Source: Pseudoxanthomonas sp. PXM03 (GTDB lineage Bacteria > Pseudomonadota > Gammaproteobacteria > Xanthomonadales > Xanthomonadaceae). Taken from it: DNA of 64,000 bases. Position numbers and translations under genes: made by a program. The DNA is taken from NCBI RefSeq assembly GCF_014852005.1, contig NZ_JACVAU010000005.1:1-64000 (forward strand), in the 5' to 3' direction. Below are positions 1 through 64,000 of the stretch, piece after piece. The stretch's first letter is position 1; the number at the start of each line of letters is the position of its first letter. Under the pieces are notes generated by a model. That model was given only the letters and a program-made list of their open reading frames with translations, did no database searches and had not been told where the DNA came from.

Positions 1-1969
1 TCGTCACCGACGTGGTCTGCGAGTTCGCCACCACCGTCGTCAGCGTGTAGGTGATCGTCTCACCCACCGCCACCGGACCGGTCGGGCTCGCCGACTTGCT
101 GTACGTCACCGCAGGCGCCGTCACCGGCGTGCTGGTGCCGCAGTTCGTCGTGCAGGTCGCGTTGGTGCCGACCACGGCGTTGTCCACCGTGCCCACGGCC
201 TGGGCATTCACCGTCGCCGTGTAGGTCACCGTGTAGGTGCCCGGCACCGTGCCCACCGGCAGCGTGCACACCAGCGGGTTGGTGCTGTTGCAGGTGTACG
301 CACCGGCATTGGTCACCGCCACGAAGTCCAGGCCCGTGCCCAGCGTGTCGGTCAGCGTCGTCACCGACGTGGTCTGCGAGTTCGCCACCACCGTCGTCAG
401 CGTGTAGGTGATCGTCTCACCCACCGCCACCGGACCGGTCGGGCTCGCCGACTTGCTGTACGTCACCGCAGGCGCCGTCACCGGGATCTCAGTGAATCCA
501 TTGCCACAAGGAGACGAACCCGAGGGCCCTCCTGGATTCGAGGGATCTCCTCCCGAGCCACCAACCGGGCCTCTGAGGCAACTGGCCGAGTTGCGGACCA
601 TCCCAAAGGCATCGGCATTCACCGTCGCCGTGTAGCTCACCGTGTAGGTGCCCGGCACCGTGCCCGCAGGCAGCGTGAACGTCAGCACCGGCGCTCCCGC
701 CGTGTTCGCCGTGTACGCGCCGGCATTGGTCACCGACCCGAAGGTCAGGCCCGTACCCAGCCTGTCGGTCAGCGTCGTCACCGACGTGGTCTGCGAGTTC
801 GCCACCACCGTCGTCAGCGTGTAGGTGATCGTGTCACCCACCACCACCGGGCCGGTCGTGTTCGCCGTCTTGGTGAAGGTCACCGCAGGCGCGACATACG
901 TATTGGTGATCGAGCAGGTGGCACTCTCACCGTTCGCCAAGGTCAACTGATCGCCCGACAGCGCGCCGCCGGTGCAACTCCAGGCGCTGGCCGTATAGGT
1001 GACATTGCTTACTCCACCGGCTTCGGACAGCGTGTAGACGCCCGCGCCCACCGGAGCAGCACTTACGCCTCCCGGCCCGCTGACCGGCGTGGGGCCTGCA
1101 GCGGAGAGCGTCCAGTTGGTCGCGACCGCAGGACCACCGCTCACCGTCTTGACCAGCGTCAGCGTCGCCGCCTGGTCATCGTTGACGATGCTGCACGTCG
1201 CGGAATTCCCATTGGCCAAGGTCAGCTGATTGCCCGACAAAGTCCCGGCGGTACAGCTCCATGCGCCTGCCGTGTAGCCCGCGACCACCGGTTCGGACAG
1301 CGTGTAAACGCCGGCATTCACCGGGGCGTTGGTCACAGCAGCCGTGCCGCTGATGCCCGTAATCGTGGTGGGCCCGGTTGCTGTCAGCGGGAAGTCGCTG
1401 GCCGTCGCCGTGCCGCCATTGTCGTTGATGACCGTCTTGACCAGCGTCAGCGTTGCCGCCTGGTCGTCGTTGGTGATGGTGCAGGTCGCGACATCCCCGC
1501 CAGCCAGGGCGATCGAATCGGAAACGATGGCCGCCCCATCATTGACGACGCAGCTGTAGGTACCGGCGGTGTAGCCAGCGGGGCCGCCCGCTTCGCTCAA
1601 TGCATAGGTACCGACCGGCACCGCGACATTGGTGACCGCAGCGCTGCCGCTGGTTCCGCTCACTGTCTGGGCGGATCCCGTTGCCGTCAGGGTCCAGGCA
1701 GTGGCTACGGCGGTACCGCCATCGTCGTTGAGGACGTTCTTGACCAGCGTGAGGCGGGGCAGCGCCAGTACGTTGACCGTCGCCGTTGACGTGTTGTTGC
1801 CCGGAGTGGGATCCGTCACGCCAGAAGGAGGAGCGACTGTCGCCGTGTTGGCGACCTGCGTTTGGGCGAGCACCGGTGCCGTAAACGCGCCACACATGGC
1901 CAGCACCCCCAAAACGAGGAGGGAGCGGCTCTTCTGGGCCATATGGCGGAATTGAGTCGAGACGTACAC
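1..1969 (-). CDS. Exported surface protein with prealbumin-like and DUF11-type Ig repeats (N-terminal part; continues past the window)
   Basis: The reading frame is open from its start to base 1, so at least 656 residues are present. A Sec signal peptide is clear: basic n-region, core LLVLGVLAMCGAFTAPVLAQ. Then come three units of roughly 95 residues that contain LTLVKT and SCxIxND motifs (prealbumin-like fold), followed by DUF11-type units with TGPVxVGxTITYTLTT and TDxLGTGL motifs. The DUF11 copies at bases 1-126 and 358-483 are almost identical at DNA level. Between two DUF11 units (about 483-600) lies a Pro/Gly/Ser-rich stretch with two Cys that differs from the matching stretch of the next unit. 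I chose GTG at 1969 because AAGGGA lies about 7 nt upstream; ATG at 1942 is the alternative and leaves the signal peptide intact. Such proteins are usually cell-surface or secreted adhesins; the exact role is unknown. Confidence 0.85.
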   Translation of the reverse strand, partial: MYVSTQFRHMAQKSRSLLVLGVLAMCGAFTAPVLAQTQVANTATVAPPSGVTDPTPGNNTSTATVNVLALPRLTLVKNVLNDDGGTAVATAWTLTATGSAQTVSGTSGSAAVTNVAVPVGTYALSEAGGPAGYTAGTYSCVVNDGAAIVSDSIALAGGDVATCTITNDDQAATLTLVKTVINDNGGTATASDFPLTATGPTTITGISGTAAVTNAPVNAGVYTLSEPVVAGYTAGAWSCTAGTLSGNQLTLANGNSATCSIVNDDQAATLTLVKTVSGGPAVATNWTLSAAGPTPVSGPGGVSAAPVGAGVYTLSEAGGVSNVTYTASAWSCTGGALSGDQLTLANGESATCSITNTYVAPAVTFTKTANTTGPVVVGDTITYTLTTVVANSQTTSVTTLTDRLGTGLTFGSVTNAGAYTANTAGAPVLTFTLPAGTVPGTYTVSYTATVNADAFGMVRNSASCLRGPVGGSGGDPSNPGGPSGSSPCGNGFTEIPVTAPAVTYSKSASPTGPVAVGETITYTLTTVVANSQTTSVTTLTDTLGTGLDFVAVTNAGAYTCNSTNPLVCTLPVGTVPGTYTVTYTATVNAQAVGTVDNAVVGTNATCTTNCGTSTPVTAPAVTYSKSASPTGPVAVGETITYTLTTVVANSQTTSVT

Positions 1970-2149
1970 GGGTGGTCCCTTACGCTGGATCGGGAGAAAA
2001 GCCAGCCAGGGACTGCCTCCCCCAAGGCTGTCTTGAAAGTCGCAACTCCCCTCGACCTGGGCCAGGACAGCCCTGTCGGAGCGGGATTACGTCACAAATC
2101 GCATTGCATCCCCGAAAGAGGACATTTGTCACAACCAAATGAGACATAC

Positions 2150-2178
2150 ATTACACATTCACCATTTCTTAACGTCAA
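2150..2178 (-). promoter_or_regulatory. Sigma-70 type promoter of the surface repeat protein
   Basis: On the minus strand TTGACG (2178-2173) and TGTAAT (2155-2150) are separated by exactly 17 nt, in an AT-richer stretch. The predicted start of transcription is near 2143, giving an unusually long leader of about 170-200 nt before the repeat-protein start codon. Confidence 0.65.
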
Positions 2179-2202
2179 CAAGTTGGCGTCACCAGGTAAA
2201 CG

Positions 2203-2218
2203 TGTGAACTTCATCACA
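2203..2218. promoter_or_regulatory. Perfect Clp/CRP-type binding site
   Basis: TGTGAACTTCATCACA matches TGTGA-N6-TCACA exactly. Its centre (2210.5) lies about 67 bp upstream of the predicted start of transcription at 2143 on the minus strand, a position compatible with class I activation of the surface-protein promoter. In Xanthomonadaceae the CRP homologue Clp binds this consensus and responds to cyclic di-GMP. The nearest plus-strand gene is more than 1 kb away, so the target is most likely the minus-strand gene. Confidence 0.7.
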
Positions 2219-2410
2219 GAATAAGATGTGTCAAGCGCCCGAAAACCGACATGACCGACCAATGGCCCCCGCCGACAGACAAGCGGCGGCCGGGAAAGGG
2301 CCACGCAGCGCGTGCCCGCAGACACTGACGGCCTGCAGGCAAAGGGATGCGGGGACGCGATGGGGAAAAGCGGACCTTGCAGTCCGGCCGGTCAAACGGG
2401 CCGGGGCGGG
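2219..2410. other. Intergenic stretch with one weak stem-loop, otherwise empty
   Basis: No credible gene is seen here. CCGGCC at 2384-2389 can pair with GGCCGG at 2399-2404, seven bases past the stop codon of the minus-strand GntR gene. It could act as a weak terminator but has no T-run. Confidence 0.4.
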
Positions 2411-3160
2411 TCAGTCGCTCTGGAGTTCGGCGACGAAGTCGTAAGCGTCGCCACGGTAGAAGGACCGGGTGGATTCGACGACCCGACCATCCTCAAGGAA
2501 GGCGCGGCGCTCGACCAGCAGGCCCGGCGCCCCGACCGGCAGTTCGAGGTGCCGGGCCGCCTCTTCGTCCAGGGCGACGGCGCGCAGGCGCTGGAGGGCG
2601 CGCCGCGGCCGATGGCCATAGGCATCCAGTGCCTCATACAAGGATGTGGTCACGCTGTCCGGGTCCGGCAGCAGGAGGTACGGCACCAGGGTCCGTTCGA
2701 TGGCGATCGGTGCCCCGTCCACGTGGCGCAGGCGGTACATGCGAACCACGCCGCTGCCCGGTGACAGGTTCAGCGCCATGGATTCTTCCGGGGTCACCTC
2801 GCCCACCGAGCGCTCGAGGAACTTCACTTGCGGGTTGAGCCCGCGCTCGCGCAGGTCGTCGGTGAAGCTGGTCAGGCGGGAGAACTGGCGCAGGATGCGC
2901 TCGGCCACGAAAGTGCCCGCTCCCTGCCGCTGCACCAGCAGACCACTTTCGATCAGACCCGCCAGCGCCTTGCGGATGGTCACCCGCGACAGGTCCAGCA
3001 GTTGGGCCAGGTCCCGTTCGCTCGGCAGGGCCTGCCCGGGCCGCAACACGCCAGCATCCATCAGGTTCTGCAGCGCGCGACGCAAGCGCAGATAGGCCAC
3101 TGCACGCGTGGACTCGCCCGTCTGCAATCGCTGGTATTCCTCGAGCAGGTTCTTTTGCAT
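2411..3160 (-). CDS. GntR-family transcriptional regulator, HutC/UTRA type
   Basis: This 249-residue protein has an N-terminal winged helix-turn-helix (about residues 20-90, with LPSERDLAQLLDLSRVTIRKAL) and a C-terminal UTRA effector domain (about 105-245, with RLRHVDGAPIAIERT). It is divergent from zwf, the first gene of oxidative hexose catabolism, so it probably senses a sugar or sugar phosphate and controls zwf-pgl and itself. The start MQKNLLEEYQ at 3160 was chosen because a TTGCAG-N17-TATCTT promoter ends only 7 nt upstream, implying a leaderless mRNA; the open frame extends upstream but across this promoter and the operator. The ligand cannot be read from sequence. Confidence 0.9.
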   Translation of the reverse strand: MQKNLLEEYQRLQTGESTRAVAYLRLRRALQNLMDAGVLRPGQALPSERDLAQLLDLSRVTIRKALAGLIESGLLVQRQGAGTFVAERILRQFSRLTSFTDDLRERGLNPQVKFLERSVGEVTPEESMALNLSPGSGVVRMYRLRHVDGAPIAIERTLVPYLLLPDPDSVTTSLYEALDAYGHRPRRALQRLRAVALDEEAARHLELPVGAPGLLVERRAFLEDGRVVESTRSFYRGDAYDFVAELQSD

Positions 3161-3167
3161 ACGAATC

Positions 3168-3196
3168 AAGATACCAGTGAAGTACCAATGCTGCAA
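3168..3196 (-). promoter_or_regulatory. Promoter of the GntR regulator gene (apparently leaderless)
   Basis: On the minus strand TTGCAG (3196-3191) and TATCTT (3173-3168) are spaced by 17 nt. The -10 ends 7 nt before the ATG at 3160, so transcription should begin at or next to the start codon; no Shine-Dalgarno sequence is seen. Confidence 0.6.
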
Positions 3197-3248
3197 CAAT
3201 TGCGTTGCAGGGCCGGACCTGTTGGCGCGCCGTGGTACCCCGGTGGTA
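3172..3248. promoter_or_regulatory. Divergent operator region: two mirrored TACCA repeat pairs around a perfect palindrome
   Basis: TACCA occurs at 3172-3176 and 3183-3187 (11-bp period), and the complement TGGTA at 3233-3237 and 3244-3248 (again 11-bp period, opposite orientation). Between them CTGCAAC (3191-3197) and GTTGCAG (3204-3210) form a perfect 7-bp inverted repeat. The left pair sits in the -35/-10 spacer of the gntR promoter. The right pair overlaps a weaker zwf promoter candidate, TTGGCG (3222-3227) with GGTATT (3245-3250). The symmetry suggests simultaneous control of both promoters, most simply by the GntR protein encoded next to it. Confidence 0.55.
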
Positions 3249-3283
3249 TTGTTGCCGCACATTCCCGCTTCACCGAGACGCCC

Positions 3284-4762
3284 GTGACCGCGAAGACCCT
3301 GCCCGTCGATACCTTCGATCTCGTCATCTTCGGCGGCACCGGCGACCTGGCGCTGCGCAAGCTGCTGCCGGGCCTGCTGCGGCGCTATGCCGATGGCCAG
3401 ATCCCGGAAGACAGCCGCATCATCGGCGTGGCCCGCGACAAGCAGGGCGATGCCGAGTATCGGGCGAAGGTCGGTGACGCGCTGGCCCGCGCCTGCGGCA
3501 ACGACGAATCGCTAAAGTCCAAGCTGCCGGCGTTCCTCGAGAAGCTGGGCTATCTGGCCCTGGATGCCACCAAGGACGAGGGCTGGGATGACTTCGCCGC
3601 CCGCCTGCAGACCACCGGCGACCGCATCCGCGTCTTCTACCTGTCCACCAGCCCCACGCTGTTCGTGAACATCTGCGACCGCCTGCGCATGCATGGCCTG
3701 AACACCGGCAACGCCCGCGTGGTTATCGAGAAGCCAATCGGCCATGACTCGGCCAGTGCCGCGGTCATCAACGACGCCGTCGGCAGCGCGTTCGCCGAAA
3801 GCCAGATCTTCCGCATCGACCATTACCTGGGCAAGGAAACCGTCCAGAACCTGCTGGCGCTGCGCTTCGCCAACATCCTGTTCGAACCGCTGTGGAATGC
3901 CAGCCGCATCGACCACGTGCAGATCACCGTGGCCGAGACCGTCGGCCTGGAGAAGCGCGCCGGCTACTACGACACCTCCGGCGCGCTGCGCGACATGGTG
4001 CAGAACCACCTGCTGCAACTGCTGTGCATGGTGGCGATGGAGCCACCGGCCGCGCTGCAGGCCGACGCCGTACGCGACGAGAAACTCAAGGTACTGCGCT
4101 CGCTGCGCCCGATCACCGCCGAAGATGCCGGCCAGCTGACCGTGCGTGGCCAGTACCGCGCCGGCGCCAGCAATGGCGCGGCCGTGCCCGGCTACCTGGA
4201 CGAACTGGGCCGCGACGATTCGCGCACCGAGACCTTCGTGGCCATCAAGGCCGAAGTGGACAACTGGCGCTGGGCCGGCGTGCCGTTCTACTTGCGCACC
4301 GGCAAGCGGCTGTCCGAGCGCGTGTCCGAGATCGTCATCGCCTTCAAGCACGTGCCGCACTCCATCTTCGACGACAGCGCCGGCCCGGTGATGGGCAACA
4401 AACTGGTGTTGCGCCTGCAGCCGGACGAAGGCGTCAAGCTGTGGTTGATGATCAAGGACCCTGGCCCCGGTGGCCTGCGGCTGCAGCACGTGCCGCTGGA
4501 CATGAGCTTCGCCGAAGCCTTCGGCGTGCATCAGCCGGAAGCCTACGAGCGCCTGCTGATGGACGTGGTGCGCGGCAACCAGACGCTCTTCATGCGCCGC
4601 GACGAAGTGGAAGCCGCCTGGAAGTGGGTCGACCCGATCCTGGCCGCGTGGGAAAACCTGCGCGAAGCCCCCAAGCCCTACACCGCCGGTTCGTGGGGCC
4701 CCAGCGCCGCCGTGGCCCTGGTCGAACGCGACGGCCGTACCTGGCACGAAGACACCGTCTGA
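3284..4762 (+). CDS. zwf: Glucose-6-phosphate 1-dehydrogenase
   Basis: The enzyme oxidises glucose 6-phosphate to 6-phosphogluconolactone with NAD(P)+, the entry step of the pentose phosphate and Entner-Doudoroff routes. The 492-residue length is normal for the family. The nucleotide-binding motif FGGTGDLALRKL lies near residue 17, EKPIGHD near 150, and the catalytic signature RIDHYLGKE near 180. GTG at 3284 was chosen as start: it places the dinucleotide-binding motif at the usual distance from the N-terminus. The longer open frame upstream runs through the operator and the opposing gntR gene and is not coding. pgl follows 85 nt downstream, after a GC-rich hairpin, and is probably cotranscribed. 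Confidence 0.97.
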   Translation: MTAKTLPVDTFDLVIFGGTGDLALRKLLPGLLRRYADGQIPEDSRIIGVARDKQGDAEYRAKVGDALARACGNDESLKSKLPAFLEKLGYLALDATKDEGWDDFAARLQTTGDRIRVFYLSTSPTLFVNICDRLRMHGLNTGNARVVIEKPIGHDSASAAVINDAVGSAFAESQIFRIDHYLGKETVQNLLALRFANILFEPLWNASRIDHVQITVAETVGLEKRAGYYDTSGALRDMVQNHLLQLLCMVAMEPPAALQADAVRDEKLKVLRSLRPITAEDAGQLTVRGQYRAGASNGAAVPGYLDELGRDDSRTETFVAIKAEVDNWRWAGVPFYLRTGKRLSERVSEIVIAFKHVPHSIFDDSAGPVMGNKLVLRLQPDEGVKLWLMIKDPGPGGLRLQHVPLDMSFAEAFGVHQPEAYERLLMDVVRGNQTLFMRRDEVEAAWKWVDPILAAWENLREAPKPYTAGSWGPSAAVALVERDGRTWHEDTV

Positions 4763-4767
4763 CGCCC

Positions 4768-4787
4768 GGCCCCGCCTGCGCGGGGCC
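4768..4787 (+). other. GC-rich stem-loop between zwf and pgl
   Basis: GGCCCCGC and GCGGGGCC form a perfect 8-bp stem around CTGC, starting six bases after the zwf stop. There is no T-run, so it is more likely an mRNA-stabilising or attenuating hairpin than a full terminator. Confidence 0.5.
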
Positions 4788-4847
4788 TCCCCCCGGCCAC
4801 CTGCCGGCCTGCCTTCCCCCGGGAAGCCCCCACTCCCGAGTCGCGCC

Positions 4848-5561
4848 ATGCCCCCCACCGATCTCTCGCTGCAGGTCCAGCTGCACCCCTTCCCCGACGG
4901 CGAAGCAGTCGCCGATGCCCTCGCACTGTCCGTTGCCGACGACCTGCGCGCTGCGCTGGCGCAGCGGGGCACCGCCAGCGTCGCCCTGTCCGGCGGCACC
5001 ACCCCGCGCCGCTTCCTGCAGGCGCTGTCCCGACAACCGCTGGACTGGGCGAACGTCACCGTCACCCTGGTGGACGAACGCTGGGTGCCCGACGACAACG
5101 ACCGCTCCAATGCACGACTGGTGAAGGAACACCTGCTGCAGAACGCAGCTGCCGGTGCCCGCTTCCTTCCGCTGCACCGGCCCACCGCCACGCCCGAGGA
5201 AGCGCTCCCGGCCATTGCCGCCACGCTGCCGACACCGCTGGACGTAGCCGTGCTCGGCATGGGCGGCGATGGGCACACGGCATCGTTCTTCCCCGGTGGC
5301 GACCTGCTCGCCCAGGCCATGGACCCCGCCACCACGACCACCGTACTGCCGATGCGCGCGCCAGGTGCCGGCGAGCCCCGCATCACCCTGACGCTTCCCG
5401 TGCTGCGCGATGCCGGCCGTCTGTATCTGCACATCGAAGGCGGCGAGAAGCGCCAGGTGCTCCAGCAGGCCCTGTCAGGCCAGGGCGCGGGCGCCGGCTA
5501 CCCGATCCGCACACTGATGCAGGCCCTGCGCACGCCACTGCAGGTCTATCTGGCGCAGTGA
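4848..5561 (+). CDS. pgl: 6-phosphogluconolactonase
   Basis: It hydrolyses the lactone made by Zwf to 6-phosphogluconate, in the cytoplasm. At 237 residues it has the normal size for the SugarP_isomerase-fold (DevB-type) family, with motifs LSGGTTPR (about residue 46), VDERWVPDD (about 75) and GMGGDGHTASFFPG (about 140). It follows zwf on the same strand, 85 nt downstream. The Entner-Doudoroff genes edd and eda, which often follow in related species, are not here: the next gene encodes a cytochrome c with its own promoter. Confidence 0.96.
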   Translation: MPPTDLSLQVQLHPFPDGEAVADALALSVADDLRAALAQRGTASVALSGGTTPRRFLQALSRQPLDWANVTVTLVDERWVPDDNDRSNARLVKEHLLQNAAAGARFLPLHRPTATPEEALPAIAATLPTPLDVAVLGMGGDGHTASFFPGGDLLAQAMDPATTTTVLPMRAPGAGEPRITLTLPVLRDAGRLYLHIEGGEKRQVLQQALSGQGAGAGYPIRTLMQALRTPLQVYLAQ

Positions 5562-5577
5562 TCGGCACGTGCCGGTG

Positions 5578-5608
5578 TTGAGGCAAAGCGGGCCGCACTG
5601 CTTATAAT
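5578..5608 (+). promoter_or_regulatory. Promoter of the cytochrome c gene
   Basis: A perfect TATAAT box at 5603-5608 is preceded by TTGAGG at 5578-5583 with a 19-nt spacer, longer than the ideal 17. The leader to the GTG start at 5728 would be about 115 nt. Confidence 0.55.
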
Positions 5609-5727
5609 GCCCCCCTGCCCGCGGCGCTCCGGCGCCCGGTCCCGCCTGGATCGCGCACCGCGCACTCCGTCGGCCCCCGTTTTCGTAGCCATGCGCGGCC
5701 TTGAGGCCGTGCTGCCAAAGGTGGAAA

Positions 5728-6246
5728 GTGCGTAACTACGACCTCGAATTCCTCAAGCATTTCTCGATGGTGATCGGCTTCCTGGTGCTGGTCACCGGCG
5801 GTCTGATCGTCGGCGCGTACTTCCTGCACGACACGCTGCCGCCGGAAGTGAACCCCAAGGCCGTGCAGATCACCGAGGCGCGCATCGCCCCGGCCGGTGC
5901 CGTCTATGCCGGTGAAACCGGTGCCGCCGCCCAGGCTGCCGCCGCGGCCGCCGCCCAGGCCGCCGCCGCTTCGCAGGTCGCCTATGGCGGCACGCTGGAT
6001 GGCGGCGAGATCTACAAGAACCTCTGCGGCGCCTGCCACACCAACGGCGTGGGCAAGGCTCCCATGCTGACCGCCGCCGGCATGGGCGCGCGCGCCGCCA
6101 AGGGCGTGGATACGCTGTACAAGCACGCCATCGAGGGCTTCACCGGTCCGGACGGCGGCATCATGCCCCCCAAGGGCGGCAACCCGGCCCTGACCGACGA
6201 GCAGGTGCACGCCACGGTCGACTGGATGCTGGCCAACAGCAAGTAA
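5728..6246 (+). CDS. Membrane-anchored cytochrome c5-like protein
   Basis: A 172-residue class I c-type cytochrome. Residues about 11-32 (MVIGFLVLVTGGLIVGAYFL) form one membrane segment, probably an uncleaved anchor. An Ala-rich linker (about 70-85) connects it to a small haem domain on the periplasmic side. The haem site is CGACH (about residue 101) and the likely distal Met is in GIMPPKGG (about 142). Such proteins carry electrons to terminal oxidases. GTG at 5728 was chosen because AAAGGTGG precedes it at good distance; a TTG nine codons upstream is in frame but gives an implausible N-terminus. A strong terminator follows. Confidence 0.9.
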   Translation: MRNYDLEFLKHFSMVIGFLVLVTGGLIVGAYFLHDTLPPEVNPKAVQITEARIAPAGAVYAGETGAAAQAAAAAAAQAAAASQVAYGGTLDGGEIYKNLCGACHTNGVGKAPMLTAAGMGARAAKGVDTLYKHAIEGFTGPDGGIMPPKGGNPALTDEQVHATVDWMLANSK

Positions 6247-6264
6247 GGCCCCGCGCCTTCAACG

Positions 6265-6290
6265 AAACGCCGCCCCCGGGCGGCGTTTTT
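6265..6290 (+). terminator. Rho-independent terminator after the cytochrome c gene
   Basis: AAACGCCGCCC (6265-6275) pairs with GGGCGGCGTTT (6278-6288), and the hairpin runs directly into TTTTT. Confidence 0.85.
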
Positions 6291-6320
6291 GTTTGGGACG
6301 ACAAGAACTGTGGGGAACAT

Positions 6321-6525
6321 TCCTTCTCCCCGCTTGCGGGGAGAAGGTGCCAAAGGCGGATGAGGGGCGAGCGAGGTCCATTTCCTGCTGTCTGGCGCCA
6401 CCCTCACCACTCGACGCACGGGGGTAACGCGCGCTCCACGGCACCAGCGCCCTCACCCATCCCGGATCAGGTCCGGGCAGGCTTTCCGCACACCCTCTTC
6501 CCACAAGCGGGAGTGTGGGGAAAAC
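6321..6525. repeat. GC-rich palindromic intergenic repeats
   Basis: CTTCTCCCCGC and GCGGGGAGAAG form a palindrome at about 6322-6346, followed by GGTGCCAAAGGCGGATGAGG. A second palindrome, CCCACAAGCGGGAGTGTGGG, lies near 6500-6520, after CCCTCACCCATCCCGGATC. The layout (palindrome, spacer, oppositely oriented palindrome) resembles the elements at 28537 and 41747. There is no gene between 6247 and 6581. Confidence 0.6.
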
Positions 6526-6581
6526 CTGCCCGTCACCCATTCCGTTTACCCTTGCCGCCTCGCTTCAATGGTCGCCCCACG

Positions 6582-8306
6582 ATGACATCCCCCCGCTCGC
6601 TGCTCACCCTCGCCCTGCTCGCCACCCTCGCCCTGCCGGCCTGCGCGGCCACACCGAAGGAGCGCGTCATGCCCATCGGCCAGGTGCAGGGTGAAAGCGC
6701 GCGCAGCGCACTCGATGGCCAGACCGTCACTGTCGAAGGCGTCGTCAGCGGCGCGCTCCTCGAGGGCCTCGGCGGCTTCTTCCTGCAGGACGCCGGTGAC
6801 GGCAATCCGAAGACCTCCGATGCGCTGTTCGTCGCGCTCGATGAAGGCGTGCCACCGCCGTCGCTCAGTGCTGGCGACCGTGTCCGCGTGAGCGGCATCG
6901 TCGGCGAACGCAAGGCCGGCGGCGACGCCACGCAGACCGCGCTGCATGCACCGGTCATCCAGCCGCGCGGCAAGGGCAGCGTCGTACCGACCGTGCTCAG
7001 TGCGCCGTCCAGCGACTGGGAAGCGCTGGAGGGCATGCTCGTGCGCATCGACGCGCCGCTCACGCTCAGTGGCACGCATACGCTCGAACGTTTCGGCGAA
7101 CTGATCACCAGTTTCGATGGCCGCCTGTGGCAACCCAGCGAGCGCGCCGCGCCCGGTAGCCCGGAAGCCAAGCGCCTCGCCGCCGACAATGCACGCCGCA
7201 CCCTGGTGTTGGACGACGGCAGCACCGCGCGCGACCCCGCCGCCGTCAGGTACGTCAAGGATGGCCAGCCGCTCCGCACCGGCACCCTGCTGACCGGCGT
7301 GCAGGGCATCGTCGAACAGCGCCTGGGCAGTTGGCGCCTGCAACTCACCACCACGCCGATGATCGCCGCGCCGCAGCGCCCCACCCCGCCACAGGTCGCC
7401 GGCAACGTGCGCGTGGCCGCGTTCAACCTGGAAAACCTCTTCAACGGCGACGGCAACGGCGGCGGCTTCCCCACCGAGCGCGGCGCGAAGACATCGGAGC
7501 AGCTGAAGGCGCAGATGGCGAAGCTGGTCGCCACCATCCGCGGCCTCGACCCCGACATCGCCGCATTGATGGAACTGGAGAACGACGGCTACGGCGCCGA
7601 CTCCAGCCTCGCGCAGCTGGTCGCCGCACTGAACACCGGCGGTGGCACGTGGCGCTTCGTCGATGCGAAGCAGGGTCCGGGTCCGGACACCATCCGCGTC
7701 GGCATCATCTACCGCAGCGACAAGGTGAAGCCCACCGGCAAACCCGCCACGCTGCTGGAAGGTCCTTTCGGCGAACGCAGCCGCAGCCCGCTGGCGCAGG
7801 CCTTCGTGCGCGGCACCGGCAAGCCCTTCGTCGTGGTGGCCAACCACCTGAAGTCCAAGGGCTGCTCGGAAGCCATCGGCCCGGACACCGACCAGAAGGA
7901 CGGCGCCGGCTGCTGGAATGCGCTGCGCCTGGATTCGGCGCAACGCCTCGACGCGTGGCTGAAGACCGATCCCACCCGCACCCGCAGCGACCGCGTCGTC
8001 ATGCTCGGCGACTTCAACGCCTACGCGATGGAAGCGCCCGTGCGCTGGCTACGCGACGACGCCGGCTGGGTGGATGCGTTCAAGCAGGCCGGCATCGAAC
8101 AGCCCTACAGCTACGTCTACAACGGCCTGACCGGCCGCCTCGACCACGCCCTGCTCAGCCCCTCGCTGGCGAAACAGCTACGCGGTGCGGCCGAATGGCA
8201 TATCAATGCCGACGAGCAGGACGCGCAGGGCTACGCCGACGGTGATGCGTCCACGCCCTACCGCAGTTCCGACCACGATCCGCTGCTGCTGGGATTCGAT
8301 CTCTGA
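6582..8306 (+). CDS. Exported ExeM/NucH-like nuclease lipoprotein (endonuclease/exonuclease/phosphatase fold)
   Basis: A 574-residue protein. Residues 1-22 are a lipoprotein signal peptide with lipobox LPAC, so it should be anchored in the outer membrane or periplasm. Residues about 35-160 look like an OB-fold (TVEGVVSG, GFFLQDAG), as in the N-terminal part of ExeM-like extracellular nucleases. Residues about 270-570 form the EEP catalytic domain: NLENLF, MELENDG, VVVANHLKSKG, GDFNAY and SDHDPLL, the metal-binding and catalytic residues of the DNase I superfamily. It probably degrades extracellular DNA for nutrient gain or biofilm turnover. The start is ATG at 6582; earlier in-frame codons lie in the repeat element. 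Confidence 0.88.
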   Translation: MTSPRSLLTLALLATLALPACAATPKERVMPIGQVQGESARSALDGQTVTVEGVVSGALLEGLGGFFLQDAGDGNPKTSDALFVALDEGVPPPSLSAGDRVRVSGIVGERKAGGDATQTALHAPVIQPRGKGSVVPTVLSAPSSDWEALEGMLVRIDAPLTLSGTHTLERFGELITSFDGRLWQPSERAAPGSPEAKRLAADNARRTLVLDDGSTARDPAAVRYVKDGQPLRTGTLLTGVQGIVEQRLGSWRLQLTTTPMIAAPQRPTPPQVAGNVRVAAFNLENLFNGDGNGGGFPTERGAKTSEQLKAQMAKLVATIRGLDPDIAALMELENDGYGADSSLAQLVAALNTGGGTWRFVDAKQGPGPDTIRVGIIYRSDKVKPTGKPATLLEGPFGERSRSPLAQAFVRGTGKPFVVVANHLKSKGCSEAIGPDTDQKDGAGCWNALRLDSAQRLDAWLKTDPTRTRSDRVVMLGDFNAYAMEAPVRWLRDDAGWVDAFKQAGIEQPYSYVYNGLTGRLDHALLSPSLAKQLRGAAEWHINADEQDAQGYADGDASTPYRSSDHDPLLLGFDL

Positions 8307-8376
8307 CACCGTTCCGTCGGCGCGGCCGGCGTCGACGCGCACGTTTTGTCGGGCGACATCGAGGCTTTCAGGTGCG

Positions 8377-8554
8377 ATGACGAAGCGCTGAGGTGAGCTG
8401 ACGAGGCTTTTTACTTCGTTGGTGAGGCATCGGTGCGCCATGGCGACGTGTTGAGGTGAGTCGACGACGCATTGTCGTGAGATGCCGCACCCTCGAGGTG
8501 CGCCATCCGAGGCGTGTGTGTGCGATGACAAGCCGCTGACGTGAGGTGACGAGG
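8377..8554 (+). repeat. Three degenerate copies of a 32-nt unit in a gene-free stretch
   Basis: Related copies lie at about 8377-8408, 8440-8470 and 8522-8554. The shared core is TGAGGTGAG-TGACGA-GC, preceded by a GATGACGAAGCGC-like stretch. No frame is open through them with a plausible start. The composition is unlike neighbouring coding DNA. Origin unknown: a decayed repetitive gene or a mobile palindromic element are both possible. Confidence 0.5.
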
Positions 8555-8556
8555 CT

Positions 8557-8648
8557 GTTCTGTTCCATGGCAAGGAGAAGCGCCTTGCTGGTGAAGTGGA
8601 AGAGCCTCGAATATCGAGGAACATTGCCTCGTCATGGAACAAAAGAAC
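8557..8648. other. Strongly self-complementary element that can fold as a three-way junction
   Basis: The outer stem is GTTC (8557-8560) plus TGTTCCATG (8561-8569), paired with CATGGAACA (8633-8641) and GAAC (8645-8648), with an AAA bulge. Inside are two perfect hairpins: GCAAGG (8570-8575) with CCTTGC (8583-8588), and CCTCGA (8605-8610) with TCGAGG (8614-8619). It could be a small structured RNA or a cruciform/mobile palindrome. I do not recognise a named family. The sequence from 8649 to 8783 shows nothing I can assign. Confidence 0.5.
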
Positions 8649-8783
8649 GCCGAGTGCACCTCTACGTTCCCCTCAGCAGTCCCGCTTGCCGATCAGACCC
8701 CATCGGTTGGGGTGAGCGTGCGAACCCCAACGCGTGGACACGTCGTTGCCATGATCGTTGGGCTTCACTCCGTTCACCCCCAC

Positions 8784-9206
8784 CTATTCTGCGAAACGCG
8801 CGCCGCCCTCCATCCTGGCGGCGACCGGCGAGTAGTAGGCCAGTGCCAGGCACGCGCCCCAGACCAGCGTCGACGCATCGGTCAGCATCGCTTCGAGCGG
8901 CGACAGCAGCGTGGGGCCCGCCAGCAGATAGAGGGGAAAGCCGAGCACGGTGATGCCCAGCGACAGCGCGCGGCCCCAGCGCTTCAGCATGAAGAGGCCC
9001 ACCCACCCCACGATCATGATGGCGAGCGCGGTGATGCCCACGCCGATCGCGACCCCTTCGTTCTCGAACAGCCACGGCAGCGGCTCACTCGCATACGCCT
9101 CCGCCAGCGCCGGCGAGTAGCCATCGGGAAGGAAGACCGTCGCGACGGCCGCGATGGACAAGACTGCAGAGGCGATCAGGAACAGGCGAAAGCGAGCGAT
9201 CGTCAT
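8784..9206 (-). CDS. Small integral membrane protein of unknown function
   Basis: A 140-residue protein with four predicted membrane helices, at about residues 5-27, 50-73, 79-101 and 105-125, and a short extracytoplasmic loop after the first. I do not recognise its family. The start MTIARFRLFLI at 9206 gives a basic n-terminus directly before the first helix. It lies 33 nt downstream of the DUF1697 gene on the same strand and is probably the last gene of that small operon. Confidence 0.65.
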   Translation of the reverse strand: MTIARFRLFLIASAVLSIAAVATVFLPDGYSPALAEAYASEPLPWLFENEGVAIGVGITALAIMIVGWVGLFMLKRWGRALSLGITVLGFPLYLLAGPTLLSPLEAMLTDASTLVWGACLALAYYSPVAARMEGGARFAE

Positions 9207-9239
9207 GGGCGGCCGGATCGGAAGAAGGGAGAACGGTCG

Positions 9240-9785
9240 TCAGGCACCGATCTTGTCCACCAGCGCCTGCAGCTTCAACACGGTGGCCCAGTTGCGGGTA
9301 GTGGCGGCCTTGCCCGCCTTGCCCACCAGCGCTTCGCCGGCCTTGCTTTCGAGGATGCCGTTCGCGCAGTGCAGGTAGGCGGCTTCGCGACCGATCAGGA
9401 ATTCTTCCGGCGGCACCACCCGCGGCGCGATGGCGGACAGCGCCGGCAGTGCATCGGCCTCCTGCACGAACGCGACCAGCAGGCGCGAGGGATCAGCGGC
9501 AGCATCGACCAGCGCGTTGCCGTCGATGATCGCGGCCAGGTCCTTCGCCGATTTCACGATGACCGGCACGTCGATCCCGAGCTGCGTGGCGATGGCGGCG
9601 GAAATATCCGCCGCGATCTTCGCCGCTGTCTTCTTGCCGGAGCGGAACACCACGTTGCCGCTATTGAGCAGCGTGGCGACGTCGGTATGGCCCAGCCCTT
9701 CCAGCAGCGCGCGCAGGTCCGCCATCGCGATGCGCTTGGCCTTGCCGACATTGATGCCGCGGAGCAGGGCGATGTAGGTGGTCAC
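9240..9785 (-). CDS. DUF1697 family protein
   Basis: A 181-residue protein beginning VTTYIALLRGINVGK, the typical N-terminus of DUF1697, with LNSGNVVF about 30 residues later. The family is widespread in bacteria and its biochemical role is not established. GTG at 9785 was chosen because AGGCGCGC lies just upstream and the family signature begins there; the frame stays open 15 codons further up but runs into the preceding gene. That gene (DUF1653) ends 7 nt upstream, so the two are likely translated from one mRNA. Confidence 0.88.
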   Translation of the reverse strand: MTTYIALLRGINVGKAKRIAMADLRALLEGLGHTDVATLLNSGNVVFRSGKKTAAKIAADISAAIATQLGIDVPVIVKSAKDLAAIIDGNALVDAAADPSRLLVAFVQEADALPALSAIAPRVVPPEEFLIGREAAYLHCANGILESKAGEALVGKAGKAATTRNWATVLKLQALVDKIGA

Positions 9786-9792
9786 GCGCGCC

Positions 9793-10023
9793 TCATTCGA
9801 CCGGCGCAAAGCGCCGCACGCTACGCCCATCCACCACCACCTCCTCGCAGAACATCACGTAGGGCCGCACCCACAACCCGCCTTCGCCATACAGCGCGTG
9901 ATACACCACCACCGGTTCCAGTGTTTCGCTGTGCCGCGCCACCGCGACGACTTCGTAGTCGTTGCCCTTGTAGTGGCGGTAGAGGCCGGGGGTGAGTTCG
10001 GGGAGGGCGGGGAGTGTGGCCAT
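9793..10023 (-). CDS. DUF1653 family small protein
   Basis: A 76-residue protein with the DUF1653 pattern LxPGLYRHYKGNDYEVV near the N-terminus, then VVVYHALYGEGGLWVRP and a C-terminal FAPVE. The family is predicted to be a small SH3-like beta fold of unknown function. The start is ATG at 10023; ATG at 10029 adds two residues. It is the first gene of a three-gene minus-strand group with the DUF1697 and membrane proteins. Confidence 0.85.
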   Translation of the reverse strand: MATLPALPELTPGLYRHYKGNDYEVVAVARHSETLEPVVVYHALYGEGGLWVRPYVMFCEEVVVDGRSVRRFAPVE

Positions 10024-10145
10024 GGGCATGTCCGGATTCGATTCGCAGAATGGGGGCACTATGCGTCCATCCGATTGCATGCGGCTACACCCGGCCATCG
10101 TGCGTACGCCTGTCGCACGAAAGGGAAATGGGCCAAGGGAATGCA

Positions 10146-12200
10146 TCAGCGCTCCGCCAGCAAGCCGTCATCCTTGTCCGCGATGCGCAACGCCGACTTC
10201 AGGTATGCGTGCAGCGCGGGGCTCGGCGGTTCCGGCTTGGCGCCGCCGAGATGGCGGTGCAGCATCGCTTCCATCAGGTAGACGTAGGCCTCGCGCGGGA
10301 GGGGCTCGGTCGGCGAATGGCCGCCGTCCGCTTCGACGTACAGGCTGACGTCCTTGCCGAGGCGACGCAGCACGGCGGCGTAGTGGATCACTTCGCGGAT
10401 CGGCACCGTGCGGTCCTCGCCGCCGGCGATCAGCAGCACCGGCCGCCGCAGTTTGCCGGCGTTGGCCAGCGGTGACTGCACGCGCAAGTGGGCGTAGCTC
10501 GCCGGCTTGTCGAGGTCCAGGCCGAGCAGGCGCATCGTCGTCGCCAGCGAGCGATCCGCACGCGCCCCCTGGTTGCCGTACTCGTACAGCCAGCGCATCG
10601 ACCAGCCCATGTCCGCCGGCGGTGCGCCCGCCACCCCGACCTTGAACAGATCAGGCTGGAAGGTCACGCCGAGCAGGGTCGAATAACCGCCGAACGAATG
10701 CCCGGCGATGCCGACCCGGTCCTTGTCGCCGATCCCCTGCGCCAGCAGCCAGCGCACGCCTTCGACGATGTCCTGCTGCACGCGGCCATTGCCGTAGTCG
10801 CCGCGCGGCGACAGCGCGTAGTCGCGGCCGTGCCCGGTGGAGCCGCGGAAGTTGGACTCGAACACCGCATAGCCCCGATTGGCGAGCAACTGGGCGATGC
10901 CGTCGTAGTCGGCCCGGAAATGGTTGATCGGCCCGCCGTGCACGAACGCGACCAGCGGTACGCGCGCAGGATCGGCGCCAGGCGGCAGCAACAGGAACCC
11001 GTGCACGCGCATGCCGTCGGAGGCGCGGTAGGCGAACGGCAGCTTGCGCGCCAGCGCCGTTTCCGGCGGCGGCGGCGGCGGCGACACCTTCGCCTCCTGC
11101 CCGAGGATGCGGCGGAGGCGCCCGCTGCGCGGGTCGTACAGGTACCAGCGCACATCGCGCAGGGTGCTGGCGCGCTCGGACACCAGCCATCCGGCAGCGG
11201 GGCCGTTGCCGATAGTGATGCCGATGTCGCGGCCCGGGAATTTCCTGGTGATCGCCGCCACCTGCGGCTGTGCGGCGCCGAGCCCGTAGGTCGCGGCCAC
11301 GATGCTGCGATAACTCACGATCGCCGGCTGTTGCGTGGCCGGATCGAGCACCACCCGGTCGAGGTCGGCTTCGCCGCGCGGATCCGCATGCACGGTATGC
11401 AGGACGCCATCGCGATCCAGCCGCAGCACGCGGCGGAAGTTACCGCCCGCATCGCTGTCCAGGAACAGGTCGCCCTGTGGCGTCGCCGCCAGCAGTTGGG
11501 CCTGGTCGCGGATGGTGGTCCAGCGCAGCGCTTCGCGCAGGCGGCCATTGCCGTCGACGCGGTACAGCGCGTCGTGGTCGCCATCGAAACGCATCAGCGC
11601 CACCAGCCGGCCGCGCGCATCCAGCGCCACGTCGTGGATGAAGCGTTGGTCTTCCCACAGCAGCGTGCGCTTGCCGCGCGCGTCCCTGCGCACCACCCGC
11701 CAGCGTTCGCCGGTGGGCATGCGCACGCGTTCGCGCAGCACCACCGCCGCCGGTTGCGAAGGATCGACCCGCAGCATGCCGCGCGGGTTATCGAGGGCGA
11801 TGCGCATACCGCCGCGACCGCCAATCTCCAGTGTCACCAGCGTTCGACGCGCCTTGGCGAACAGCCAGCGGCCATCGCGCGACCAGTACAGCTCGTCCGC
11901 TTCGGTGCGCGGCAGCAGTTGCCGCGCAGCGCCGCCGGCAGTTGGCAGCAGCCACACACTGCGTTGCTGGCCGAGCTGGCGCAGGTAGGCGACGTGGCGG
12001 CCGTCGGGCGACAGCCGCACCGATTGCAGCGCACGCGAGGCTTCGAACGCGGTGCGCGGATACTGCGACGCCGGCGCGCGGGCACGTTCGGCAGCGATTG
12101 CGGCGCGCAAGGCCAGCGCGTCGTCGGCGCGGGTGGGCGTCGCCGTCCACAAGAAGGCGCTGCAGGCCAGCGCCCCCAATAATTTCGGGAACGTCTTCAT
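10146..12200 (-). CDS. Exported S9-family alpha/beta hydrolase (prolyl oligopeptidase-like)
   Basis: A 684-residue secreted peptidase-type hydrolase. It has a Sec signal peptide (residues 1-24, ending PTRADD), a central beta-propeller-like region (about 45-390), and a C-terminal alpha/beta hydrolase domain. Nucleophile motif GHSFGGY is near residue 500, GGEDRTVP (Asp) near 595, and GGHSP (His) near 628, a complete triad in the S9 order. ATG at 12200 was chosen because GGAGACGAAG precedes it directly. It is the last gene of a regulator-ABC ATPase-permease-hydrolase row, 47 nt behind the permease, so peptide handling at the envelope is a reasonable guess for the whole unit. Confidence 0.88.
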   Translation of the reverse strand: MKTFPKLLGALACSAFLWTATPTRADDALALRAAIAAERARAPASQYPRTAFEASRALQSVRLSPDGRHVAYLRQLGQQRSVWLLPTAGGAARQLLPRTEADELYWSRDGRWLFAKARRTLVTLEIGGRGGMRIALDNPRGMLRVDPSQPAAVVLRERVRMPTGERWRVVRRDARGKRTLLWEDQRFIHDVALDARGRLVALMRFDGDHDALYRVDGNGRLREALRWTTIRDQAQLLAATPQGDLFLDSDAGGNFRRVLRLDRDGVLHTVHADPRGEADLDRVVLDPATQQPAIVSYRSIVAATYGLGAAQPQVAAITRKFPGRDIGITIGNGPAAGWLVSERASTLRDVRWYLYDPRSGRLRRILGQEAKVSPPPPPPETALARKLPFAYRASDGMRVHGFLLLPPGADPARVPLVAFVHGGPINHFRADYDGIAQLLANRGYAVFESNFRGSTGHGRDYALSPRGDYGNGRVQQDIVEGVRWLLAQGIGDKDRVGIAGHSFGGYSTLLGVTFQPDLFKVGVAGAPPADMGWSMRWLYEYGNQGARADRSLATTMRLLGLDLDKPASYAHLRVQSPLANAGKLRRPVLLIAGGEDRTVPIREVIHYAAVLRRLGKDVSLYVEADGGHSPTEPLPREAYVYLMEAMLHRHLGGAKPEPPSPALHAYLKSALRIADKDDGLLAER

Positions 12201-12247
12201 CTTCGTCTCCTGCCGGGCCCGCTCGCGGCGGGCCCTTGGACTGTTGG

Positions 12248-14065
12248 TCAAGCGGCGGCGGGCTGCACGAGCCGCAGGTCATCCAGCCGTTCGCGCATCG
12301 GATACATCAGCCACAGGCTGACCAGCGCGGGCAGTCCGACCACGCCGCACAGCAGCACCCAGGCCCAGCGCGCGCGTGGTGAATGCGATTGCCGTCCGCT
12401 CACCCCCATCGCACCAAGCAGCGACACCACGCAGCAGGCCAGCGCCAGCCAGACCATCGTGCGCGGCACCGGCTGCGGCGCGGTGCGCAGCGGGTCCTTT
12501 GCTGCGAACAGCTCCTGCGCGCGCAGGCACAGCGTGCGCAGGACTGGCGACAGCCACCAGATGCGCGTGGTGTAGACCGGCGGCAGATCGACGTTCAGTG
12601 CGCGATGCGCGACCGTGCGCACGTTGCCATGGCTGTCGATCCGCAGCACCTGCTGGAACGGATGCTGCATTTCGCCCGACCACACACCCCAGGTATAGGT
12701 CAGCGATACCAGGTAGCCATCCAGCAGCTCGATCATGTCCATCCGGCTGAGGTTGCCCACATGGCCCGGCATCGCCACGCGCAACAGCGGCTGCAGCAGG
12801 TCGAGGCTGTTCATCGCCTCGCGGCCGGGATAGAAGTACGCGGCGCGGTCGCTGAGCACCAGGATGTTGTCGCCGGCGGGCGCGGGCGGACTGGCCATCA
12901 CCTCGCCCTGCGGCAAGCGGACGCGTTCGAACATCCGCTGCTGGTCGCTGTCGTACTGGTAGGCCGCATGCGCGTTGTACAGGTAGGTGGTGCCGTACGG
13001 CATGGTCGGTGCCGGGAATGCAGCCTGTTTCTCGCCCACCCCCAGTTCGCCGATCGGGCGCTGGTCGCGCAGGCCACGGGTGACGAAACGTTCGCGGTCG
13101 TGGCTGAACACCAGGAAGACATTGTTGTCGCCATCGGCGAATTCCAGCGGCGACAAGTTGGTCAGGCTGCCTTGCACCGGCAGGTTGCGCAGCGGATAGG
13201 TGGTGTACACGTCGGACAACGCGATCTGCTCGCGCCACAGCGCGGCCTCGGGATCGCGGCTGCCCTCGAGCCCCAGCAGCAGGATGTCCTTGCCCTCGGC
13301 GCGCTCGGCTTCGATGTAGCCGCCCCTCGGCGGCGCGGGCATGTTGAGCGGATGCGTGCCGCTCACCGTCCACCACAGTTCGATGCCGAAACCCAGCATC
13401 CAGATCAGGAAATACGCGCCCACCTGCACCGGCAGTGCAACCGCCAGCACTGCCAGCGGATTGCGCGGCTGCACGGCGGGATCCGGTTTGAACGCGACTG
13501 CCAGCAGTACCGCGAGGAAGGCGATGACCACGAGTTGCACGCCCAGCATCGCCATGCCGGAGGCCTGCGCATACATGAACAGATTCGGCAGCAGGAAGGC
13601 GGCGAACGAATAACGGCGGTTGCCGACCATCGCATAAGCGCCGGCCAGGTAGCCGGACACCGCGATCAACCCGCCCGCGACCGGCAGCAGCCAATGCCGC
13701 GTATCGACCACGCGCGCGGTCATCGTGTCCTGGTAGAGGCAGACCAGCACGATTGGAAGTGCTACGGCGGCGAGCAGCAGCACGACGCTGGCGCCGCTCA
13801 GGGCACCGGCGATCCGTAGTCGATGCAGCGGGCGGTGCAGCAGGTTGAGCCACTGGTTCGGCTTGCGGTACGTGCGCATCTGGTACAGGCCCAGCAAGAT
13901 GCCGGCCACGGCGTACACCGCGGCGAACACCTGGTAGACGAAGATCGGTTGCTGGGCTAGGTCGACCATGCGACTGAGGAAGCCCAGCACGGCCAGGTTG
14001 ATGGCGGCGGCGATGGCCGCCCACAGGCGGAAGCGCAGCAGCTCGCCCTTGAAGAGATCGATCAT
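12248..14065 (-). CDS. ABC transporter permease with a large extracytoplasmic domain
   Basis: A 605-residue protein, the membrane partner of the ATPase gene 23 nt upstream. Residues about 15-300 contain six or seven hydrophobic helices of ABC-2 type. Residues about 310-540 are soluble, with many short beta-type segments that suggest a propeller-like sensor or substrate domain. Two more helices follow near the C-terminus (about 545-595). The start MIDLFKGELLRFRL is preceded by GAGGACA. I do not recognise a named subfamily: the large inserted domain is not usual for simple two-component exporters. The substrate cannot be inferred; the downstream S9 hydrolase hints at peptides. Confidence 0.75.
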   Translation of the reverse strand: MIDLFKGELLRFRLWAAIAAAINLAVLGFLSRMVDLAQQPIFVYQVFAAVYAVAGILLGLYQMRTYRKPNQWLNLLHRPLHRLRIAGALSGASVVLLLAAVALPIVLVCLYQDTMTARVVDTRHWLLPVAGGLIAVSGYLAGAYAMVGNRRYSFAAFLLPNLFMYAQASGMAMLGVQLVVIAFLAVLLAVAFKPDPAVQPRNPLAVLAVALPVQVGAYFLIWMLGFGIELWWTVSGTHPLNMPAPPRGGYIEAERAEGKDILLLGLEGSRDPEAALWREQIALSDVYTTYPLRNLPVQGSLTNLSPLEFADGDNNVFLVFSHDRERFVTRGLRDQRPIGELGVGEKQAAFPAPTMPYGTTYLYNAHAAYQYDSDQQRMFERVRLPQGEVMASPPAPAGDNILVLSDRAAYFYPGREAMNSLDLLQPLLRVAMPGHVGNLSRMDMIELLDGYLVSLTYTWGVWSGEMQHPFQQVLRIDSHGNVRTVAHRALNVDLPPVYTTRIWWLSPVLRTLCLRAQELFAAKDPLRTAPQPVPRTMVWLALACCVVSLLGAMGVSGRQSHSPRARWAWVLLCGVVGLPALVSLWLMYPMRERLDDLRLVQPAAA

Positions 14066-14088
14066 GGGAATGTCCTCGTGTCGCGCGC

Positions 14089-14997
14089 TCAGGCGGCAGC
14101 CGGCGCGGCGTGGTTCTTGGCAAGGAAGGCGTTGACCGCGCGGTCCAGGCTGACCGGCATCGATTGCACGTTGCGGGCGCCGGCTTCGCGCAGGAAGCGC
14201 TCGAAGCCGTCGTCCTGGTCCAGCACCAGGTAGTGGTGAAGGCCGTCGAGGCGCTGCACTTCCAGCAGTCCCGGCACGGTATGCCGCTCGGGGCCCTTGA
14301 ACGGCACGTCGGCGACCCAGTGGCTCACGCGTGCGGTGAAGTCTTCTGGCGCCGACATGTTCTTCAGCTGGCCGCGTTCGAGGATGATCAGGTTGTCGGC
14401 GACGCGCTCGATCTCCTCCATCTGGTGCGAACAATAGATCACCGTGCAGTCGTCGGCGGCGTTGCTGTACATCAGCGATTCCAGGAACGCGCGCTTGGCG
14501 ACCACGTCCAGGCCCAGCGTGGGTTCGTCCAGCACCAGCACTTCCGGCCCCTGCGCCAGCGCAAGCGCAAGGTTGAAGCCGGCGCGCTCGCCGCGCGAGA
14601 GCTGGCCGACCTTCTGCTCCGGCAACACGTTGTAGTGGCCGATCACGCCGTCGAAGGCCTGCTGGTTCCAGCGCGCGTACTGGCGCTGCTGCATCGCCAC
14701 GACCTGCGAGACCCGCATCCAGTTCGGCAGCGTGTGTTCCTCGTTGACGAAGCCGATCCGGCTGCGGTCCTGCGGCGTGAGCGCCTGGCTGTCCTTGCCG
14801 AGGATGCGCGCTTCGCCCGCGCTCGGCGGCATGAAGCCCATCAGGATGCGGAACAGGGTGGACTTGCCGGCGCCGTTGGCGCCGACGATGGCGTGGATGC
14901 GTCCGCGCGGGATGCGCAGGTCGAGGTTGTCCAGCGCCAGCTTGCGGCCATAGCGCTTGCTCAGCGCGCGCGTCTCGATGACGTAGTCGTGGCTCAT
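14089..14997 (-). CDS. ABC transporter ATP-binding protein
   Basis: A 302-residue ATPase. Walker A is GANGAGKST (about residue 38) and Walker B is VLVLDEPTLGLD (about 155). The signature motif reads LSRGERAG instead of LSGGQ, and a switch His follows in IYCSHQ. The C-terminal 80 residues form a variable domain. Such ATPases energise small GntR-linked export or resistance systems. It lies between the YtrA-type regulator (49 nt upstream) and the permease (23 nt downstream), all on the minus strand. Confidence 0.93.
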   Translation of the reverse strand: MSHDYVIETRALSKRYGRKLALDNLDLRIPRGRIHAIVGANGAGKSTLFRILMGFMPPSAGEARILGKDSQALTPQDRSRIGFVNEEHTLPNWMRVSQVVAMQQRQYARWNQQAFDGVIGHYNVLPEQKVGQLSRGERAGFNLALALAQGPEVLVLDEPTLGLDVVAKRAFLESLMYSNAADDCTVIYCSHQMEEIERVADNLIILERGQLKNMSAPEDFTARVSHWVADVPFKGPERHTVPGLLEVQRLDGLHHYLVLDQDDGFERFLREAGARNVQSMPVSLDRAVNAFLAKNHAAPAAA

Positions 14998-15046
14998 GTG
15001 GGTGCTCGATGCGACTTCAACGGGAAACGATTCGATGAGATCGCGC

Positions 15047-15457
15047 TCAGGCGATCCTGCGGGGAACCAGTTGGCGGAATTCGTGCTCGACCCGCGCCTG
15101 CACCTCGTCAGGCGGGAAGCCGAGGGGGATCACGTCGTTGACGAAGCGGCCGATGGCATCGTCGAGGCGACGTTCGCGTTCGTCGTTGGACAGGCGCTGG
15201 CGCGGCGCGGCCACGTACAGGCCCATGCCCTGCCGCGACTCCAGCCAGCCCTCGGTGGTCAACTCGGCGTAGGCCTTGGCCACCGTGTTCGGGTTGATGG
15301 TCAGCTGCTGCGCCAGCCCGCGTACGCTGGGCAGCTGGTCGCCGGCCTTCAACTCGCCGGTGGCGATCTTCATCCGCACCGCGTCGACGATTTGGCGGCC
15401 GATCGGGCGCGGGTCGCCGGTGGCGATCTGGATCATCAGGGCCTGGGGTCGAGCCAT
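15047..15457 (-). CDS. GntR-family regulator, YtrA subfamily
   Basis: A 136-residue protein consisting of a winged helix-turn-helix (about residues 15-80, with LPSVRGLAQQLTINPNTVAKAY) and a short helical tail, which is the YtrA architecture without a ligand-binding domain. YtrA regulators usually repress the ABC-transporter operon they belong to. That fits the three transporter and hydrolase genes downstream and the perfect inverted repeat 14 nt upstream of the start. ATG at 15457 was taken; MIQIATGDP seven codons further in is possible. Confidence 0.9.
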   Translation of the reverse strand: MARPQALMIQIATGDPRPIGRQIVDAVRMKIATGELKAGDQLPSVRGLAQQLTINPNTVAKAYAELTTEGWLESRQGMGLYVAAPRQRLSNDERERRLDDAIGRFVNDVIPLGFPPDEVQARVEHEFRQLVPRRIA

Positions 15458-15470
15458 CGTGCCGTCCTGT

Positions 15471-15493
15471 CTGTACTATTTGAACTAGTACAG
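15471..15493. promoter_or_regulatory. Perfect inverted-repeat operator of the YtrA-type regulator operon
   Basis: CTGTACTA (15471-15478) and TAGTACAG (15486-15493) are perfect inverted repeats around TTTGAAC. They lie directly before the regulator gene, in an AT-rich stretch that must also hold its promoter, as expected for autorepression by a YtrA-type protein. Confidence 0.65.
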
Positions 15494-15769
15494 TACAAAC
15501 AGCCCCGAGCCGTCAAGCCGGCTTGCGACGAAACCGGGATTTCCAGGATCGAAACGGGGATTCGCCCGCATCATCGGTACGCCGCCGCCCGGTCACAGCC
15601 CTCCCGCAGCCAGCTCCAAACGAAGAACCGCGTGCGCTACGGCATTGTCACCGGACCACCGATGTGGACCCGGGCCGCTTCCGTTCAGCCGGAAACCCGT
15701 GCTGCCAGGCATCTTCCCGTTCATTGGATGAGCTGGATGCGGTGAAGTGTCTCGGCGGGCTACGCGGTG
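15494..15769. other. Intergenic stretch without recognised features
   Basis: About 275 bp between the regulator promoter and the end of the gamma-glutamyltransferase gene. Short open frames exist but show no start signals or family motifs, and I see no hairpin with a T-run. Confidence 0.4.
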
Positions 15770-17503
15770 TCAGTACCCCGCCGCCTGTCCATCCTTGCGG
15801 CTCTCGCTGGCGCCGTAATACACACCGGTCTCCGGGTCGCGCTTGATCGCCTGGTAGCCGCCATACGGGCCGAGGGCCCATTCAACGTGGTGGCCCTTGT
15901 CCATCAGCGCGCGCACGGTTTCGTAGGGGAAGCCGGATTCCAGCTGCACCACGCCGCCGTCGCTCATCGCGGTGGCGCTGCCGACCGGTTCGGTGGAACC
16001 GTCGTGCTGCACGCGCGGAGCGTCGCCGGCTTCCTGCAGGGTCATGCCGAAGTCGACCAGGTTCATCACCACCTGCACATGGCCCTGCGGCTGCATCGCG
16101 CCGCCCATCACGCCGAAGCTGACCCACGGCTGCCCGTCCTTGGTAATGAAGGCGGGGATGATGGTGTGGAAAGGGCGCTTGCCCGGCGCGTAGCAGTTGG
16201 GATGCGGCGCGGTGCCCTCGCAGCCCTGCAGCACGAACATCTCGCCACGGTCCTGCAGGATGAAACCCAGGCCGGTCGGCGTCATGCCGCTGCCCATGCC
16301 GCGGTAATTGGACTGGATCAGCGAGACCATCATCCCGTCCTTGTCGGCGACAGTCATGTAGATGGTGTCGCCTTCGTCGAGTTCCTTCGGCGTGCCGGGC
16401 TGCACTTCGCGCAGCGCCTTGTCGGGCGAGATCAGTGTCGCGCGCTCGCGTGCATACGGCTTGGAAATCAGGCGCGCGACCGGTGCGGGCTGGAAGGCGG
16501 GATCGGCATACCAGCGCGCGCGGTCGGCGAAGGCCAGCTTCTTGGCTTCCACCAGCAGGTGCACGTGCTCGGGGCTGCCGAAGGGAATCCTGCTGAAGTC
16601 GTAGCCTTCCAGCACGTTGAGCATCTGCAGGGCGGCGATGCCCTGTCCGTTCGGCGGCAGTTCCCAGACGTCGTAGCCGCGGTAGTTGGTGCTGACGGGT
16701 TCGACCCACTCGCCCGTGTGCGTCGCCATGTCCTCGTACGACAGGAAACCGCCGTTGGCCTTGAAGTACGCATCGATGGTGCGGGCGATGTCGCCCTTGT
16801 AGAACGCATCGCGGCCACCGTCGGCGATCTTCTGCAGCGTGTCGGCCAGATAGGGGTTCTTCCACATCTCGCCGGTGCGCGGTGCACGCCCGCCGATGGT
16901 GAGCTGCTCGGTGAACCCGGGGAACTTCGACAGCCTCGGCACCGAGCGTTCCCAGTAGTAGGCGATCGTCTGATGCACCGGGTGGCCTTCGCGCGCATAG
17001 CGGATGGTGGGCGCGAGCAGCTCCTTCACCGGCAGCTTGCCGAAGCGCCCGTGCAGCGCGAACCAGGCATCCACGGTGCCCGGCACGCTGACCGGCAACG
17101 GTCCGTGCGGCGGGATGTCGGTGATGCCCTGTTGCTTGAAGTAGTCCAGCGTCAACGACTTCGGCGAACGTCCCGAGCCGTTGTAACCGTGCAGCTTCTT
17201 CGTCTTCGGATCCCAGACGATGGCGAACAGGTCGCCGCCGATGCCGTTGCCAGTGGGCTCCATCAGGCCGAGCGCAGCGTTGGCGGCGATGGCCGCGTCC
17301 ATCGCCGTGCCGCCCCGCTTCATCACATCCAGTGCGATCTGGGTGGCCAGCGGATGCGAGGTGGCGGCCATCGCATGCGGCGCGATGACGTCCGAACGCG
17401 TGGCGAACGCGCGACCGGCAATGCGGTCGGCGGAGGAAGCGGGCAGCGCGGCGGCGGCGGCAAGCGCCGTCGCCAGGCAGGACATCAGGAGAGTACGCAT
17501 CAT
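15770..17503 (-). CDS. ggt: Gamma-glutamyltransferase
   Basis: A 577-residue periplasmic Ntn hydrolase that cleaves gamma-glutamyl bonds, for example in glutathione. A signal peptide (residues 1-25, ending ASSADR) is present. The protein is normally made as a precursor that cleaves itself before the catalytic Thr. Here GDTIYMTVADKDG near residue 370 corresponds to that site, with the Thr of DTIY as candidate nucleophile, followed by SNYRGMGSGM and by GGAMQPQGH typical of the small subunit. The start may be either Met of MMRTLLMS. The neighbour downstream of its stop is unrelated. Confidence 0.95.
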   Translation of the reverse strand: MMRTLLMSCLATALAAAAALPASSADRIAGRAFATRSDVIAPHAMAATSHPLATQIALDVMKRGGTAMDAAIAANAALGLMEPTGNGIGGDLFAIVWDPKTKKLHGYNGSGRSPKSLTLDYFKQQGITDIPPHGPLPVSVPGTVDAWFALHGRFGKLPVKELLAPTIRYAREGHPVHQTIAYYWERSVPRLSKFPGFTEQLTIGGRAPRTGEMWKNPYLADTLQKIADGGRDAFYKGDIARTIDAYFKANGGFLSYEDMATHTGEWVEPVSTNYRGYDVWELPPNGQGIAALQMLNVLEGYDFSRIPFGSPEHVHLLVEAKKLAFADRARWYADPAFQPAPVARLISKPYARERATLISPDKALREVQPGTPKELDEGDTIYMTVADKDGMMVSLIQSNYRGMGSGMTPTGLGFILQDRGEMFVLQGCEGTAPHPNCYAPGKRPFHTIIPAFITKDGQPWVSFGVMGGAMQPQGHVQVVMNLVDFGMTLQEAGDAPRVQHDGSTEPVGSATAMSDGGVVQLESGFPYETVRALMDKGHHVEWALGPYGGYQAIKRDPETGVYYGASESRKDGQAAGY

Positions 17504-17554
17504 CGTCGGGCGATGGCACGCACCGCGCGCGCCTTCAGCCGCCGATATTACGCA

Positions 17555-18187
17555 TTACGGCCAGGTGGGCGGATTGACCTGCCAGGCCCCCAGCACTTCG
17601 GCCAGCGTGTCGCGGTCTTCCTGCCGCCAGTCGGGCAGCTGCGCGGCGAAGTTGCGCGCATCGGTCCACTGCGTAGGCTCGGTCCGCACGGCAGCCCCGA
17701 ACCACTGCACGGCTTCGTCCTTGCGGCCCAGTTTCCACAGGGCCAGCGCGAAGGTGGGCGGCACCCACGAGGCCCCGCCCACGGCGCCCACCAGCGGGCT
17801 CCACTGGTCCAATGCTTCCTGGTATTGGCCCTGCCGATAGAGGTCCCAGCCATAGTTCCAGCGGATGGACCGCCACGTATGACTGCCGGACTGTGCGCCA
17901 GCCAGGGCCTGCTGGTAGAGCTGCGCACCCAGATCGGCGCGCCCGCCCGCGCTGGCGACATGCGCCAGCTGCGCGGTGGCTTCCAGCGTCTTGCGACCGC
18001 GTTCGCGCGCCTTCATCAGCTGGTCGATCAACGCGTCGCCTTCCACGCCGGTGATCGCCACCACGGGCGCCGCCGCGCGGTCTTCGTCGAAATAGAATTC
18101 CTTCGGCTTGGGCACGTTCTGCGCTTGCGCCGAAAAAACGCTCAATGCCAGCACGGTGGCCAGCAGCAAATACTTACCGGATTTCAC
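17555..18187 (-). CDS. Secreted tetratricopeptide-like protein of unknown function
   Basis: A 210-residue protein with a Sec signal peptide (residues 1-22, cut after AQA), then a helical region with TPR-like spacing: WNYGWDLYRQGQYQEALDQW and FALALWKLGRKDEAVQWF are two repeat-like helical pairs. It probably acts as a periplasmic protein-binding scaffold; no specific partner is evident. It is separated by about 50 bp from ggt, which lies downstream on the same strand, so the two may be cotranscribed. Confidence 0.75.
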   Translation of the reverse strand: MKSGKYLLLATVLALSVFSAQAQNVPKPKEFYFDEDRAAAPVVAITGVEGDALIDQLMKARERGRKTLEATAQLAHVASAGGRADLGAQLYQQALAGAQSGSHTWRSIRWNYGWDLYRQGQYQEALDQWSPLVGAVGGASWVPPTFALALWKLGRKDEAVQWFGAAVRTEPTQWTDARNFAAQLPDWRQEDRDTLAEVLGAWQVNPPTWP

Positions 18188-18251
18188 GACATCCCCCAGA
18201 CAACAGTGTTCCCCCGGCTGTCATCCTAACCGCTGCAACGCACAACGACGG

Positions 18252-18267
18252 AGTGACGCGCGTCACA
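18252..18267. promoter_or_regulatory. Clp/CRP-like site at the indolepyruvate oxidoreductase promoter
   Basis: AGTGACGCGCGTCACA matches TGTGA-N6-TCACA at nine of ten conserved bases and contains the 14-bp palindrome GTGACGCGCGTCAC. Its centre is about 34 bp upstream of the transcription start predicted from the -10 box at 18282, so binding would overlap the -35 region. Confidence 0.5.
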
Positions 18268-18281
18268 GAAAAAGCCGCTGT

Positions 18282-18287
18282 TACAAT
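18282..18287 (+). promoter_or_regulatory. -10 box of the indolepyruvate oxidoreductase gene
   Basis: TACAAT lies 56 nt before the chosen ATG. No good -35 hexamer is seen at 16-18 nt, consistent with a promoter that depends on an activator. Confidence 0.45.
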
Positions 18288-18342
18288 GCGCGCCTTCATG
18301 CCCGAGGGGTTTTCGGGCCACGCCAGCCGCTTTGGGCCCGCC

Positions 18343-21300
18343 ATGACCAGCACCGCCGAACTCACCTCGCCCTCGTCCGCCAACACGCCGCAGATCGGGG
18401 TGATCGACAGCGATTACACGCTGGAACACAAGTACACCCGCACCGACGGGCGCATCTACCTGAGTGGCGTGCAGGCGCTGGTGCGCCTGCCACTGATGCA
18501 GCGGCTGCGCGACCAGGCGGCGGGGCTGAACACCGCAGGCTTCATCAGTGGCTACCGCGGCTCGCCGCTGGGCGGCTTCGATCTGGAGCTGTGGCGCGCG
18601 CGCAAGCACCTGGAGGCGGCGGCGGTGAAGTTCATCCCGGGCCTCAACGAGGACCTGGGCGCGACCATGGTGTGGGGCACGCAGCAGACCAACCTGTTCC
18701 CGGGCGCCAAGGTCGATGGCGTGTATTCGATGTGGTACGGCAAGGGCCCCGGCGTGGACCGCTGCGGCGACGTGTTCAAGCACGGCAATGCGGCGGGTAC
18801 CTCGAAGTTCGGCGGCGTGCTGGCGCTGGCCGCCGACGACCACAACTGCCGCAGCTCCACGCTGCCGCACGGCTCGGAAGACGAATTCGTCAGCGCGATG
18901 ATGCCGGTGCTGAACCCGGCCGGCGTGCAGGACATCCTCGACCTGGGCCTGGTGGGCTGGGCGATGAGCCGCTACACCGGCCGCTGGATCGGCTTCAAGA
19001 CGATCGCCGAGACGGTGGAGTCGTCGGCCTCGGTGCAGGTGGATCCGTTTGCGCGCTCGATCGTGCTGCCGGAGGATTTCGCGATGCCGGCAGGCGGGCT
19101 CAACATCCGCTGGCCGAATCCGCCGCTCGACCAGGAAATGCGCCTGCACAAGTACGCAGTCGCCGCGGCGCAGGCCTTCGCCCGCGCCAACAACGTCGAT
19201 CGCATCGTGCTGGATTCGCCGCGCGCGCGTCTCGGCATCGTCACCACCGGCAAGAGCTACCTGGACGTGCTGCAGGCGCTGGAGTACCTGGGCCTGGACG
19301 AGCAGGCCTGCGCCGACATCGGTATCCGCGTCTACAAGGTCGGCATGACCTGGCCGCTGGAACCGGTGGGCATCACCGAGTTCGCCAAGGGACTGGAAGA
19401 CATCGTGGTGGTGGAGGAGAAGCGCGCCTTCATCGAGCGGCAGATGAAGGAGTACTTCTACAACTGGCCGGCGAATGCGGGCACGCGCCCGTCCATCGTC
19501 GGCAAGTACGACGAAGCCGGCGAGTGGATCCTGCCGTCCACCGGCGAACTGACCCCGGCCACCATCGCCGGCGTGATCGGTCGCCGCATCCTGCGCTTCC
19601 CGCTTCCATCAAGCACTTTCACGGAATCCATCGAACAGCGCCTGCGCTGGATGGAGGAGAAGGAAGCCGAGATGGCGCTGCCGCGTGCCAACTTCCCGCG
19701 CGTGCCGCACTACTGCTCGGGCTGCCCGCACAACACCTCGACGGTGGTGCCGGAAGGCTCGCGCGCGCTCGGCGGCATCGGCTGCCACTACATGGTCACC
19801 TGGATGGACCGCAACACCGACACCTTCACCCACATGGGTGGCGAAGGCGTGACGTGGTCCGGGCAGGCGCCGTTCACCGAGACCGAGCACGTGTTCCAGA
19901 ACCTGGGCGACGGCACGTTCTTCCACTCCGGCTCGCTGGCGGTACGCCAGTCGGTGGCCACCGGAGTGAACATCACCTACAAGATCCTCTACAACGACGC
20001 GGTGGCGATGACCGGCGGCCAGCCGGTGGACGGCACGCTGTCGGTGCCGCAGATCGCGCACATGATGCGTGCGGAAGGCGTGGACACGATCGTCGTGGTC
20101 AGTGACGAGATCGGCAAGTGGAGCAAGCGCGAGCTGTTCCCCTCGGGCGTGGAATTCTTCGACCGCAAGGAACTGGACGACGTGCAGCGCCGCCTGCGCG
20201 GGGTGAAGGGCGTCTCCATCCTGATCTACGACCAGGTCTGCGCCACCGAGAAGCGCCGCCGCCGCAAGCGCGGCAAGCTGCCGGACCCGGCCAAGCGCAC
20301 GATGGTCAACACGCTGGTCTGCGAAGGCTGCGGCGACTGCGGCGTGAAGAGCTTCTGCGTATCGGTGCTGCCGAAGGAAACCGAGTTCGGCCGCAAGCGC
20401 GAGATCGACCAGTCGAACTGCAACAAGGATTTCCGCTGCGTCGACGGCTTCTGCCCCAGCTTCGTCACCGTGCACGGCGGCACGCCGCGCAAGGGCAAGA
20501 AGGCCAATGCGGCGGATCTTCTCGCCACACTGCCGGCACCGGCGTTCAAGTCCGACCTCGACCAGCCCTGGAACATCCTCATCACCGGCGTCGGCGGCAC
20601 CGGCGTGGTGACCATCGGCGCCCTGCTCGGCATGGCCGGCCATCTGGAAGGCAAAGGCGCCAGCGTGCTCGACCAGACCGGCCTGGCGCAGAAGGGCGGC
20701 GCGGTGACCACGCACATCCGCATCGCGCGCACGCCGGAAGACATCCATGCCGTGCGCATCGCCGCCGGCGAGGCGGATCTGGTGCTGGGCTGCGACATGG
20801 TGGTGGTCAATGATTACTGGGTGCTGTCGAAGGTGCGCGGCGAGCGCTCGCAGGTGGTGTTGAACACTTACGAGGCGATGCCGGGCACGTTCACCACGCA
20901 TCCCGACATGCAGTTCCCGGCCACCGACATCGTGGCCGGCGTCAAGGTCGCCCTCGGTGGTCGTGATCCGATGCTGGTCGATGCCACGCAGATCGCAACC
21001 GCACTGATCGGCGACGCGATCGGCAGCAACCTCTTCATGCTGGGCTACGCCTGGCAGCAGGGCCTGGTGCCGATCTCGTTCGAGGCGATCATGCGCGCGG
21101 TCGAACTCAATGGCGCCGCCATCGAGATGAACAAGACCGCGTTCGCCTGGGGTCGACTGGCCGTGGTCAACCCGCAGGCGGTGCAGGAAGCCGCCGGCCT
21201 GATCCACAACACGCAGACCGAGAGCGAGCGCACGCCGGGCACGCTGCAGATCCTGCCGCCGGGCGAATGGGAAAGCACCGAGTGGGGCGCGAATGCCGCC

Positions 21301-22068
21301 CCGCGCAATCCAGGCAACGAAAGCGAATTGCGCGGTTTGCCCGACAGCGGCACCGGCGGTGGCGACAACGTCGCCTTCCTGCCGCTGGACGACCTGCGCC
21401 TGTCGCGCTCGCTGGATGAACTGGTCGCACGGCGCTCGGCCTTCCTCACCGAGTACCAGGATGCCGCGTACGCGCGCCGCTACACCGACCTGGTGGCCAA
21501 GGTGCGCTCGGCCGAGAACATCAAGGCGCCCGGTTCGACGGCATTGACCGAGGCCGTGGCCCGCTACTTCTTCAAGCTGATGGCGTACAAGGACGAGTAC
21601 GAAGTGGCGCGCCTGTACACCAGCGGCGATTTCCAGCGCCGCCTGCAACAGCAGTTCGACGGCGACTACGAGGTGCACTTCCACCTCGCGCCGCCGCTGT
21701 TCGCCAAGAAGGACGCACAGGGCCGCCTGATGAAGAAGGAATACGGCCCGTGGGTGTTCAAGGCGTTCGGCCTGCTGGCGAAGCTGCGCTTCCTGCGTGG
21801 CGGCACGTTCGACGTGTTCGGCTATACCGACGAACGCAAGGGCGAGCGCCAGCTGATCGCCGACTACGAGAAGACGATCCGCGACCTGCTGGCGGCATTG
21901 TACGCCGACCGCCTGGAACTGGCGGTCGAGATCGCCAGCATCCCCGAGCACATCCGCGGCTACGGCCACGTCAAGGAAAAGCACCTGCATGCCGCCAAGG
22001 CGCGCGAGGCCGAACTGCTCGGCATCTGGCGCAACCCGAAGGCGCTGCATATCGTGCAGGCAGCCTGA
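18343..22068 (+). CDS. Indolepyruvate ferredoxin oxidoreductase family protein (fused subunits)
   Basis: A 1241-residue cytoplasmic enzyme for oxidative decarboxylation of aryl or branched-chain 2-oxo acids to acyl-CoA. The N-terminal half (to about 720) is the thiamine-diphosphate part (ISGYRGSPLGG, CSGCPHNTS). A Cys-rich segment (CEGCGDCGVKSFC, then CNKDFRC and GFCPSF, about residues 660-710) resembles iron-sulfur sites. The gamma-like domain starts at WNILITGVGGTGVVTIG (about 743), and a DUF6537-type region forms the C-terminus. The single-chain fusion is typical of proteobacteria, whereas archaeal enzymes are separate subunits. ATG at 18343 was chosen because the TACAAT box makes earlier Met codons too close to the transcript start. 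A terminator follows. Confidence 0.93.
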   Translation: MTSTAELTSPSSANTPQIGVIDSDYTLEHKYTRTDGRIYLSGVQALVRLPLMQRLRDQAAGLNTAGFISGYRGSPLGGFDLELWRARKHLEAAAVKFIPGLNEDLGATMVWGTQQTNLFPGAKVDGVYSMWYGKGPGVDRCGDVFKHGNAAGTSKFGGVLALAADDHNCRSSTLPHGSEDEFVSAMMPVLNPAGVQDILDLGLVGWAMSRYTGRWIGFKTIAETVESSASVQVDPFARSIVLPEDFAMPAGGLNIRWPNPPLDQEMRLHKYAVAAAQAFARANNVDRIVLDSPRARLGIVTTGKSYLDVLQALEYLGLDEQACADIGIRVYKVGMTWPLEPVGITEFAKGLEDIVVVEEKRAFIERQMKEYFYNWPANAGTRPSIVGKYDEAGEWILPSTGELTPATIAGVIGRRILRFPLPSSTFTESIEQRLRWMEEKEAEMALPRANFPRVPHYCSGCPHNTSTVVPEGSRALGGIGCHYMVTWMDRNTDTFTHMGGEGVTWSGQAPFTETEHVFQNLGDGTFFHSGSLAVRQSVATGVNITYKILYNDAVAMTGGQPVDGTLSVPQIAHMMRAEGVDTIVVVSDEIGKWSKRELFPSGVEFFDRKELDDVQRRLRGVKGVSILIYDQVCATEKRRRRKRGKLPDPAKRTMVNTLVCEGCGDCGVKSFCVSVLPKETEFGRKREIDQSNCNKDFRCVDGFCPSFVTVHGGTPRKGKKANAADLLATLPAPAFKSDLDQPWNILITGVGGTGVVTIGALLGMAGHLEGKGASVLDQTGLAQKGGAVTTHIRIARTPEDIHAVRIAAGEADLVLGCDMVVVNDYWVLSKVRGERSQVVLNTYEAMPGTFTTHPDMQFPATDIVAGVKVALGGRDPMLVDATQIATALIGDAIGSNLFMLGYAWQQGLVPISFEAIMRAVELNGAAIEMNKTAFAWGRLAVVNPQAVQEAAGLIHNTQTESERTPGTLQILPPGEWESTEWGANAAPRNPGNESELRGLPDSGTGGGDNVAFLPLDDLRLSRSLDELVARRSAFLTEYQDAAYARRYTDLVAKVRSAENIKAPGSTALTEAVARYFFKLMAYKDEYEVARLYTSGDFQRRLQQQFDGDYEVHFHLAPPLFAKKDAQGRLMKKEYGPWVFKAFGLLAKLRFLRGGTFDVFGYTDERKGERQLIADYEKTIRDLLAALYADRLELAVEIASIPEHIRGYGHVKEKHLHAAKAREAELLGIWRNPKALHIVQAA

Positions 22069-22076
22069 CGATGAAC

Positions 22077-22100
22077 ACCCCGCTCCGGCGGGGTTTTCTT
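22077..22100 (+). terminator. Rho-independent terminator after the indolepyruvate oxidoreductase gene
   Basis: ACCCCGC (22077-22083) pairs with GCGGGGT (22088-22094) around TCCG, followed by TTTCTTT. Confidence 0.85.
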
Positions 22101-22110
22101 TAACGGTCGG

Positions 22111-22710
22111 TCACGCGCTCCGTCGCCACACCAGGCAGCGGTTGTTCGCCGGCATGGCGCTGTCCTCCTCAAGCACCAGTCCGATGCCGCGCGCCAGCGC
22201 ATCGACCGCTTCGAAGTCGCGGATGCCCGAGGCGGGATCGCGATCCTTCAGCCACTGCTCGAAGGCGCGGTTGCTGTCGCTGGTGAAATCGCCGCCGTAA
22301 TTGAACGGGCCGTAGACCACCAGCAGCCCACCGTCTTCCAGCACGGCGGCGATGCCGGCGAAGAACGCCTGCACCTGTGCCCATCCCATGATGTGCAGGC
22401 TGTTGGCGCTGAAGACCGCATCGAAGGTCGCGTCGGGCCAAGGGCCGTCGACATCCAGCTCAATCGCAGGCGGCGTGTTGGGCAGGCCAGCATCGTCGCG
22501 CCACAGCGCGATGCCCGGCAGGTTGTCGGCGCGATCGCTTGCCTGCCACGAGAGCCACGGCATCGCCGCGGCGAAGTGGACCGCATGCTGGCCGGTGCCG
22601 CTGCCGATTTCCAGCACACGGCGGGTGTCTGCGAAGTGACGCAGGAGTACCTCGAGGATCGGCCCCTGATTGCGTTCGCAGGAAGGTGCGAAGGGCTTTT
22701 CCGCCATCAT
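22111..22710 (-). CDS. DUF938 SAM-dependent methyltransferase-like protein
   Basis: A 199-residue Rossmann-fold protein of the DUF938 family. The SAM motif is VLEIGSGTGQHAVHFA (about residues 32-47), and the family features PSCERNQ at the N-terminus and ANSLHIMGW, GPFNYGGDFTSDSN and SGIRDFE follow. The substrate is unknown. Its start overlaps the last 4 nt of the NYN-domain gene, so the two are translationally coupled. Confidence 0.9.
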   Translation of the reverse strand: MMAEKPFAPSCERNQGPILEVLLRHFADTRRVLEIGSGTGQHAVHFAAAMPWLSWQASDRADNLPGIALWRDDAGLPNTPPAIELDVDGPWPDATFDAVFSANSLHIMGWAQVQAFFAGIAAVLEDGGLLVVYGPFNYGGDFTSDSNRAFEQWLKDRDPASGIRDFEAVDALARGIGLVLEEDSAMPANNRCLVWRRSA

Positions 22711-23540
22711 CCGCCCGCTGCGCGCACGTAGAAGCGCTTCGCGCCGCCTTCGCCCGCGCGCTCCTCGACCGTGAAATGGCGCGGATGCGCTTTCATCAGG
22801 TCGCTGAGCTTCTTGTGCCCGTAAAGGCGAGTGTCGAAATCCGGGCGCACCTTGCTGAGGTAGCTGCCGACACTGCCGAGGAACGCCCAGCCCTGGTCGT
22901 CGCTGGCCTCTTCGATGGCCTGGCGGATCAGCCGCAGCGGCAACGACTCATGCCGGCCCTGCTCCACTGCGGGTGCGGCGGTCGGCTCGGCCTGGGCGAC
23001 AGGCTTCTTCGCGGCCGGCCTCGCGGCCTTCTTCGCGGGCTTGGCCGGTGGCGGCGGTGGTGCGGGCACTTCACTGCGCAGCACCTCGACATAGATGAAC
23101 TTGTCGCAGGCCTGCACGAACGCGTCCGGCGTCTTGCGTTCGCCGAAGCCGTACACGGTCAGGCCTTCTTCGCGCAGCCGTTGCGCCAAGCGGGTGAAGT
23201 CGCTGTCGCTGGACACCAGGCACACGCCATCGAAGCGCCGCGTATACATCAGGTCCATCGCGTCGATGATCAGCGAACTGTCGGTGGCGTTCTTGCCGCT
23301 GGTATAGGCGAACTGCTGCACCGGATTGATCGAATGCTTCAGCAGCGCCTGCTTCCACTGGGTCATGCGCGTGCTGGTGAAGTCGCCGTAGATGCGCTTC
23401 ACGCTGGCCACGCCGTACTTGGCCACTTCCGCGAGCAGTCCTTCGATGACCGAAGGCTGGGCATTGTCGGCATCGATCAGCACCGCCAGCCGCGGCTGCT
23501 CTTCGTCGTTCTCTGACCGGGCGACCGGGCGGGATTTCAT
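22707..23540 (-). CDS. NYN-domain (PIN-like) RNA-binding protein with C-terminal LOTUS/OST-HTH domain
   Basis: A 277-residue protein. The NYN domain (about residues 18-145) starts with VLIDADNAQPS and has the acidic residues of PIN-like nucleases in TDSSLIIDAMD and SSDSDFTRLAQRLREEG. A Pro/Ala/Lys-rich linker (about 155-190) leads to an OST-HTH-type domain (about 205-270) with DFDTRLYGHKKLSDLM. Family members are predicted RNases or RNA regulators. ATG at 23540 starts the conserved part; the frame extends 14 codons further without support. It overlaps the DUF938 gene by 4 nt and is divergent from the tldD-like genes. Confidence 0.88.
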   Translation of the reverse strand: MKSRPVARSENDEEQPRLAVLIDADNAQPSVIEGLLAEVAKYGVASVKRIYGDFTSTRMTQWKQALLKHSINPVQQFAYTSGKNATDSSLIIDAMDLMYTRRFDGVCLVSSDSDFTRLAQRLREEGLTVYGFGERKTPDAFVQACDKFIYVEVLRSEVPAPPPPPAKPAKKAARPAAKKPVAQAEPTAAPAVEQGRHESLPLRLIRQAIEEASDDQGWAFLGSVGSYLSKVRPDFDTRLYGHKKLSDLMKAHPRHFTVEERAGEGGAKRFYVRAAGG

Positions 23541-23607
23541 GCGGGGCGATTCCTGTGCGGGATGAGGCGCATTGTGCACCACGTGTGCATGGCATGACCG
23601 GCGTCAC

Positions 23608-23640
23608 TTGACGCTGCGCTGCATGCCGACGAAAGTCCGG
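23608..23640 (+). promoter_or_regulatory. Promoter region of the first tldD-like gene
   Basis: TTGACG at 23608-23613 is followed by CTGCGCTGCATGCCGA. Almost the same sequence stands in front of the second tldD-like gene at 25405, which marks it as a conserved promoter. The -10 candidate around 23631 (GAAAGT) is poor. Confidence 0.45.
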
Positions 23641-23664
23641 GGGCTTTCGCTTCCGGACCCCGAC

Positions 23665-25293
23665 ATGCAACGACGCGACTTCCTCACCCTGGGCGGACTG
23701 ACCTTCGCCGGACTGGCCCTGCCCGGCACGCGCGTGATCGCCGCGGAGGCGCTGCTGGAACCCGGTGACGCGGCGAAGAACAAGCGCCTGGCTGATATCG
23801 CGCTGGCGGCCGCAACGGCAGCAGGCGCGAGCTATTGCGATGTCCGTATCGGCCGCTACCTGCGACAGTCGCTGATCACCCGCGAGGACAAGGTGCAGAA
23901 TGTGGTGAACACCGAATCCTCCGGCATCGGCGTGCGCGTGATTGCGCAGGGCGCATGGGGTTTCGCCGCGACCCACGACCAGACACCCGACGGCGTCGCG
24001 ATGGCGGCACGGCAGGCGGTGGCCATCGCGCGTGCGAACGCCCGCATCCAGGGCAAGCCGGTGCAGCTGGCACCCTTGAAGGGCGTGGGCGAGGTAGCGT
24101 GGCGCACTCCGATCGTGAAGAACGCGATGGCAGTGCCGGTGAAGGAGAAGGTGGACCTGCTGCTCGGTGCCAACGCCACCGCACTCGCCGCCGGGGCCAG
24201 CTTCGCGGCGTCGCGCATGTTCGTGATCAACGAACAGAAGTACTTCGCCAGCACCGATGGCTCCTGGATCGACCAGGACGTGCACCGCATCTGGGTGCCG
24301 TTCACGGTGACGGTGGTGGACAAGGCGACGGGCAAGTTCAAGACCCGCGACGGCTTGTCCGCGCCGATGGGCATGGGCTACGAGTACCTGGATGCGAATC
24401 CGGACGACAAAGTCGCGCTGCCAGGCGGCGTGGTGGCCTACGGCGCGTCGTACGATTTGCGCGAGGACATCGTGGCGGCGGCGAAGCAGGCGCGCGCCAA
24501 GCTGACTGCGCCGTCGGTGAAGCCGGGCAAGTATGACCTCGTGCTGGACCCGTCCAACCTGTTCCTGACCATCCACGAGAACGTCGGTCACCCGCTGGAG
24601 CTGGACCGCGTGCTGGGGTACGAAGCCAACTACGCCGGTACCAGCTTCGCCACACTGGACAAGCGCGAACAGAACTTCCAGTGGGGCAGCCCGATCGTCA
24701 ACTTCACCGCCGACAAGACCGAGCCGCGCAGCCTCGGCGCGGTCGGCTACGACGACGAAGGCGTGAAGACCCGCCGCTGGGACCTGGTCAAGGACGGCGT
24801 GCTGGTGAACTACCAGGCGACCCGCGACGAAGTGCACATCCTCGGCGAGGACGCTTCGCACGGCTGCAGCTACGCCGATTCGTGGAGCAGCGTGCAGTTC
24901 CAGCGCATGGCCAACGTCTCGCTGGCGCCGGGCAAGACGCCGCTGACGGTGGCGGAGATGGTGAAGGATGTGGAGAACGGCCTCTACATCCATGGACGCG
25001 GGTCGTATTCGATCGACCAGCAGCGCTACAACGCGCAGTTTGGCGGACAGCTGTACTTCGAGATCAAGAATGGCGAAGTGACCCGTCAGGTTGAAGACGC
25101 CGCTTACCAGATCCGCACGCCCGAATTCTGGAATGCGTGCACGGCGATCTGCGACGCACGCGACTTCCGCCTGGGGGGCTCGTTCTTCGACGGCAAGGGC
25201 CAGCCCAGCCAAGTGTCGGCGGTATCGCATGGATCGGCGACCACGCGCTTCAACGGCATCAACATCATCAATACGGCGCGATCGCTGGGGTGA
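23665..25293 (+). CDS. TldD-like metalloprotease with Tat signal (first copy)
   Basis: A 542-residue protein of the TldD/PmbA (modulator of DNA gyrase) family. The N-terminus MQRRDFLTLGGLTFAGLAL is a twin-arginine signal, so it should be exported folded; classical TldD is cytoplasmic. The zinc motif HENVGHPLELD near residue 304 corresponds to the HExxxH motif of TldD. The C-terminal region ends with GINIINTARSLG. TldD works with TldE to clip unfolded peptides, as in microcin B17 and CcdA processing. A close paralogue follows 231 nt downstream. The start was set at the ATG that begins the Tat signal. Confidence 0.92.
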   Translation: MQRRDFLTLGGLTFAGLALPGTRVIAAEALLEPGDAAKNKRLADIALAAATAAGASYCDVRIGRYLRQSLITREDKVQNVVNTESSGIGVRVIAQGAWGFAATHDQTPDGVAMAARQAVAIARANARIQGKPVQLAPLKGVGEVAWRTPIVKNAMAVPVKEKVDLLLGANATALAAGASFAASRMFVINEQKYFASTDGSWIDQDVHRIWVPFTVTVVDKATGKFKTRDGLSAPMGMGYEYLDANPDDKVALPGGVVAYGASYDLREDIVAAAKQARAKLTAPSVKPGKYDLVLDPSNLFLTIHENVGHPLELDRVLGYEANYAGTSFATLDKREQNFQWGSPIVNFTADKTEPRSLGAVGYDDEGVKTRRWDLVKDGVLVNYQATRDEVHILGEDASHGCSYADSWSSVQFQRMANVSLAPGKTPLTVAEMVKDVENGLYIHGRGSYSIDQQRYNAQFGGQLYFEIKNGEVTRQVEDAAYQIRTPEFWNACTAICDARDFRLGGSFFDGKGQPSQVSAVSHGSATTRFNGINIINTARSLG

Positions 25294-25303
25294 AGAGGCT
25301 GCC

Positions 25304-25329
25304 GTCATCCCAGCGTACGCCGGGATGAC
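25304..25329. repeat. GTCATCCC...GGGATGAC palindrome between the two tldD-like genes
   Basis: GTCATCCC and GGGATGAC flank AGCGTACGCC, a 26-bp near-perfect palindrome of a type common between proteobacterial genes. It lies ten bases after the first tldD stop and may end or dampen transcription before the second promoter. Confidence 0.6.
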
Positions 25330-25404
25330 CGCGTGAAGTGTGCGAATGGACCCAGGATGGTGCATGCGATCACGATGACGAGCATCTTCTATGCCGAAAG
25401 TCAT

Positions 25405-25440
25405 TTGACGCTGTCTGCATGCGGAGGCAAGAATCGGGGA
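25405..25440 (+). promoter_or_regulatory. Promoter region of the second tldD-like gene
   Basis: TTGACG at 25405-25410, followed by CTGTCTGCATGCGGAGG, repeats the arrangement before the first copy. AAGAAT (25429-25434) is a candidate -10 at 18 nt. Confidence 0.45.
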
Positions 25441-25524
25441 CGACCTGCGCGGGGACAGCGCGGGCGGACGCACTACCGTCGCAGCCCCGCCTGCCCATGC
25501 AGGCCCAACCGGTGGAGAACAGCC

Positions 25525-27159
25525 TTGCAACGTCGTGACTTTCTGGCCCTGACCGGCCTCAGCGTAGGCGGCCTGATGGTGCCGTCCTTCTTCGGCAAGG
25601 CGATCGCCGCCGAGCAACTGCAGTCCACCCTGGATGTCGCCTTCAAGAAGCGCCTTGCCGATGCGGCACTGGCGGCGGCCAAGCAGGCCGGCGCGACCTA
25701 CTGCGACGTCCGCATCGGCCGCTACCTGCGCCAGTTCGTGATCACCCGCGAGGACAAGGTGCAGAACGTGGTGAACACCGAGTCCACCGGTGCCGGCATC
25801 CGCGTGATCGCCAACGGCGCCTGGGGCTTCGCCGCCACCAACACGCTCACCGCCGAAGGCGTGGCCAGCGCCGCGCGCCAGGCGGCCGCCATCGCCAAGG
25901 CCAACAGCAAGACCCAGACCGCGCCGGTGCAACTGGCGAAGGCGCCGGGCTTCGGTGAAGTGGCGTGGAAGACGCCGATCAAGAAGAACGCGATGGAGGT
26001 GCCGATCAAGGACAAGGTCGACCTGCTGCTGGGTGTGAACGCCGCCGCGATCAACGCGGGCGCGGACTTCGTCAACTCGATGATGTTCCTGGTCAACGAG
26101 CAGAAGTATTTCGCCAGCACCGACGGCTCGTACATCGACCAGGACGTGCACCGCATCTGGGTACCGATGACCGTGACCGCCATCGACAAGGCCAGCGGCA
26201 AGTTCCGTACCCGCGACGGCCTGTCCTCGCCGATGGGCCTGGGCTACGAGTACCTGGACGGCGACGCGTCGCAGAAGTTCACCACGCCCAACGGGGTGGT
26301 CAACTACGGCCTGTCCTACGACATGAAGGAAGACGCCATCGCCTCGGCCAAGCAGGCGCGCGCCAAGCTGACCGCGCCCTCGGTGAAGCCGGGCAAGTAC
26401 GACCTGGTGCTGGACCCGTCGCACACCTGGCTGACCATCCACGAATCCGTCGGCCATCCGCTGGAACTGGATCGCGTGCTGGGCTACGAGGCCAACTACG
26501 CCGGCACCAGCTTCGCCACCCTGGACAAGCGCGAGCAGCGCTTCCAGTACGGCAGCGAGCTGGTCAACCTGTTCGCCGACAAGACCCAGCCCGGCAGCCT
26601 GGGCGCGGTCGGCTACGACGACGAAGGCGTCAAGACCAAGCGCTGGGACCTGGTCAGCGCCGGCAAGCTGGTGGACTACCAGACCATCCGTGACCAGGCG
26701 CACATCCTGGGCAAGACCGAATCCGACGGCTGCTGCTACGCCGACTCGTGGAGCAGCGTGCAATTCCAGCGCATGGCCAACGTGTCGCTGGCGGCAGGCA
26801 AGCAGAAGCTCTCGGTCGCCGACATGGTCAAGGATGTGGAGAACGGCATCTACATCATCGGCGACGGTTCGTTCTCCATCGACCAGCAGCGCTACAACGC
26901 GCAGTTCGGCGGCCAGCTGTTCTACGAGATCAAGAACGGCAAGATCACTCAGCAGATCGAGGACGTGGCCTACCAGATCCGCACGCCGGAGTTCTGGAAC
27001 GCCTGTGCCGCCGTCTGCGACGAAAGCGACTACCGCCTGGGCGGTTCGTTCTTCGACGGCAAGGGCCAGCCCGGCCAGGTGTCCGCCGTCTCGCACGGTT
27101 CGTCCACCGCGCGTTTCAACGGCATCAACGTCATCAACACCGCCCGCTCGCTCGGCTGA
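25525..27159 (+). CDS. TldD-like metalloprotease with Tat signal (second copy)
   Basis: A 544-residue paralogue of the preceding protein, closely similar along its whole length. It has a twin-arginine signal (QRRDFLALTGLSVGGLM), zinc motif HESVGHPLELD near residue 306, and the same C-terminal GINVINTARSLG. I chose the TTG at 25525 as start because GGTGGAG precedes it at good distance and it aligns exactly with the ATG of the first copy. The ATG codon at 25508-25510 is out of frame, and longer in-frame starts add an implausible Arg-rich stretch. The tldE-like gene follows after 27 nt with a strong ribosome-binding site, so the products probably form the TldD/TldE complex. Confidence 0.92.
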   Translation: MQRRDFLALTGLSVGGLMVPSFFGKAIAAEQLQSTLDVAFKKRLADAALAAAKQAGATYCDVRIGRYLRQFVITREDKVQNVVNTESTGAGIRVIANGAWGFAATNTLTAEGVASAARQAAAIAKANSKTQTAPVQLAKAPGFGEVAWKTPIKKNAMEVPIKDKVDLLLGVNAAAINAGADFVNSMMFLVNEQKYFASTDGSYIDQDVHRIWVPMTVTAIDKASGKFRTRDGLSSPMGLGYEYLDGDASQKFTTPNGVVNYGLSYDMKEDAIASAKQARAKLTAPSVKPGKYDLVLDPSHTWLTIHESVGHPLELDRVLGYEANYAGTSFATLDKREQRFQYGSELVNLFADKTQPGSLGAVGYDDEGVKTKRWDLVSAGKLVDYQTIRDQAHILGKTESDGCCYADSWSSVQFQRMANVSLAAGKQKLSVADMVKDVENGIYIIGDGSFSIDQQRYNAQFGGQLFYEIKNGKITQQIEDVAYQIRTPEFWNACAAVCDESDYRLGGSFFDGKGQPGQVSAVSHGSSTARFNGINVINTARSLG

Positions 27160-27186
27160 CCGGCGCTTTAAGGAGATCACCAGAAC

Positions 27187-28521
27187 ATGAGCATCCTCAC
27201 CGAAGCGCAGGCCAAGGCCATCCTGGACAAGGTCATCGCGCTGTCCAAGGCCGATGAGTGCACCGCGTCCCTCACCGGCTCGATCGAAGGCAACATCCGC
27301 TTCGCCCTCAACAATGTGTCCACCAGCGGCATCGTCAGCAATACCGACCTGGCGGTGCAGGTGGCGTTCGGCAAGCGCACCGGCGTGGCGACGATCAACG
27401 AGTTCGACGACGCCTCGCTGGAGCGCGTGGTCCGTCGGGCGGAAGACCTCGCCCGCCTGGCGCCGGAGAACCCGGAATTCATGCCGGCCGTCGAGAAGCA
27501 GACCTACAAGCCCAGCCCCACGTTCAGCGAATCCACCGCCGCCATCACGCCGGAGTTCCGCGCGCAGGTGGCCGCCGACTCGATCGGTCCGTGCAAGGCG
27601 GAGAAGCTGATCGCCGCCGGCTTCCTGGAAGACGGCCAGAGCTTCGTCGCCTTCGCCAACAGCAAGGGCAACTTCGGCTACCAGAAGGCCACCGCGTTCA
27701 ACTACACCTGCACGGTACGCACCGAAGACGGCCGGGGTTCCGGCTGGGTGGGCCGCAACCTGAAGGATGCGAACACCTTCAAGGCCGACAGCGACATCCG
27801 CACTGCGATGCGCAAGGCCAGCGAATCGGCCGAAGCGAAGGCGCTGGAGCCGGGCAAGTACACGGTCATCCTGGAGCCCGCAGCGGCGGCCGGCCTGATC
27901 TCCTTCATGATGAACTTCTTCGATGCGCGCCAGGCCGACGAAGGCCGCAGCTTCCTGTCCAAGAAGGGCGGCGGCAACAAGCTGGGCGAGCAGGTCTACG
28001 ATCCCCGCGTGAACATCAGCGCCGACCCGTGGCACCCCGGCGCGGAAGTGATGCCGTGGGACAGCGAAGGTCTGCCGCGCGAGAAGATGGCCATCGTCGA
28101 AAATGGCAAGGTGGTCAACCTGGAGTACTCGCGCTTCTGGGCCCAGAAGCAGGGCAAGCGTGCGATCGGTTCGCCGGGCAACCTGCTGGTGGCCGGCGGC
28201 ACCAAGTCCACCGCCGAGCTGGTCGCCGGTACGCAGAAGGGCATCCTGGTCACGCGCACGTGGTACATCCGCATGGTCGACCCGCAGACCGTGCTGCTGA
28301 CCGGCCTGACCCGCGACGGCACGTTCTACATCGAGAACGGGCAGATCAAGCACCCGGTGAAGAACTTCCGCTTCAACGAATCGCCGGTGATCATGCTCAA
28401 CAACATCGAAGAACTCGGCAAGCCGGTGCGCGTGGCTGGCGACGAGTCCAGCTTCGTGATGATGATCCCGCCGATGAAGCTGCGCGACTTCACGTTCACG
28501 TCGCTGTCGGACGCGGTGTAA
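27187..28521 (+). CDS. TldE/PmbA-like protease subunit
   Basis: A 444-residue member of the TldE/PmbA branch: no zinc motif, C-terminal region with GRSFLSKKGGGNKLGEQV, TKSTAELVAGTQKGILVTR and TFTSLSDAV. In the known system TldE lacks the metal site and supports TldD in a heterodimer. The ribosome-binding site AAGGAG is eight bases before the ATG. Unlike its two TldD-like neighbours it shows no signal peptide, so either it travels out together with a Tat-borne partner or the complex forms differently; this is not resolved from sequence. A palindromic repeat separates it from the DUF4159 gene. Confidence 0.9.
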   Translation: MSILTEAQAKAILDKVIALSKADECTASLTGSIEGNIRFALNNVSTSGIVSNTDLAVQVAFGKRTGVATINEFDDASLERVVRRAEDLARLAPENPEFMPAVEKQTYKPSPTFSESTAAITPEFRAQVAADSIGPCKAEKLIAAGFLEDGQSFVAFANSKGNFGYQKATAFNYTCTVRTEDGRGSGWVGRNLKDANTFKADSDIRTAMRKASESAEAKALEPGKYTVILEPAAAAGLISFMMNFFDARQADEGRSFLSKKGGGNKLGEQVYDPRVNISADPWHPGAEVMPWDSEGLPREKMAIVENGKVVNLEYSRFWAQKQGKRAIGSPGNLLVAGGTKSTAELVAGTQKGILVTRTWYIRMVDPQTVLLTGLTRDGTFYIENGQIKHPVKNFRFNESPVIMLNNIEELGKPVRVAGDESSFVMMIPPMKLRDFTFTSLSDAV

Positions 28522-28536
28522 ACGCGAGCGCGATCT

Positions 28537-28716
28537 GCTCCCTCCCCCGCCCGCGGGGGAGGGCTGGGGTGGGGGCCCGACGAAATCGCAAGCGTTCCGC
28601 ACTACGGAGCGCACCAAAGCTCTCTCCTTTGTGCTCCGCATCCTTCGATGAAACCCCTCGTGCTCTTGCCCTCGCCCCCATCCCAACCTTCCCTCGCACG
28701 CGGGGTAAGGGGTGGT
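28537..28716. repeat. Inverted pair of GC-rich palindromes between tldE-like and DUF4159 genes
   Basis: CTCCCTCCCCCGC with GCGGGGGAGGG (about 28538-28563) is followed by CTGGGGTGGGGGC. At the far end GCCCCCATCCCAACC leads into CCTCGCACGCGGGG (about 28674-28705). The same two-ended design lies between gltB and gltD (41747-41920). Confidence 0.6.
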
Positions 28717-28721
28717 TTCCC

Positions 28722-29432
28722 GTGACGATGACACGCGCCGGGTTCCTGCGACTCATGGCCGGCGGCCTGGCCGGCGCGCTGCTGGCCGCACCGGCCCGCA
28801 GCGCACATGCGACCGGGCGTTATGACTTCTGGTTCACCCGCCTGAAGTACGACTCCGGCGACTGGGACGTGGACGCGCGCATGCCGTCCAACCTCATCAC
28901 CTCGCTGATCGACTACACCACCCTGCGCGTGGACCCGAAGGAACACGTGCTGGCCCTGTCCGACCCACGCATGCTGGCCGCACCGTTCTGCTACCTGGCC
29001 GGTCACAAGCTGGTGGAGTTCAACCCGGCCGAGCGGCGCAACTTCGAGCGGTACGTGCGCAATGGCGGCTTCGTGTTCGTGGACGACTGCAACCACGACA
29101 TCGACGGCCTGTTCGCCAAGTCGTTCGAAGCGCAGATGGCGTCGATCTTCGGCGCGAAGGCGATGAAGAAACTGCCGAACACGCATGCCATCTACCGGAG
29201 TTTCTTCAAGTTCGACGGGCCGCCGGCCACCGGCTTCGAACTCAATGGCTGGGGCGACGACCTGGTGCACGAGTACCTGCAGGGCATCGAGATCAACGGC
29301 CGCCTCGGCGTGCTCTACAGCAACAAGGACTATGGCTGCGAGTGGGACTACGACTGGCGCAACAAGCGCTTCCTGGCCGAGGACAACACGAAGTTCGGCG
29401 TCAATCTCGTGATCTATGCGTTGACGACATGA
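28722..29432 (+). CDS. DUF4159 family exported protein
   Basis: A 236-residue protein. The N-terminus MTMTRAGFLRLMAGGLAGALLAAPARSAHA is an export signal; its TRAGFLR resembles a degenerate Tat motif with only one Arg. The mature part starts YDFWFTRLKYDSGDWD and contains LSDPRMLAAPFCYLAGH, GGFVFVDDCNHD and GVLYSNKDYGCEW, the DUF4159 pattern, distantly like a glutamine-amidotransferase or ThuA-like fold. Function unknown; it is repeatedly found near MoxR and DUF58 genes. GTG at 28722 was chosen over ATG at 28728 for its distance from AAGGGG. Confidence 0.88.
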   Translation: MTMTRAGFLRLMAGGLAGALLAAPARSAHATGRYDFWFTRLKYDSGDWDVDARMPSNLITSLIDYTTLRVDPKEHVLALSDPRMLAAPFCYLAGHKLVEFNPAERRNFERYVRNGGFVFVDDCNHDIDGLFAKSFEAQMASIFGAKAMKKLPNTHAIYRSFFKFDGPPATGFELNGWGDDLVHEYLQGIEINGRLGVLYSNKDYGCEWDYDWRNKRFLAEDNTKFGVNLVIYALTT

Positions 29433-29447
29433 TCACCAAACCACCTC

Positions 29448-29515
29448 TGTAGGAGGGGCTTCCAGCCCCGACCGTGAACCCGCAGAAGAGCATCGGGGCT
29501 GAAGCCCCTCCTACA
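29448..29515. repeat. REP pair 1, family A (GTAGGAGGGGCTTCAGCCCC)
   Basis: The first copy starts CTGTAGGAGGGGCTTCCAGCC at 29448 and the inverted copy ends CTGAAGCCCCTCCTACA at 29515. Together they can form a long hairpin between the DUF4159 and moxR genes. Confidence 0.85.
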
Positions 29516-29539
29516 TCCTTCCTTCCGACGAACACGCCA

Positions 29540-30532
29540 ATGCCCCCCATCACCGAATCCGACCTCCAGCAACAGCTCGCCAAACTGGGCGAACTCCGTG
29601 CCGCCATCGGCCAGGCCATCGTCGGCCAGCAGGACGTGGTGGAGCAGCTGCTGATCGGCCTGCTGGCCGGTGGCCACTGCCTGCTCGAAGGCGTGCCGGG
29701 ACTGGGCAAGACGTTGCTGGTGCGCTCGCTGGGCCAGGCGCTGCACCTGCAGTTCCGCCGCGTGCAGTTCACGCCCGACCTGATGCCCAGCGACATCCTG
29801 GGCACCGAGCTGCTGGAAGAGGACCACGGCACCGGCCACCGCCATTTCCGTTTCCAGCCCGGCCCCATCTTCACCAACCTGCTGCTGGCCGACGAGTTGA
29901 ACCGCACGCCGCCGAAAACGCAGGCCGCACTGCTGGAAGCAATGCAGGAACGTACCGTCAGCTATGCCGGCACCACGCACGCACTGCCTTCACCGTTCTT
30001 CGTGCTGGCCACGCAGAATCCGCTGGAACAGGCCGGCACGTATCCGCTGCCGGAGGCGCAGCTGGACCGTTTCCTGCTGCACATCCGGGTCGAGTATCCG
30101 ACCGAACAGGAAGAGCACGACATCCTGGCGCAGACCACCGGTCGCGCCGGTGGCGACGTGCCACGGGTGATGGACGGCACCGAGGTGCTGGCCCTGCAGC
30201 AGCACGTGCGCGACGTGCATGTCAGCGAGGATCTGCTGCGCTGGATCACCAGGCTCGTGCGCGCCAGCCGCCCCGGCGACGGCGTGCCCGACGAGGTACG
30301 CAAGTACGTGCGCTGGGGCGCCGGTCCGCGCGCCGGCCAGTCGCTGGTGCTGGCGGCCAAAGCCCGCGCGCTGCTGCACGGCCGCCTGGCGGCGACGCGC
30401 GAGGATATCGCCGCATTGGCCAAGCCGGTGATGCGCCACCGCCTGCTGCTGTCGTTCGCCGCCGAAGCCGAGCAGGTGGGCGCCGACGACGTGATCGCCG
30501 CGCTGCTGCGCGGCGTGCCGCTCGCCGCCTGA
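29540..30532 (+). CDS. MoxR-family AAA+ ATPase
   Basis: A 330-residue chaperone-type ATPase. Walker A is GVPGLGKT (residues 51-58), Walker B LLLADELNR (about 114-122), sensor 1 in VLATQNPLEQ, and the C-terminal lid domain contains the usual VRYGAGPRAGQSL-like segment (here VRWGAGPRAGQSL). MoxR ATPases act with DUF58/VWA proteins in assembling or activating envelope and metal-containing complexes. Here the DUF58 partner follows 10 nt downstream. ATG at 29540 was chosen; the longer frame upstream is REP sequence. Confidence 0.96.
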   Translation: MPPITESDLQQQLAKLGELRAAIGQAIVGQQDVVEQLLIGLLAGGHCLLEGVPGLGKTLLVRSLGQALHLQFRRVQFTPDLMPSDILGTELLEEDHGTGHRHFRFQPGPIFTNLLLADELNRTPPKTQAALLEAMQERTVSYAGTTHALPSPFFVLATQNPLEQAGTYPLPEAQLDRFLLHIRVEYPTEQEEHDILAQTTGRAGGDVPRVMDGTEVLALQQHVRDVHVSEDLLRWITRLVRASRPGDGVPDEVRKYVRWGAGPRAGQSLVLAAKARALLHGRLAATREDIAALAKPVMRHRLLLSFAAEAEQVGADDVIAALLRGVPLAA

Positions 30533-30542
30533 TCGACGTACC

Positions 30543-31433
30543 GTGGCGTACGACCTGATCCCCGCCGACGTCCGCAGCCGGTTGAAGGACCTGCGGCTGA
30601 CCGCACGTCGCGCCATCGGCACGCAAGGCATCGGGCTGCACCACAGCCGCAGCCGCGGCGCGGGCCTGGAGTTCGCCCAATACCGCGCGTACGAACCCGG
30701 CGACGAGCTGCGCCAGATCGACTGGAAACTGTATGCGCGCTCGGACCGCTTCTTCGTGCGCGAGGCGGAGCGGGAGAGTCCGCTGACGGTATGGATCATG
30801 CTCGACGCCACCGCCTCGATGGCACAGGGCGACGGCACGCGCGGTACCCGCTTCGATGCCGCACGTGCACTGGTCGCCTGCATCGCCGAACTGGCGCTGC
30901 GCCAGGGCGACCGCTTCGGTCTCCTGGTGCTGCATGGCGGCGGCGTGCGCCTGGTGGCGCCGGGGAACGGGGCGCGTCAGCGCGACCAGCTGCTCCTCGC
31001 GCTGCATGGATTGCATGCCAGCGGCATGTTTCCCGCCGTCGACACGTTGGCGCCGGTGTTCGAGCGCATTGGCGCGGGCGACCTGGTGCTGGCACTCAGC
31101 GACTGGTTCGACGATGCGATGCTGGCGCTGGCCGAACGCCTGGCGTCCGCAAGGCGCGAGGTGCTGGCGATCCAGCTGCTGACGACCGAGGAACGCGACT
31201 TCCCGTTCAATGGCGGCCATCGTTTCCGCGATCCGGAATCCGGCGAGGAGCTGCTGGGCGACGCGGCGGCGCTGCGCGGCGACTACCTGCAACGCTTCGC
31301 CGACGCGCAACGCGCACTGGATGCGCGGCTGGACGCCAGCGGTATCCGCCATGCCCGTTACGTGATGGACCAACCGCTGGACCTGCCGCTGCGACGGCTG
31401 TTCGGCGCACGCGATGCCGCGGAGTACGCATGA
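30543..31433 (+). CDS. DUF58 domain protein (VWA-like)
   Basis: A 296-residue cytoplasmic protein with the DUF58 hallmark YRAYEPGDELRQIDWKLYARSDRFFVRE (split here: PGDELRQIDWKLYAR at about 51-65) and a VWA-like fold with the metal-site sequence DATAS (about 83-87), close to DxSxS. Such proteins are the standard partners of MoxR ATPases. GTG at 30543 begins MAYDLIPADV. Its last 4 nt overlap the start of the next gene (ATGA), so translation is coupled. Confidence 0.93.
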   Translation: MAYDLIPADVRSRLKDLRLTARRAIGTQGIGLHHSRSRGAGLEFAQYRAYEPGDELRQIDWKLYARSDRFFVREAERESPLTVWIMLDATASMAQGDGTRGTRFDAARALVACIAELALRQGDRFGLLVLHGGGVRLVAPGNGARQRDQLLLALHGLHASGMFPAVDTLAPVFERIGAGDLVLALSDWFDDAMLALAERLASARREVLAIQLLTTEERDFPFNGGHRFRDPESGEELLGDAAALRGDYLQRFADAQRALDARLDASGIRHARYVMDQPLDLPLRRLFGARDAAEYA

Positions 31434-32596
31434 GCCTGGCGTTCCTGCTGCCGGCCGGCTTTGCCGCACTCGCCGCGTTGGCGCTTCCCCTGCTGCTGCA
31501 CCTGGCACGCAGGCACGAACAGAAGCCGACCGACTTCGCCGCACTGCGCTGGTTGCGGCAGAAACCGAAGCCGCGCCACCGCATCCGCTTCGACGAATGG
31601 CCATTGCTGTTGCTGCGCCTGTTGCTGCTTGCGCTGCTCGCACTCTGGCTGGCACGGCCCGTGCTGTCGGGCTTGGACGATACACGCCCGTGGATCGTCG
31701 TCGTGCCGGGCGTGGAGGCCGCCGTGGCGCAAGCGCAGGCGAAGGAACCCCGCATGCGGCTGCACTGGCTGGCGTCGGGCTTCCCGGCGCTGGAAGAACC
31801 GGCGCCGTCCGGCACGCCCGCCATCGGCAGCCTGCTGCGGCAGCTGGACGCGGAACTGCCGCCCGGCGTCGCGTTGACGGTCCTCGTTCCAGCGACGTTG
31901 CAGGGGGCGGATGCCGAGCGACCCGCGTTGTCGCGCACGGTGACCTGGAAGATTGTCGAGGGCGCGATGCAGGCGACACCCGCCGCCGCCGCGGCACCGC
32001 TTGCGCTGGTCGTTCGCCACGAAGCCGACAATGAGCGCGGGCTGCGCTACCTGCGAGCCGCCGCGCGCGCATGGCAACCGACCAACGCAACGGGGACAGC
32101 GGCGGTGGAGGTCGGCACGACCGGCGCGCCGTTGCCCGCGCCGTCGCATCCGCTGGTCTGGCTGGCGCCCGGGCCGGTGCCGGTGCCGGTCGTGCAGTGG
32201 ATCTCGGCCGGCGGCACTGCGTTGCTGGCCCGGGAGAGCACGCTGGATGGCGTCGCGATGACGTCGGTGGCCTGGCGCGATGCCGATGGCGCGCCGCTGG
32301 TCGAAGCGGCGGTGCACGGCCAGGGTCGCGTGCTGCGTTTCACCCGGCCACTGCGGCCCGACGCGATGCCGGCTCTCGTCGAAGCGGATTTCCCGCGCCG
32401 CTTGCGCGCGTTGTTCGATGCGCCCGTCGTACCGCCGACGCGCGTGCCCGCCGGTGACTACGCGCCCGTCGGCGGCGGTGCGGCCTACCCGGTCGCACCG
32501 CGCGACCTGCAACCCTGGCTGGCGCTGCTGATCGCGCTGCTCGTGCTGGTGGAGCGCTGGATGGCGACGCGACGCACGCGGAGCGCGGCGCCATGA
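31430..32596 (+). CDS. BatA-like membrane protein, N-terminal double-helix anchor
   Basis: A 388-residue protein. Residues about 4-26 and 60-78 are membrane helices separated by HLARRHEQKPTDFAALRWL, the usual start of BatA-type proteins encoded behind MoxR and DUF58. The middle region (about 85-355) is soluble and divergent, and a third helix lies near the C-terminus (about 363-377). It probably presents a soluble domain outside the cytoplasm and links the ATPase to the membrane. It overlaps the preceding and following genes by 4 nt each. Confidence 0.82.
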   Translation: MSLAFLLPAGFAALAALALPLLLHLARRHEQKPTDFAALRWLRQKPKPRHRIRFDEWPLLLLRLLLLALLALWLARPVLSGLDDTRPWIVVVPGVEAAVAQAQAKEPRMRLHWLASGFPALEEPAPSGTPAIGSLLRQLDAELPPGVALTVLVPATLQGADAERPALSRTVTWKIVEGAMQATPAAAAAPLALVVRHEADNERGLRYLRAAARAWQPTNATGTAAVEVGTTGAPLPAPSHPLVWLAPGPVPVPVVQWISAGGTALLARESTLDGVAMTSVAWRDADGAPLVEAAVHGQGRVLRFTRPLRPDAMPALVEADFPRRLRALFDAPVVPPTRVPAGDYAPVGGGAAYPVAPRDLQPWLALLIALLVLVERWMATRRTRSAAP

Positions 32597-34764
32597 CGTT
32601 GTCGGCCTTCGACCGCCTCGCCCAGGTCCGCCGCCACGTGGTCGCGGGCCAGCTGCTGCTGGGCGCGGCCATGCCCGTTGCGCTGGGCGGTGTGCTGTGG
32701 CGCGTCGCATCGCCCGCGCTGGCGATCGCGGTCACCGTGGCGGGAATCGCGGTGCTGGCGCTGCTCGCCTGGCGGCGGACGCGCGCCTTCGACAACACCT
32801 GGCTGGTGCGCCAGCTGGATGCGCGACGCAGGGACCTCGACGACAGCAGCGACCTGCTGCTTGCACCGCAGGCAACGCTGACGCCGTTGCAGCAGTTGCA
32901 GCAGGCCCGCGTGCGCGAACGCTTGCGCACCCAGCCGGCGCCGGACCTGCGCGCACCGTGGCCATGGGCACGCATCGTCGCGATGTGGTGCGTCGCGGCG
33001 ATCGTGATCGTCGCGGCGGCGCTCTGGCCCGCGCGCACGCCGGACGCCGGCGCGCTGGCACCCGCGGACGATGTCGCGCCGGTGATCCCCGGTGTTCCGC
33101 GCCTGGTCGCGCAGCGGTTGCACGTGGCGCCGCCGTCGTACACCGGCCAATCGCCCCGCGACGAGGCCACGCTGGACGCGAAGGCGCCCGCAGGCTCGCG
33201 GCTCACGTGGACGCTGCGCTTCGACCCGCAACCGACGCAGGCGCATCTTGTCTTCCACGATGGCCAGCGCATCGCGCTGGACCGCGACGGCGACACCTGG
33301 CGCGCGACGCACGTGCTGGCCAAGTCCACGCTGTACCGTGTGGTCGCCGCCGGCACCGAGGCGCAGCCGCCATCGAAACTGCGCCGGCTGGATGCCATCC
33401 CTGATCGCGCGCCGGAGGTGCGGGTGCTGGCCCCGGATCGCGGCCTGAGTCTCGTCAGCGTGGGACAGACACGCTGGGCGCTGGCCTTCGAGGCGCGCGA
33501 CGACTACGGCATTGCGCCGGCCGCGACGCTCAAGCTGACGCTGGCCCAGGGCAGCGGCGAGAACATCGCCTTCAAGGAGCAGGTGATGACGGTGCGCGGC
33601 ACGGGCCCGGCAAACGCACGGCGCTTCAGTGCCTCTCTGGACCTGAAAGCACTCGGCATGGCGGTGGGTGACGACCTGATCGCGCAACTGACCGTGCACG
33701 ACAACCGCACACCATCGCCGCAGGCCGCGCAGAGTCCCGGTTTGATCCTGCGCTGGCCGGCCGACCTGGGCGCCGAAAGCACGGGCCTGGAGGGCATGGT
33801 GAAGAAGGTGATGCCCGCCTACTTCCGCAGCCAGCGCCAGATCATCATCGATGCCGAAGCGCTGCAGAAGCAGAAGCGCACGATGTCGTCGGAGAAGTTC
33901 GTCGCCCGCTCAGACGCGATCGGCGTGGACCAGCGCATCCTGCGCCTGCGCTATGGCCAGTTCCTCGGCGAAGAGGCCGAGGGCGAGCCGCAACCGCCAC
34001 CGACGAATGACGGCGAAACCCACACGGACGACGACGGGCACGATCACGCCAACGAAGCGGGCGGGACGGACGACGGACACGGCCACGAGCAGGCCACCAG
34101 CGCGACCGGTGCTTCGTTCGGCCGCGAAGCCGACGTGCTGGAAGCCTATGGCCACACGCACGACCACGCCGAAGCGGCGACCCTGCTGGATCCGGAAACC
34201 CGTGCGACGCTGAAGAAGGCGCTGGACCAGATGTGGCAGTCGGAACTGCACCTGCGCCAGGGCCAGCCCGACAGGGCGTTGCCCTTTGCCTACAAGGCAC
34301 TCGAGTACATCAAGCAGGTGCAGCAGGCCACGCGCATCTACCTGGCGCGCGTGGGGCCGGAACTGCCGCCGATCGACGAGACTCGCCGCATGGGCGGTGA
34401 TCGCACGGGCCTCGCGCCGCGTCCGCTGGGAAGCCTCGAACGCGCGCCTGAGGGCGCGGAATCGGCGCCGGCACGCGCATGGCGGTCGCTCGCCCACGAT
34501 GGCATTCCCGCCGACGCGGCCGACCTGAATGCACTGCAGGCCTGGTTGCGTGCGAACGAGGTACGCATGCCCGACGCGCTCGATCTGTTCGCCGCCATCG
34601 ACGAGGTGCGGGGCGAACCGGGCTGTGCCGCGTGCCGGGCCCGGCTGCGTGCGCTGCTGTGGTCGGCGTCGGCGCAACCGCCCGCGCAGGTGCCGCGGCG
34701 TGATGCGCTGAATGACGTGGGCCGCCGCTATCTCGACGCCCTGCAACCGGAGCCGGTGCGATGA
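32593..34764 (+). CDS. DUF4175-like membrane protein with a His/Asp-rich insert
   Basis: A 723-residue protein. Two or three helices lie near the N-terminus (about 18-56 and 125-145), then a large soluble part with Ig-like character (about 160-390) and a helical C-terminal part. Residues about 470-530 hold a striking acidic, His-rich stretch (DDDGHDHAN, DDGHGHEQ, GHTHDHAEA) that could bind zinc or copper. I place it with DUF4175-type proteins from size and position in MoxR clusters, with moderate certainty. Starts and stops overlap the neighbours by 4 nt (ATGA), indicating coupled translation. Confidence 0.7.
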   Translation: MTLSAFDRLAQVRRHVVAGQLLLGAAMPVALGGVLWRVASPALAIAVTVAGIAVLALLAWRRTRAFDNTWLVRQLDARRRDLDDSSDLLLAPQATLTPLQQLQQARVRERLRTQPAPDLRAPWPWARIVAMWCVAAIVIVAAALWPARTPDAGALAPADDVAPVIPGVPRLVAQRLHVAPPSYTGQSPRDEATLDAKAPAGSRLTWTLRFDPQPTQAHLVFHDGQRIALDRDGDTWRATHVLAKSTLYRVVAAGTEAQPPSKLRRLDAIPDRAPEVRVLAPDRGLSLVSVGQTRWALAFEARDDYGIAPAATLKLTLAQGSGENIAFKEQVMTVRGTGPANARRFSASLDLKALGMAVGDDLIAQLTVHDNRTPSPQAAQSPGLILRWPADLGAESTGLEGMVKKVMPAYFRSQRQIIIDAEALQKQKRTMSSEKFVARSDAIGVDQRILRLRYGQFLGEEAEGEPQPPPTNDGETHTDDDGHDHANEAGGTDDGHGHEQATSATGASFGREADVLEAYGHTHDHAEAATLLDPETRATLKKALDQMWQSELHLRQGQPDRALPFAYKALEYIKQVQQATRIYLARVGPELPPIDETRRMGGDRTGLAPRPLGSLERAPEGAESAPARAWRSLAHDGIPADAADLNALQAWLRANEVRMPDALDLFAAIDEVRGEPGCAACRARLRALLWSASAQPPAQVPRRDALNDVGRRYLDALQPEPVR

Positions 34765-36587
34765 GCCTGGACACCTCGCTGCCGCTGCTGCTGGCCGCGC
34801 TGCTGGCGCTCGCTGTCGTGATCGCGTGGGTGCGCCTGACGCGCAGGCGGCGCGCTGCCGCCGACCGGCATGGCACGTCGCTGCGCTTTGCGATGCTGTG
34901 CGCGTTGCAACCGGTCTTCGCGGTGCTGCTCTTCTTCACGCTCTTGCCGCCCCGCCAGACCGCAACCCCCGGCATGCTGGTGGTGATGACGGCGCAGGCC
35001 GACCGCGTCGCCCTGCCCGCCCCATGGCAGGGTCAGCCGCGCATCGCGCTCCCGGAAGCGCCAGCGATGGCCGATGCGGAGCGTGCGCCAGACTTGGGCA
35101 CGGCCCTTCGCCGGCATCCGGATGCGCAGACGCTGCACATCGTCGGTGCCGGACTGGAAGCGCGTGATCGCGATGCGGTCGGTGGCCGGCCGATCACCTT
35201 TTCGCCCGCACCGTTGCCACGCGGCATCGTGGCGCTGTCGCCCGTCGCCATTGCCACGCCAGGCGCGCCCTTCGCCGTCAGCGGGCGGGTGAACGGCGCG
35301 TCACCGGTGACCGTGGTGCTGCGCGACCCCGCAGGCCAGCGTATCGACGCGACCGCCGTCGATGCGCGCGGCCGCTTCCATCTGACCGGACTGGCGCGGC
35401 TGCCCGGCCCCGCGTTGTTCCGGGTGGAAATGCTGGATGCGCGCCACACGGTGATCGATGCAGTGGGCTTGCCGGTGTGGACGCAGGCGGCGACGCCCCC
35501 CCGCGTGTGGGCACTCGCCGGGGCGCCCAACGCCGAATGGAAGTACCTGCGTCGCTGGGCCACCGATGCGGGGATCGACCTGCACCTGCAGGTCAGCCTG
35601 GGCGGTGGCCTTCAACTGGGTGATGCGCCACTGCCGATGACGGCCGATACGCTGCGCCGCTTCGACCTGGTCGTGCTGGATGCGCGCAGCGCAGCGGCAC
35701 TGGGCGACGGCCAGCGCGCGGCGTTGGCCGCTGCGGTACGCGACGGCCTGGGCGTGTTGCTGCGCATCGACGGAACGGTGCCACCGGCGACGCAACGGAC
35801 GCTGGGCGTGTCCCTGACGGGCGACGATGTAGCCGAGTTCCACCTGCCGCGGGCCGCGCCGGACGACGACGCCTGGCGCGCACGACGCGGCGTGGGCACC
35901 GCGGACACGCCTATCGACAGCGAGGCGATCACCGCTGGCCTGCCCGTGCTGACACGACGCGATGTGCGCGTGGTGTCGACGGACGCGATTCCGTTGGTAC
36001 GCGATGCCAACGACGCGGCAATCGCATGGTGGCGCAGCGAAGGACGGGGTCGCATCGGGCTGTGGACGCCGGTCGACACGTACGCGCTGGTGCTGGCGGG
36101 ACATCCCGACCTGCACGCCTCCCTGTGGTCGCAGGCATTCGGCACGCTCGCGCGCGCCGGCACGCACGCATCACCTCAGATCCCTGCACAGATCCGCGCA
36201 CCGCAGCGCGCCGCGTTCTGCCACCTCGCCGATGGCGCGCGCATCACCGCCCCGGACGGCACCGTCACCCGACTGCAGCGCGACCCGGCCACCGGCGATG
36301 CGCGCTGCGCCGGCTTCTGGCCACGCCTTGCCGGATGGCACCAGTTGAACGTGGGCGAAGACAGCACGCCCTTCCACGTCCGCGCCGCGGACGACGCGCC
36401 GCACCTGCACGCCATGGACCTGCGCACGCGCACCGAACACCTCGCTGCGGCACCACGCGCTCGCCACCCGGCGCGCGTGCCTGCGGCGCAGGGTCCGCGC
36501 GGTCCGGCCTGGCCGTGGTTCCTGGGTTGGCTGGCGACAGCGGGCCTGCTGTGGTGGCTGGAACGGCGTCGCCCGGCGGCCGGTTAA
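34761..36587 (+). CDS. Membrane protein ending the MoxR/TldD cluster (BatA/DUF7408-like, amidotransferase-like middle)
   Basis: A 608-residue protein with helices at about residues 7-27 and 45-65 and a C-terminal helix (about 580-600), so most of the chain faces the periplasm. The middle contains a carboxypeptidase-regulatory or Ig-like region (about 160-235) and then a segment with VLDARSAAALGDGQRAAL and GVLLRIDG that resembles class I amidotransferase-like domains in such clusters. I do not assign a catalytic function. It starts with a 4-nt overlap to the preceding gene and is the last gene of the row. Confidence 0.75.
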   Translation: MSLDTSLPLLLAALLALAVVIAWVRLTRRRRAAADRHGTSLRFAMLCALQPVFAVLLFFTLLPPRQTATPGMLVVMTAQADRVALPAPWQGQPRIALPEAPAMADAERAPDLGTALRRHPDAQTLHIVGAGLEARDRDAVGGRPITFSPAPLPRGIVALSPVAIATPGAPFAVSGRVNGASPVTVVLRDPAGQRIDATAVDARGRFHLTGLARLPGPALFRVEMLDARHTVIDAVGLPVWTQAATPPRVWALAGAPNAEWKYLRRWATDAGIDLHLQVSLGGGLQLGDAPLPMTADTLRRFDLVVLDARSAAALGDGQRAALAAAVRDGLGVLLRIDGTVPPATQRTLGVSLTGDDVAEFHLPRAAPDDDAWRARRGVGTADTPIDSEAITAGLPVLTRRDVRVVSTDAIPLVRDANDAAIAWWRSEGRGRIGLWTPVDTYALVLAGHPDLHASLWSQAFGTLARAGTHASPQIPAQIRAPQRAAFCHLADGARITAPDGTVTRLQRDPATGDARCAGFWPRLAGWHQLNVGEDSTPFHVRAADDAPHLHAMDLRTRTEHLAAAPRARHPARVPAAQGPRGPAWPWFLGWLATAGLLWWLERRRPAAG

Positions 36588-36645
36588 CGAGTATCGAATG
36601 TCAGGTGCGTAATCCTTCCTTCAGTCCCATTGTCCGGAGTTCCGC

Positions 36646-37011
36646 ATGATCCGAGCCGCCCTCCCCGCCCTGCTGCTGGCCCTCTCGCTGGCGGCCTGTT
36701 CCGCACCCGATACCGATGAACAGACGGCGGCCGCTGAACAGTCGCAGGCCGCGGCCAGCGAAGCCGCCACGCCTCCCGCTGCCGGGCCTGCACCGGCCGA
36801 ACTCGCCGGCAGCTGCGACGACACCCAGGCGCAATGGATCATCGGCAAGACACCGGCCGAAAAGGACATCGAACAGGCGCGCACCGATAGCAAGTCCAGC
36901 GCCGTGCGCAGCCTGAAACCGGGTGACGCCGCGACGATGGACTTCAATCCCGACCGCCTCAACATCATCCTCGACGACAAGGGCGTCGCGACCTCGGTCA
37001 ACTGCGGCTGA
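36646..37011 (+). CDS. Peptidase inhibitor I78 family lipoprotein
   Basis: A 121-residue protein with a lipoprotein signal (residues 1-18, lipobox LAAC) and an Ala/Gln/Pro-rich linker to about residue 53. The inhibitor domain holds CDDTQAQWIIGK (about 57-68) and ends RLNIILDDKGVATSVNCG, the I78 (elastase-inhibitor-like) pattern, with the two Cys expected to form a disulfide. It may protect the envelope from proteases. CGGAG lies six to ten bases before the ATG, and a terminator follows. Confidence 0.88.
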   Translation: MIRAALPALLLALSLAACSAPDTDEQTAAAEQSQAAASEAATPPAAGPAPAELAGSCDDTQAQWIIGKTPAEKDIEQARTDSKSSAVRSLKPGDAATMDFNPDRLNIILDDKGVATSVNCG

Positions 37012-37042
37012 CCCACGCCCGGCCATCCTGCAGTGCCCCCGG

Positions 37043-37070
37043 ACCGCCTGCTTCGCGCAGGCGGTTTTTT
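37043..37070 (+). terminator. Rho-independent terminator
   Basis: ACCGCCTGC (37043-37051) pairs with GCAGGCGGT (37057-37065) and runs into TTTTTT. Confidence 0.88.
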
Positions 37071-37104
37071 CTTGTCCGCGAGGCGGGACGAGACGCCCGG
37101 AAAA

Positions 37105-37173
37105 GTTGCCTTTGCAACCAACGAGTGGCGTGCAATAGGTGTTGTTGCGGCATCGCAACAACTGTGTTTTAGT
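37105..37173 (+). promoter_or_regulatory. gltB promoter region with two GTTGC inverted repeats
   Basis: GTTGTTGCG (37141-37149) and CGCAACAAC (37154-37162) form a perfect 9-bp inverted repeat, and GTTGC (37105-37109) with GCAAC (37114-37118) a shorter one upstream. A promoter candidate, TTGCGG (37145-37150) and TTTAGT (37168-37173) with 17-nt spacing, overlaps the larger repeat, so it may be an operator. The regulator is unknown. Confidence 0.5.
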
Positions 37174-37251
37174 CGGGTTTCCGGTGACATTTCGAAGTGC
37201 CGCTGCGCGGGCAGGGCACGGTGTCGCCGTCACTCCGGTTTGAGGCAACAC

Positions 37252-40200
37252 ATGGCCCCTCGCAATCGCCAAGGCGGCTTTGACCCCGGTCTGTACGACC
37301 CCAACGACGAGCGCGATGCCTGCGGTTTCGGCATGATCGCGCAACTCGACGACCAGCCCTCGCGGGCCCTGGTCGATACCGCCATCGCCGCGCTGTCGCG
37401 CATGACCCATCGTGGCGGCGTCGCCGCCGACGGGCTGACCGGCGACGGCTGCGGCCTGCTGATCCGCAAACCGGACGCGTTCCTCCGTGCGCTCGCCGCC
37501 GAATCCAGCATCGCCCTGGGCGCGCGCTTCGCTGCGGGCCTGGTGTTCCTGCCCCACGACGAGGCGCAGGCCGCACAGTGCCGCGCCACCCTGGAAGCCG
37601 AGCTGTTCCGTACCGGCGTCGCCGTGAAAGGCTGGCGCGTGCCGCCGACCAACGATGCCGTCTGCGGACAACTGGCCAAGGACACCCTGCCCCGCATCGA
37701 ACAGCTGTATGTCGAAGCGGGCGCCGACCAGAACGACGACGCCTTCTCGCTGGCCCTGTTCCTCGCCCGTCGCCGCAGCGAACAGCAGCTGCGCAAGAGC
37801 GTGCCGGATTTCTACGTGGTGACGCTGTCGCCGCACGCCATCGGCTACAAGGGCATGGTGCTGCCGGACAAGCTGGCGGTGTTCTATCCGGACCTGCAGC
37901 GCGCCGAACTGGCCAGCAGCGCGGTGGTCTTCCACCAGCGCTTCTCCACCAACACGCTGCCGCGCTGGCCGCTGGCGCATCCGTTCCGCCTGCTGGCGCA
38001 CAACGGCGAGATCAACACCATCGAGGGCAACCGGCGCTGGGCGCAGGCGCGCAGCAAGGTGTGGAAGACGCCGCGCTTCGACATCGGCGAGTTCGACCCC
38101 GTCATCTCCATGCACGGCTCCGATTCTCAGAGCCTGGACAACATGCTGGAACTGCTGGTCGCCGGTGGCATGGAGCTGATCCAGGCGCTGCGCATCCTGG
38201 TGCCGCCGGCCACCCAGTCGCTGGAATTCAAGGACGCCGATCTCGCTGCGTTCTACGAGTTCTACGGCCTCAATACCGAACCGTGGGACGGCCCGGCCGG
38301 CATCGTCTCGATGGACGCGCGCTACGCGGCGTGCACGCTCGACCGCAACGGCCTGCGCCCCGCGCGCTGGATGCTCACCAGCGACCGTCATTTCATCGTC
38401 GCCAGCGAAGCCGGCGTGTGGGAAGTGCCCGCCGAACGCGTGACCCGCAAGGGCAAGCTCGGCCCGGGCGAGATGATGGCCATCGACCTCAAGCGCGGCG
38501 ACCTGCTGGACAGCGAAGCGGTGGACCGCATCAATCGCGGACGCGCCCCGTACAAGCAGTGGCTGCACCAGGGCGTCACCTACCTGCAGACCGAACTGAT
38601 CGATCCGTCGCTGACCGACGCGCCGTTCGACGAGAAGACGCTGCGCGGCTACCACAAGCTGTTCCAGCTCACCGACGAAGAAGTGGAACAGGTACTGCGC
38701 CCGCTCGCGGAGACCGAGCAGGAAGCCACCGGCTCGATGGGCGACGACACCCCGATGGCGGTGCTGAGCCGGCAGACGCGGCCGCTGTACGACTATTTCC
38801 GCCAGGCGTTCGCGCAGGTGACCAACCCGCCGATCGATCCGCTGCGCGAAGACTGCGTGATGTCCTTGACCACCCAGCTCGGCAAGGAGACCAACATCTT
38901 CCATGCCGGCCCGGAAACGGTGCACCACATCATCCTCAATTCGCCGGTGCTGTCGCAGCGCAAGCTGCGCCAGATCGTGAAGATGGCGCCGTACGACCAG
39001 AAGCATCGCTACATCGACCTGTCGTACGACCCGGTGGAAGGCGTCAAGGCCGCCATCGAACGCATCAGCACGGAAGTGGCGCAGGCCGCGCGCGAAGGCA
39101 TGGTGATGGTGGTGCTGAGCGACCGCCGTCCGCAGCAGGGCCGGCCGATGGTGCACGCGCTGCTGGCCACGGGCGCGGTGCACCACCACCTGTGCCGCGA
39201 AGGCCTGCGCTGCGACGTCAACCTGATCGTCGAGACCGGCACCGCGCGCGATCCGCACCACATCGCCTGCCTGATCGGCGTCGGCGCCACCGCCGTGTAT
39301 CCCTACCTCGCCTACCAGACCCTGTTCGACCTGGGCCGGCGCGGCATCCTGCAGATCAAGAAGGGCGGCGAGCAGGCGCAGATCGGCCGCAGCTACCGCA
39401 AGGGCATCTACAAGGGCCTGTCGAAGATCATCTCGAAGATGGGCATCTGCACGATCAGCAGCTATCGCGGCGCGCAGCTGTTCGAGATCGTCGGGCTGGA
39501 TGCCGACGTCGTGGACCTGTGCTTCGCCGAAACGCCCGCGCGCATCGGCGGCGTCGGCTTCGAGCGGCTCGACATCGAGGCCCGCCAACTGGAAGCGCGC
39601 GCCTGGAACGACCGCGAATCGCCGGAAATCGGGGGCCTGCTGAAGTACGTGCACGGCGGCGAGTACCACATGTACAACCCCGACGTGGTGATGACGCTGC
39701 AGCGCGCGGCGCGCACCGGCGACACCCGCGACTGGCAGGCCTACGCCGACGTGGTGAACTCGCGCCCGCCGTCCGCGCTGCGCGACCTGCTGCAGTTGAA
39801 GAAGGCCGACACGCCGACGCCCCTCGACGAGGTCGCCGATGCCACCGACCTGCTGCGTCGTTTCGACACCGCCGCGATCAGCCTGGGCGCACTCTCGCCG
39901 GAGGCCCACGAAGCCCTGGCCATCGCGATGAACCGCCTGGGCGGACGCAGCAACTCGGGTGAAGGCGGCGAAGACCCGGTGCGCTACGGCACCGAGAAGC
40001 GCAGCAAGATCAAGCAGGTCGCTTCCGGCCGCTTCGGCGTGACGCCGGAGTACCTCGTCAACGCCGAAGTCCTGCAAATCAAGGTGGCGCAGGGCGCCAA
40101 ACCCGGCGAGGGCGGCCAGCTGCCCGGCCACAAGGTCAACGAACTGATCGCGCGGTTGCGCTACGCGAAGCCGGGCATCGGCCTGATCTCGCCGCCCCCG

Positions 40201-41724
40201 CACCACGACATCTATTCCATCGAAGATCTCGCCCAGCTGATCTTCGACCTGAAGCAGGTCAACCCGACCGCGCTGGTGTCGGTGAAGCTGGTGTCGCACG
40301 CGGGCGTGGGTACGATTGCCGCCGGCGTGGTGAAGGCCGGCGCGGACCTCATCACGATTTCCGGCCATGACGGCGGTACGGGCGCCAGCCCGGTCAGTTC
40401 CATCCGCTACGCCGGCGTGCCGTGGGAGCTCGGCGTGGCCGAGGCGCACCACGCGCTGGTGGTCAACCAGCTGCGCGACCGCACCGTGCTGCAGACCGAT
40501 GGTGGCCTGAAGACCGGTCTGGACGTGGTCAAGGCCGCGCTGCTGGGTGCCGACAGCTTCGGCTTCGGCACCGGCCCGATGATCGTGCTGGGCTGCAAGT
40601 ACCTGCGCATCTGCCACCTCAACAACTGCGCCACCGGTGTAGCCACGCAGGACGAGCGCCTGCGTTCGCAGTACTTCACCGGCCAGCCCGAGCGCGTGGA
40701 GAACTTCTTCCGCCTGCTGTCCGAAGAAGTGCGGCAGTGGCTGTCGTACCTGGGCGCGCGCTCGCTGGACGAAATCGTCGGCCGCACCGACCTGCTGCAG
40801 CAGATCGACGTGTCGCCGCGCCAGGGTGTCAACATCGACCTGTCGCGCCTGCTCAAGCATGCGCAGTTCGACAGCAACAGCTGTGCGGCGCAGCGCCTGT
40901 ACGAATCGCCCGACAGCCTGGCCACGCAGCTGGATGGCCTGCTGGCCGAACCGATCCGGAAGAAGACCGGGGGCGACCACCGCTTCCTGATCCACAACAC
41001 CGACCGCAGCATCGGCACCCGGCTGTCCGGCACCATCGCCCGCGCGCACGGCAATCACGGCATGGCCGACGCGCCGTTGAACCTGCGCTTCCGCGGCACC
41101 GCGGGACAGAGTTTCGGCGCCTTCAACGCCGGTGGCCTGCTGATGGAATTGGAAGGCGAAGCCAACGACTACGTCGGCAAGGGCATGGCGGGCGGGCGGC
41201 TGGTCGTGCGTCCGCCGCGCGGCGCGCGCTTCGAGGCACGCAACACGCCGATCATCGGCAACACCTGCCTGTATGGCGCCACGGGCGGCGAACTGTTCGC
41301 GGCCGGACGCGCAGGCGAGCGCTTCGGCGTACGCAACTCCGGCGCGCTGGCGGTGATCGAAGGCGCAGGCGACCACTGCTGCGAGTACATGACCGACGGC
41401 ATCGTGCTGGTGCTGGGCAAGGTGGGCCTGAACTTCGGCGCGGGCTTCACCGGAGGCCTGGCCTACGTGCTGGACCTGGACCGCGATTTCGTCGACCGCT
41501 ACAACCATGAGCTGATCGACATCCACCGCATCAGTCCGGAAGGCTTCGAAAGCCATCGCCAGCACCTGCACACGCTGATCAGCCGCCACCGCGAACTGAC
41601 CGGCAGCATCTGGGCGCAACAGATCCTCGACGAGTTCCGGGACTACGTGGGCAAGTTCTGGCTGGTGAAGCCGAAGGCGGCGAGCATCGATTCGTTGAAC
41701 GAGACGCTGAGGCGCGCGGCATGA
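37252..41724 (+). CDS. gltB: Glutamate synthase, large subunit
   Basis: A 1490-residue NADPH-type GOGAT alpha subunit, of normal length. The propeptide is cut before the catalytic Cys in DACGFGMIAQL (about residue 24), which then acts as N-terminal nucleophile of the glutaminase domain. Further on are the FMN/synthase domain with GGRSNSGEGGEDP and SGHDGGTGASP, the 3Fe-4S motif CKYLRICHLNNC (about 1114-1125), and the C-terminal beta-helix domain with GGxAGQSFGAF-like sequence. It makes glutamate from glutamine and 2-oxoglutarate with GltD. The ATG at 37252 follows TGAGG. gltD is 208 nt downstream behind a repeat element. Confidence 0.98.
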   Translation: MAPRNRQGGFDPGLYDPNDERDACGFGMIAQLDDQPSRALVDTAIAALSRMTHRGGVAADGLTGDGCGLLIRKPDAFLRALAAESSIALGARFAAGLVFLPHDEAQAAQCRATLEAELFRTGVAVKGWRVPPTNDAVCGQLAKDTLPRIEQLYVEAGADQNDDAFSLALFLARRRSEQQLRKSVPDFYVVTLSPHAIGYKGMVLPDKLAVFYPDLQRAELASSAVVFHQRFSTNTLPRWPLAHPFRLLAHNGEINTIEGNRRWAQARSKVWKTPRFDIGEFDPVISMHGSDSQSLDNMLELLVAGGMELIQALRILVPPATQSLEFKDADLAAFYEFYGLNTEPWDGPAGIVSMDARYAACTLDRNGLRPARWMLTSDRHFIVASEAGVWEVPAERVTRKGKLGPGEMMAIDLKRGDLLDSEAVDRINRGRAPYKQWLHQGVTYLQTELIDPSLTDAPFDEKTLRGYHKLFQLTDEEVEQVLRPLAETEQEATGSMGDDTPMAVLSRQTRPLYDYFRQAFAQVTNPPIDPLREDCVMSLTTQLGKETNIFHAGPETVHHIILNSPVLSQRKLRQIVKMAPYDQKHRYIDLSYDPVEGVKAAIERISTEVAQAAREGMVMVVLSDRRPQQGRPMVHALLATGAVHHHLCREGLRCDVNLIVETGTARDPHHIACLIGVGATAVYPYLAYQTLFDLGRRGILQIKKGGEQAQIGRSYRKGIYKGLSKIISKMGICTISSYRGAQLFEIVGLDADVVDLCFAETPARIGGVGFERLDIEARQLEARAWNDRESPEIGGLLKYVHGGEYHMYNPDVVMTLQRAARTGDTRDWQAYADVVNSRPPSALRDLLQLKKADTPTPLDEVADATDLLRRFDTAAISLGALSPEAHEALAIAMNRLGGRSNSGEGGEDPVRYGTEKRSKIKQVASGRFGVTPEYLVNAEVLQIKVAQGAKPGEGGQLPGHKVNELIARLRYAKPGIGLISPPPHHDIYSIEDLAQLIFDLKQVNPTALVSVKLVSHAGVGTIAAGVVKAGADLITISGHDGGTGASPVSSIRYAGVPWELGVAEAHHALVVNQLRDRTVLQTDGGLKTGLDVVKAALLGADSFGFGTGPMIVLGCKYLRICHLNNCATGVATQDERLRSQYFTGQPERVENFFRLLSEEVRQWLSYLGARSLDEIVGRTDLLQQIDVSPRQGVNIDLSRLLKHAQFDSNSCAAQRLYESPDSLATQLDGLLAEPIRKKTGGDHRFLIHNTDRSIGTRLSGTIARAHGNHGMADAPLNLRFRGTAGQSFGAFNAGGLLMELEGEANDYVGKGMAGGRLVVRPPRGARFEARNTPIIGNTCLYGATGGELFAAGRAGERFGVRNSGALAVIEGAGDHCCEYMTDGIVLVLGKVGLNFGAGFTGGLAYVLDLDRDFVDRYNHELIDIHRISPEGFESHRQHLHTLISRHRELTGSIWAQQILDEFRDYVGKFWLVKPKAASIDSLNETLRRAA

Positions 41725-41746
41725 GTGCGACTCGTCATCAGGAAAC

Positions 41747-43456
<1,710 letters not shown>

Positions 43457-43459
43457 CGC

Positions 43460-43465
43460 TACACT
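43460..43465 (+). promoter_or_regulatory. -10 box directly before the methylglyoxal-synthase-like gene
   Basis: TACACT ends 7 nt before the ATG at 43473, which would give a leaderless transcript. No Shine-Dalgarno sequence is present and the -35 is not recognisable. Confidence 0.4.
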
Positions 43466-43472
43466 ATCGACA

Positions 43473-44357
43473 ATGCGCCTGGGTCTTGCCGCCAACCGAC
43501 TGCATCACCACACCGAAGACGCCGCGCTGTTCCGCTGGCTGCGCGCCAGCGAACCCGGCATCCGCGAACTGCAGCTGGGCCTGCATGCCGTGGGACGCAC
43601 GCACGACGCGATCGCCGCCGCCGGCATGCTGCGAGGCTACGAGGGACTCAAGCGCTACCCCTACGGCCGCGATGGCGGGCTGATGAAGCTGGTGGCGGAG
43701 GTCGTGGGGCTGGAAGGCGCGGAACGGAACCTGGATGGCGCGATCTACTTCATCGACCCCGTGGATCCGTCCTCGATCTTCCCCGAAGCGGTAGCGTTGA
43801 AGCGGCAGTGCGTCATCCACGGCAAACCGTTCCTCTCCACCGTGGCCTCGGCACGCGACTGGGTCGAGATGGAACGCATCCACGCCGGTTTCGCACCGGA
43901 CCGCGGGGCGGACCGTTTCCATGCACTGGAAACGCAAACGTTGGCCCTGATCGCGCACGACGCGATGAAACCGCAGATGGTCGCGTTCGCCGACGACCAT
44001 TTCGACGTGCTGTCGCGTTTCGCCCACCGCATGGCCACCGGCACCACCGGCCAGCAGCTCAACGAGCTGGCATGGAGCCGCGGCTGGCCGACGGACACGC
44101 CGTGGGTGGAACGCTTCCAGAGCGGCCCGCTCGGCGGTGACGCGCAGATCGCCGACCGCGTGCTGGAACACCGCTGCCAGCGCGTGATCTTCTTCGAGAA
44201 CCCGCACGTCGCACGCCAGCACGAGGCCGACATCCAACTGCTGGAGCGCGCCGTCACCACCGTCACCGACGAGGCGGTCTGCACCACGTCGCTGGCCGTG
44301 GCGCGACGATGGTGTGAGGCGGTAACCAAGCGCCAGGCTCTTGTAGGAGCGACGTAA
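43473..44357 (+). CDS. Two-domain methylglyoxal-synthase-like protein
   Basis: 294 residues, about twice the usual methylglyoxal synthase (about 150). The C-terminal half (about 150-290) carries the family features: ALIAHDAMKPQM (His, Asp, Lys), MATGTTGQQL (phosphate-binding Thr residues), SGPLGGDAQIA (catalytic Asp) and FFENPHVARQHEADI (His). The N-terminal half (about 1-140) repeats the fold but with altered residues: LGLAANRLHHH, GRTHDAIAA, GRDGGLMK, YFIDPVDPS. Methylglyoxal synthase converts dihydroxyacetone phosphate to methylglyoxal and phosphate. The C-terminal residues LVGAT and the stop are encoded by REP sequence. Confidence 0.8.
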   Translation: MRLGLAANRLHHHTEDAALFRWLRASEPGIRELQLGLHAVGRTHDAIAAAGMLRGYEGLKRYPYGRDGGLMKLVAEVVGLEGAERNLDGAIYFIDPVDPSSIFPEAVALKRQCVIHGKPFLSTVASARDWVEMERIHAGFAPDRGADRFHALETQTLALIAHDAMKPQMVAFADDHFDVLSRFAHRMATGTTGQQLNELAWSRGWPTDTPWVERFQSGPLGGDAQIADRVLEHRCQRVIFFENPHVARQHEADIQLLERAVTTVTDEAVCTTSLAVARRWCEAVTKRQALVGAT

Positions 44358-44460
44358 GTCGCGACCGCACGCCGTGACGTCGCACGGCGCCGCTATCGAG
44401 CGCACCGGCAGAATGGTGGTAGTTTCATTTTCATGGTCGCGACTCACGTCGCTCCTACAG
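44341..44460. repeat. REP pair 3, family B (GTAGGAGCGACGTNAGTCGCGACCG)
   Basis: TTGTAGGAGCGACGTAAGTC at 44341 and the inverted GACTCACGTCGCTCCTACAG ending at 44460. The left copy encodes the last residues and stop codon of the methylglyoxal-synthase-like protein; the right copy ends 15 nt before benE. Confidence 0.87.
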
Positions 44461-44475
44461 GGATAGCAATCGCGT

Positions 44476-45651
44476 ATGACGGCCTCTCCACGCCACCTGC
44501 TCAAAGACCTCTCCCTCTCCGCCATCGCCGCCGGTTTCGTCACCGTGCTGGTCGGCTTCGCCAGCTCTGCCGTCATCGTGTTCCAGGCGGCCCAATCGCT
44601 GGGCGCGTCGCCGGCGCAGATCAGCTCCTGGATGTGGGCGCTCGGCCTGGGCATGGGCCTGACCTGCATCGGCCTGTCGTTGCGCTACCGCATGCCGGTG
44701 GTGACCGCATGGTCCACACCGGGGGCCGCCATGCTGATCAGCAGCGCCGCCGGGCTGCCGCTGTCCGATGCCGTGGGCGCCTTCATGCTGTCGGCGTTGT
44801 TGATCTGCCTGGCGGGCTTCTCCGGCTTCTTCGAACGGATGATCAGCCGCATCCCGGTGTCGCTCGCATCCGGCATGCTGGCCGGCGTGCTGCTGCGCTT
44901 CGGCCTGGAGGCATTCGGCGCGATGAAGACGCAGCTGGGCATGGTGCTGACGATGTTCGTCGTCTATCTGCTCGCGCGTCGCCTGCTGCCCCGCTATGCG
45001 GTGATCCTGACCCTGCTGGTCGGCATTGCCTTCGCCGCCGGGCTCGGATTGCTGCGCGTGAACGGGCTTACGCTGGAACTGGCGAAGCCGATCTTCCTCG
45101 CACCCACCTTCTCCCTGGCTGCGGTTGTCGGCATCGCGCTCCCGTTGTTCATCGTGACGATGGCCTCCCAGAACGTGCCGGGCGTGGCGGTGATCCGCGC
45201 GTCGGGGTATCCGATCCCGATCTCGCCCGTCGTCGGCTGGACCGGCGTCGCCAACCTGCTGCTGGCGCCGTTCGGCGCGTTCGCGTTGAACCTGGCGGCG
45301 ATCACCGCCGCGATCTGCATGGGCCGCGAAGCGCATGAGGATGCGTCGCGGCGCTACGTGGCCGCCATCGCCGCGGGCGTGTTCTACGTCATCGTCGGCC
45401 TGTTCGGTGCCACGGTGGCGGCGCTGTTCGCCGCGTTCCCGAAGGAACTGATCCTGGCCATCGCCGGCATCGCGCTGCTGGGCACCATCGGCAACAGTCT
45501 TGCCGCCGCGCTGCGCGAGGAGTCCGATCGCGAACCCGCGCTGGTCACCTTCCTGGTGACCGCCTCCGGACTGTCGCTGGCCGGCATCGGATCCGCCTTC
45601 TGGGGGCTGGTCGCAGGCGTGGTCACGTTGCTGGTGTGGCGGCGCGCATAG
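44476..45651 (+). CDS. BenE-family benzoate/H+ symporter-like transporter
   Basis: A 391-residue membrane protein with about eleven or twelve hydrophobic segments and the BenE patterns GFASSAVIVFQAAQSLGAS (about 27-45), WSTPGAAML (about 76-84), LASGMLAGVLLRFGLEAF and TMASQNVPGVAVIRASGY. Family members import benzoate, but no benzoate catabolic genes are near, so the substrate may differ. The start MTASPRHLLK at 44476 lies close behind the REP element. Confidence 0.9.
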   Translation: MTASPRHLLKDLSLSAIAAGFVTVLVGFASSAVIVFQAAQSLGASPAQISSWMWALGLGMGLTCIGLSLRYRMPVVTAWSTPGAAMLISSAAGLPLSDAVGAFMLSALLICLAGFSGFFERMISRIPVSLASGMLAGVLLRFGLEAFGAMKTQLGMVLTMFVVYLLARRLLPRYAVILTLLVGIAFAAGLGLLRVNGLTLELAKPIFLAPTFSLAAVVGIALPLFIVTMASQNVPGVAVIRASGYPIPISPVVGWTGVANLLLAPFGAFALNLAAITAAICMGREAHEDASRRYVAAIAAGVFYVIVGLFGATVAALFAAFPKELILAIAGIALLGTIGNSLAAALREESDREPALVTFLVTASGLSLAGIGSAFWGLVAGVVTLLVWRRA

Positions 45652-45784
45652 CGGTCCGGCTGCGTTCGCACGCCACTCATGCAGGTGAAAGCGGCGTGGA
45701 GCGTTCAGTTTGAAGCCGTGGAATTCACCTCTGGGTGATGCGGGCGTGGGCAGCATCGCCGCTACACCCTTGCAGGAGAATCCC

Positions 45785-46237
45785 ATGCAGACCACCCGCC
45801 ACCGCCTGTTGACCCTGGCCACGCTCGCCGCCCTTTCCGGTGCCGCCTTTGCGCAGGCGCCGGCCCCCACCGCCGGCAAGGATGCGTTGAAGGAGCCGCA
45901 GGTGCGCGCGCTGCTGACCGAGAAGGGCTACACCAACATCGACGATCTCGATTTCGAGGACGGCCAGTGGGAAACCGATGCCACCAGCGCCAACGGTGAC
46001 CGCGTGGATGTCCGCGTGAACCCCGCCAGTGGCGACGTGGTCGCCGAGAAACTGGTATCCAACCTCAGCGAGAACGATGTGAAGGCGAAGCTGACCGCCG
46101 CCGGCTACTCCAAGATCCACGATGTGGATTTCGATGACGGCGTGTGGAAGGCCGAGGCCGAACGCGCCGACGGCAACGATGTGGAGATCCATCTGGCCGC
46201 CAACACCGGCGAGATCATCCACGTCGAAAACGACTGA
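45785..46237 (+). CDS. Secreted PepSY-domain protein with two repeats
   Basis: A 150-residue protein. Residues 1-23 are a signal peptide (cut after AFAQA). The mature part has two PepSY-like units, YTNIDDLDFEDGQWETDA and YSKIHDVDFDDGVWKAEA, about 65 residues apart, each followed by a strand ending SGDVV or TGEII. PepSY domains are thought to bind or restrain proteases or other periplasmic partners. CAGGAGAA precedes the ATG, and a strong terminator follows. Confidence 0.87.
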   Translation: MQTTRHRLLTLATLAALSGAAFAQAPAPTAGKDALKEPQVRALLTEKGYTNIDDLDFEDGQWETDATSANGDRVDVRVNPASGDVVAEKLVSNLSENDVKAKLTAAGYSKIHDVDFDDGVWKAEAERADGNDVEIHLAANTGEIIHVEND

Positions 46238-46262
46238 CCACCCGGTCTGCGTCGTCCCCTAC

Positions 46263-46295
46263 AGGAAAGCCGCCCCAGGGCGGCTTTCCTTTTTC
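46263..46295 (+). terminator. Rho-independent terminator after the PepSY gene
   Basis: AGGAAAGCCGCC (46263-46274) pairs with GGCGGCTTTCCT (46279-46290), 12 bp, followed by TTTTC. The minus-strand MFS gene ends directly beyond it, so it may serve both directions. Confidence 0.88.
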
Positions 46296-46297
46296 GT

Positions 46298-47548
46298 CTA
46301 CGGGGCGGCCGCGGGCGTTCGCGATGGCCGCGCGAAGCGCCAGCCCACCAGCCAGCCGACGGCCAGCAGCAACGCCGCCAGCAGCCACGGCGCGCCGGGC
46401 AGGTGCGCGGGCGCCTGCTTGCCAATGAACAACGCGAACGTGCCGGCGAACATCATCGGGCCGACGATGCCGGCCAGGCTCACCAGGCTCATGAGCGCGC
46501 CCTGGATGCGACCCTGCACGTCGGCACCCACTTGCTGCGTAATCAGCGCCTGCGTGGCCGGACCCGCAAGGCCCCACAACGCACTGATCGGCAATCCGAC
46601 CAGGAACATCCAGCCGACGTCCGCAATCCCGTAGATGAAGAAACCGACCACGCCACAGGCCAGGCCGAACAGCAACGTGCGGCGCTCACCGAACTTCGGC
46701 ACCACACGCCCCACCAGGCCGGCCTGCACGATCACGCTGAACACGCCCACCGCGGCCAGCACCCAACTGACCTGGCGCTCACTCCAGCGGTATTGGTACT
46801 CGGCGAAGAGCACGAACACGCTCGGATAGACGTAGTGCGCGAGGTTGGCGATCAGCACCACCGCGGCCAGCCCGAACACCTGCGGATAGCGCTTCAGCAA
46901 CACCATCGATCCGACCGGGTTGGCGTGCGCCCAGTCGAATGTCGCGGTCCGCTTTTCCTTCGGCAGCGATTCCGGCAGCACGAAATAGCCATACAGGAAG
47001 TTCAGCAGCGCCAGGCCCGCCGCGAACCAGAACGGCAAACGCAGGTCGATGGCACCCAGCTCGCCACCGATGATCGGGCCGATGATGAAACCGACGCCGA
47101 ACGCGGCGCCGATCATGCCGAAGGCCTTCGCGCGCCCTTCCGGCGGCGTGATGTCGGCGATGTACGCGTTGGCCGTGGTGAAACTGGCCGAGAACACGCC
47201 CGAGAAGATGCGCGCCACCAGCAACCACGGCAACGACTGCGCGAGCGCCATCAGGATGAAATCGATGCCCAGTCCCAGGCACGAAAGCAGGATCACCGGT
47301 CGACGGCCGAAGCGGTCGGAGAGCGTTCCCTGAATCGGCGTGCAGACGAACTGGATGGCCGCGAACAGCATGCCGAACACGCCCACCCACCATGCCGCCT
47401 GCGCGAAGTCGCCGCCGGTGAACTGCCGGACCAGGCCGGGCAGCACGGGAATGATCACGCCGAACGACAGCACGTCGATCAGCACGGTGATGAAGATGAA
47501 GATCAGCGCGGCGCGGCGGCCGGGTTGTGCGTGCGATTCGGCGTTCAC
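46298..47548 (-). CDS. TetA-like MFS efflux transporter
   Basis: 416 residues with twelve predicted helices. Motif A reads [16 protein letters not shown] after helix 2 and motif C-like [16 protein letters not shown] lies in helix 5, as in the TCR/Tet group of drug/H+ antiporters. The substrate cannot be told; housekeeping Tet-like pumps without tetracycline resistance are common. GTG at 47548 was chosen because the longer frame begins in non-conserved sequence near the REP element. No tetR-like regulator is adjacent. Confidence 0.9.
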
Positions 47549-47608
47549 GGGACCGAGACGGGCGGAAGGGTGCGCAAGTGTAGGCCATGCCACGCTCCAT
47601 GGCCGCAC

Positions 47609-47738
47609 CTGTAGGAGCGACGTGAGTCGCGACCGCGAGCCTTGCGCGATCGAAGATCGACGGGCCGCAGGAATCGTGCCTGCCGTCAGAAGAAGTTGCC
47701 GCGGACGGTCCGCGGTCGCGACTCACGTCGCTCCTACA
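47609..47738. repeat. REP pair 4, family B
   Basis: CTGTAGGAGCGACGTGAGTC at 47609 and the inverted GACTCACGTCGCTCCTACAA ending at 47738. The right copy, read on the minus strand, supplies the TAG stop of the mutarotase gene. Confidence 0.87.
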
Positions 47739-48600
47739 ACGAGCCTGCCGAGATCACGTGGCTCAGCCGGTGGCGCTGCCCGGGCTCCAGTTCGATGGCG
47801 TCCTCGCCGGCATTCGCGGGTTCCAGGCAGACGAAGTTCCGCCAACCATCGTCGGGCAGATCGGCGATGTCGCGTGCACCGGCTTCACCCGGATTCCACA
47901 CCACCAGCGACCGGCTGCCGAACGTGTCCAGGCGGATGCGCCTGCTTGCCACCGGGTCGAGGAGATCGAAGCGGTGGCCGGTGCCGGCGTAGATGCGGTC
48001 GCTGCGGCCGGGATCGCGCGGGTCGTGCAGCGACCAGGCACCGGATTGCACGTGCGTGTCGCCGTCGTACTTGTCCGCGTAGCGCAGGCCATCGAGACCG
48101 GTGACCTGGACCCGGGTGGCGTCCGCCACGCGGAAATAGGTGTGCAGCGCCTGCGTCAATCGATACGGTGCGTCGCCGCGATGCAGGGTATCGATGCTCT
48201 GCCGCAGCTCACGGCCGACATGCACCGACATCTGGAGTTCCAGCGGCACGCCATCGCGCACCGGCAAGGCGAGCTTGAGTACCACACTGCCATCGCCTTC
48301 GCGCCGCACGTCGGTCAGCGGCCAGCGCGAGATGCGTGCATGGCCGTGCTGGGGTGCGTCATCCGGCTGCCCCTGCCGTCCGAAGTACGGCCAGCACACC
48401 GGCACCCCGCCGCGGATCGCCTTGGGCGGCATCGCGGTGATCGGCGACACCCACAGCAGATCGTCGAATCCGTCCGGCTCGAACGACACGACCTGTCCAC
48501 CGTGCAGGCTCAGGCGCGCGATGGAGAATGGCGTGTCCACCCGCAACACATCCAGGCCCTGCCAGACCTCGCGGGTAACGCCTTCGGGCAGTGCACTCAC
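47734..48600 (-). CDS. D-hexose-6-phosphate mutarotase (YeaD-like)
   Basis: A 288-residue cytoplasmic protein of the aldose-1-epimerase superfamily that interconverts anomers of glucose 6-phosphate. Typical features are GGQVVSFEP, GGVPVCWPYFGRQ, HGHARISRW (catalytic His region, about residue 85), ALHTYFRV and WNPGEAGARDIADLPDDGWRNFVCLEP. The C-terminus SAGSL and stop come from a REP copy. The start overlaps the stop of the lytic transglycosylase by 4 nt, so it is translated with it. Confidence 0.93.
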   Translation of the reverse strand: MSALPEGVTREVWQGLDVLRVDTPFSIARLSLHGGQVVSFEPDGFDDLLWVSPITAMPPKAIRGGVPVCWPYFGRQGQPDDAPQHGHARISRWPLTDVRREGDGSVVLKLALPVRDGVPLELQMSVHVGRELRQSIDTLHRGDAPYRLTQALHTYFRVADATRVQVTGLDGLRYADKYDGDTHVQSGAWSLHDPRDPGRSDRIYAGTGHRFDLLDPVASRRIRLDTFGSRSLVVWNPGEAGARDIADLPDDGWRNFVCLEPANAGEDAIELEPGQRHRLSHVISAGSL

Positions 48601-49865
48601 GGGATGACGGACTCCGGCAGCGTTACGGGCGGCCCTTCCGCCCGCAGGGCGGCGAGTATCTTCGCGCCGGCACGACCGTCTGCAGGCTGCAGACCGAGAC
48701 GTTGCTGCTCCAGGACGATGGCGCGTCGGGTCTGCGTACCGATCATGCCATCGGCCGTTCCGATCGCGTGGCCACGCGCCAGCAACAAGGTCTGCAATGC
48801 GCGTCGCTCCGGACGTCCCAGGCCGGGATCATCCGTCGGCCACGCGGCGACCAGCCCCGTTCCGCCACGCAGGCGGTCGGCCAGCAGCGCGATCGCCAGC
48901 GCGTAGCTCTCCGCCGCGTTGTAGGAATAGATCGCATCGTAGTTCTTGAACACGAGGAAGGCCGGGCCGCCGATGCCGGTCGGCACCAGCACGGCCGCGG
49001 CGCGATCGTCCGCAGGCAACGGCTGGCCATCGATGCGGGCGATGCCTTGCGTCGCCCACTCGGTCAGTGGCCTGCGGTTCGTGCGTCCGGCCTGGGCAAG
49101 GTCGAAGCCGGCGGGCAGCTTCACTTCGTAACCCCAGGGTTCGCTCGTGCGCCAGCCGGACTTCACCAGGTAGTTCGCTGTCGAGGCCAAGGCGTCGGGG
49201 ATGCTGTCGATGAGATTGCGGCGGCCGTCGGCATCGAAATCCACGGCAATGCGTTCGTAGGTGCTGGGCATGAACTGCGTATGCCCGAACGCGCCCGCCC
49301 ACGAGCCGGTCAATCCATCGGCGCGCACGTCGCCCGCTTGCAACAGCTTCAACGTGGTCAGGAATTCGCCGCGGAAGAATGCCTGGCGCCGCCCGAAGCA
49401 CGACAGCGTGGACAGCGATACCAGCAGCGGCCGCTTGCCGAATACGCGGCCGTAGTCGCTCTCCACGCCCCACACGGCGACGACGGTGGCGGCATCAACC
49501 CCGTAGGCAGTCGCCACGCGCTCGAGCAGTTCGCGGTGCGTCGCCAGCATCGTTGTTCCATCCGCCACGCGCTGCTCATCGACCAATGCCGCCAGGTAGT
49601 CCCACAGCGGCGTGGTGAACTCCGGCTGCGCATCCAGCAGATCCAGCACGCTCATGTCGGCAGCCAGCTGTTGCGCATGGGTGTCGAAGGTGGTCGTGGT
49701 GATGCCCTGCTTCTCGGCAACGCCGCGCAGGCTGGCCATGCAGGCGGTGAATGCCGGGTCGGCGGCGACCGGCGGGGTGACCGGTGGAGTGGCCGGTGGT
49801 GTCTGCGCTGCGACGGGGGCTGCGACCATCAACGCCAGCCAGAGAACGGAGACATGCGAGGTCAT
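48597..49865 (-). CDS. Lytic murein transglycosylase (MltB-like SLT_2) with peptidoglycan-binding domain
   Basis: A 422-residue periplasmic enzyme that cleaves peptidoglycan glycan strands to anhydro-muropeptides. It has a signal peptide (residues 1-20, ending VAAQ) and a Pro/Thr-rich linker. The SLT_2 domain (about 40-330) has the catalytic Glu in VWGVESDYGR (about 137) and the GHTQFMPSTY motif, and a PG_binding_1 domain lies at the C-terminus (about 355-415). There is no lipobox, unlike E. coli MltB. GGGAGG precedes ATG 49865. Confidence 0.93.
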   Translation of the reverse strand: MTSHVSVLWLALMVAAPVAAQTPPATPPVTPPVAADPAFTACMASLRGVAEKQGITTTTFDTHAQQLAADMSVLDLLDAQPEFTTPLWDYLAALVDEQRVADGTTMLATHRELLERVATAYGVDAATVVAVWGVESDYGRVFGKRPLLVSLSTLSCFGRRQAFFRGEFLTTLKLLQAGDVRADGLTGSWAGAFGHTQFMPSTYERIAVDFDADGRRNLIDSIPDALASTANYLVKSGWRTSEPWGYEVKLPAGFDLAQAGRTNRRPLTEWATQGIARIDGQPLPADDRAAAVLVPTGIGGPAFLVFKNYDAIYSYNAAESYALAIALLADRLRGGTGLVAAWPTDDPGLGRPERRALQTLLLARGHAIGTADGMIGTQTRRAIVLEQQRLGLQPADGRAGAKILAALRAEGPPVTLPESVIP

Positions 49866-49983
49866 GACGGCCTCCCTGGCCTTCGGGGGAGCGATCACTT
49901 TGCCTTGCGAAGACATCGAAGCCAAGCCGATCATTCATGATGCACATGCCCTGCATTGCCGCCGGCATGCGGCAAACGAAGCG

Positions 49984-50406
49984 TCAGCGAACGACCACGC
50001 GGTACTCGACCACTTCCACCGGCGGCACTGTTTCCCACGACCGTCGATAGACCATCCTCACCGTGGCCTCGCCCGGCTTCTCCGCGCGGAACCACCAGCG
50101 CGCGATGGATGACGCACCCGGCATCGGCGGCTGGGTATCCATCGGCGGTGGCGTGGCCGGCCCCGTGGTCTTCGCCAGCACAGGGGAACCATCGGAAGCG
50201 AATTCCCACTGGTAACCCGTACTGGCATTGGCCGTCAGGGCGATCTCCAGCACCTGGCCCACGCGCATCGTCACCGGCGCGTCGCCTTGCGGGCGGACCA
50301 GGCCGTCTTCGGGCCGCGCATCCGTGGGCGGGTCGTTGCCGATGGCCGTCCCGCTGGCGCAGGCGGACAACAGCGTGCACAGGCACAGCGTCGGCAACCC
50401 CTTCAT
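49984..50406 (-). CDS. Chagasin-type (I42) cysteine peptidase inhibitor lipoprotein
   Basis: 140 residues with a lipoprotein signal (lipobox LSAC, residues 12-15). The inhibitor fold shows the three chagasin loops in modified form: NASTGYQWEF (NPTTGY loop), ARWWFRAEKPG and YRRSWE (RPW loop). Such proteins block papain-like peptidases of predators, hosts or the cell itself. GGAGGA precedes the ATG. It is divergent from queF. Confidence 0.88.
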   Translation of the reverse strand: MKGLPTLCLCTLLSACASGTAIGNDPPTDARPEDGLVRPQGDAPVTMRVGQVLEIALTANASTGYQWEFASDGSPVLAKTTGPATPPPMDTQPPMPGASSIARWWFRAEKPGEATVRMVYRRSWETVPPVEVVEYRVVVR

Positions 50407-50463
50407 CGTCGCGTCCTCCCTGGAGACGACGCCGTTATACACCCGGTCTTTAGGCGCCGTCCG

Positions 50464-50469
50464 TAGAAT
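50464..50469 (+). promoter_or_regulatory. -10 box directly before queF
   Basis: TAGAAT ends 6 nt before the ATG; no ribosome-binding site is seen, so queF may be leaderless. Confidence 0.4.
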
Positions 50470-50475
50470 GGCCGC

Positions 50476-51291
50476 ATGAGCACCCCCCAGGATTCCTCGC
50501 TGGGTCGCGAGGTCGCGTATCCCGCGCATTACGACCCCACCCTGCTGTTCCCGATCCCGCGCCAGGCCGCGCGCGACGAGATCGGCATCGCCGCCGATGC
50601 GCTCCCCTTCGTCGGCCACGACCGCTGGCATGCGTACGAACTGAGTTGGCTGGATGCCCGGGGCAAGCCCCGTGTCGCGACGGCCACCCTGACCGTCCCG
50701 TGCACCTCGCCATGCCTGATCGAGTCGAAATCGCTCAAGCTGTACCTCAACTCCCTCAACAGCACGCGCTTCAACAGCGATGCCGCGGTGCTGGAACGCA
50801 TCGCCACGGACCTGTCGGCGCGGGCCGGCGCGGATGTGGGCGTGGTGCTCGGCCTTCCACCGATGGCGGAAGCACCCGAGGGTGAATCGATCGATGAGCT
50901 GGACGTGGAGATCGACCATTACGGCCCGCCGCGTGCCGAGTTCCTGGCCGCCGATCCGGAAGAACAGGTCGAGGAAGTGCTTTCGTCCGGACTGCTGAAG
51001 TCGAACTGCCCGGTCACCGGGCAGCCCGATTGGGCGACCGTGGTCATCTGCTATCGCGGCCCACGCATCGACCGTGTCGAGCTGCTGCGCTACCTGGTCA
51101 GCTTCCGCGATCACGCCGAATTCCACGAGCAGTGCGTCGAACGCATCTTCCACGACGTGCAGGCGCACTGCCGTCCTTCGTCGCTGTCCGTCGAAGCGCG
51201 ATACACGCGGCGCGGCGGTTTGGACATAAATCCGTGGCGGGCGACGCCCGACGTGGCTGCACCGCTCATGAAGCGCGACGTACGACAGTGA
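50476..51291 (+). CDS. queF: NADPH-dependent 7-cyano-7-deazaguanine reductase
   Basis: The enzyme reduces the nitrile preQ0 to preQ1 for queuosine synthesis of tRNA. 271 residues fits the long two-domain (YqcD/E. coli-type) form. The NADPH motif [11 protein letters not shown] is near residue 78 and the catalytic Cys in [14 protein letters not shown] near 181. The ATG was chosen because the conserved [12 protein letters not shown] follows closely. Confidence 0.97.
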
Positions 51292-51398
51292 AGTTACTCA
51301 CGTAACAATAGAGCTGTTTTCACACTCGCGCTATGGATTCTTAACAGGGCGCGTGCAAGTCTTGCTCATCCCACAGCCCGCCAGGAAGGGTGGTTGCA

Positions 51399-51719
51399 AT
51401 GAGCACAGAGAAGAAGGCCGACTTTTCGGACGTGAAAGAAGGTTTTGCCACCTCGGGCGAGGTGAAGCAGGCGCCCGACTTTTCAAACGTCAAGGAAGGG
51501 TTCGCGGTGTCGGGCCAGATGGAAGACGTGACGCCCGTAACCGAAACCACCTATACGGTGGAGAAGGGTGACACGTTGTCGAAGATCGCCAAGGAACATC
51601 TGGGCAGCGCCAATGCCTGGAAGCAGATCTTCGAGGCCAATCGCGACGTCATCGACGATCCCGATCGCATTTTCCCCGGTCAGGTCATCAAGCTTCCGCC
51701 CAAGCCGAGCGACGCTTGA
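51399..51719 (+). CDS. Small LysM-domain protein with duplicated DFS-VKEGFA-SG motif
   Basis: A 106-residue protein without signal peptide. The N-terminal half contains two related units, ADFSDVKEGFATSGEV and PDFSNVKEGFAVSGQM (about residues 7-41). A LysM domain follows (about 52-103: TYTVEKGDTLSKIAKEHLG, IFEANRDVI, GQVIKLP), as in BON-LysM proteins such as YgaU/Kbp but without the BON domain. ATG at 51399 was chosen with GGAAGG upstream; GTG at 51390 is the alternative. The ADFSDV sequence recurs in the small peptide encoded at 52387. It may be cytoplasmic or exported by another route. Confidence 0.85.
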   Translation: MSTEKKADFSDVKEGFATSGEVKQAPDFSNVKEGFAVSGQMEDVTPVTETTYTVEKGDTLSKIAKEHLGSANAWKQIFEANRDVIDDPDRIFPGQVIKLPPKPSDA

Positions 51720-51756
51720 CCACACGACATCTCCCTATTCAAAAGGAACCGAATCC

Positions 51757-52236
51757 ATGAAGCAGAATCGCATCGCCTACGCCCTCGCCGCCGCCATGAT
51801 CGGCACCGTCGCCTTGGTTGGCTGCAAGAAGAAGGAAGAGCCGGTCGCAGCGCCCCCGGCGGCGGTGGAGCCGGCACCGGCTCCCGCGCCGATGGAACCG
51901 GCGCCTGCGGTCGTTTCCGTGACGGGCGTGACGCTGGGTAATGCCGTCGATGCCGAGCAGAAGGTGACGACCGCCGCTACCACGTTTGCGCCCAAGGACA
52001 CCATCTATGCGTCCGTGGCGACCGATGGCGCCGCCAATGGCGCCACGCTGGCATCCAAGTGGACGTTCCAGGATGGTCAGACCGTCAGCGAAGAAACCAA
52101 GACGCTCAATACCACCGGCCCCGGCGCGGCAACGTTCAGCATCTCCAAGCCTGATGGACTGCCGGCAGGCAAGTACAAGTTCGAAGCTACGCTCAACGGC
52201 ACTTCGGCCGGCGTGACGGAGTTCGAGGTCAAGTAA
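51757..52236 (+). CDS. Lipoprotein with Pro/Ala linker and Ig-like domain
   Basis: 159 residues. The signal peptide ends in the lipobox LVGC (residues 20-23), followed by KKKEE and a Pro/Ala/Glu linker to about residue 50. The C-terminal domain (about 52-159) is rich in beta strands, with DTIYASVATDG, SKWTFQDGQ and PAGKYKFEATLNG, like small Ig-fold domains. The function is unknown. It follows the LysM gene by 38 nt with AAAGGA before the ATG and precedes a strong terminator, so it is likely in the same transcript. Confidence 0.85.
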   Translation: MKQNRIAYALAAAMIGTVALVGCKKKEEPVAAPPAAVEPAPAPAPMEPAPAVVSVTGVTLGNAVDAEQKVTTAATTFAPKDTIYASVATDGAANGATLASKWTFQDGQTVSEETKTLNTTGPGAATFSISKPDGLPAGKYKFEATLNGTSAGVTEFEVK

Positions 52237-52277
52237 CCCGCAAGGCAAGTCTCTCTCCCACGTGTGTGGGGCAAGCT

Positions 52278-52309
52278 CGGGCGTGGAGGAATCCACGCCC
52301 GCTTTTTTT
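52278..52309 (+). terminator. Rho-independent terminator after the Ig-like lipoprotein gene
   Basis: CGGGCGTGGA (52278-52287) pairs with TCCACGCCCG (52292-52301), 10 bp, followed by C and seven T. Confidence 0.92.
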
Positions 52310-52354
52310 GCAAATGTTAGTAGCCTCTTCGGAGTACGCAGGCGAAACTGCGTC

Positions 52355-52380
52355 GTCCCGCCTCGGGACATAACCAAGGA
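52355..52380 (+). promoter_or_regulatory. Leader hairpin and ribosome-binding site of the first double-glycine peptide gene
   Basis: GTCCCG (52355-52360) and CGGGAC (52364-52369) make a perfect 6-bp hairpin with a 3-nt loop, followed by AACCAAGGA before the ATG. The same hairpin and the same AACCAAGGA stand before the second peptide gene. Confidence 0.6.
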
Positions 52381-52386
52381 GTGGCA

Positions 52387-52542
52387 ATGAAAGTTCTGAA
52401 TGACATCGAATTAGCGCTGGTCTCCGGTGGGCAAGCTGATTTTTCCGATGTAACCGCCACAGTCGACTCGACGGAAGAAATCGTGCAGGAAAAGAGTTTC
52501 CTGCAGAAGGTCGCCATGCTAGCGCCGGGCATGTTCCGCTGA
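52387..52542 (+). CDS. Small peptide with double-glycine leader (first of two)
   Basis: A 51-residue peptide. MKVLNDIELALVSGG is a bacteriocin-type leader with the Gly-Gly site at residues 14-15; the remaining 36-residue core begins QADFSDVTATV, is acidic, has no Cys and ends APGMFR. In this class a C39 peptidase-ABC transporter cuts after GG and exports the core; no such transporter is in the window. A close relative lies 144 nt downstream with the same leader pattern and the shared core start ADFS-VTATV. AAGGA precedes the ATG. It could be a bacteriocin, a signalling peptide or a modified-peptide precursor. Confidence 0.75.
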   Translation: MKVLNDIELALVSGGQADFSDVTATVDSTEEIVQEKSFLQKVAMLAPGMFR

Positions 52543-52648
52543 GCGCCTCGGCACTCAAGATCTGAAAGCTTGCGCGCGACAGCCCTCGCGCTACCTGTCG
52601 TTTGAAAAGTCAGCTGCGCACACCGCTCGGCTGAGTCAACTTCGACAC

Positions 52649-52675
52649 GTCCCGATGCGGGACTTCAACCAAGGA
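52649..52675 (+). promoter_or_regulatory. Leader hairpin and ribosome-binding site of the second double-glycine peptide gene
   Basis: GTCCCG (52649-52654) and CGGGAC (52658-52663) enclose ATG as loop; AACCAAGGA follows. The stem and the ribosome-binding stretch match those of the first gene while the loop and surroundings differ, which speaks for a conserved functional RNA element. Confidence 0.6.
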
Positions 52676-52685
52676 ATGGAAAATC

Positions 52686-52856
52686 ATGAAAGAACTCAAC
52701 GCTACTGAAGTGCAGATGGTTTCTGGTGGTACCGCGGACTTCTCCGGTGTGACCGCGACCGTCACGTCCACTGCGCCCGTCGTGTCGACCTGCTCGCCCG
52801 GCACATCGTCGGCCTGGGGCATGCCGTACTACTCGTTCGCTTGCACGATCCGCTGA
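52686..52856 (+). CDS. Small peptide with double-glycine leader (second of two, two Cys)
   Basis: A 56-residue peptide. MKELNATEVQMVSGG is a near-ideal double-glycine leader. The 41-residue core starts TADFSGVTATV like its neighbour, then is Ser/Thr/Pro-rich and ends GMPYYSFACTIR, with Cys at residues 36 and 53 that could form a disulfide. It is a paralogue of the preceding peptide. No processing transporter, immunity gene or modifying enzyme is adjacent. A long GC-rich hairpin follows. Confidence 0.78.
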   Translation: MKELNATEVQMVSGGTADFSGVTATVTSTAPVVSTCSPGTSSAWGMPYYSFACTIR

Positions 52857-52881
52857 GCATAGCTTCGACTGTGCACGGCAA

Positions 52882-52907
52882 GGAGCGGGCCTGACGGCCC
52901 GCTCCTC
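52882..52907 (+). terminator. Likely terminator after the small peptide genes
   Basis: AGGAGCGGGCC (52882-52892) pairs with GGCCCGCTCCT (52897-52907), 11 bp with a TGAC loop, followed by CCATTTCC. The T content is weak. Confidence 0.6.
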
Positions 52908-53029
52908 CATTTCCGCTCCACCCAGCCCGCCAAGTCCGGCAGCGGAACCGCATTCTCCGAGCCCGCTCCCCGATCGCTGTCTTTTGGACACCCCTGGCGT
53001 GGGCGACCTCCCCTCCATACCCCCTCGTT

Positions 53030-53058
53030 TTGCCCTGCGTGCGGCGGCGCGCGACAAT
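53030..53058 (+). promoter_or_regulatory. Candidate promoter of the isocitrate dehydrogenase gene
   Basis: TTGCCC (53030-53035) and GACAAT (53053-53058) are 17 nt apart; the leader to the ATG would be about 40 nt. Confidence 0.45.
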
Positions 53059-53068
53059 GGCGCGCTGA

Positions 53069-55336
<2,268 letters not shown>

Positions 55337-55360
55337 GTCCAGCGCATCACCGCTGCATCC

Positions 55361-55390
55361 AACGCCCGGCTTTTGCCGGGCGTTGTGTTT
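55361..55390 (+). terminator. Terminator after icd
   Basis: AACGCCCGGC (55361-55370) pairs with GCCGGGCGTT (55375-55384) around TTTT, followed by GTGTTT. Confidence 0.8.
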
Positions 55391-55407
55391 CCAGTCCGCG
55401 ATCTCCA

Positions 55408-55505
55408 CTGTAGGAGGGGCTTCAGCCCCGCCAGCATGACATCGCGTGCATCCAGGTCGGGGCTGGCTTTCAACATCCGAATGGCTGGTCAGCCCCTTCT
55501 ACAGG
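55408..55505. repeat. REP pair 5, family A, right copy interrupted
   Basis: The left copy CTGTAGGAGGGGCTTCAGCC starts at 55408. The right copy should read CGGGGCTGAAGCCCCTCCTAC, but its middle holds about 24 extra bases (GCTTTCAACATCCGAATGGC region, 55465-55486) before CAGCCCCTTCTACAG ends at 55505. Confidence 0.75.
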
Positions 55506-55520
55506 ATCGGTTCCGACTCG

Positions 55521-55868
55521 ATGGACGACGCCCGCAACATCCTCCTTTTCTCGTACGGCACGCTGCAACTGGAGAGCGTGCAGCGGTCGTCGTTCGGCCG
55601 CCGGCTCGAGGGTGAACCCGATGCGATGCCCGGCTACACGCGAACGATGGTGGAGATCACCGACCCTGCCGTGCTGGCTGCGAGCGGTGAACACTTCCAT
55701 CCCATCGTCAGCCCCAGCGACGATCCGTCCGACGAAGTCGCCGGCACCGTCTTCCGCATCAGTGCCGAAGAACTCGCGGCCGCCGACCGCTACGAGGTCG
55801 CCGATTACCGACGCATGCAAGTGCGCCTGGCGTCCGGCCGCGATGCCTGGGTCTACGTGAAGGCGTGA
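55521..55868 (+). CDS. Gamma-glutamylcyclotransferase/AIG2-like protein
   Basis: A 115-residue protein of the GGCT-like fold. The signature YGTLQLESVQ near residue 12 forms the substrate-binding loop, and Glu in DEVAGTVFRIS (about 74) is the candidate catalytic acid. A Tyr-containing C-terminal strand (AWVYVKA) ends the protein. Relatives cleave gamma-glutamyl amines or dipeptides; the exact substrate is unknown. The start was set at MDDARNILLFS, because upstream in-frame codons lie in the REP element. Confidence 0.87.
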   Translation: MDDARNILLFSYGTLQLESVQRSSFGRRLEGEPDAMPGYTRTMVEITDPAVLAASGEHFHPIVSPSDDPSDEVAGTVFRISAEELAAADRYEVADYRRMQVRLASGRDAWVYVKA

Positions 55869-55891
55869 GTCAAAGCGCATCCCGCAGCCCG

Positions 55892-55986
55892 TTGTAGGAG
55901 CGACGTAAGTCGCGACCGCACGGCTTGGCCGCCGGACAGTTTGCGAGAACGGAAGGATTCCGGTCGCGACTCACGTCGCTCCTACA
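55892..55986. repeat. REP pair 6, family B
   Basis: TTGTAGGAGCGACGTAAGTC at 55892 and the inverted GACTCACGTCGCTCCTACAG ending at 55986. Confidence 0.87.
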
Positions 55987-56009
55987 GGGAGATCTTTCGT
56001 TGACGCTGG

Positions 56010-56237
56010 TCAGCGGAACAACGACAGCGAGGTCATCGTGCGCAGCCGACGCGCGCTGAGTCGTTCCAGGGCACGCCGGTGCCGGACCTTGCCCGCCGCA
56101 TCATGCACGTGGTGGCGGTGGTCTTCCTGTGCCTGCGGAGGCGCGATGGAATGGACGACATGACCCTGCAGGAACAGCATGCCCTGGCTCATGCCTCCCA
56201 GCTGCTGCCACCATTGCTGCCTGGTTTCGGATTGCAT
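56010..56237 (-). CDS. Hypothetical 75-residue protein divergent from a LysR gene
   Basis: The frame encodes MQSETRQQWWQQLGG at the start and TMTSLSLFR at the end, with a His-rich middle (DHRHHVHD). It has no signal peptide or membrane helix. ACGGAGCAATGTC before the ATG contains a fair ribosome-binding site. I do not recognise a family. Its placement directly divergent from a LysR regulator, whose target is often the divergent gene, favours a real gene. Confidence 0.5.
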   Translation of the reverse strand: MQSETRQQWWQQLGGMSQGMLFLQGHVVHSIAPPQAQEDHRHHVHDAAGKVRHRRALERLSARRLRTMTSLSLFR

Positions 56238-56346
56238 GACATTGCTCCGTTACGCCGGCGTCCGGCTTGAAGGACTACCAAGGTAGGGGCATCATCGGCC
56301 TTGAAAAAGCGAAAGCTCTGCAACCCAGACTTGAGGTGGATTCAAG

Positions 56347-57225
56347 ATGAGTCGGCTACCGCTGGACCAGGTGGATGCGTTCGTCACCGCTGCCCGCCTG
56401 CGCAACCTGACGCGTGCGGCGGAAGCCATGCACCTCACCGTCAGTGCGTTGAGCCATCGCATGCGGCTGCTGGAACAGCGACTGGGCCACAAGCTGCTCG
56501 CGCGCGGCCCGCGTGGCGTGGAGCTCACCCCAGACGGGCAGCGGCTGTTCGACGCCATCTCCGGTCCGCTCGACACCATCGAGCACGCACTGCGTCGCGC
56601 GACGTTGCGCAACGACCACATGGTCACGCTCAGCCTGATTCCGTCGATGGCCACGGCGTGGCTGGTGCCACGCCTGCCGGAGTTCCTGGCGGAACATCCC
56701 GAGTTGGGCCTCAACCTGCAGTCGAGCACGCACGTGGTCGATTTCGAGCGCGAACCGGTGGACCTTGCATTGCGCCTGGGCGGTGGCCGATGGCCGAACG
56801 TGCACGCGGAGTTCCTGTTCCACGAATGGATCACGCCGGTGGCCAGTCCGGCGCTGGTGAAGCGGCACGGCAAGCCGGCGCCGGACCAGATGGCGAAGCT
56901 GCCGTTGCTGGGCGATCCGGCCAATCGCTGGAAGGACTGGTTCGAGCACTTCGGCGGGCAGCCGCCCGCGCGCTACGTGGCGCAGTTCGACGACACCGAA
57001 ACCCTGCACCAGGCTGCCGCGCAGGGCGTCGGCGTCGCGCTCGCGCGCTGGACGCTGGCCGAGCCGCTGGTGAAGGCAGGCCGGCTGGTGACGCTGACGA
57101 AGAAGCGCCTGCAGGCCGATTTCGCCCACTACCTGGTCTATCCCGAGCGCAGCCTGGCGCATCCCGGCTTCCGCACGGTGCGCGAATGGTTGCTGGAACA
57201 GGCCGGCGTCGCGGTGGAGCGATGA
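56347..57225 (+). CDS. LysR-family transcriptional regulator (GcvA-like)
   Basis: 292 residues. The N-terminal helix-turn-helix (about 5-64) reads LDQVDAFVTAARLRNLTRAAEAMHLTVSALSHRMR (split here: NLTRAAEAMHLTVSALSHR). It is followed by the LysR substrate-binding domain (about 90-290) with VDLALRLGGGRWPNVHAEFL, as in the GcvA subgroup. It lies between icd and aceK on the same strand; its target could be the divergent 75-residue gene or the metabolic genes around it. The ligand is unknown. Confidence 0.93.
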   Translation: MSRLPLDQVDAFVTAARLRNLTRAAEAMHLTVSALSHRMRLLEQRLGHKLLARGPRGVELTPDGQRLFDAISGPLDTIEHALRRATLRNDHMVTLSLIPSMATAWLVPRLPEFLAEHPELGLNLQSSTHVVDFEREPVDLALRLGGGRWPNVHAEFLFHEWITPVASPALVKRHGKPAPDQMAKLPLLGDPANRWKDWFEHFGGQPPARYVAQFDDTETLHQAAAQGVGVALARWTLAEPLVKAGRLVTLTKKRLQADFAHYLVYPERSLAHPGFRTVREWLLEQAGVAVER

Positions 57226-57242
57226 CTCCAGTGCGCGGCGGC

Positions 57243-57248
57243 TAACAT
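57243..57248 (+). promoter_or_regulatory. -10 box directly before aceK
   Basis: TAACAT ends 6 nt before the ATG with no ribosome-binding site, suggesting a leaderless transcript. Confidence 0.38.
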
Positions 57249-57254
57249 CGCATC

Positions 57255-58964
57255 ATGGTCCATGCCGACGCCATTGCCCGCCTGATCCACGATGCATTCG
57301 CGGATTACCACGCACGCTTCGCGGAAATCACGCGGCGAGCGAAGCTCCGTTTCGAGACGTCGGACTGGTCTGGTGCGCGCGCCGACGCGGTGGAACGCAT
57401 CGAACTGTACGACCAGTGCATCGCCGAATGTGCGCTGCGGTTGCAGTCCGTGCTGCTGGGCCAGGCGCACGACCGCGCATCGTGGATCGCGGCGCGCACG
57501 GCGTTCGAGCAGCTCATCACCGGACAGATCGACCGGGAGCTCTACAAGACGTTCTACAACACGCTGAGCCGGCGCTTCTTCCGCACCCGCGGCGTGGATC
57601 CCGCACTCGAGTTCGTGGCACTGGACGTGGAGCCGACCGACGCCATCACCCATCCCGTCGCGCGCCACAGTTATGCCGTGTCCGAGCAGCGTCCCACGGA
57701 TACGTTCGCGCGCGTGCTTGCGGACTACGGGTTCGAGGTGCCTTACGCGCATCGCACCCGCTGCGCCGCCGCCATTGCCGTGCGCCTGCAGGACGATCTT
57801 GCGCACTGGGGCGCGAATCCGGTGCGCGGCATCGAGCTGCTCGACACCGTGTTCTACCGCGAACGGCGTGCCTACCTGGTGGGCCGCGTCTTCGGCGAAC
57901 ACCGGTTCTCGCCCTGCGTCATCGCCCTGATCAACGACGGCGGACAGCTGAAGGCCGAAGCGGTGCTGACCCATCGCGGCGATGTGGCTCACCTGTTCGG
58001 CACCTCGCGCAGCTACTTCCATGCCGACCTGACCACCGTGGGCGATGCGGTGGTGTTCCTGCGTTCGCTGTTGCCGGGCAAGCCGATCGACGAGATCTAC
58101 ACCGTGCTGGGTCGCGCCAAGCAGGGCAAGACCGAGCGCTACCGCACCTTCTTCCATCACTTTGCCGCGCATCCCGACGAACGGCTGGTGCATGCCGAGG
58201 GCACGCCGGGGATGGTGATGGCGGTGTTCACGCTGCCGAGCTACCCGCTGGTGTTCAAGGTGATCCGCGACCGCTTCGCCTATCCGAAGGCGATGAGCCG
58301 GCAGGACGTCGAGGACAAGTACGACCTGGTCTTCCACCTGGACCGCGTCGGCCGTCTGCTGGATACCCAGGCGTTCCGGTTCCTGCGCTTTCCGCGTGCG
58401 CGCTTTTCACCGGAGCTGCTGCGCGAGCTGCGCGAAAGCTGCGGCCAGAGCCTCAGCGAGGATGGCGAGGACCTGGTCATCCACCTGTGCTACGTGCAGC
58501 GACGGCTGCGACCGCTGAACCTGTACCTGCGCGAGCAGAAAGCCGATGCCGCGCGCGCCGCCGCACTCGACTATGGCCAGGCGATCAAGGACATGGCCCG
58601 CAACAACATCTTCCCCGGCGACATGCTGCTGAAGAACTTCGGCGTGTCGCGCCATGGCCGCGTGGTGTTCTACGACTACGACGAACTGCGCCTGGTCACC
58701 GACTGCCGGTTCCGCGACTGGCCGCAGCCGACCACGTACGAGGAACAGATAGCGGATGCCCCGTGGTTCCACGTGGATGCGGGCGACGTGTTCCCCGAGC
58801 GGTTTCCGCAGTTCCTCGGCCTGCCCGATGCACTGGCGAAGGCGCTGAAGGCGGCGCATGCCGATCTGTTCCGCCCGGCATGGTGGCGCGACCTCCAGTC
58901 GCATCTCGGTGCCGGTGATTACCCGGATACTGCGCCGTATCCGGATGCGTTGAGGCTCGCGTGA
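57255..58964 (+). CDS. aceK: Isocitrate dehydrogenase kinase/phosphatase
   Basis: A 569-residue bifunctional enzyme, of normal AceK length. In E. coli it phosphorylates and dephosphorylates isocitrate dehydrogenase to steer carbon into the glyoxylate shunt. The regulatory N-terminal half is followed by the kinase-like domain with ATP-binding loop in [28 protein letters not shown] (split; VFKVIRDRF near residue 335), then [28 protein letters not shown] (FYDYDE, metal-binding Asp, near 475). aceA and aceB are not adjacent here. The isocitrate dehydrogenase gene upstream encodes the monomeric type, not the classical AceK substrate. Confidence 0.96.
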
Positions 58965-59031
58965 TGGCACGCGTGCCCCCGCAACGGGCATCGCGCTACC
59001 CTAGTCGCCACGTGGAGAACGGCTTCCCGCC

Positions 59032-61737
59032 ATGAGTACCTACCGCCTCGATTCGATCTTCAGGCCACGCGCCGTGGCGGTGGTCGGCAGCCAGTCGCGA
59101 CCACGTTCGGTCGGTCGTGCGGTGATCGAGAACCTGCGCGCCGGTGGCTTCGAGGGCCAGATCGGGCTGGTGAACAAACACCCGACGCCCATGGACGGCA
59201 TTGCGACCGTGCGGCATCTGCGCGACCTGCCGTGGACACCGGACCTGGTGGTGATCGCCACGCCTGCCGCGACCGTGCCGCAGCTCGCGGCCGAGGCGGC
59301 CGAGAAGGGTGCCGGCGCGGTGGTGGTGCTGACTGCGGCGATGGGCAGCGGCCCGGGTTCGCCCGCCGCGCAACTCGAAGCCCTCACGCGCGAGAAGGGC
59401 CTGCGCGTACTGGGTCCGAATTGCCTTGGCGTGATCGCCCCGCATGCACGCCTCAACGCCAGCCTGGCCAGCCGCTTCCCGAAGGCGGGTGACCTGGCGC
59501 TGATTTCGCAGTCGGGTGCCATCTCCGGCGGCCTGGTGGAATGGAGCATGAGCCAGCCGGTCGGCTTTTCCGCCGTGGTGTCGTTGGGCGATGCGCTGGA
59601 CGTGGACTTCGCCGACCTGCTGGATTACTTCGCCACCGACCACCGCACGCGCGCCATCCTGCTGTACGTGGAAGCCATCCGCGACGCACGCAAGTTCATG
59701 TCGGCCGCACGCGCCGCCGCACGCACCAAGCCGGTGGTGGTGGTGAAATCCGGCCACAGCGGGCGCGCGCAGGTCACGCCGGCCGGCAGCACGCACACGC
59801 AGAACCTGGCACGCCCCAACGCGGTCTACGGCGCCGCATTCCGTCGTGCCGGACTGCTGCGCGTGCGCTCCCTGCACGAACTGTTCGCCGCCGCGCGCAC
59901 GCTGGGCCAGGTGCGCCCGTTCCAGGGCCGGCGGCTCGCCATCCTGACCAACGGAGGTGGCGTCGGCGCACTGTCCGTCGATCACCTGTACGAACAGGGC
60001 GGCACGCTGGCCACGCTGTCCGACGCCACGCGCGATGCACTGGATCGCATCCTGCCCGTGGGCTGGTCGCGCACCAATCCGGTCGACCTGCTGACCGACA
60101 TCGATGCAGACCGTTACGCCGCCACCATCGAAGCCCTGCTCGCCGATCCGGGCAACGATGCACTGCTGGCGGTCAACGTGCCGACGGTGCTGTCCTCGTC
60201 CTCGGAGGCGGCCGACGCGGTCACCCGCGTGCTTTCGCAACGCCCGACGCAGGGGCCGCGCAAGCCTGTCTTCACTGTGTGGCTGGGCAACGATCCGCAG
60301 GCCGAAGCCGTGCTCGACGCCGCGCAGGTGCCGCGCTATCCGAACGAATCCGACGCCGTCGCCGGCTTCATGCACCTGGTCCGCCACCGCGAGGTGCAGG
60401 CCGCGCTGATGGAGACGCCGCCCAGCCTGCCGGAAGATTTCAGTCCGGACGTCGCCACCGCGCGGGCCCTGGTCGATGCTGCACTCGATGCCGGACAGTC
60501 CTGGCTGGACCCGCTTGCGACGACGCGGCTGCTCGCCGCCTATGGCATCCCGATGGCCCCCGTGTGGCGGGCCGCCGATGCCGAGGACGCCGCGCGCATC
60601 GCCGAGCCGTTACTGGCCGAGGGCACCACGGTCGCGGTGAAGATCCTTTCTCCCGACATTCCACACAAGTCCGATGTCGATGGCGTCCGCCTCAACCTGC
60701 CCCATGCCAACGCGGTGCGCGAAGCGGCCGCGAACATCCTGCAGCGCGCGCGCGAACGGCGGCCGGACGCATGCATCGAAGGCGTGCTGGTGCAGCCGAC
60801 GGTCCTGCGGCCGAAGGCGCGCGAACTGATCGCCGGCATCGCCGACGATCCGGTGTTCGGGCCGGTAATCGCCTTCGGTCGCGGCGGCACCGCGGTCGAA
60901 GTGATCAACGACCAGGCCGTCGCCCTGCCGCCGCTGGACCTGCGCCTGGCCCACGAACTGATCGCGCGCACCCGCGTGTCGCGCGTGCTGAAGGCCTACC
61001 GCGACGTGCCGGCGGCCGACGAACGCGCGGTCGCGTTGGTGCTGGTCAAGCTGGCGCAACTCGCCGCCGACATCCCGGAGATCCAGCAACTGGACATCAA
61101 CCCGCTGCTGGCCGACCGCGATGGCGTGGTGGCAGTGGACGCGCGCATCGCGGTCGCGCGCGGTCGGGTGCTGCACAAGGGCCGTGGCCATCCGCGCTTC
61201 GCGATCTTCCCGTATCCCACGGAGTGGGAACGCACGATCCTGCTCGCGGATGGCCAGCCGGCGCTGGTGCGTCCCGTGCGGCCCGAAGACGACGCGATGT
61301 TCCGCGCATTCTTCACCCACGTCACCGACGAGGACCTGCGCCTGCGTTTCTTCCAGTCGGTGCGCCACTTCAGCCATGAGTTCATCGCGCGGCTCACCCA
61401 GCTGGACTACGCGCGCTCGATCGCGCTGGTCGCGGTGCATCCGGACACGCACGAGATGCTCGGCGCGGTGCGCCTGCACGCCGACGCGAATTACGAGAAG
61501 GGCGAATACGGCATCCTCGTGCGCTCCGACCTCAAGGGCCACGGCATCGGCTGGAAGCTGATGCAGATCATGATCGAGTACGCGCAATGGCAGGGCCTGA
61601 AGCTCATCGAAGGCCAGGTGCTGCGCGAGAACCGCACCATGCTGGCGATGTGCGAGAGCCTCGGCTTCCAGGTGAAGCTGGATCCCGACGATCCGACGCT
61701 GATGAATGTCAGCCTGCCGGTGCCTGCATCTACGTGA
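59032..61737 (+). CDS. Protein lysine acetyltransferase of PatZ/Pat type (acyl-CoA-synthetase-like plus GNAT)
   Basis: 901 residues, as in E. coli PatZ (YfiQ, about 886). From the N-terminus: a CoA-binding domain (about 8-130; PRAVAVVGSQSRPRSVG), a succinyl-CoA-ligase-like flavodoxin domain (about 150-460), an ATP-grasp domain (about 490-700; VAVKILSPDIPHKSDVDGV), and the GNAT domain (about 725-895) with the acetyl-CoA loop SDLKGHGIGWKLM. It acetylates lysines of metabolic enzymes such as Acs. GTGGAG precedes the ATG. The next gene starts inside its stop codon (GTGA), so the two are translationally coupled. Confidence 0.94.
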   Translation: MSTYRLDSIFRPRAVAVVGSQSRPRSVGRAVIENLRAGGFEGQIGLVNKHPTPMDGIATVRHLRDLPWTPDLVVIATPAATVPQLAAEAAEKGAGAVVVLTAAMGSGPGSPAAQLEALTREKGLRVLGPNCLGVIAPHARLNASLASRFPKAGDLALISQSGAISGGLVEWSMSQPVGFSAVVSLGDALDVDFADLLDYFATDHRTRAILLYVEAIRDARKFMSAARAAARTKPVVVVKSGHSGRAQVTPAGSTHTQNLARPNAVYGAAFRRAGLLRVRSLHELFAAARTLGQVRPFQGRRLAILTNGGGVGALSVDHLYEQGGTLATLSDATRDALDRILPVGWSRTNPVDLLTDIDADRYAATIEALLADPGNDALLAVNVPTVLSSSSEAADAVTRVLSQRPTQGPRKPVFTVWLGNDPQAEAVLDAAQVPRYPNESDAVAGFMHLVRHREVQAALMETPPSLPEDFSPDVATARALVDAALDAGQSWLDPLATTRLLAAYGIPMAPVWRAADAEDAARIAEPLLAEGTTVAVKILSPDIPHKSDVDGVRLNLPHANAVREAAANILQRARERRPDACIEGVLVQPTVLRPKARELIAGIADDPVFGPVIAFGRGGTAVEVINDQAVALPPLDLRLAHELIARTRVSRVLKAYRDVPAADERAVALVLVKLAQLAADIPEIQQLDINPLLADRDGVVAVDARIAVARGRVLHKGRGHPRFAIFPYPTEWERTILLADGQPALVRPVRPEDDAMFRAFFTHVTDEDLRLRFFQSVRHFSHEFIARLTQLDYARSIALVAVHPDTHEMLGAVRLHADANYEKGEYGILVRSDLKGHGIGWKLMQIMIEYAQWQGLKLIEGQVLRENRTMLAMCESLGFQVKLDPDDPTLMNVSLPVPAST

Positions 61738-62645
61738 AGCGCCGCACCGCGATCATTGCAGCCTCCTTTATGTTGGCAACGTCGGCCGCCGGCATGCTGG
61801 CATGGACGTCCACGCAACCTGCGCGCTCACCCACGTCTGCGCCCCGCGCATTGATCCCCGCGGGCGCCCAGCTGCTGCAGACTGCCCACTATCGTGTGCA
61901 CAGCACCGCGGCGCCTACACAGACCCAAGAAGTCGCCTCCGCCGCGGAGAGTTTGCACGCCGCCTACATGTCGCTGTTCGCGGACCAGGTGGCGCCGTCG
62001 ACCACGCCCTTGACCCTGGTGCTCTATCGCGACGCGGACGAGTTCGCGCGCAACAACCGCAGTCGCCCATGGGCAGAAGCTTATTACCTGCGTCCCGCCT
62101 GCTACGCGTACTACGGCGTTGGGAGCGCGAACCCACATCACTGGATGCTGCACGAGGCCGTGCACCAACTGAACACTGAAGTCGCAGGCTGGCGCTTGCC
62201 CGCGTGGGCCAATGAAGGGGTCGCAGGCTACTTGGGCGCGAGCTGGCTTGAGAATGGCGTGCTGACGCCGGGTAAGAGCGACCCGGACACCTACCCGATC
62301 TGGTGGTTGTCGCGCATGAAGCTCACCGGGAGCCTGGAGGCCGACGTCGGAGCCGTCCGCTTCATCCGGCTACGCGACCTGCTTGAAAGCAGCGGTCCCG
62401 ACATCAACCAGCACGTCAATCTGTACTACCTGCACTACTGGGGCCTGACACACTTCCTGTTCCACTACGAGAACGGCCGGTACGCCGCGGCCTACAAGCA
62501 GCTGCTCGCACGGGGCGCGTCGACGTCCGACTTCGAGCGCTTGATCGGCCCGATCGAGACCATCGAGAAAGCATGGTACGCGTACCTGCTGGACGCTATT
62601 ACGACGATGCAGGCGTACGAAGCGGAGAACGGCATCGAGCGCTGA
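61734..62645 (+). CDS. Exported gluzincin-type metallopeptidase (DUF1570-like)
   Basis: 303 residues. A signal anchor or signal peptide (about 5-25) is followed by a domain with zinc motif HEAVH (about 140-144) and, 15-20 residues later, the third ligand candidate in PAWANEGVAGYLGA, as in gluzincins of the DUF1570 type. The start is GTG at 61734, overlapping the acetyltransferase stop (GTGA); VKRRTAII gives a proper basic n-region. The substrate is unknown. Why an envelope peptidase is coupled to a cytoplasmic acetyltransferase is not evident. Confidence 0.82.
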   Translation: MKRRTAIIAASFMLATSAAGMLAWTSTQPARSPTSAPRALIPAGAQLLQTAHYRVHSTAAPTQTQEVASAAESLHAAYMSLFADQVAPSTTPLTLVLYRDADEFARNNRSRPWAEAYYLRPACYAYYGVGSANPHHWMLHEAVHQLNTEVAGWRLPAWANEGVAGYLGASWLENGVLTPGKSDPDTYPIWWLSRMKLTGSLEADVGAVRFIRLRDLLESSGPDINQHVNLYYLHYWGLTHFLFHYENGRYAAAYKQLLARGASTSDFERLIGPIETIEKAWYAYLLDAITTMQAYEAENGIER

Positions 62646-62656
62646 GTGGGTGGTCC

Positions 62657-63685
62657 TTAAAGCTTCACTACCACCTTGCCGAAGTTCTCGCCGCGCAACA
62701 GGCCTATCAGTGCGCGCGGAGCGTTTTCCAGCCCTTCCACGATGTCCTCGCGGTAGCGGATCTTTCCGTCGACGAGCCATGCGCCCATCTCGCGCAGGAA
62801 CTGCGGATAGAGCGCGATGAAATCGTGCTGGATGAAACCGCGCACGGTCAGGTGGCGGGTCAGGATCTGGCTCATCAGCAACGCCATGCGATCGGGGCCG
62901 CCTGGCAACGTCTGGTCGTTGTAGTGCGCCACCAGCCCGCAGACCGGGATGCGGGCGAAGTCGTTGAGCAGCGGCAACACGGCGTCGAACACCGCACCAC
63001 CGACATTCTCGAAGTAGACGTCGATGCCGTCCGGACATGCCGCGCGCAGTCGCGCCGCGAAATCCGGCGCGCGATGGTCCAGCGCGACATCGAAACCGAG
63101 TTCGTCGCGCAGGTAGGCGCACTTGCGTTCGCCGCCGGCGATGCCGACGGTACGGGCGCCCTGCAGCTTCGCGATCTGGCCCACGGTCGCCCCGACCGGT
63201 CCGCTGGCCGCGGCGACCACCACGGTTTCGCCTGGCTTCGGCTGGCCGATCTCGTGCAAGCCGACATAGGCGGTGAACCCCGGCATGCCATACACGCCCA
63301 GCGCGGTGGTCAGCGGTGCGACGCGCGCATCCAGCTTGCGCTTGAGCGTCCTGCCATCGGCCACGGCATGCGTCCGCCAACCGCCGTGCGCCAGCACCAT
63401 GTCGCCGGGCTGCAGGTCGGGGTGGCGCGAGACGATCACTTCCGACACCGTGCCGCCATCCATCACCTCGCCGATCTCCACCGGCTTCGCATACGAGCGC
63501 CCCGCATTCATGCGGCCGCGCATGTACGGGTCCAGCGACAGATAGCGGTTGCGCAGCAGCACTTCGCCTTCCGCGGGGGCAGGCATCGCCGCATGTTCCA
63601 GGCGGAAGTCGTCGAGGGTCGGCTCGCCTTGTGGGCGTGCGGCCAGCACGACGCGGGTGGTGTGGATCGCATTCTCTGTTTCCAC
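62657..63685 (-). CDS. NADP-dependent oxidoreductase, CurA/leukotriene B4 dehydrogenase-like MDR
   Basis: 342 residues of the medium-chain dehydrogenase/reductase family without structural zinc. It has N-terminal substrate domain SLDPYMRGRMN (about 49-59), then GFTAYVGLHEIGQPKPGETVVVAAASGPVGATVGQIAK (split; AASGPVGATVGQIAK near 158), the NADPH-phosphate region GGERKCAYLRDELGFD, and VDVYFENVGG-like VYFENVGG. Members reduce alpha,beta-unsaturated carbonyls. It is convergent with the metallopeptidase gene, 11 nt away. Confidence 0.93.
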   Translation of the reverse strand: METENAIHTTRVVLAARPQGEPTLDDFRLEHAAMPAPAEGEVLLRNRYLSLDPYMRGRMNAGRSYAKPVEIGEVMDGGTVSEVIVSRHPDLQPGDMVLAHGGWRTHAVADGRTLKRKLDARVAPLTTALGVYGMPGFTAYVGLHEIGQPKPGETVVVAAASGPVGATVGQIAKLQGARTVGIAGGERKCAYLRDELGFDVALDHRAPDFAARLRAACPDGIDVYFENVGGAVFDAVLPLLNDFARIPVCGLVAHYNDQTLPGGPDRMALLMSQILTRHLTVRGFIQHDFIALYPQFLREMGAWLVDGKIRYREDIVEGLENAPRALIGLLRGENFGKVVVKL

Positions 63686-63832
63686 ATCCTGTCTCCATGG
63701 CCGCCGACGTCCGCCAGTCTACTCGCCGCTGCACGTCCGGATGCGATGAAGCGTGCACGGCCTGCGGTGGCCGCCATGCCGGCTGAACATGCCGCGTGCT
63801 AGTCTCCGCGCACCTTTCTGGAGGGCTCACGC

Positions 63833-64000
63833 ATGACGACTCGCATTCCGCTGTCCCTGGCGCTCGTGGCGGCGCTGGCTGCCTCGCAACCCTTGTTTGC
63901 TGCATCGCCGGCCAAGCCTGCCGATGCGACACAGTCGCTGTCCGCTGCCGATACGGTTGCGCTGGACGCCGCGCTGAAGGGCGAATGGCGCGACCCGAAG
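63833..64000 (+). CDS. Exported protein, N-terminal part only (possibly a periplasmic methyltransferase-like protein)
   Basis: The first 56 residues are present. A signal peptide (residues 1-23, cut after LFA) is followed by SPAKPADATQSLSAADTVALDAALKGEWRDPK. The last segment resembles the start of exported class I SAM-methyltransferase-like proteins of Xanthomonadaceae, but too little is visible for a firm call. GGAGGG lies before the ATG at 63833. Confidence 0.6.
   Translation, partial: MTTRIPLSLALVAALAASQPLFAASPAKPADATQSLSAADTVALDAALKGEWRDPK

Follow-up and report, generated by a model that had tools for sequence, protein, structure and literature searches.

Two small Pseudoxanthomonas genes for microcin-like double-glycine peptides share a module with a LysM protein and with phage proteins

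In a 64,000-nt stretch of the Pseudoxanthomonas sp. PXM03 genome (hereafter the window), two small genes, p1 and p2, encode what look like real secreted double-glycine (GG) peptides. Their shared part is a 19-residue module, with the consensus KADFSxVTAxVDSTExxV, that is also found in a LysM protein encoded upstream and in phage lysis and ejection proteins. We see about an even chance that p1 and p2 are microcin-like peptides that are exported in trans and combine a leader, an envelope-docking module and a variable effector tail.

Results

p1 and p2 are genuine genes

A first-pass annotation of this DNA had proposed two tandem genes for double-glycine-leader peptides. Both open reading frames are present at the positions it gave, p1 at 52387..52542 (+, 51 aa) and p2 at 52686..52856 (+, 56 aa), and each has a ribosome-binding site 5' of its ATG (AAGGAG for p1, AAGGAA for p2). 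Each frame opens with a 15-aa leader that ends in VSGG (p1, 52387..52431, +; p2, 52686..52730, +), and the leader sequences given earlier, MKVLNDIELALVSGG and MKELNATEVQMVSGG, are correct. Both leaders fit the type M..L....E[LV]...SGG with a short core after it. The predicted mature parts comprise 36 aa starting QADFSDVTATVDST for p1 and 41 aa, with a tail containing two Cys residues, for p2. Their calculated average masses in unmodified form are 3990.5 for p1 and 4179.6 for p2, the latter lower by 2 Da if a disulfide is present. Loose GG-leader patterns run on the ORFs of the window gave five matches with one pattern and three with another, and p1 and p2 were among the matches to both.

Searching 61 genomes with p2 gave matches in five, counting the window's own genome (G000), and when a profile built from the six peptides known at that point was compared with 38 genomes of the genus, the same five gave full-length or nearly full-length matches and no new genome appeared. 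These five genomes are G000, which has two peptides, G013, whose p2 orthologue is 88% identical, G022 and G033, with p1/p2-type peptides, and G019. Peptides with both leader and module at full length number seven, in at least 6 of 395 genomes of the family and at two different chromosomal sites: two in G000 and the others in G013, G022, G033 and, in another genus, G269 and G293. The count of 6 of 395 is a lower bound, as 16 initial candidates per genome were scored, and six of the seven peptides were already in the query profile, the new one being that of G293. A pattern search of genome contigs with p2 produced 401 pattern matches and zero confirmed relatives.

The earlier reading had been made to depend on conservation of the leader in relatives and on the balance of synonymous and nonsynonymous change; the leader is kept, and the changes are those of coding rather than non-coding DNA. 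Between p2 and its G013 orthologue, 7 of 17 changed codons are nonsynonymous, against a simulated mean of 14.3 with 0 of 2000 simulations as low, and between the G269 and G293 genes the count is 11 of 31, against a mean of 24.3 with none as low, both under a simple model without transition bias. Changes favor the third codon position in each pair (3/5/13 by position for p2 and G013; 10/5/24 for G269 and G293). Together, these data confirm that p1 and p2 are genuine genes with ribosome-binding sites, GG leaders and codon-level constraint.

Stem-loops precede the ribosome-binding sites

Just 5' of each ribosome-binding site is a stem-loop, GTCCCG-CCT-CGGGAC at 52355..52369 (+) for p1 and GTCCCG-ATG-CGGGAC at 52649..52663 (+) for p2. 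When such an element was defined as a perfect stem (5 pairs or more) around a loop of 3-8 nt, located 13-46 nt before the ATG, it was present at 13 of 17 GG genes, compared with 4 of 42 control ORFs and 227 of 2000 shuffles (Fisher 1e-6); the search range was set after examples had been seen, five C39-linked GG candidates stand outside the count, and the controls were ORFs of at least 300 aa with a ribosome-binding-like site, mechanical ORFs among them. The sequence of the stem varies and the pairing is kept (GTCCCG/CGGGAC, GCTCC/GGAGC, GTGGC/GCCAC). In the other genus (G269, G293), one of the two peptide genes has a stem of this kind. Rfam at E 1 gave no match over 51300-53200, and no sigma-70-like promoter was found in 52200-53120. 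A terminator-like site lies between the upstream lipoprotein gene and p1 (52278..52301, +), and a GC-rich hairpin recognized by eye 3' of p2 (52882..52905, +) is terminator-like, lacks a full T-run and is absent from the terminator scan.

A C39 exporter is encoded on another contig

The first-pass annotation had noted that no exporter was visible. This is true locally, as a C39 profile search found no C39 gene on the window's contig, and does not hold for the genome as a whole. On contig C4 of the same genome, HlyD, a GG peptide (MRELNPAEICDVDGG...), an Rce1-like protein (sub-threshold) and a C39-ABC protein are encoded in one row. The C39-ABC protein is 700 aa long and matches Peptidase_C39 (6.6e-34), ABC_membrane and ABC_tran. 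The exporter is thus remote rather than absent: the C39-type peptidase that had been asked for anywhere in the genome is present, and the cluster supports the earlier placing of the leaders in the GG class with C39 export. A second C39 protein of this genome was ruled out as the exporter, since it is without ABC domains. Locus L002 (1330-2034, +) encodes a C39-family protein that has no ABC domain and a signal-like N-terminus.

Across the genus, strong C39 matches, defined by a threshold of our own (below 1e-28), occur in 14 of 38 genomes, and all five peptide genomes are among them (hypergeometric 0.004); with G013 and G009 removed, four of the five peptide genomes are among 12 of 38 with C39 (p=0.027), and both statistics ignore kinship. 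The frames concerned are at least 700 aa long except in G009 (173 aa); ABC domains were confirmed in the window's own genome, and elsewhere a frame of at least 700 aa was taken as their sign. G269 and G293 have strong C39 matches as well. Weaker matches are found in 28 of the 38 genus genomes, where the frames measure 244-523 aa. In G013 (L075, 6189-8624, -), the C39-ABC frame begins within the opening residues of HlyD, which is itself apparently deleted, so export may have been lost there despite the 88% identical p2 that the genome keeps. Pseudoxanthomonas sacheonensis DSM 19373 has one peptide, with the predicted mature start TADFSDVTATV, and by eye a C39-ABC/HlyD pair.

Applying the leader pattern around the C39 genes of the genus revealed further GG peptides, several of which resemble class II bacteriocins in being hydrophobic and rich in Gly and Ala; the likeness of their leaders is partly by construction, because the leader pattern was used to find them. 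A second GG-peptide family (MRELNPAEICDVDGG..., ending VYGA/TYGA) is seen at L003 (10276-10470, -), with L090 (6976-7155) and L091 (7519-7710). G036 encodes a relative (1.4e-7) and G012 a weak one (0.019), both on contigs other than those of the C39 genes retrieved there. Overall, the predicted export of p1 and p2 in trans through the remote C39-ABC/HlyD pair is well supported by this genomic evidence.

The module is shared with a Kbp-like LysM protein

The module occupies 52435..52488 (+) in p1 (ADFSDVTATVDSTEEIVQ) and 52731..52787 (+) in p2 (TADFSGVTATVTSTAPVVS). Upstream, at 51399..51719 (+), a Kbp/YgaU-like LysM protein carries two diverged N-terminal copies of it (51414-51470 and 51471-51527). 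This protein matches the Kbp structure 7pvc at 4.4e-16 and has no signal peptide by eye. The peptide profile also matched 24 further genomes of the genus, over its module columns alone, giving 29 of 38 with any match, and these module-only matches fall in the Kbp/YgaU-like LysM gene, save two long frames in G019 and G002. The LysM gene is present in 30 of 38 genus genomes and has two tandem N-terminal module copies in 29 of these 30 (by eye; G006 is the remaining one). Wherever peptide genes adjoin it, it lies upstream of them. In wider searches, 176 of the 395 genomes of the family and 26 of 200 from the order contained the module; in 22 of 23 loci viewed outside the genus it lies N-terminally in this LysM protein, and L112 gave no readout.

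To avoid circularity, we built an HMM from 31 LysM copies, all from outside the genus, and compared it with the 1126 frames of the window. The frames of p1 (2.1e-10) and p2 (5e-9) were the two best matches, and the window's own diverged LysM copies came third (2.7e-4). Copies for alignment A5 were chosen by the pattern ADFS[DGN]V, and the invariance of DFS.V in it is no evidence for that reason. In G000 and G022 the neighboring LysM copies have drifted to KEGFATSG, and the peptides retain VTATV..ST. In an AlphaFold model of the window's LysM protein, the module region has a pLDDT of 50-57 and is without secondary structure; the model used a three-sequence alignment, and these copies are diverged ones.

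The module recurs in phage and prophage proteins

The two long frames of G019 (847 aa) and G002 (710 aa) have the module near the N-terminus and lie in prophage-like surroundings. In G019, a protein of phrog_598 (a DNA-ejection family) is encoded upstream, and the long frame matches an annotated ejection protein over one-third of the length; the G002 frame matches phrog_36512, a family of unknown function.

Three pattern scans of IMG/VR yielded 21 contigs, and in 16 of them the module is in ejection, endolysin, tail-lysin or tape-measure proteins, two by resemblance only. It stands near the N-terminus of ejection-type proteins in ten contigs. Seven of these proteins (L128, L131, L140, L141, L147, L148, L149) match phrog_26400 (DNA ejection); L130, truncated by the contig end and without a family, and L133, with an L128-like start and outside the PHROGs scan, were placed by resemblance; and L152 resembles the phrog_26400 set but matches phrog_3513 (endolysin). 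In L134, two proteins have the module: an ejection-like one (phrog_3513, phrog_36512) and an endolysin, where it is C-terminal. The module is likewise at the C-terminus of an endolysin in L129 and L150. In L129, a match to lysozyme 1am7, the lambda enzyme, covers residues 23-164 and the module is at about 173, placing it outside the catalytic domain. In L132 and L144, from contigs above 300 kb, the module is in tail proteins, after transglycosylase or endolysin domains, and in L142 it is in a tape-measure protein. The L132 and L144 tail proteins belong to one family (phrog_3201) in which different peptidoglycan-hydrolase domains (transglycosylase, endolysin) are followed by an ADFSGVT module. 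The PHROGs comparison covered 16 proteins, 15 of which had a family match. By eye, the endolysins with the module have no Sec signal. An AlphaFold model of an endolysin pair was unusable (mean pLDDT 43).

The other five of the 21 contigs, namely the near-identical, subtilase-like L139, L143, L145 and L146 together with L151, are unrelated and were read as chance, as were the pattern matches in L136 and L137. As controls, two permutations of the pattern that were equally stringent returned 0 and 7 contigs, compared with 16 for the real pattern, a number that includes the four of the subtilase set. Six of those seven are variants of a single 32-residue frame, and by eye neither they nor the seventh resemble a lysin or an ejection protein. 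A tblastn search of the phage collection with the module gave insignificant matches only (best E 0.08). The first-pass annotation had taken ADFS-VTATV as part of a bacteriocin core; given its presence in the LysM protein and in phage lysis and ejection proteins, that view finds no support here, and by these comparisons ADFSxVTAxV is not bacteriocin-specific.

Tails and insertion sites vary

The peptide tails, 18-23 residues long, vary between sites and are kept between orthologues. The earlier description, a shared ADFS-VTATV followed by complete divergence, needs two corrections. The shared part is the 19-residue module, which other proteins have as well, and divergence is incomplete, since the p2 tail C.PGTSS...MPY..FAC..R is seen again in G013 and also in G019, there at a different locus and in a peptide lacking the module. 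The G019 peptide (L013, 8360-8542, -) has a leader ending in VCGA rather than VSGG, the p2 tail and no module, and its gene is flanked on both sides by sequence that reads as an M13-type peptidase gene. G269 and G293 have the tail NDRWLN.ARR.FMYNALFR in common, and their peptide gene lies between genes that read by eye as msbA and exbD.

In the window, the neighbors of p1 and p2 are QueF, the LysM gene, a lipoprotein-like gene (51757..52236, +; by eye) that separates the LysM gene from the peptide genes, and monomeric isocitrate dehydrogenase (IDH; 53105..55336, +), which forms the right border of the insertion interval. No immunity gene was recognized among them, overlapping ORFs on the opposite strand standing outside this count. 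The peptide genes are directly 3' of the LysM and lipoprotein genes in four of the five genus genomes, and in those four the lipoprotein-IDH interval measures 545-872 nt. Among the 26 genomes with the LysM gene and no peptide there, the interval could be measured in 19 and is 170-305 nt in 17 of them. The two long intervals (604 and 885 nt), in G018 and G003, were considered as hiding places of peptide genes and rejected, as they contain repeats and other ORFs by eye. The place after the lipoprotein gene (L042-L070) is taken by monomeric isocitrate dehydrogenase in some Pseudoxanthomonas and by a dimeric-type enzyme in others; the two are non-homologous.

Discussion

We prefer to read p1 and p2 as class II microcin-type peptides, small and secreted, with a three-part build: a GG leader of 15 residues, a module of 18-19 residues (ADFSxVTAxVxSTxExV) and a tail of 18-23 residues that differs by site. 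The leader would take the precursor to the C39-ABC transporter with HlyD encoded elsewhere, for which there is genomic support, and the transporter would cut after GG and export mature peptides of 36 and 41 residues. The disordered module, whose sharing among these proteins is seen directly, would then dock on a cell-envelope partner of Xanthomonadaceae, and the tail would hold the activity, most simply against related bacteria with the same partner. Expression of each gene may pass via the stem-loop before its ribosome-binding site, a role suggested by a statistical association. We infer that the module is a docking element for an envelope partner because most of the proteins that carry it either work at or through the peptidoglycan layer or would leave the cell by export, and an envelope partner would be the simplest common cause.

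How firmly this reading can be held depends on what else could produce the same sequences. That p1 and p2 are not genes, or are decaying remnants, is very improbable: their distribution is patchy, with full-length members in at least 6 of 395 family genomes, and the exporter cluster of G013 looks decayed, but changes favor third positions with low nonsynonymous counts, and leader, ribosome-binding site and upstream stem-loop are kept, with compensating changes in the stem. Still less credible is an identity as type 2 lanthipeptides, with a GG leader and a core rich in Cys, Ser and Thr. p2 has a sub-threshold match to the lichenicidin A2 family (14.9 bits against a cut-off of 32.95) and some tails contain Cys and Ser/Thr, yet LANC_like (PF05147) is absent from G000, on which ground we rejected this identity, and from the other four peptide genomes of the genus; one of the 38 genomes, G012, has such a protein.

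The alternatives that bear on the module itself carry more weight. The peptides, exported through the remote C39 system, might serve as ordinary bacteriocins of narrow spectrum or as signals, and the module in them would be a neutral, disordered spacer without a partner, copied from the LysM gene and spread by recombination. In four of five genus genomes the peptide genes directly follow the lipoprotein gene and the LysM gene that carries the module, an arrangement that agrees with such a history, as does the disorder of the module region in the AlphaFold model. We regard this alternative as unlikely though to be taken seriously; it sits poorly with peptides that keep VTATV..ST next to LysM copies drifted to KEGFATSG (G000, G022), with a peptide gene at another locus in G269 and G293, and with phage copies that are mostly in wall- or entry-related proteins (16 of 21 contigs). 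A cytoplasmic partner of the module is also conceivable, because the LysM protein and the endolysins have no Sec signal by eye. The partner might be a chaperone, protease or regulator and, for the peptides, might aid stability or handover to the transporter. GG precursors are cytoplasmic, so that peptide precursors, the Kbp-like LysM protein and endolysins before lysis would all share that compartment at some stage. We nevertheless judge this reading improbable, as ejection proteins and the tail lysins of jumbo phages act from outside and the peptides keep the module in the part that would be exported.

If envelope docking is the right reading, a broader proposal can be made, though only tentatively, and we think it rather less than probable: ADFSxVTAxVDST would be a short, disordered envelope address tag of Xanthomonadaceae. 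A host LysM protein would bear it, phages would have adopted it for their lysins, tail lysins and ejection proteins, and its fusion to GG leaders would have produced modular secreted peptides that dock on kin cells by their constant part and carry the weapon in their variable tail. A docking signal would connect the biology of the host wall with phage entry and lysis and with warfare by peptides, all in one bacterial family, and the connecting element, 19 residues long, can be synthesized and directly tested for a binding partner. The module also offers a handle on GG peptides encoded far from their exporter, which searches based on gene clusters would miss.

Among known systems, p1 and p2 are most readily set beside class II microcins of the colicin V type, which they resemble in the 15-residue GG leader, the small predicted mature peptide, the C39-ABC and HlyD proteins in the genome, and the further GG-peptide genes beside C39 genes of the genus. 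They differ in that the exporter is unlinked, no immunity gene was recognized and the cores start with a module common to LysM and phage proteins. Against Pfam MccV, p2 scores 15.8 bits, below the 27-bit cut-off, and p1 has no match. We therefore call them microcin-like GG peptides rather than microcins, given the unlinked exporter, the unrecognized immunity gene and the MccV result; bacteriocin, microcin and signal are their putative roles. A 2026 paper (PMC13174018) predicts class II microcins in Xanthomonas where the same genome has exporter parts, and states that the genes for exporter, microcin and immunity commonly, but not invariably, lie side by side. Those candidates, compared here by their description, come from the same bacterial family as the host of p1 and p2, and the main text of that paper makes no mention of Pseudoxanthomonas, LysM or endolysin. 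The module strings ADFSGVT, ADFSDVT and ADFSNV were not found in the open part of the literature.

Comparison with the remaining classes turns on single shared parts. With type 2 lanthipeptides, p1 and p2 have the GG leader in common, and those peptides also use C39-type export, but a search for PF05147 found no LanC-like protein in the p1/p2 genome. With Kbp/YgaU LysM proteins they share the module alone and no LysM. E. coli Kbp has a BON domain in its N-terminal half, and the LysM protein of the window differs in having two module copies there instead. Phage endolysins (1am7 lysozyme; phrog_181 type) carry the same module as p1 and p2 on the C-terminal side of the catalytic domain, phage DNA-ejection proteins (phrog_26400) carry it near the N-terminus, and beyond the module both are unrelated to the peptides.
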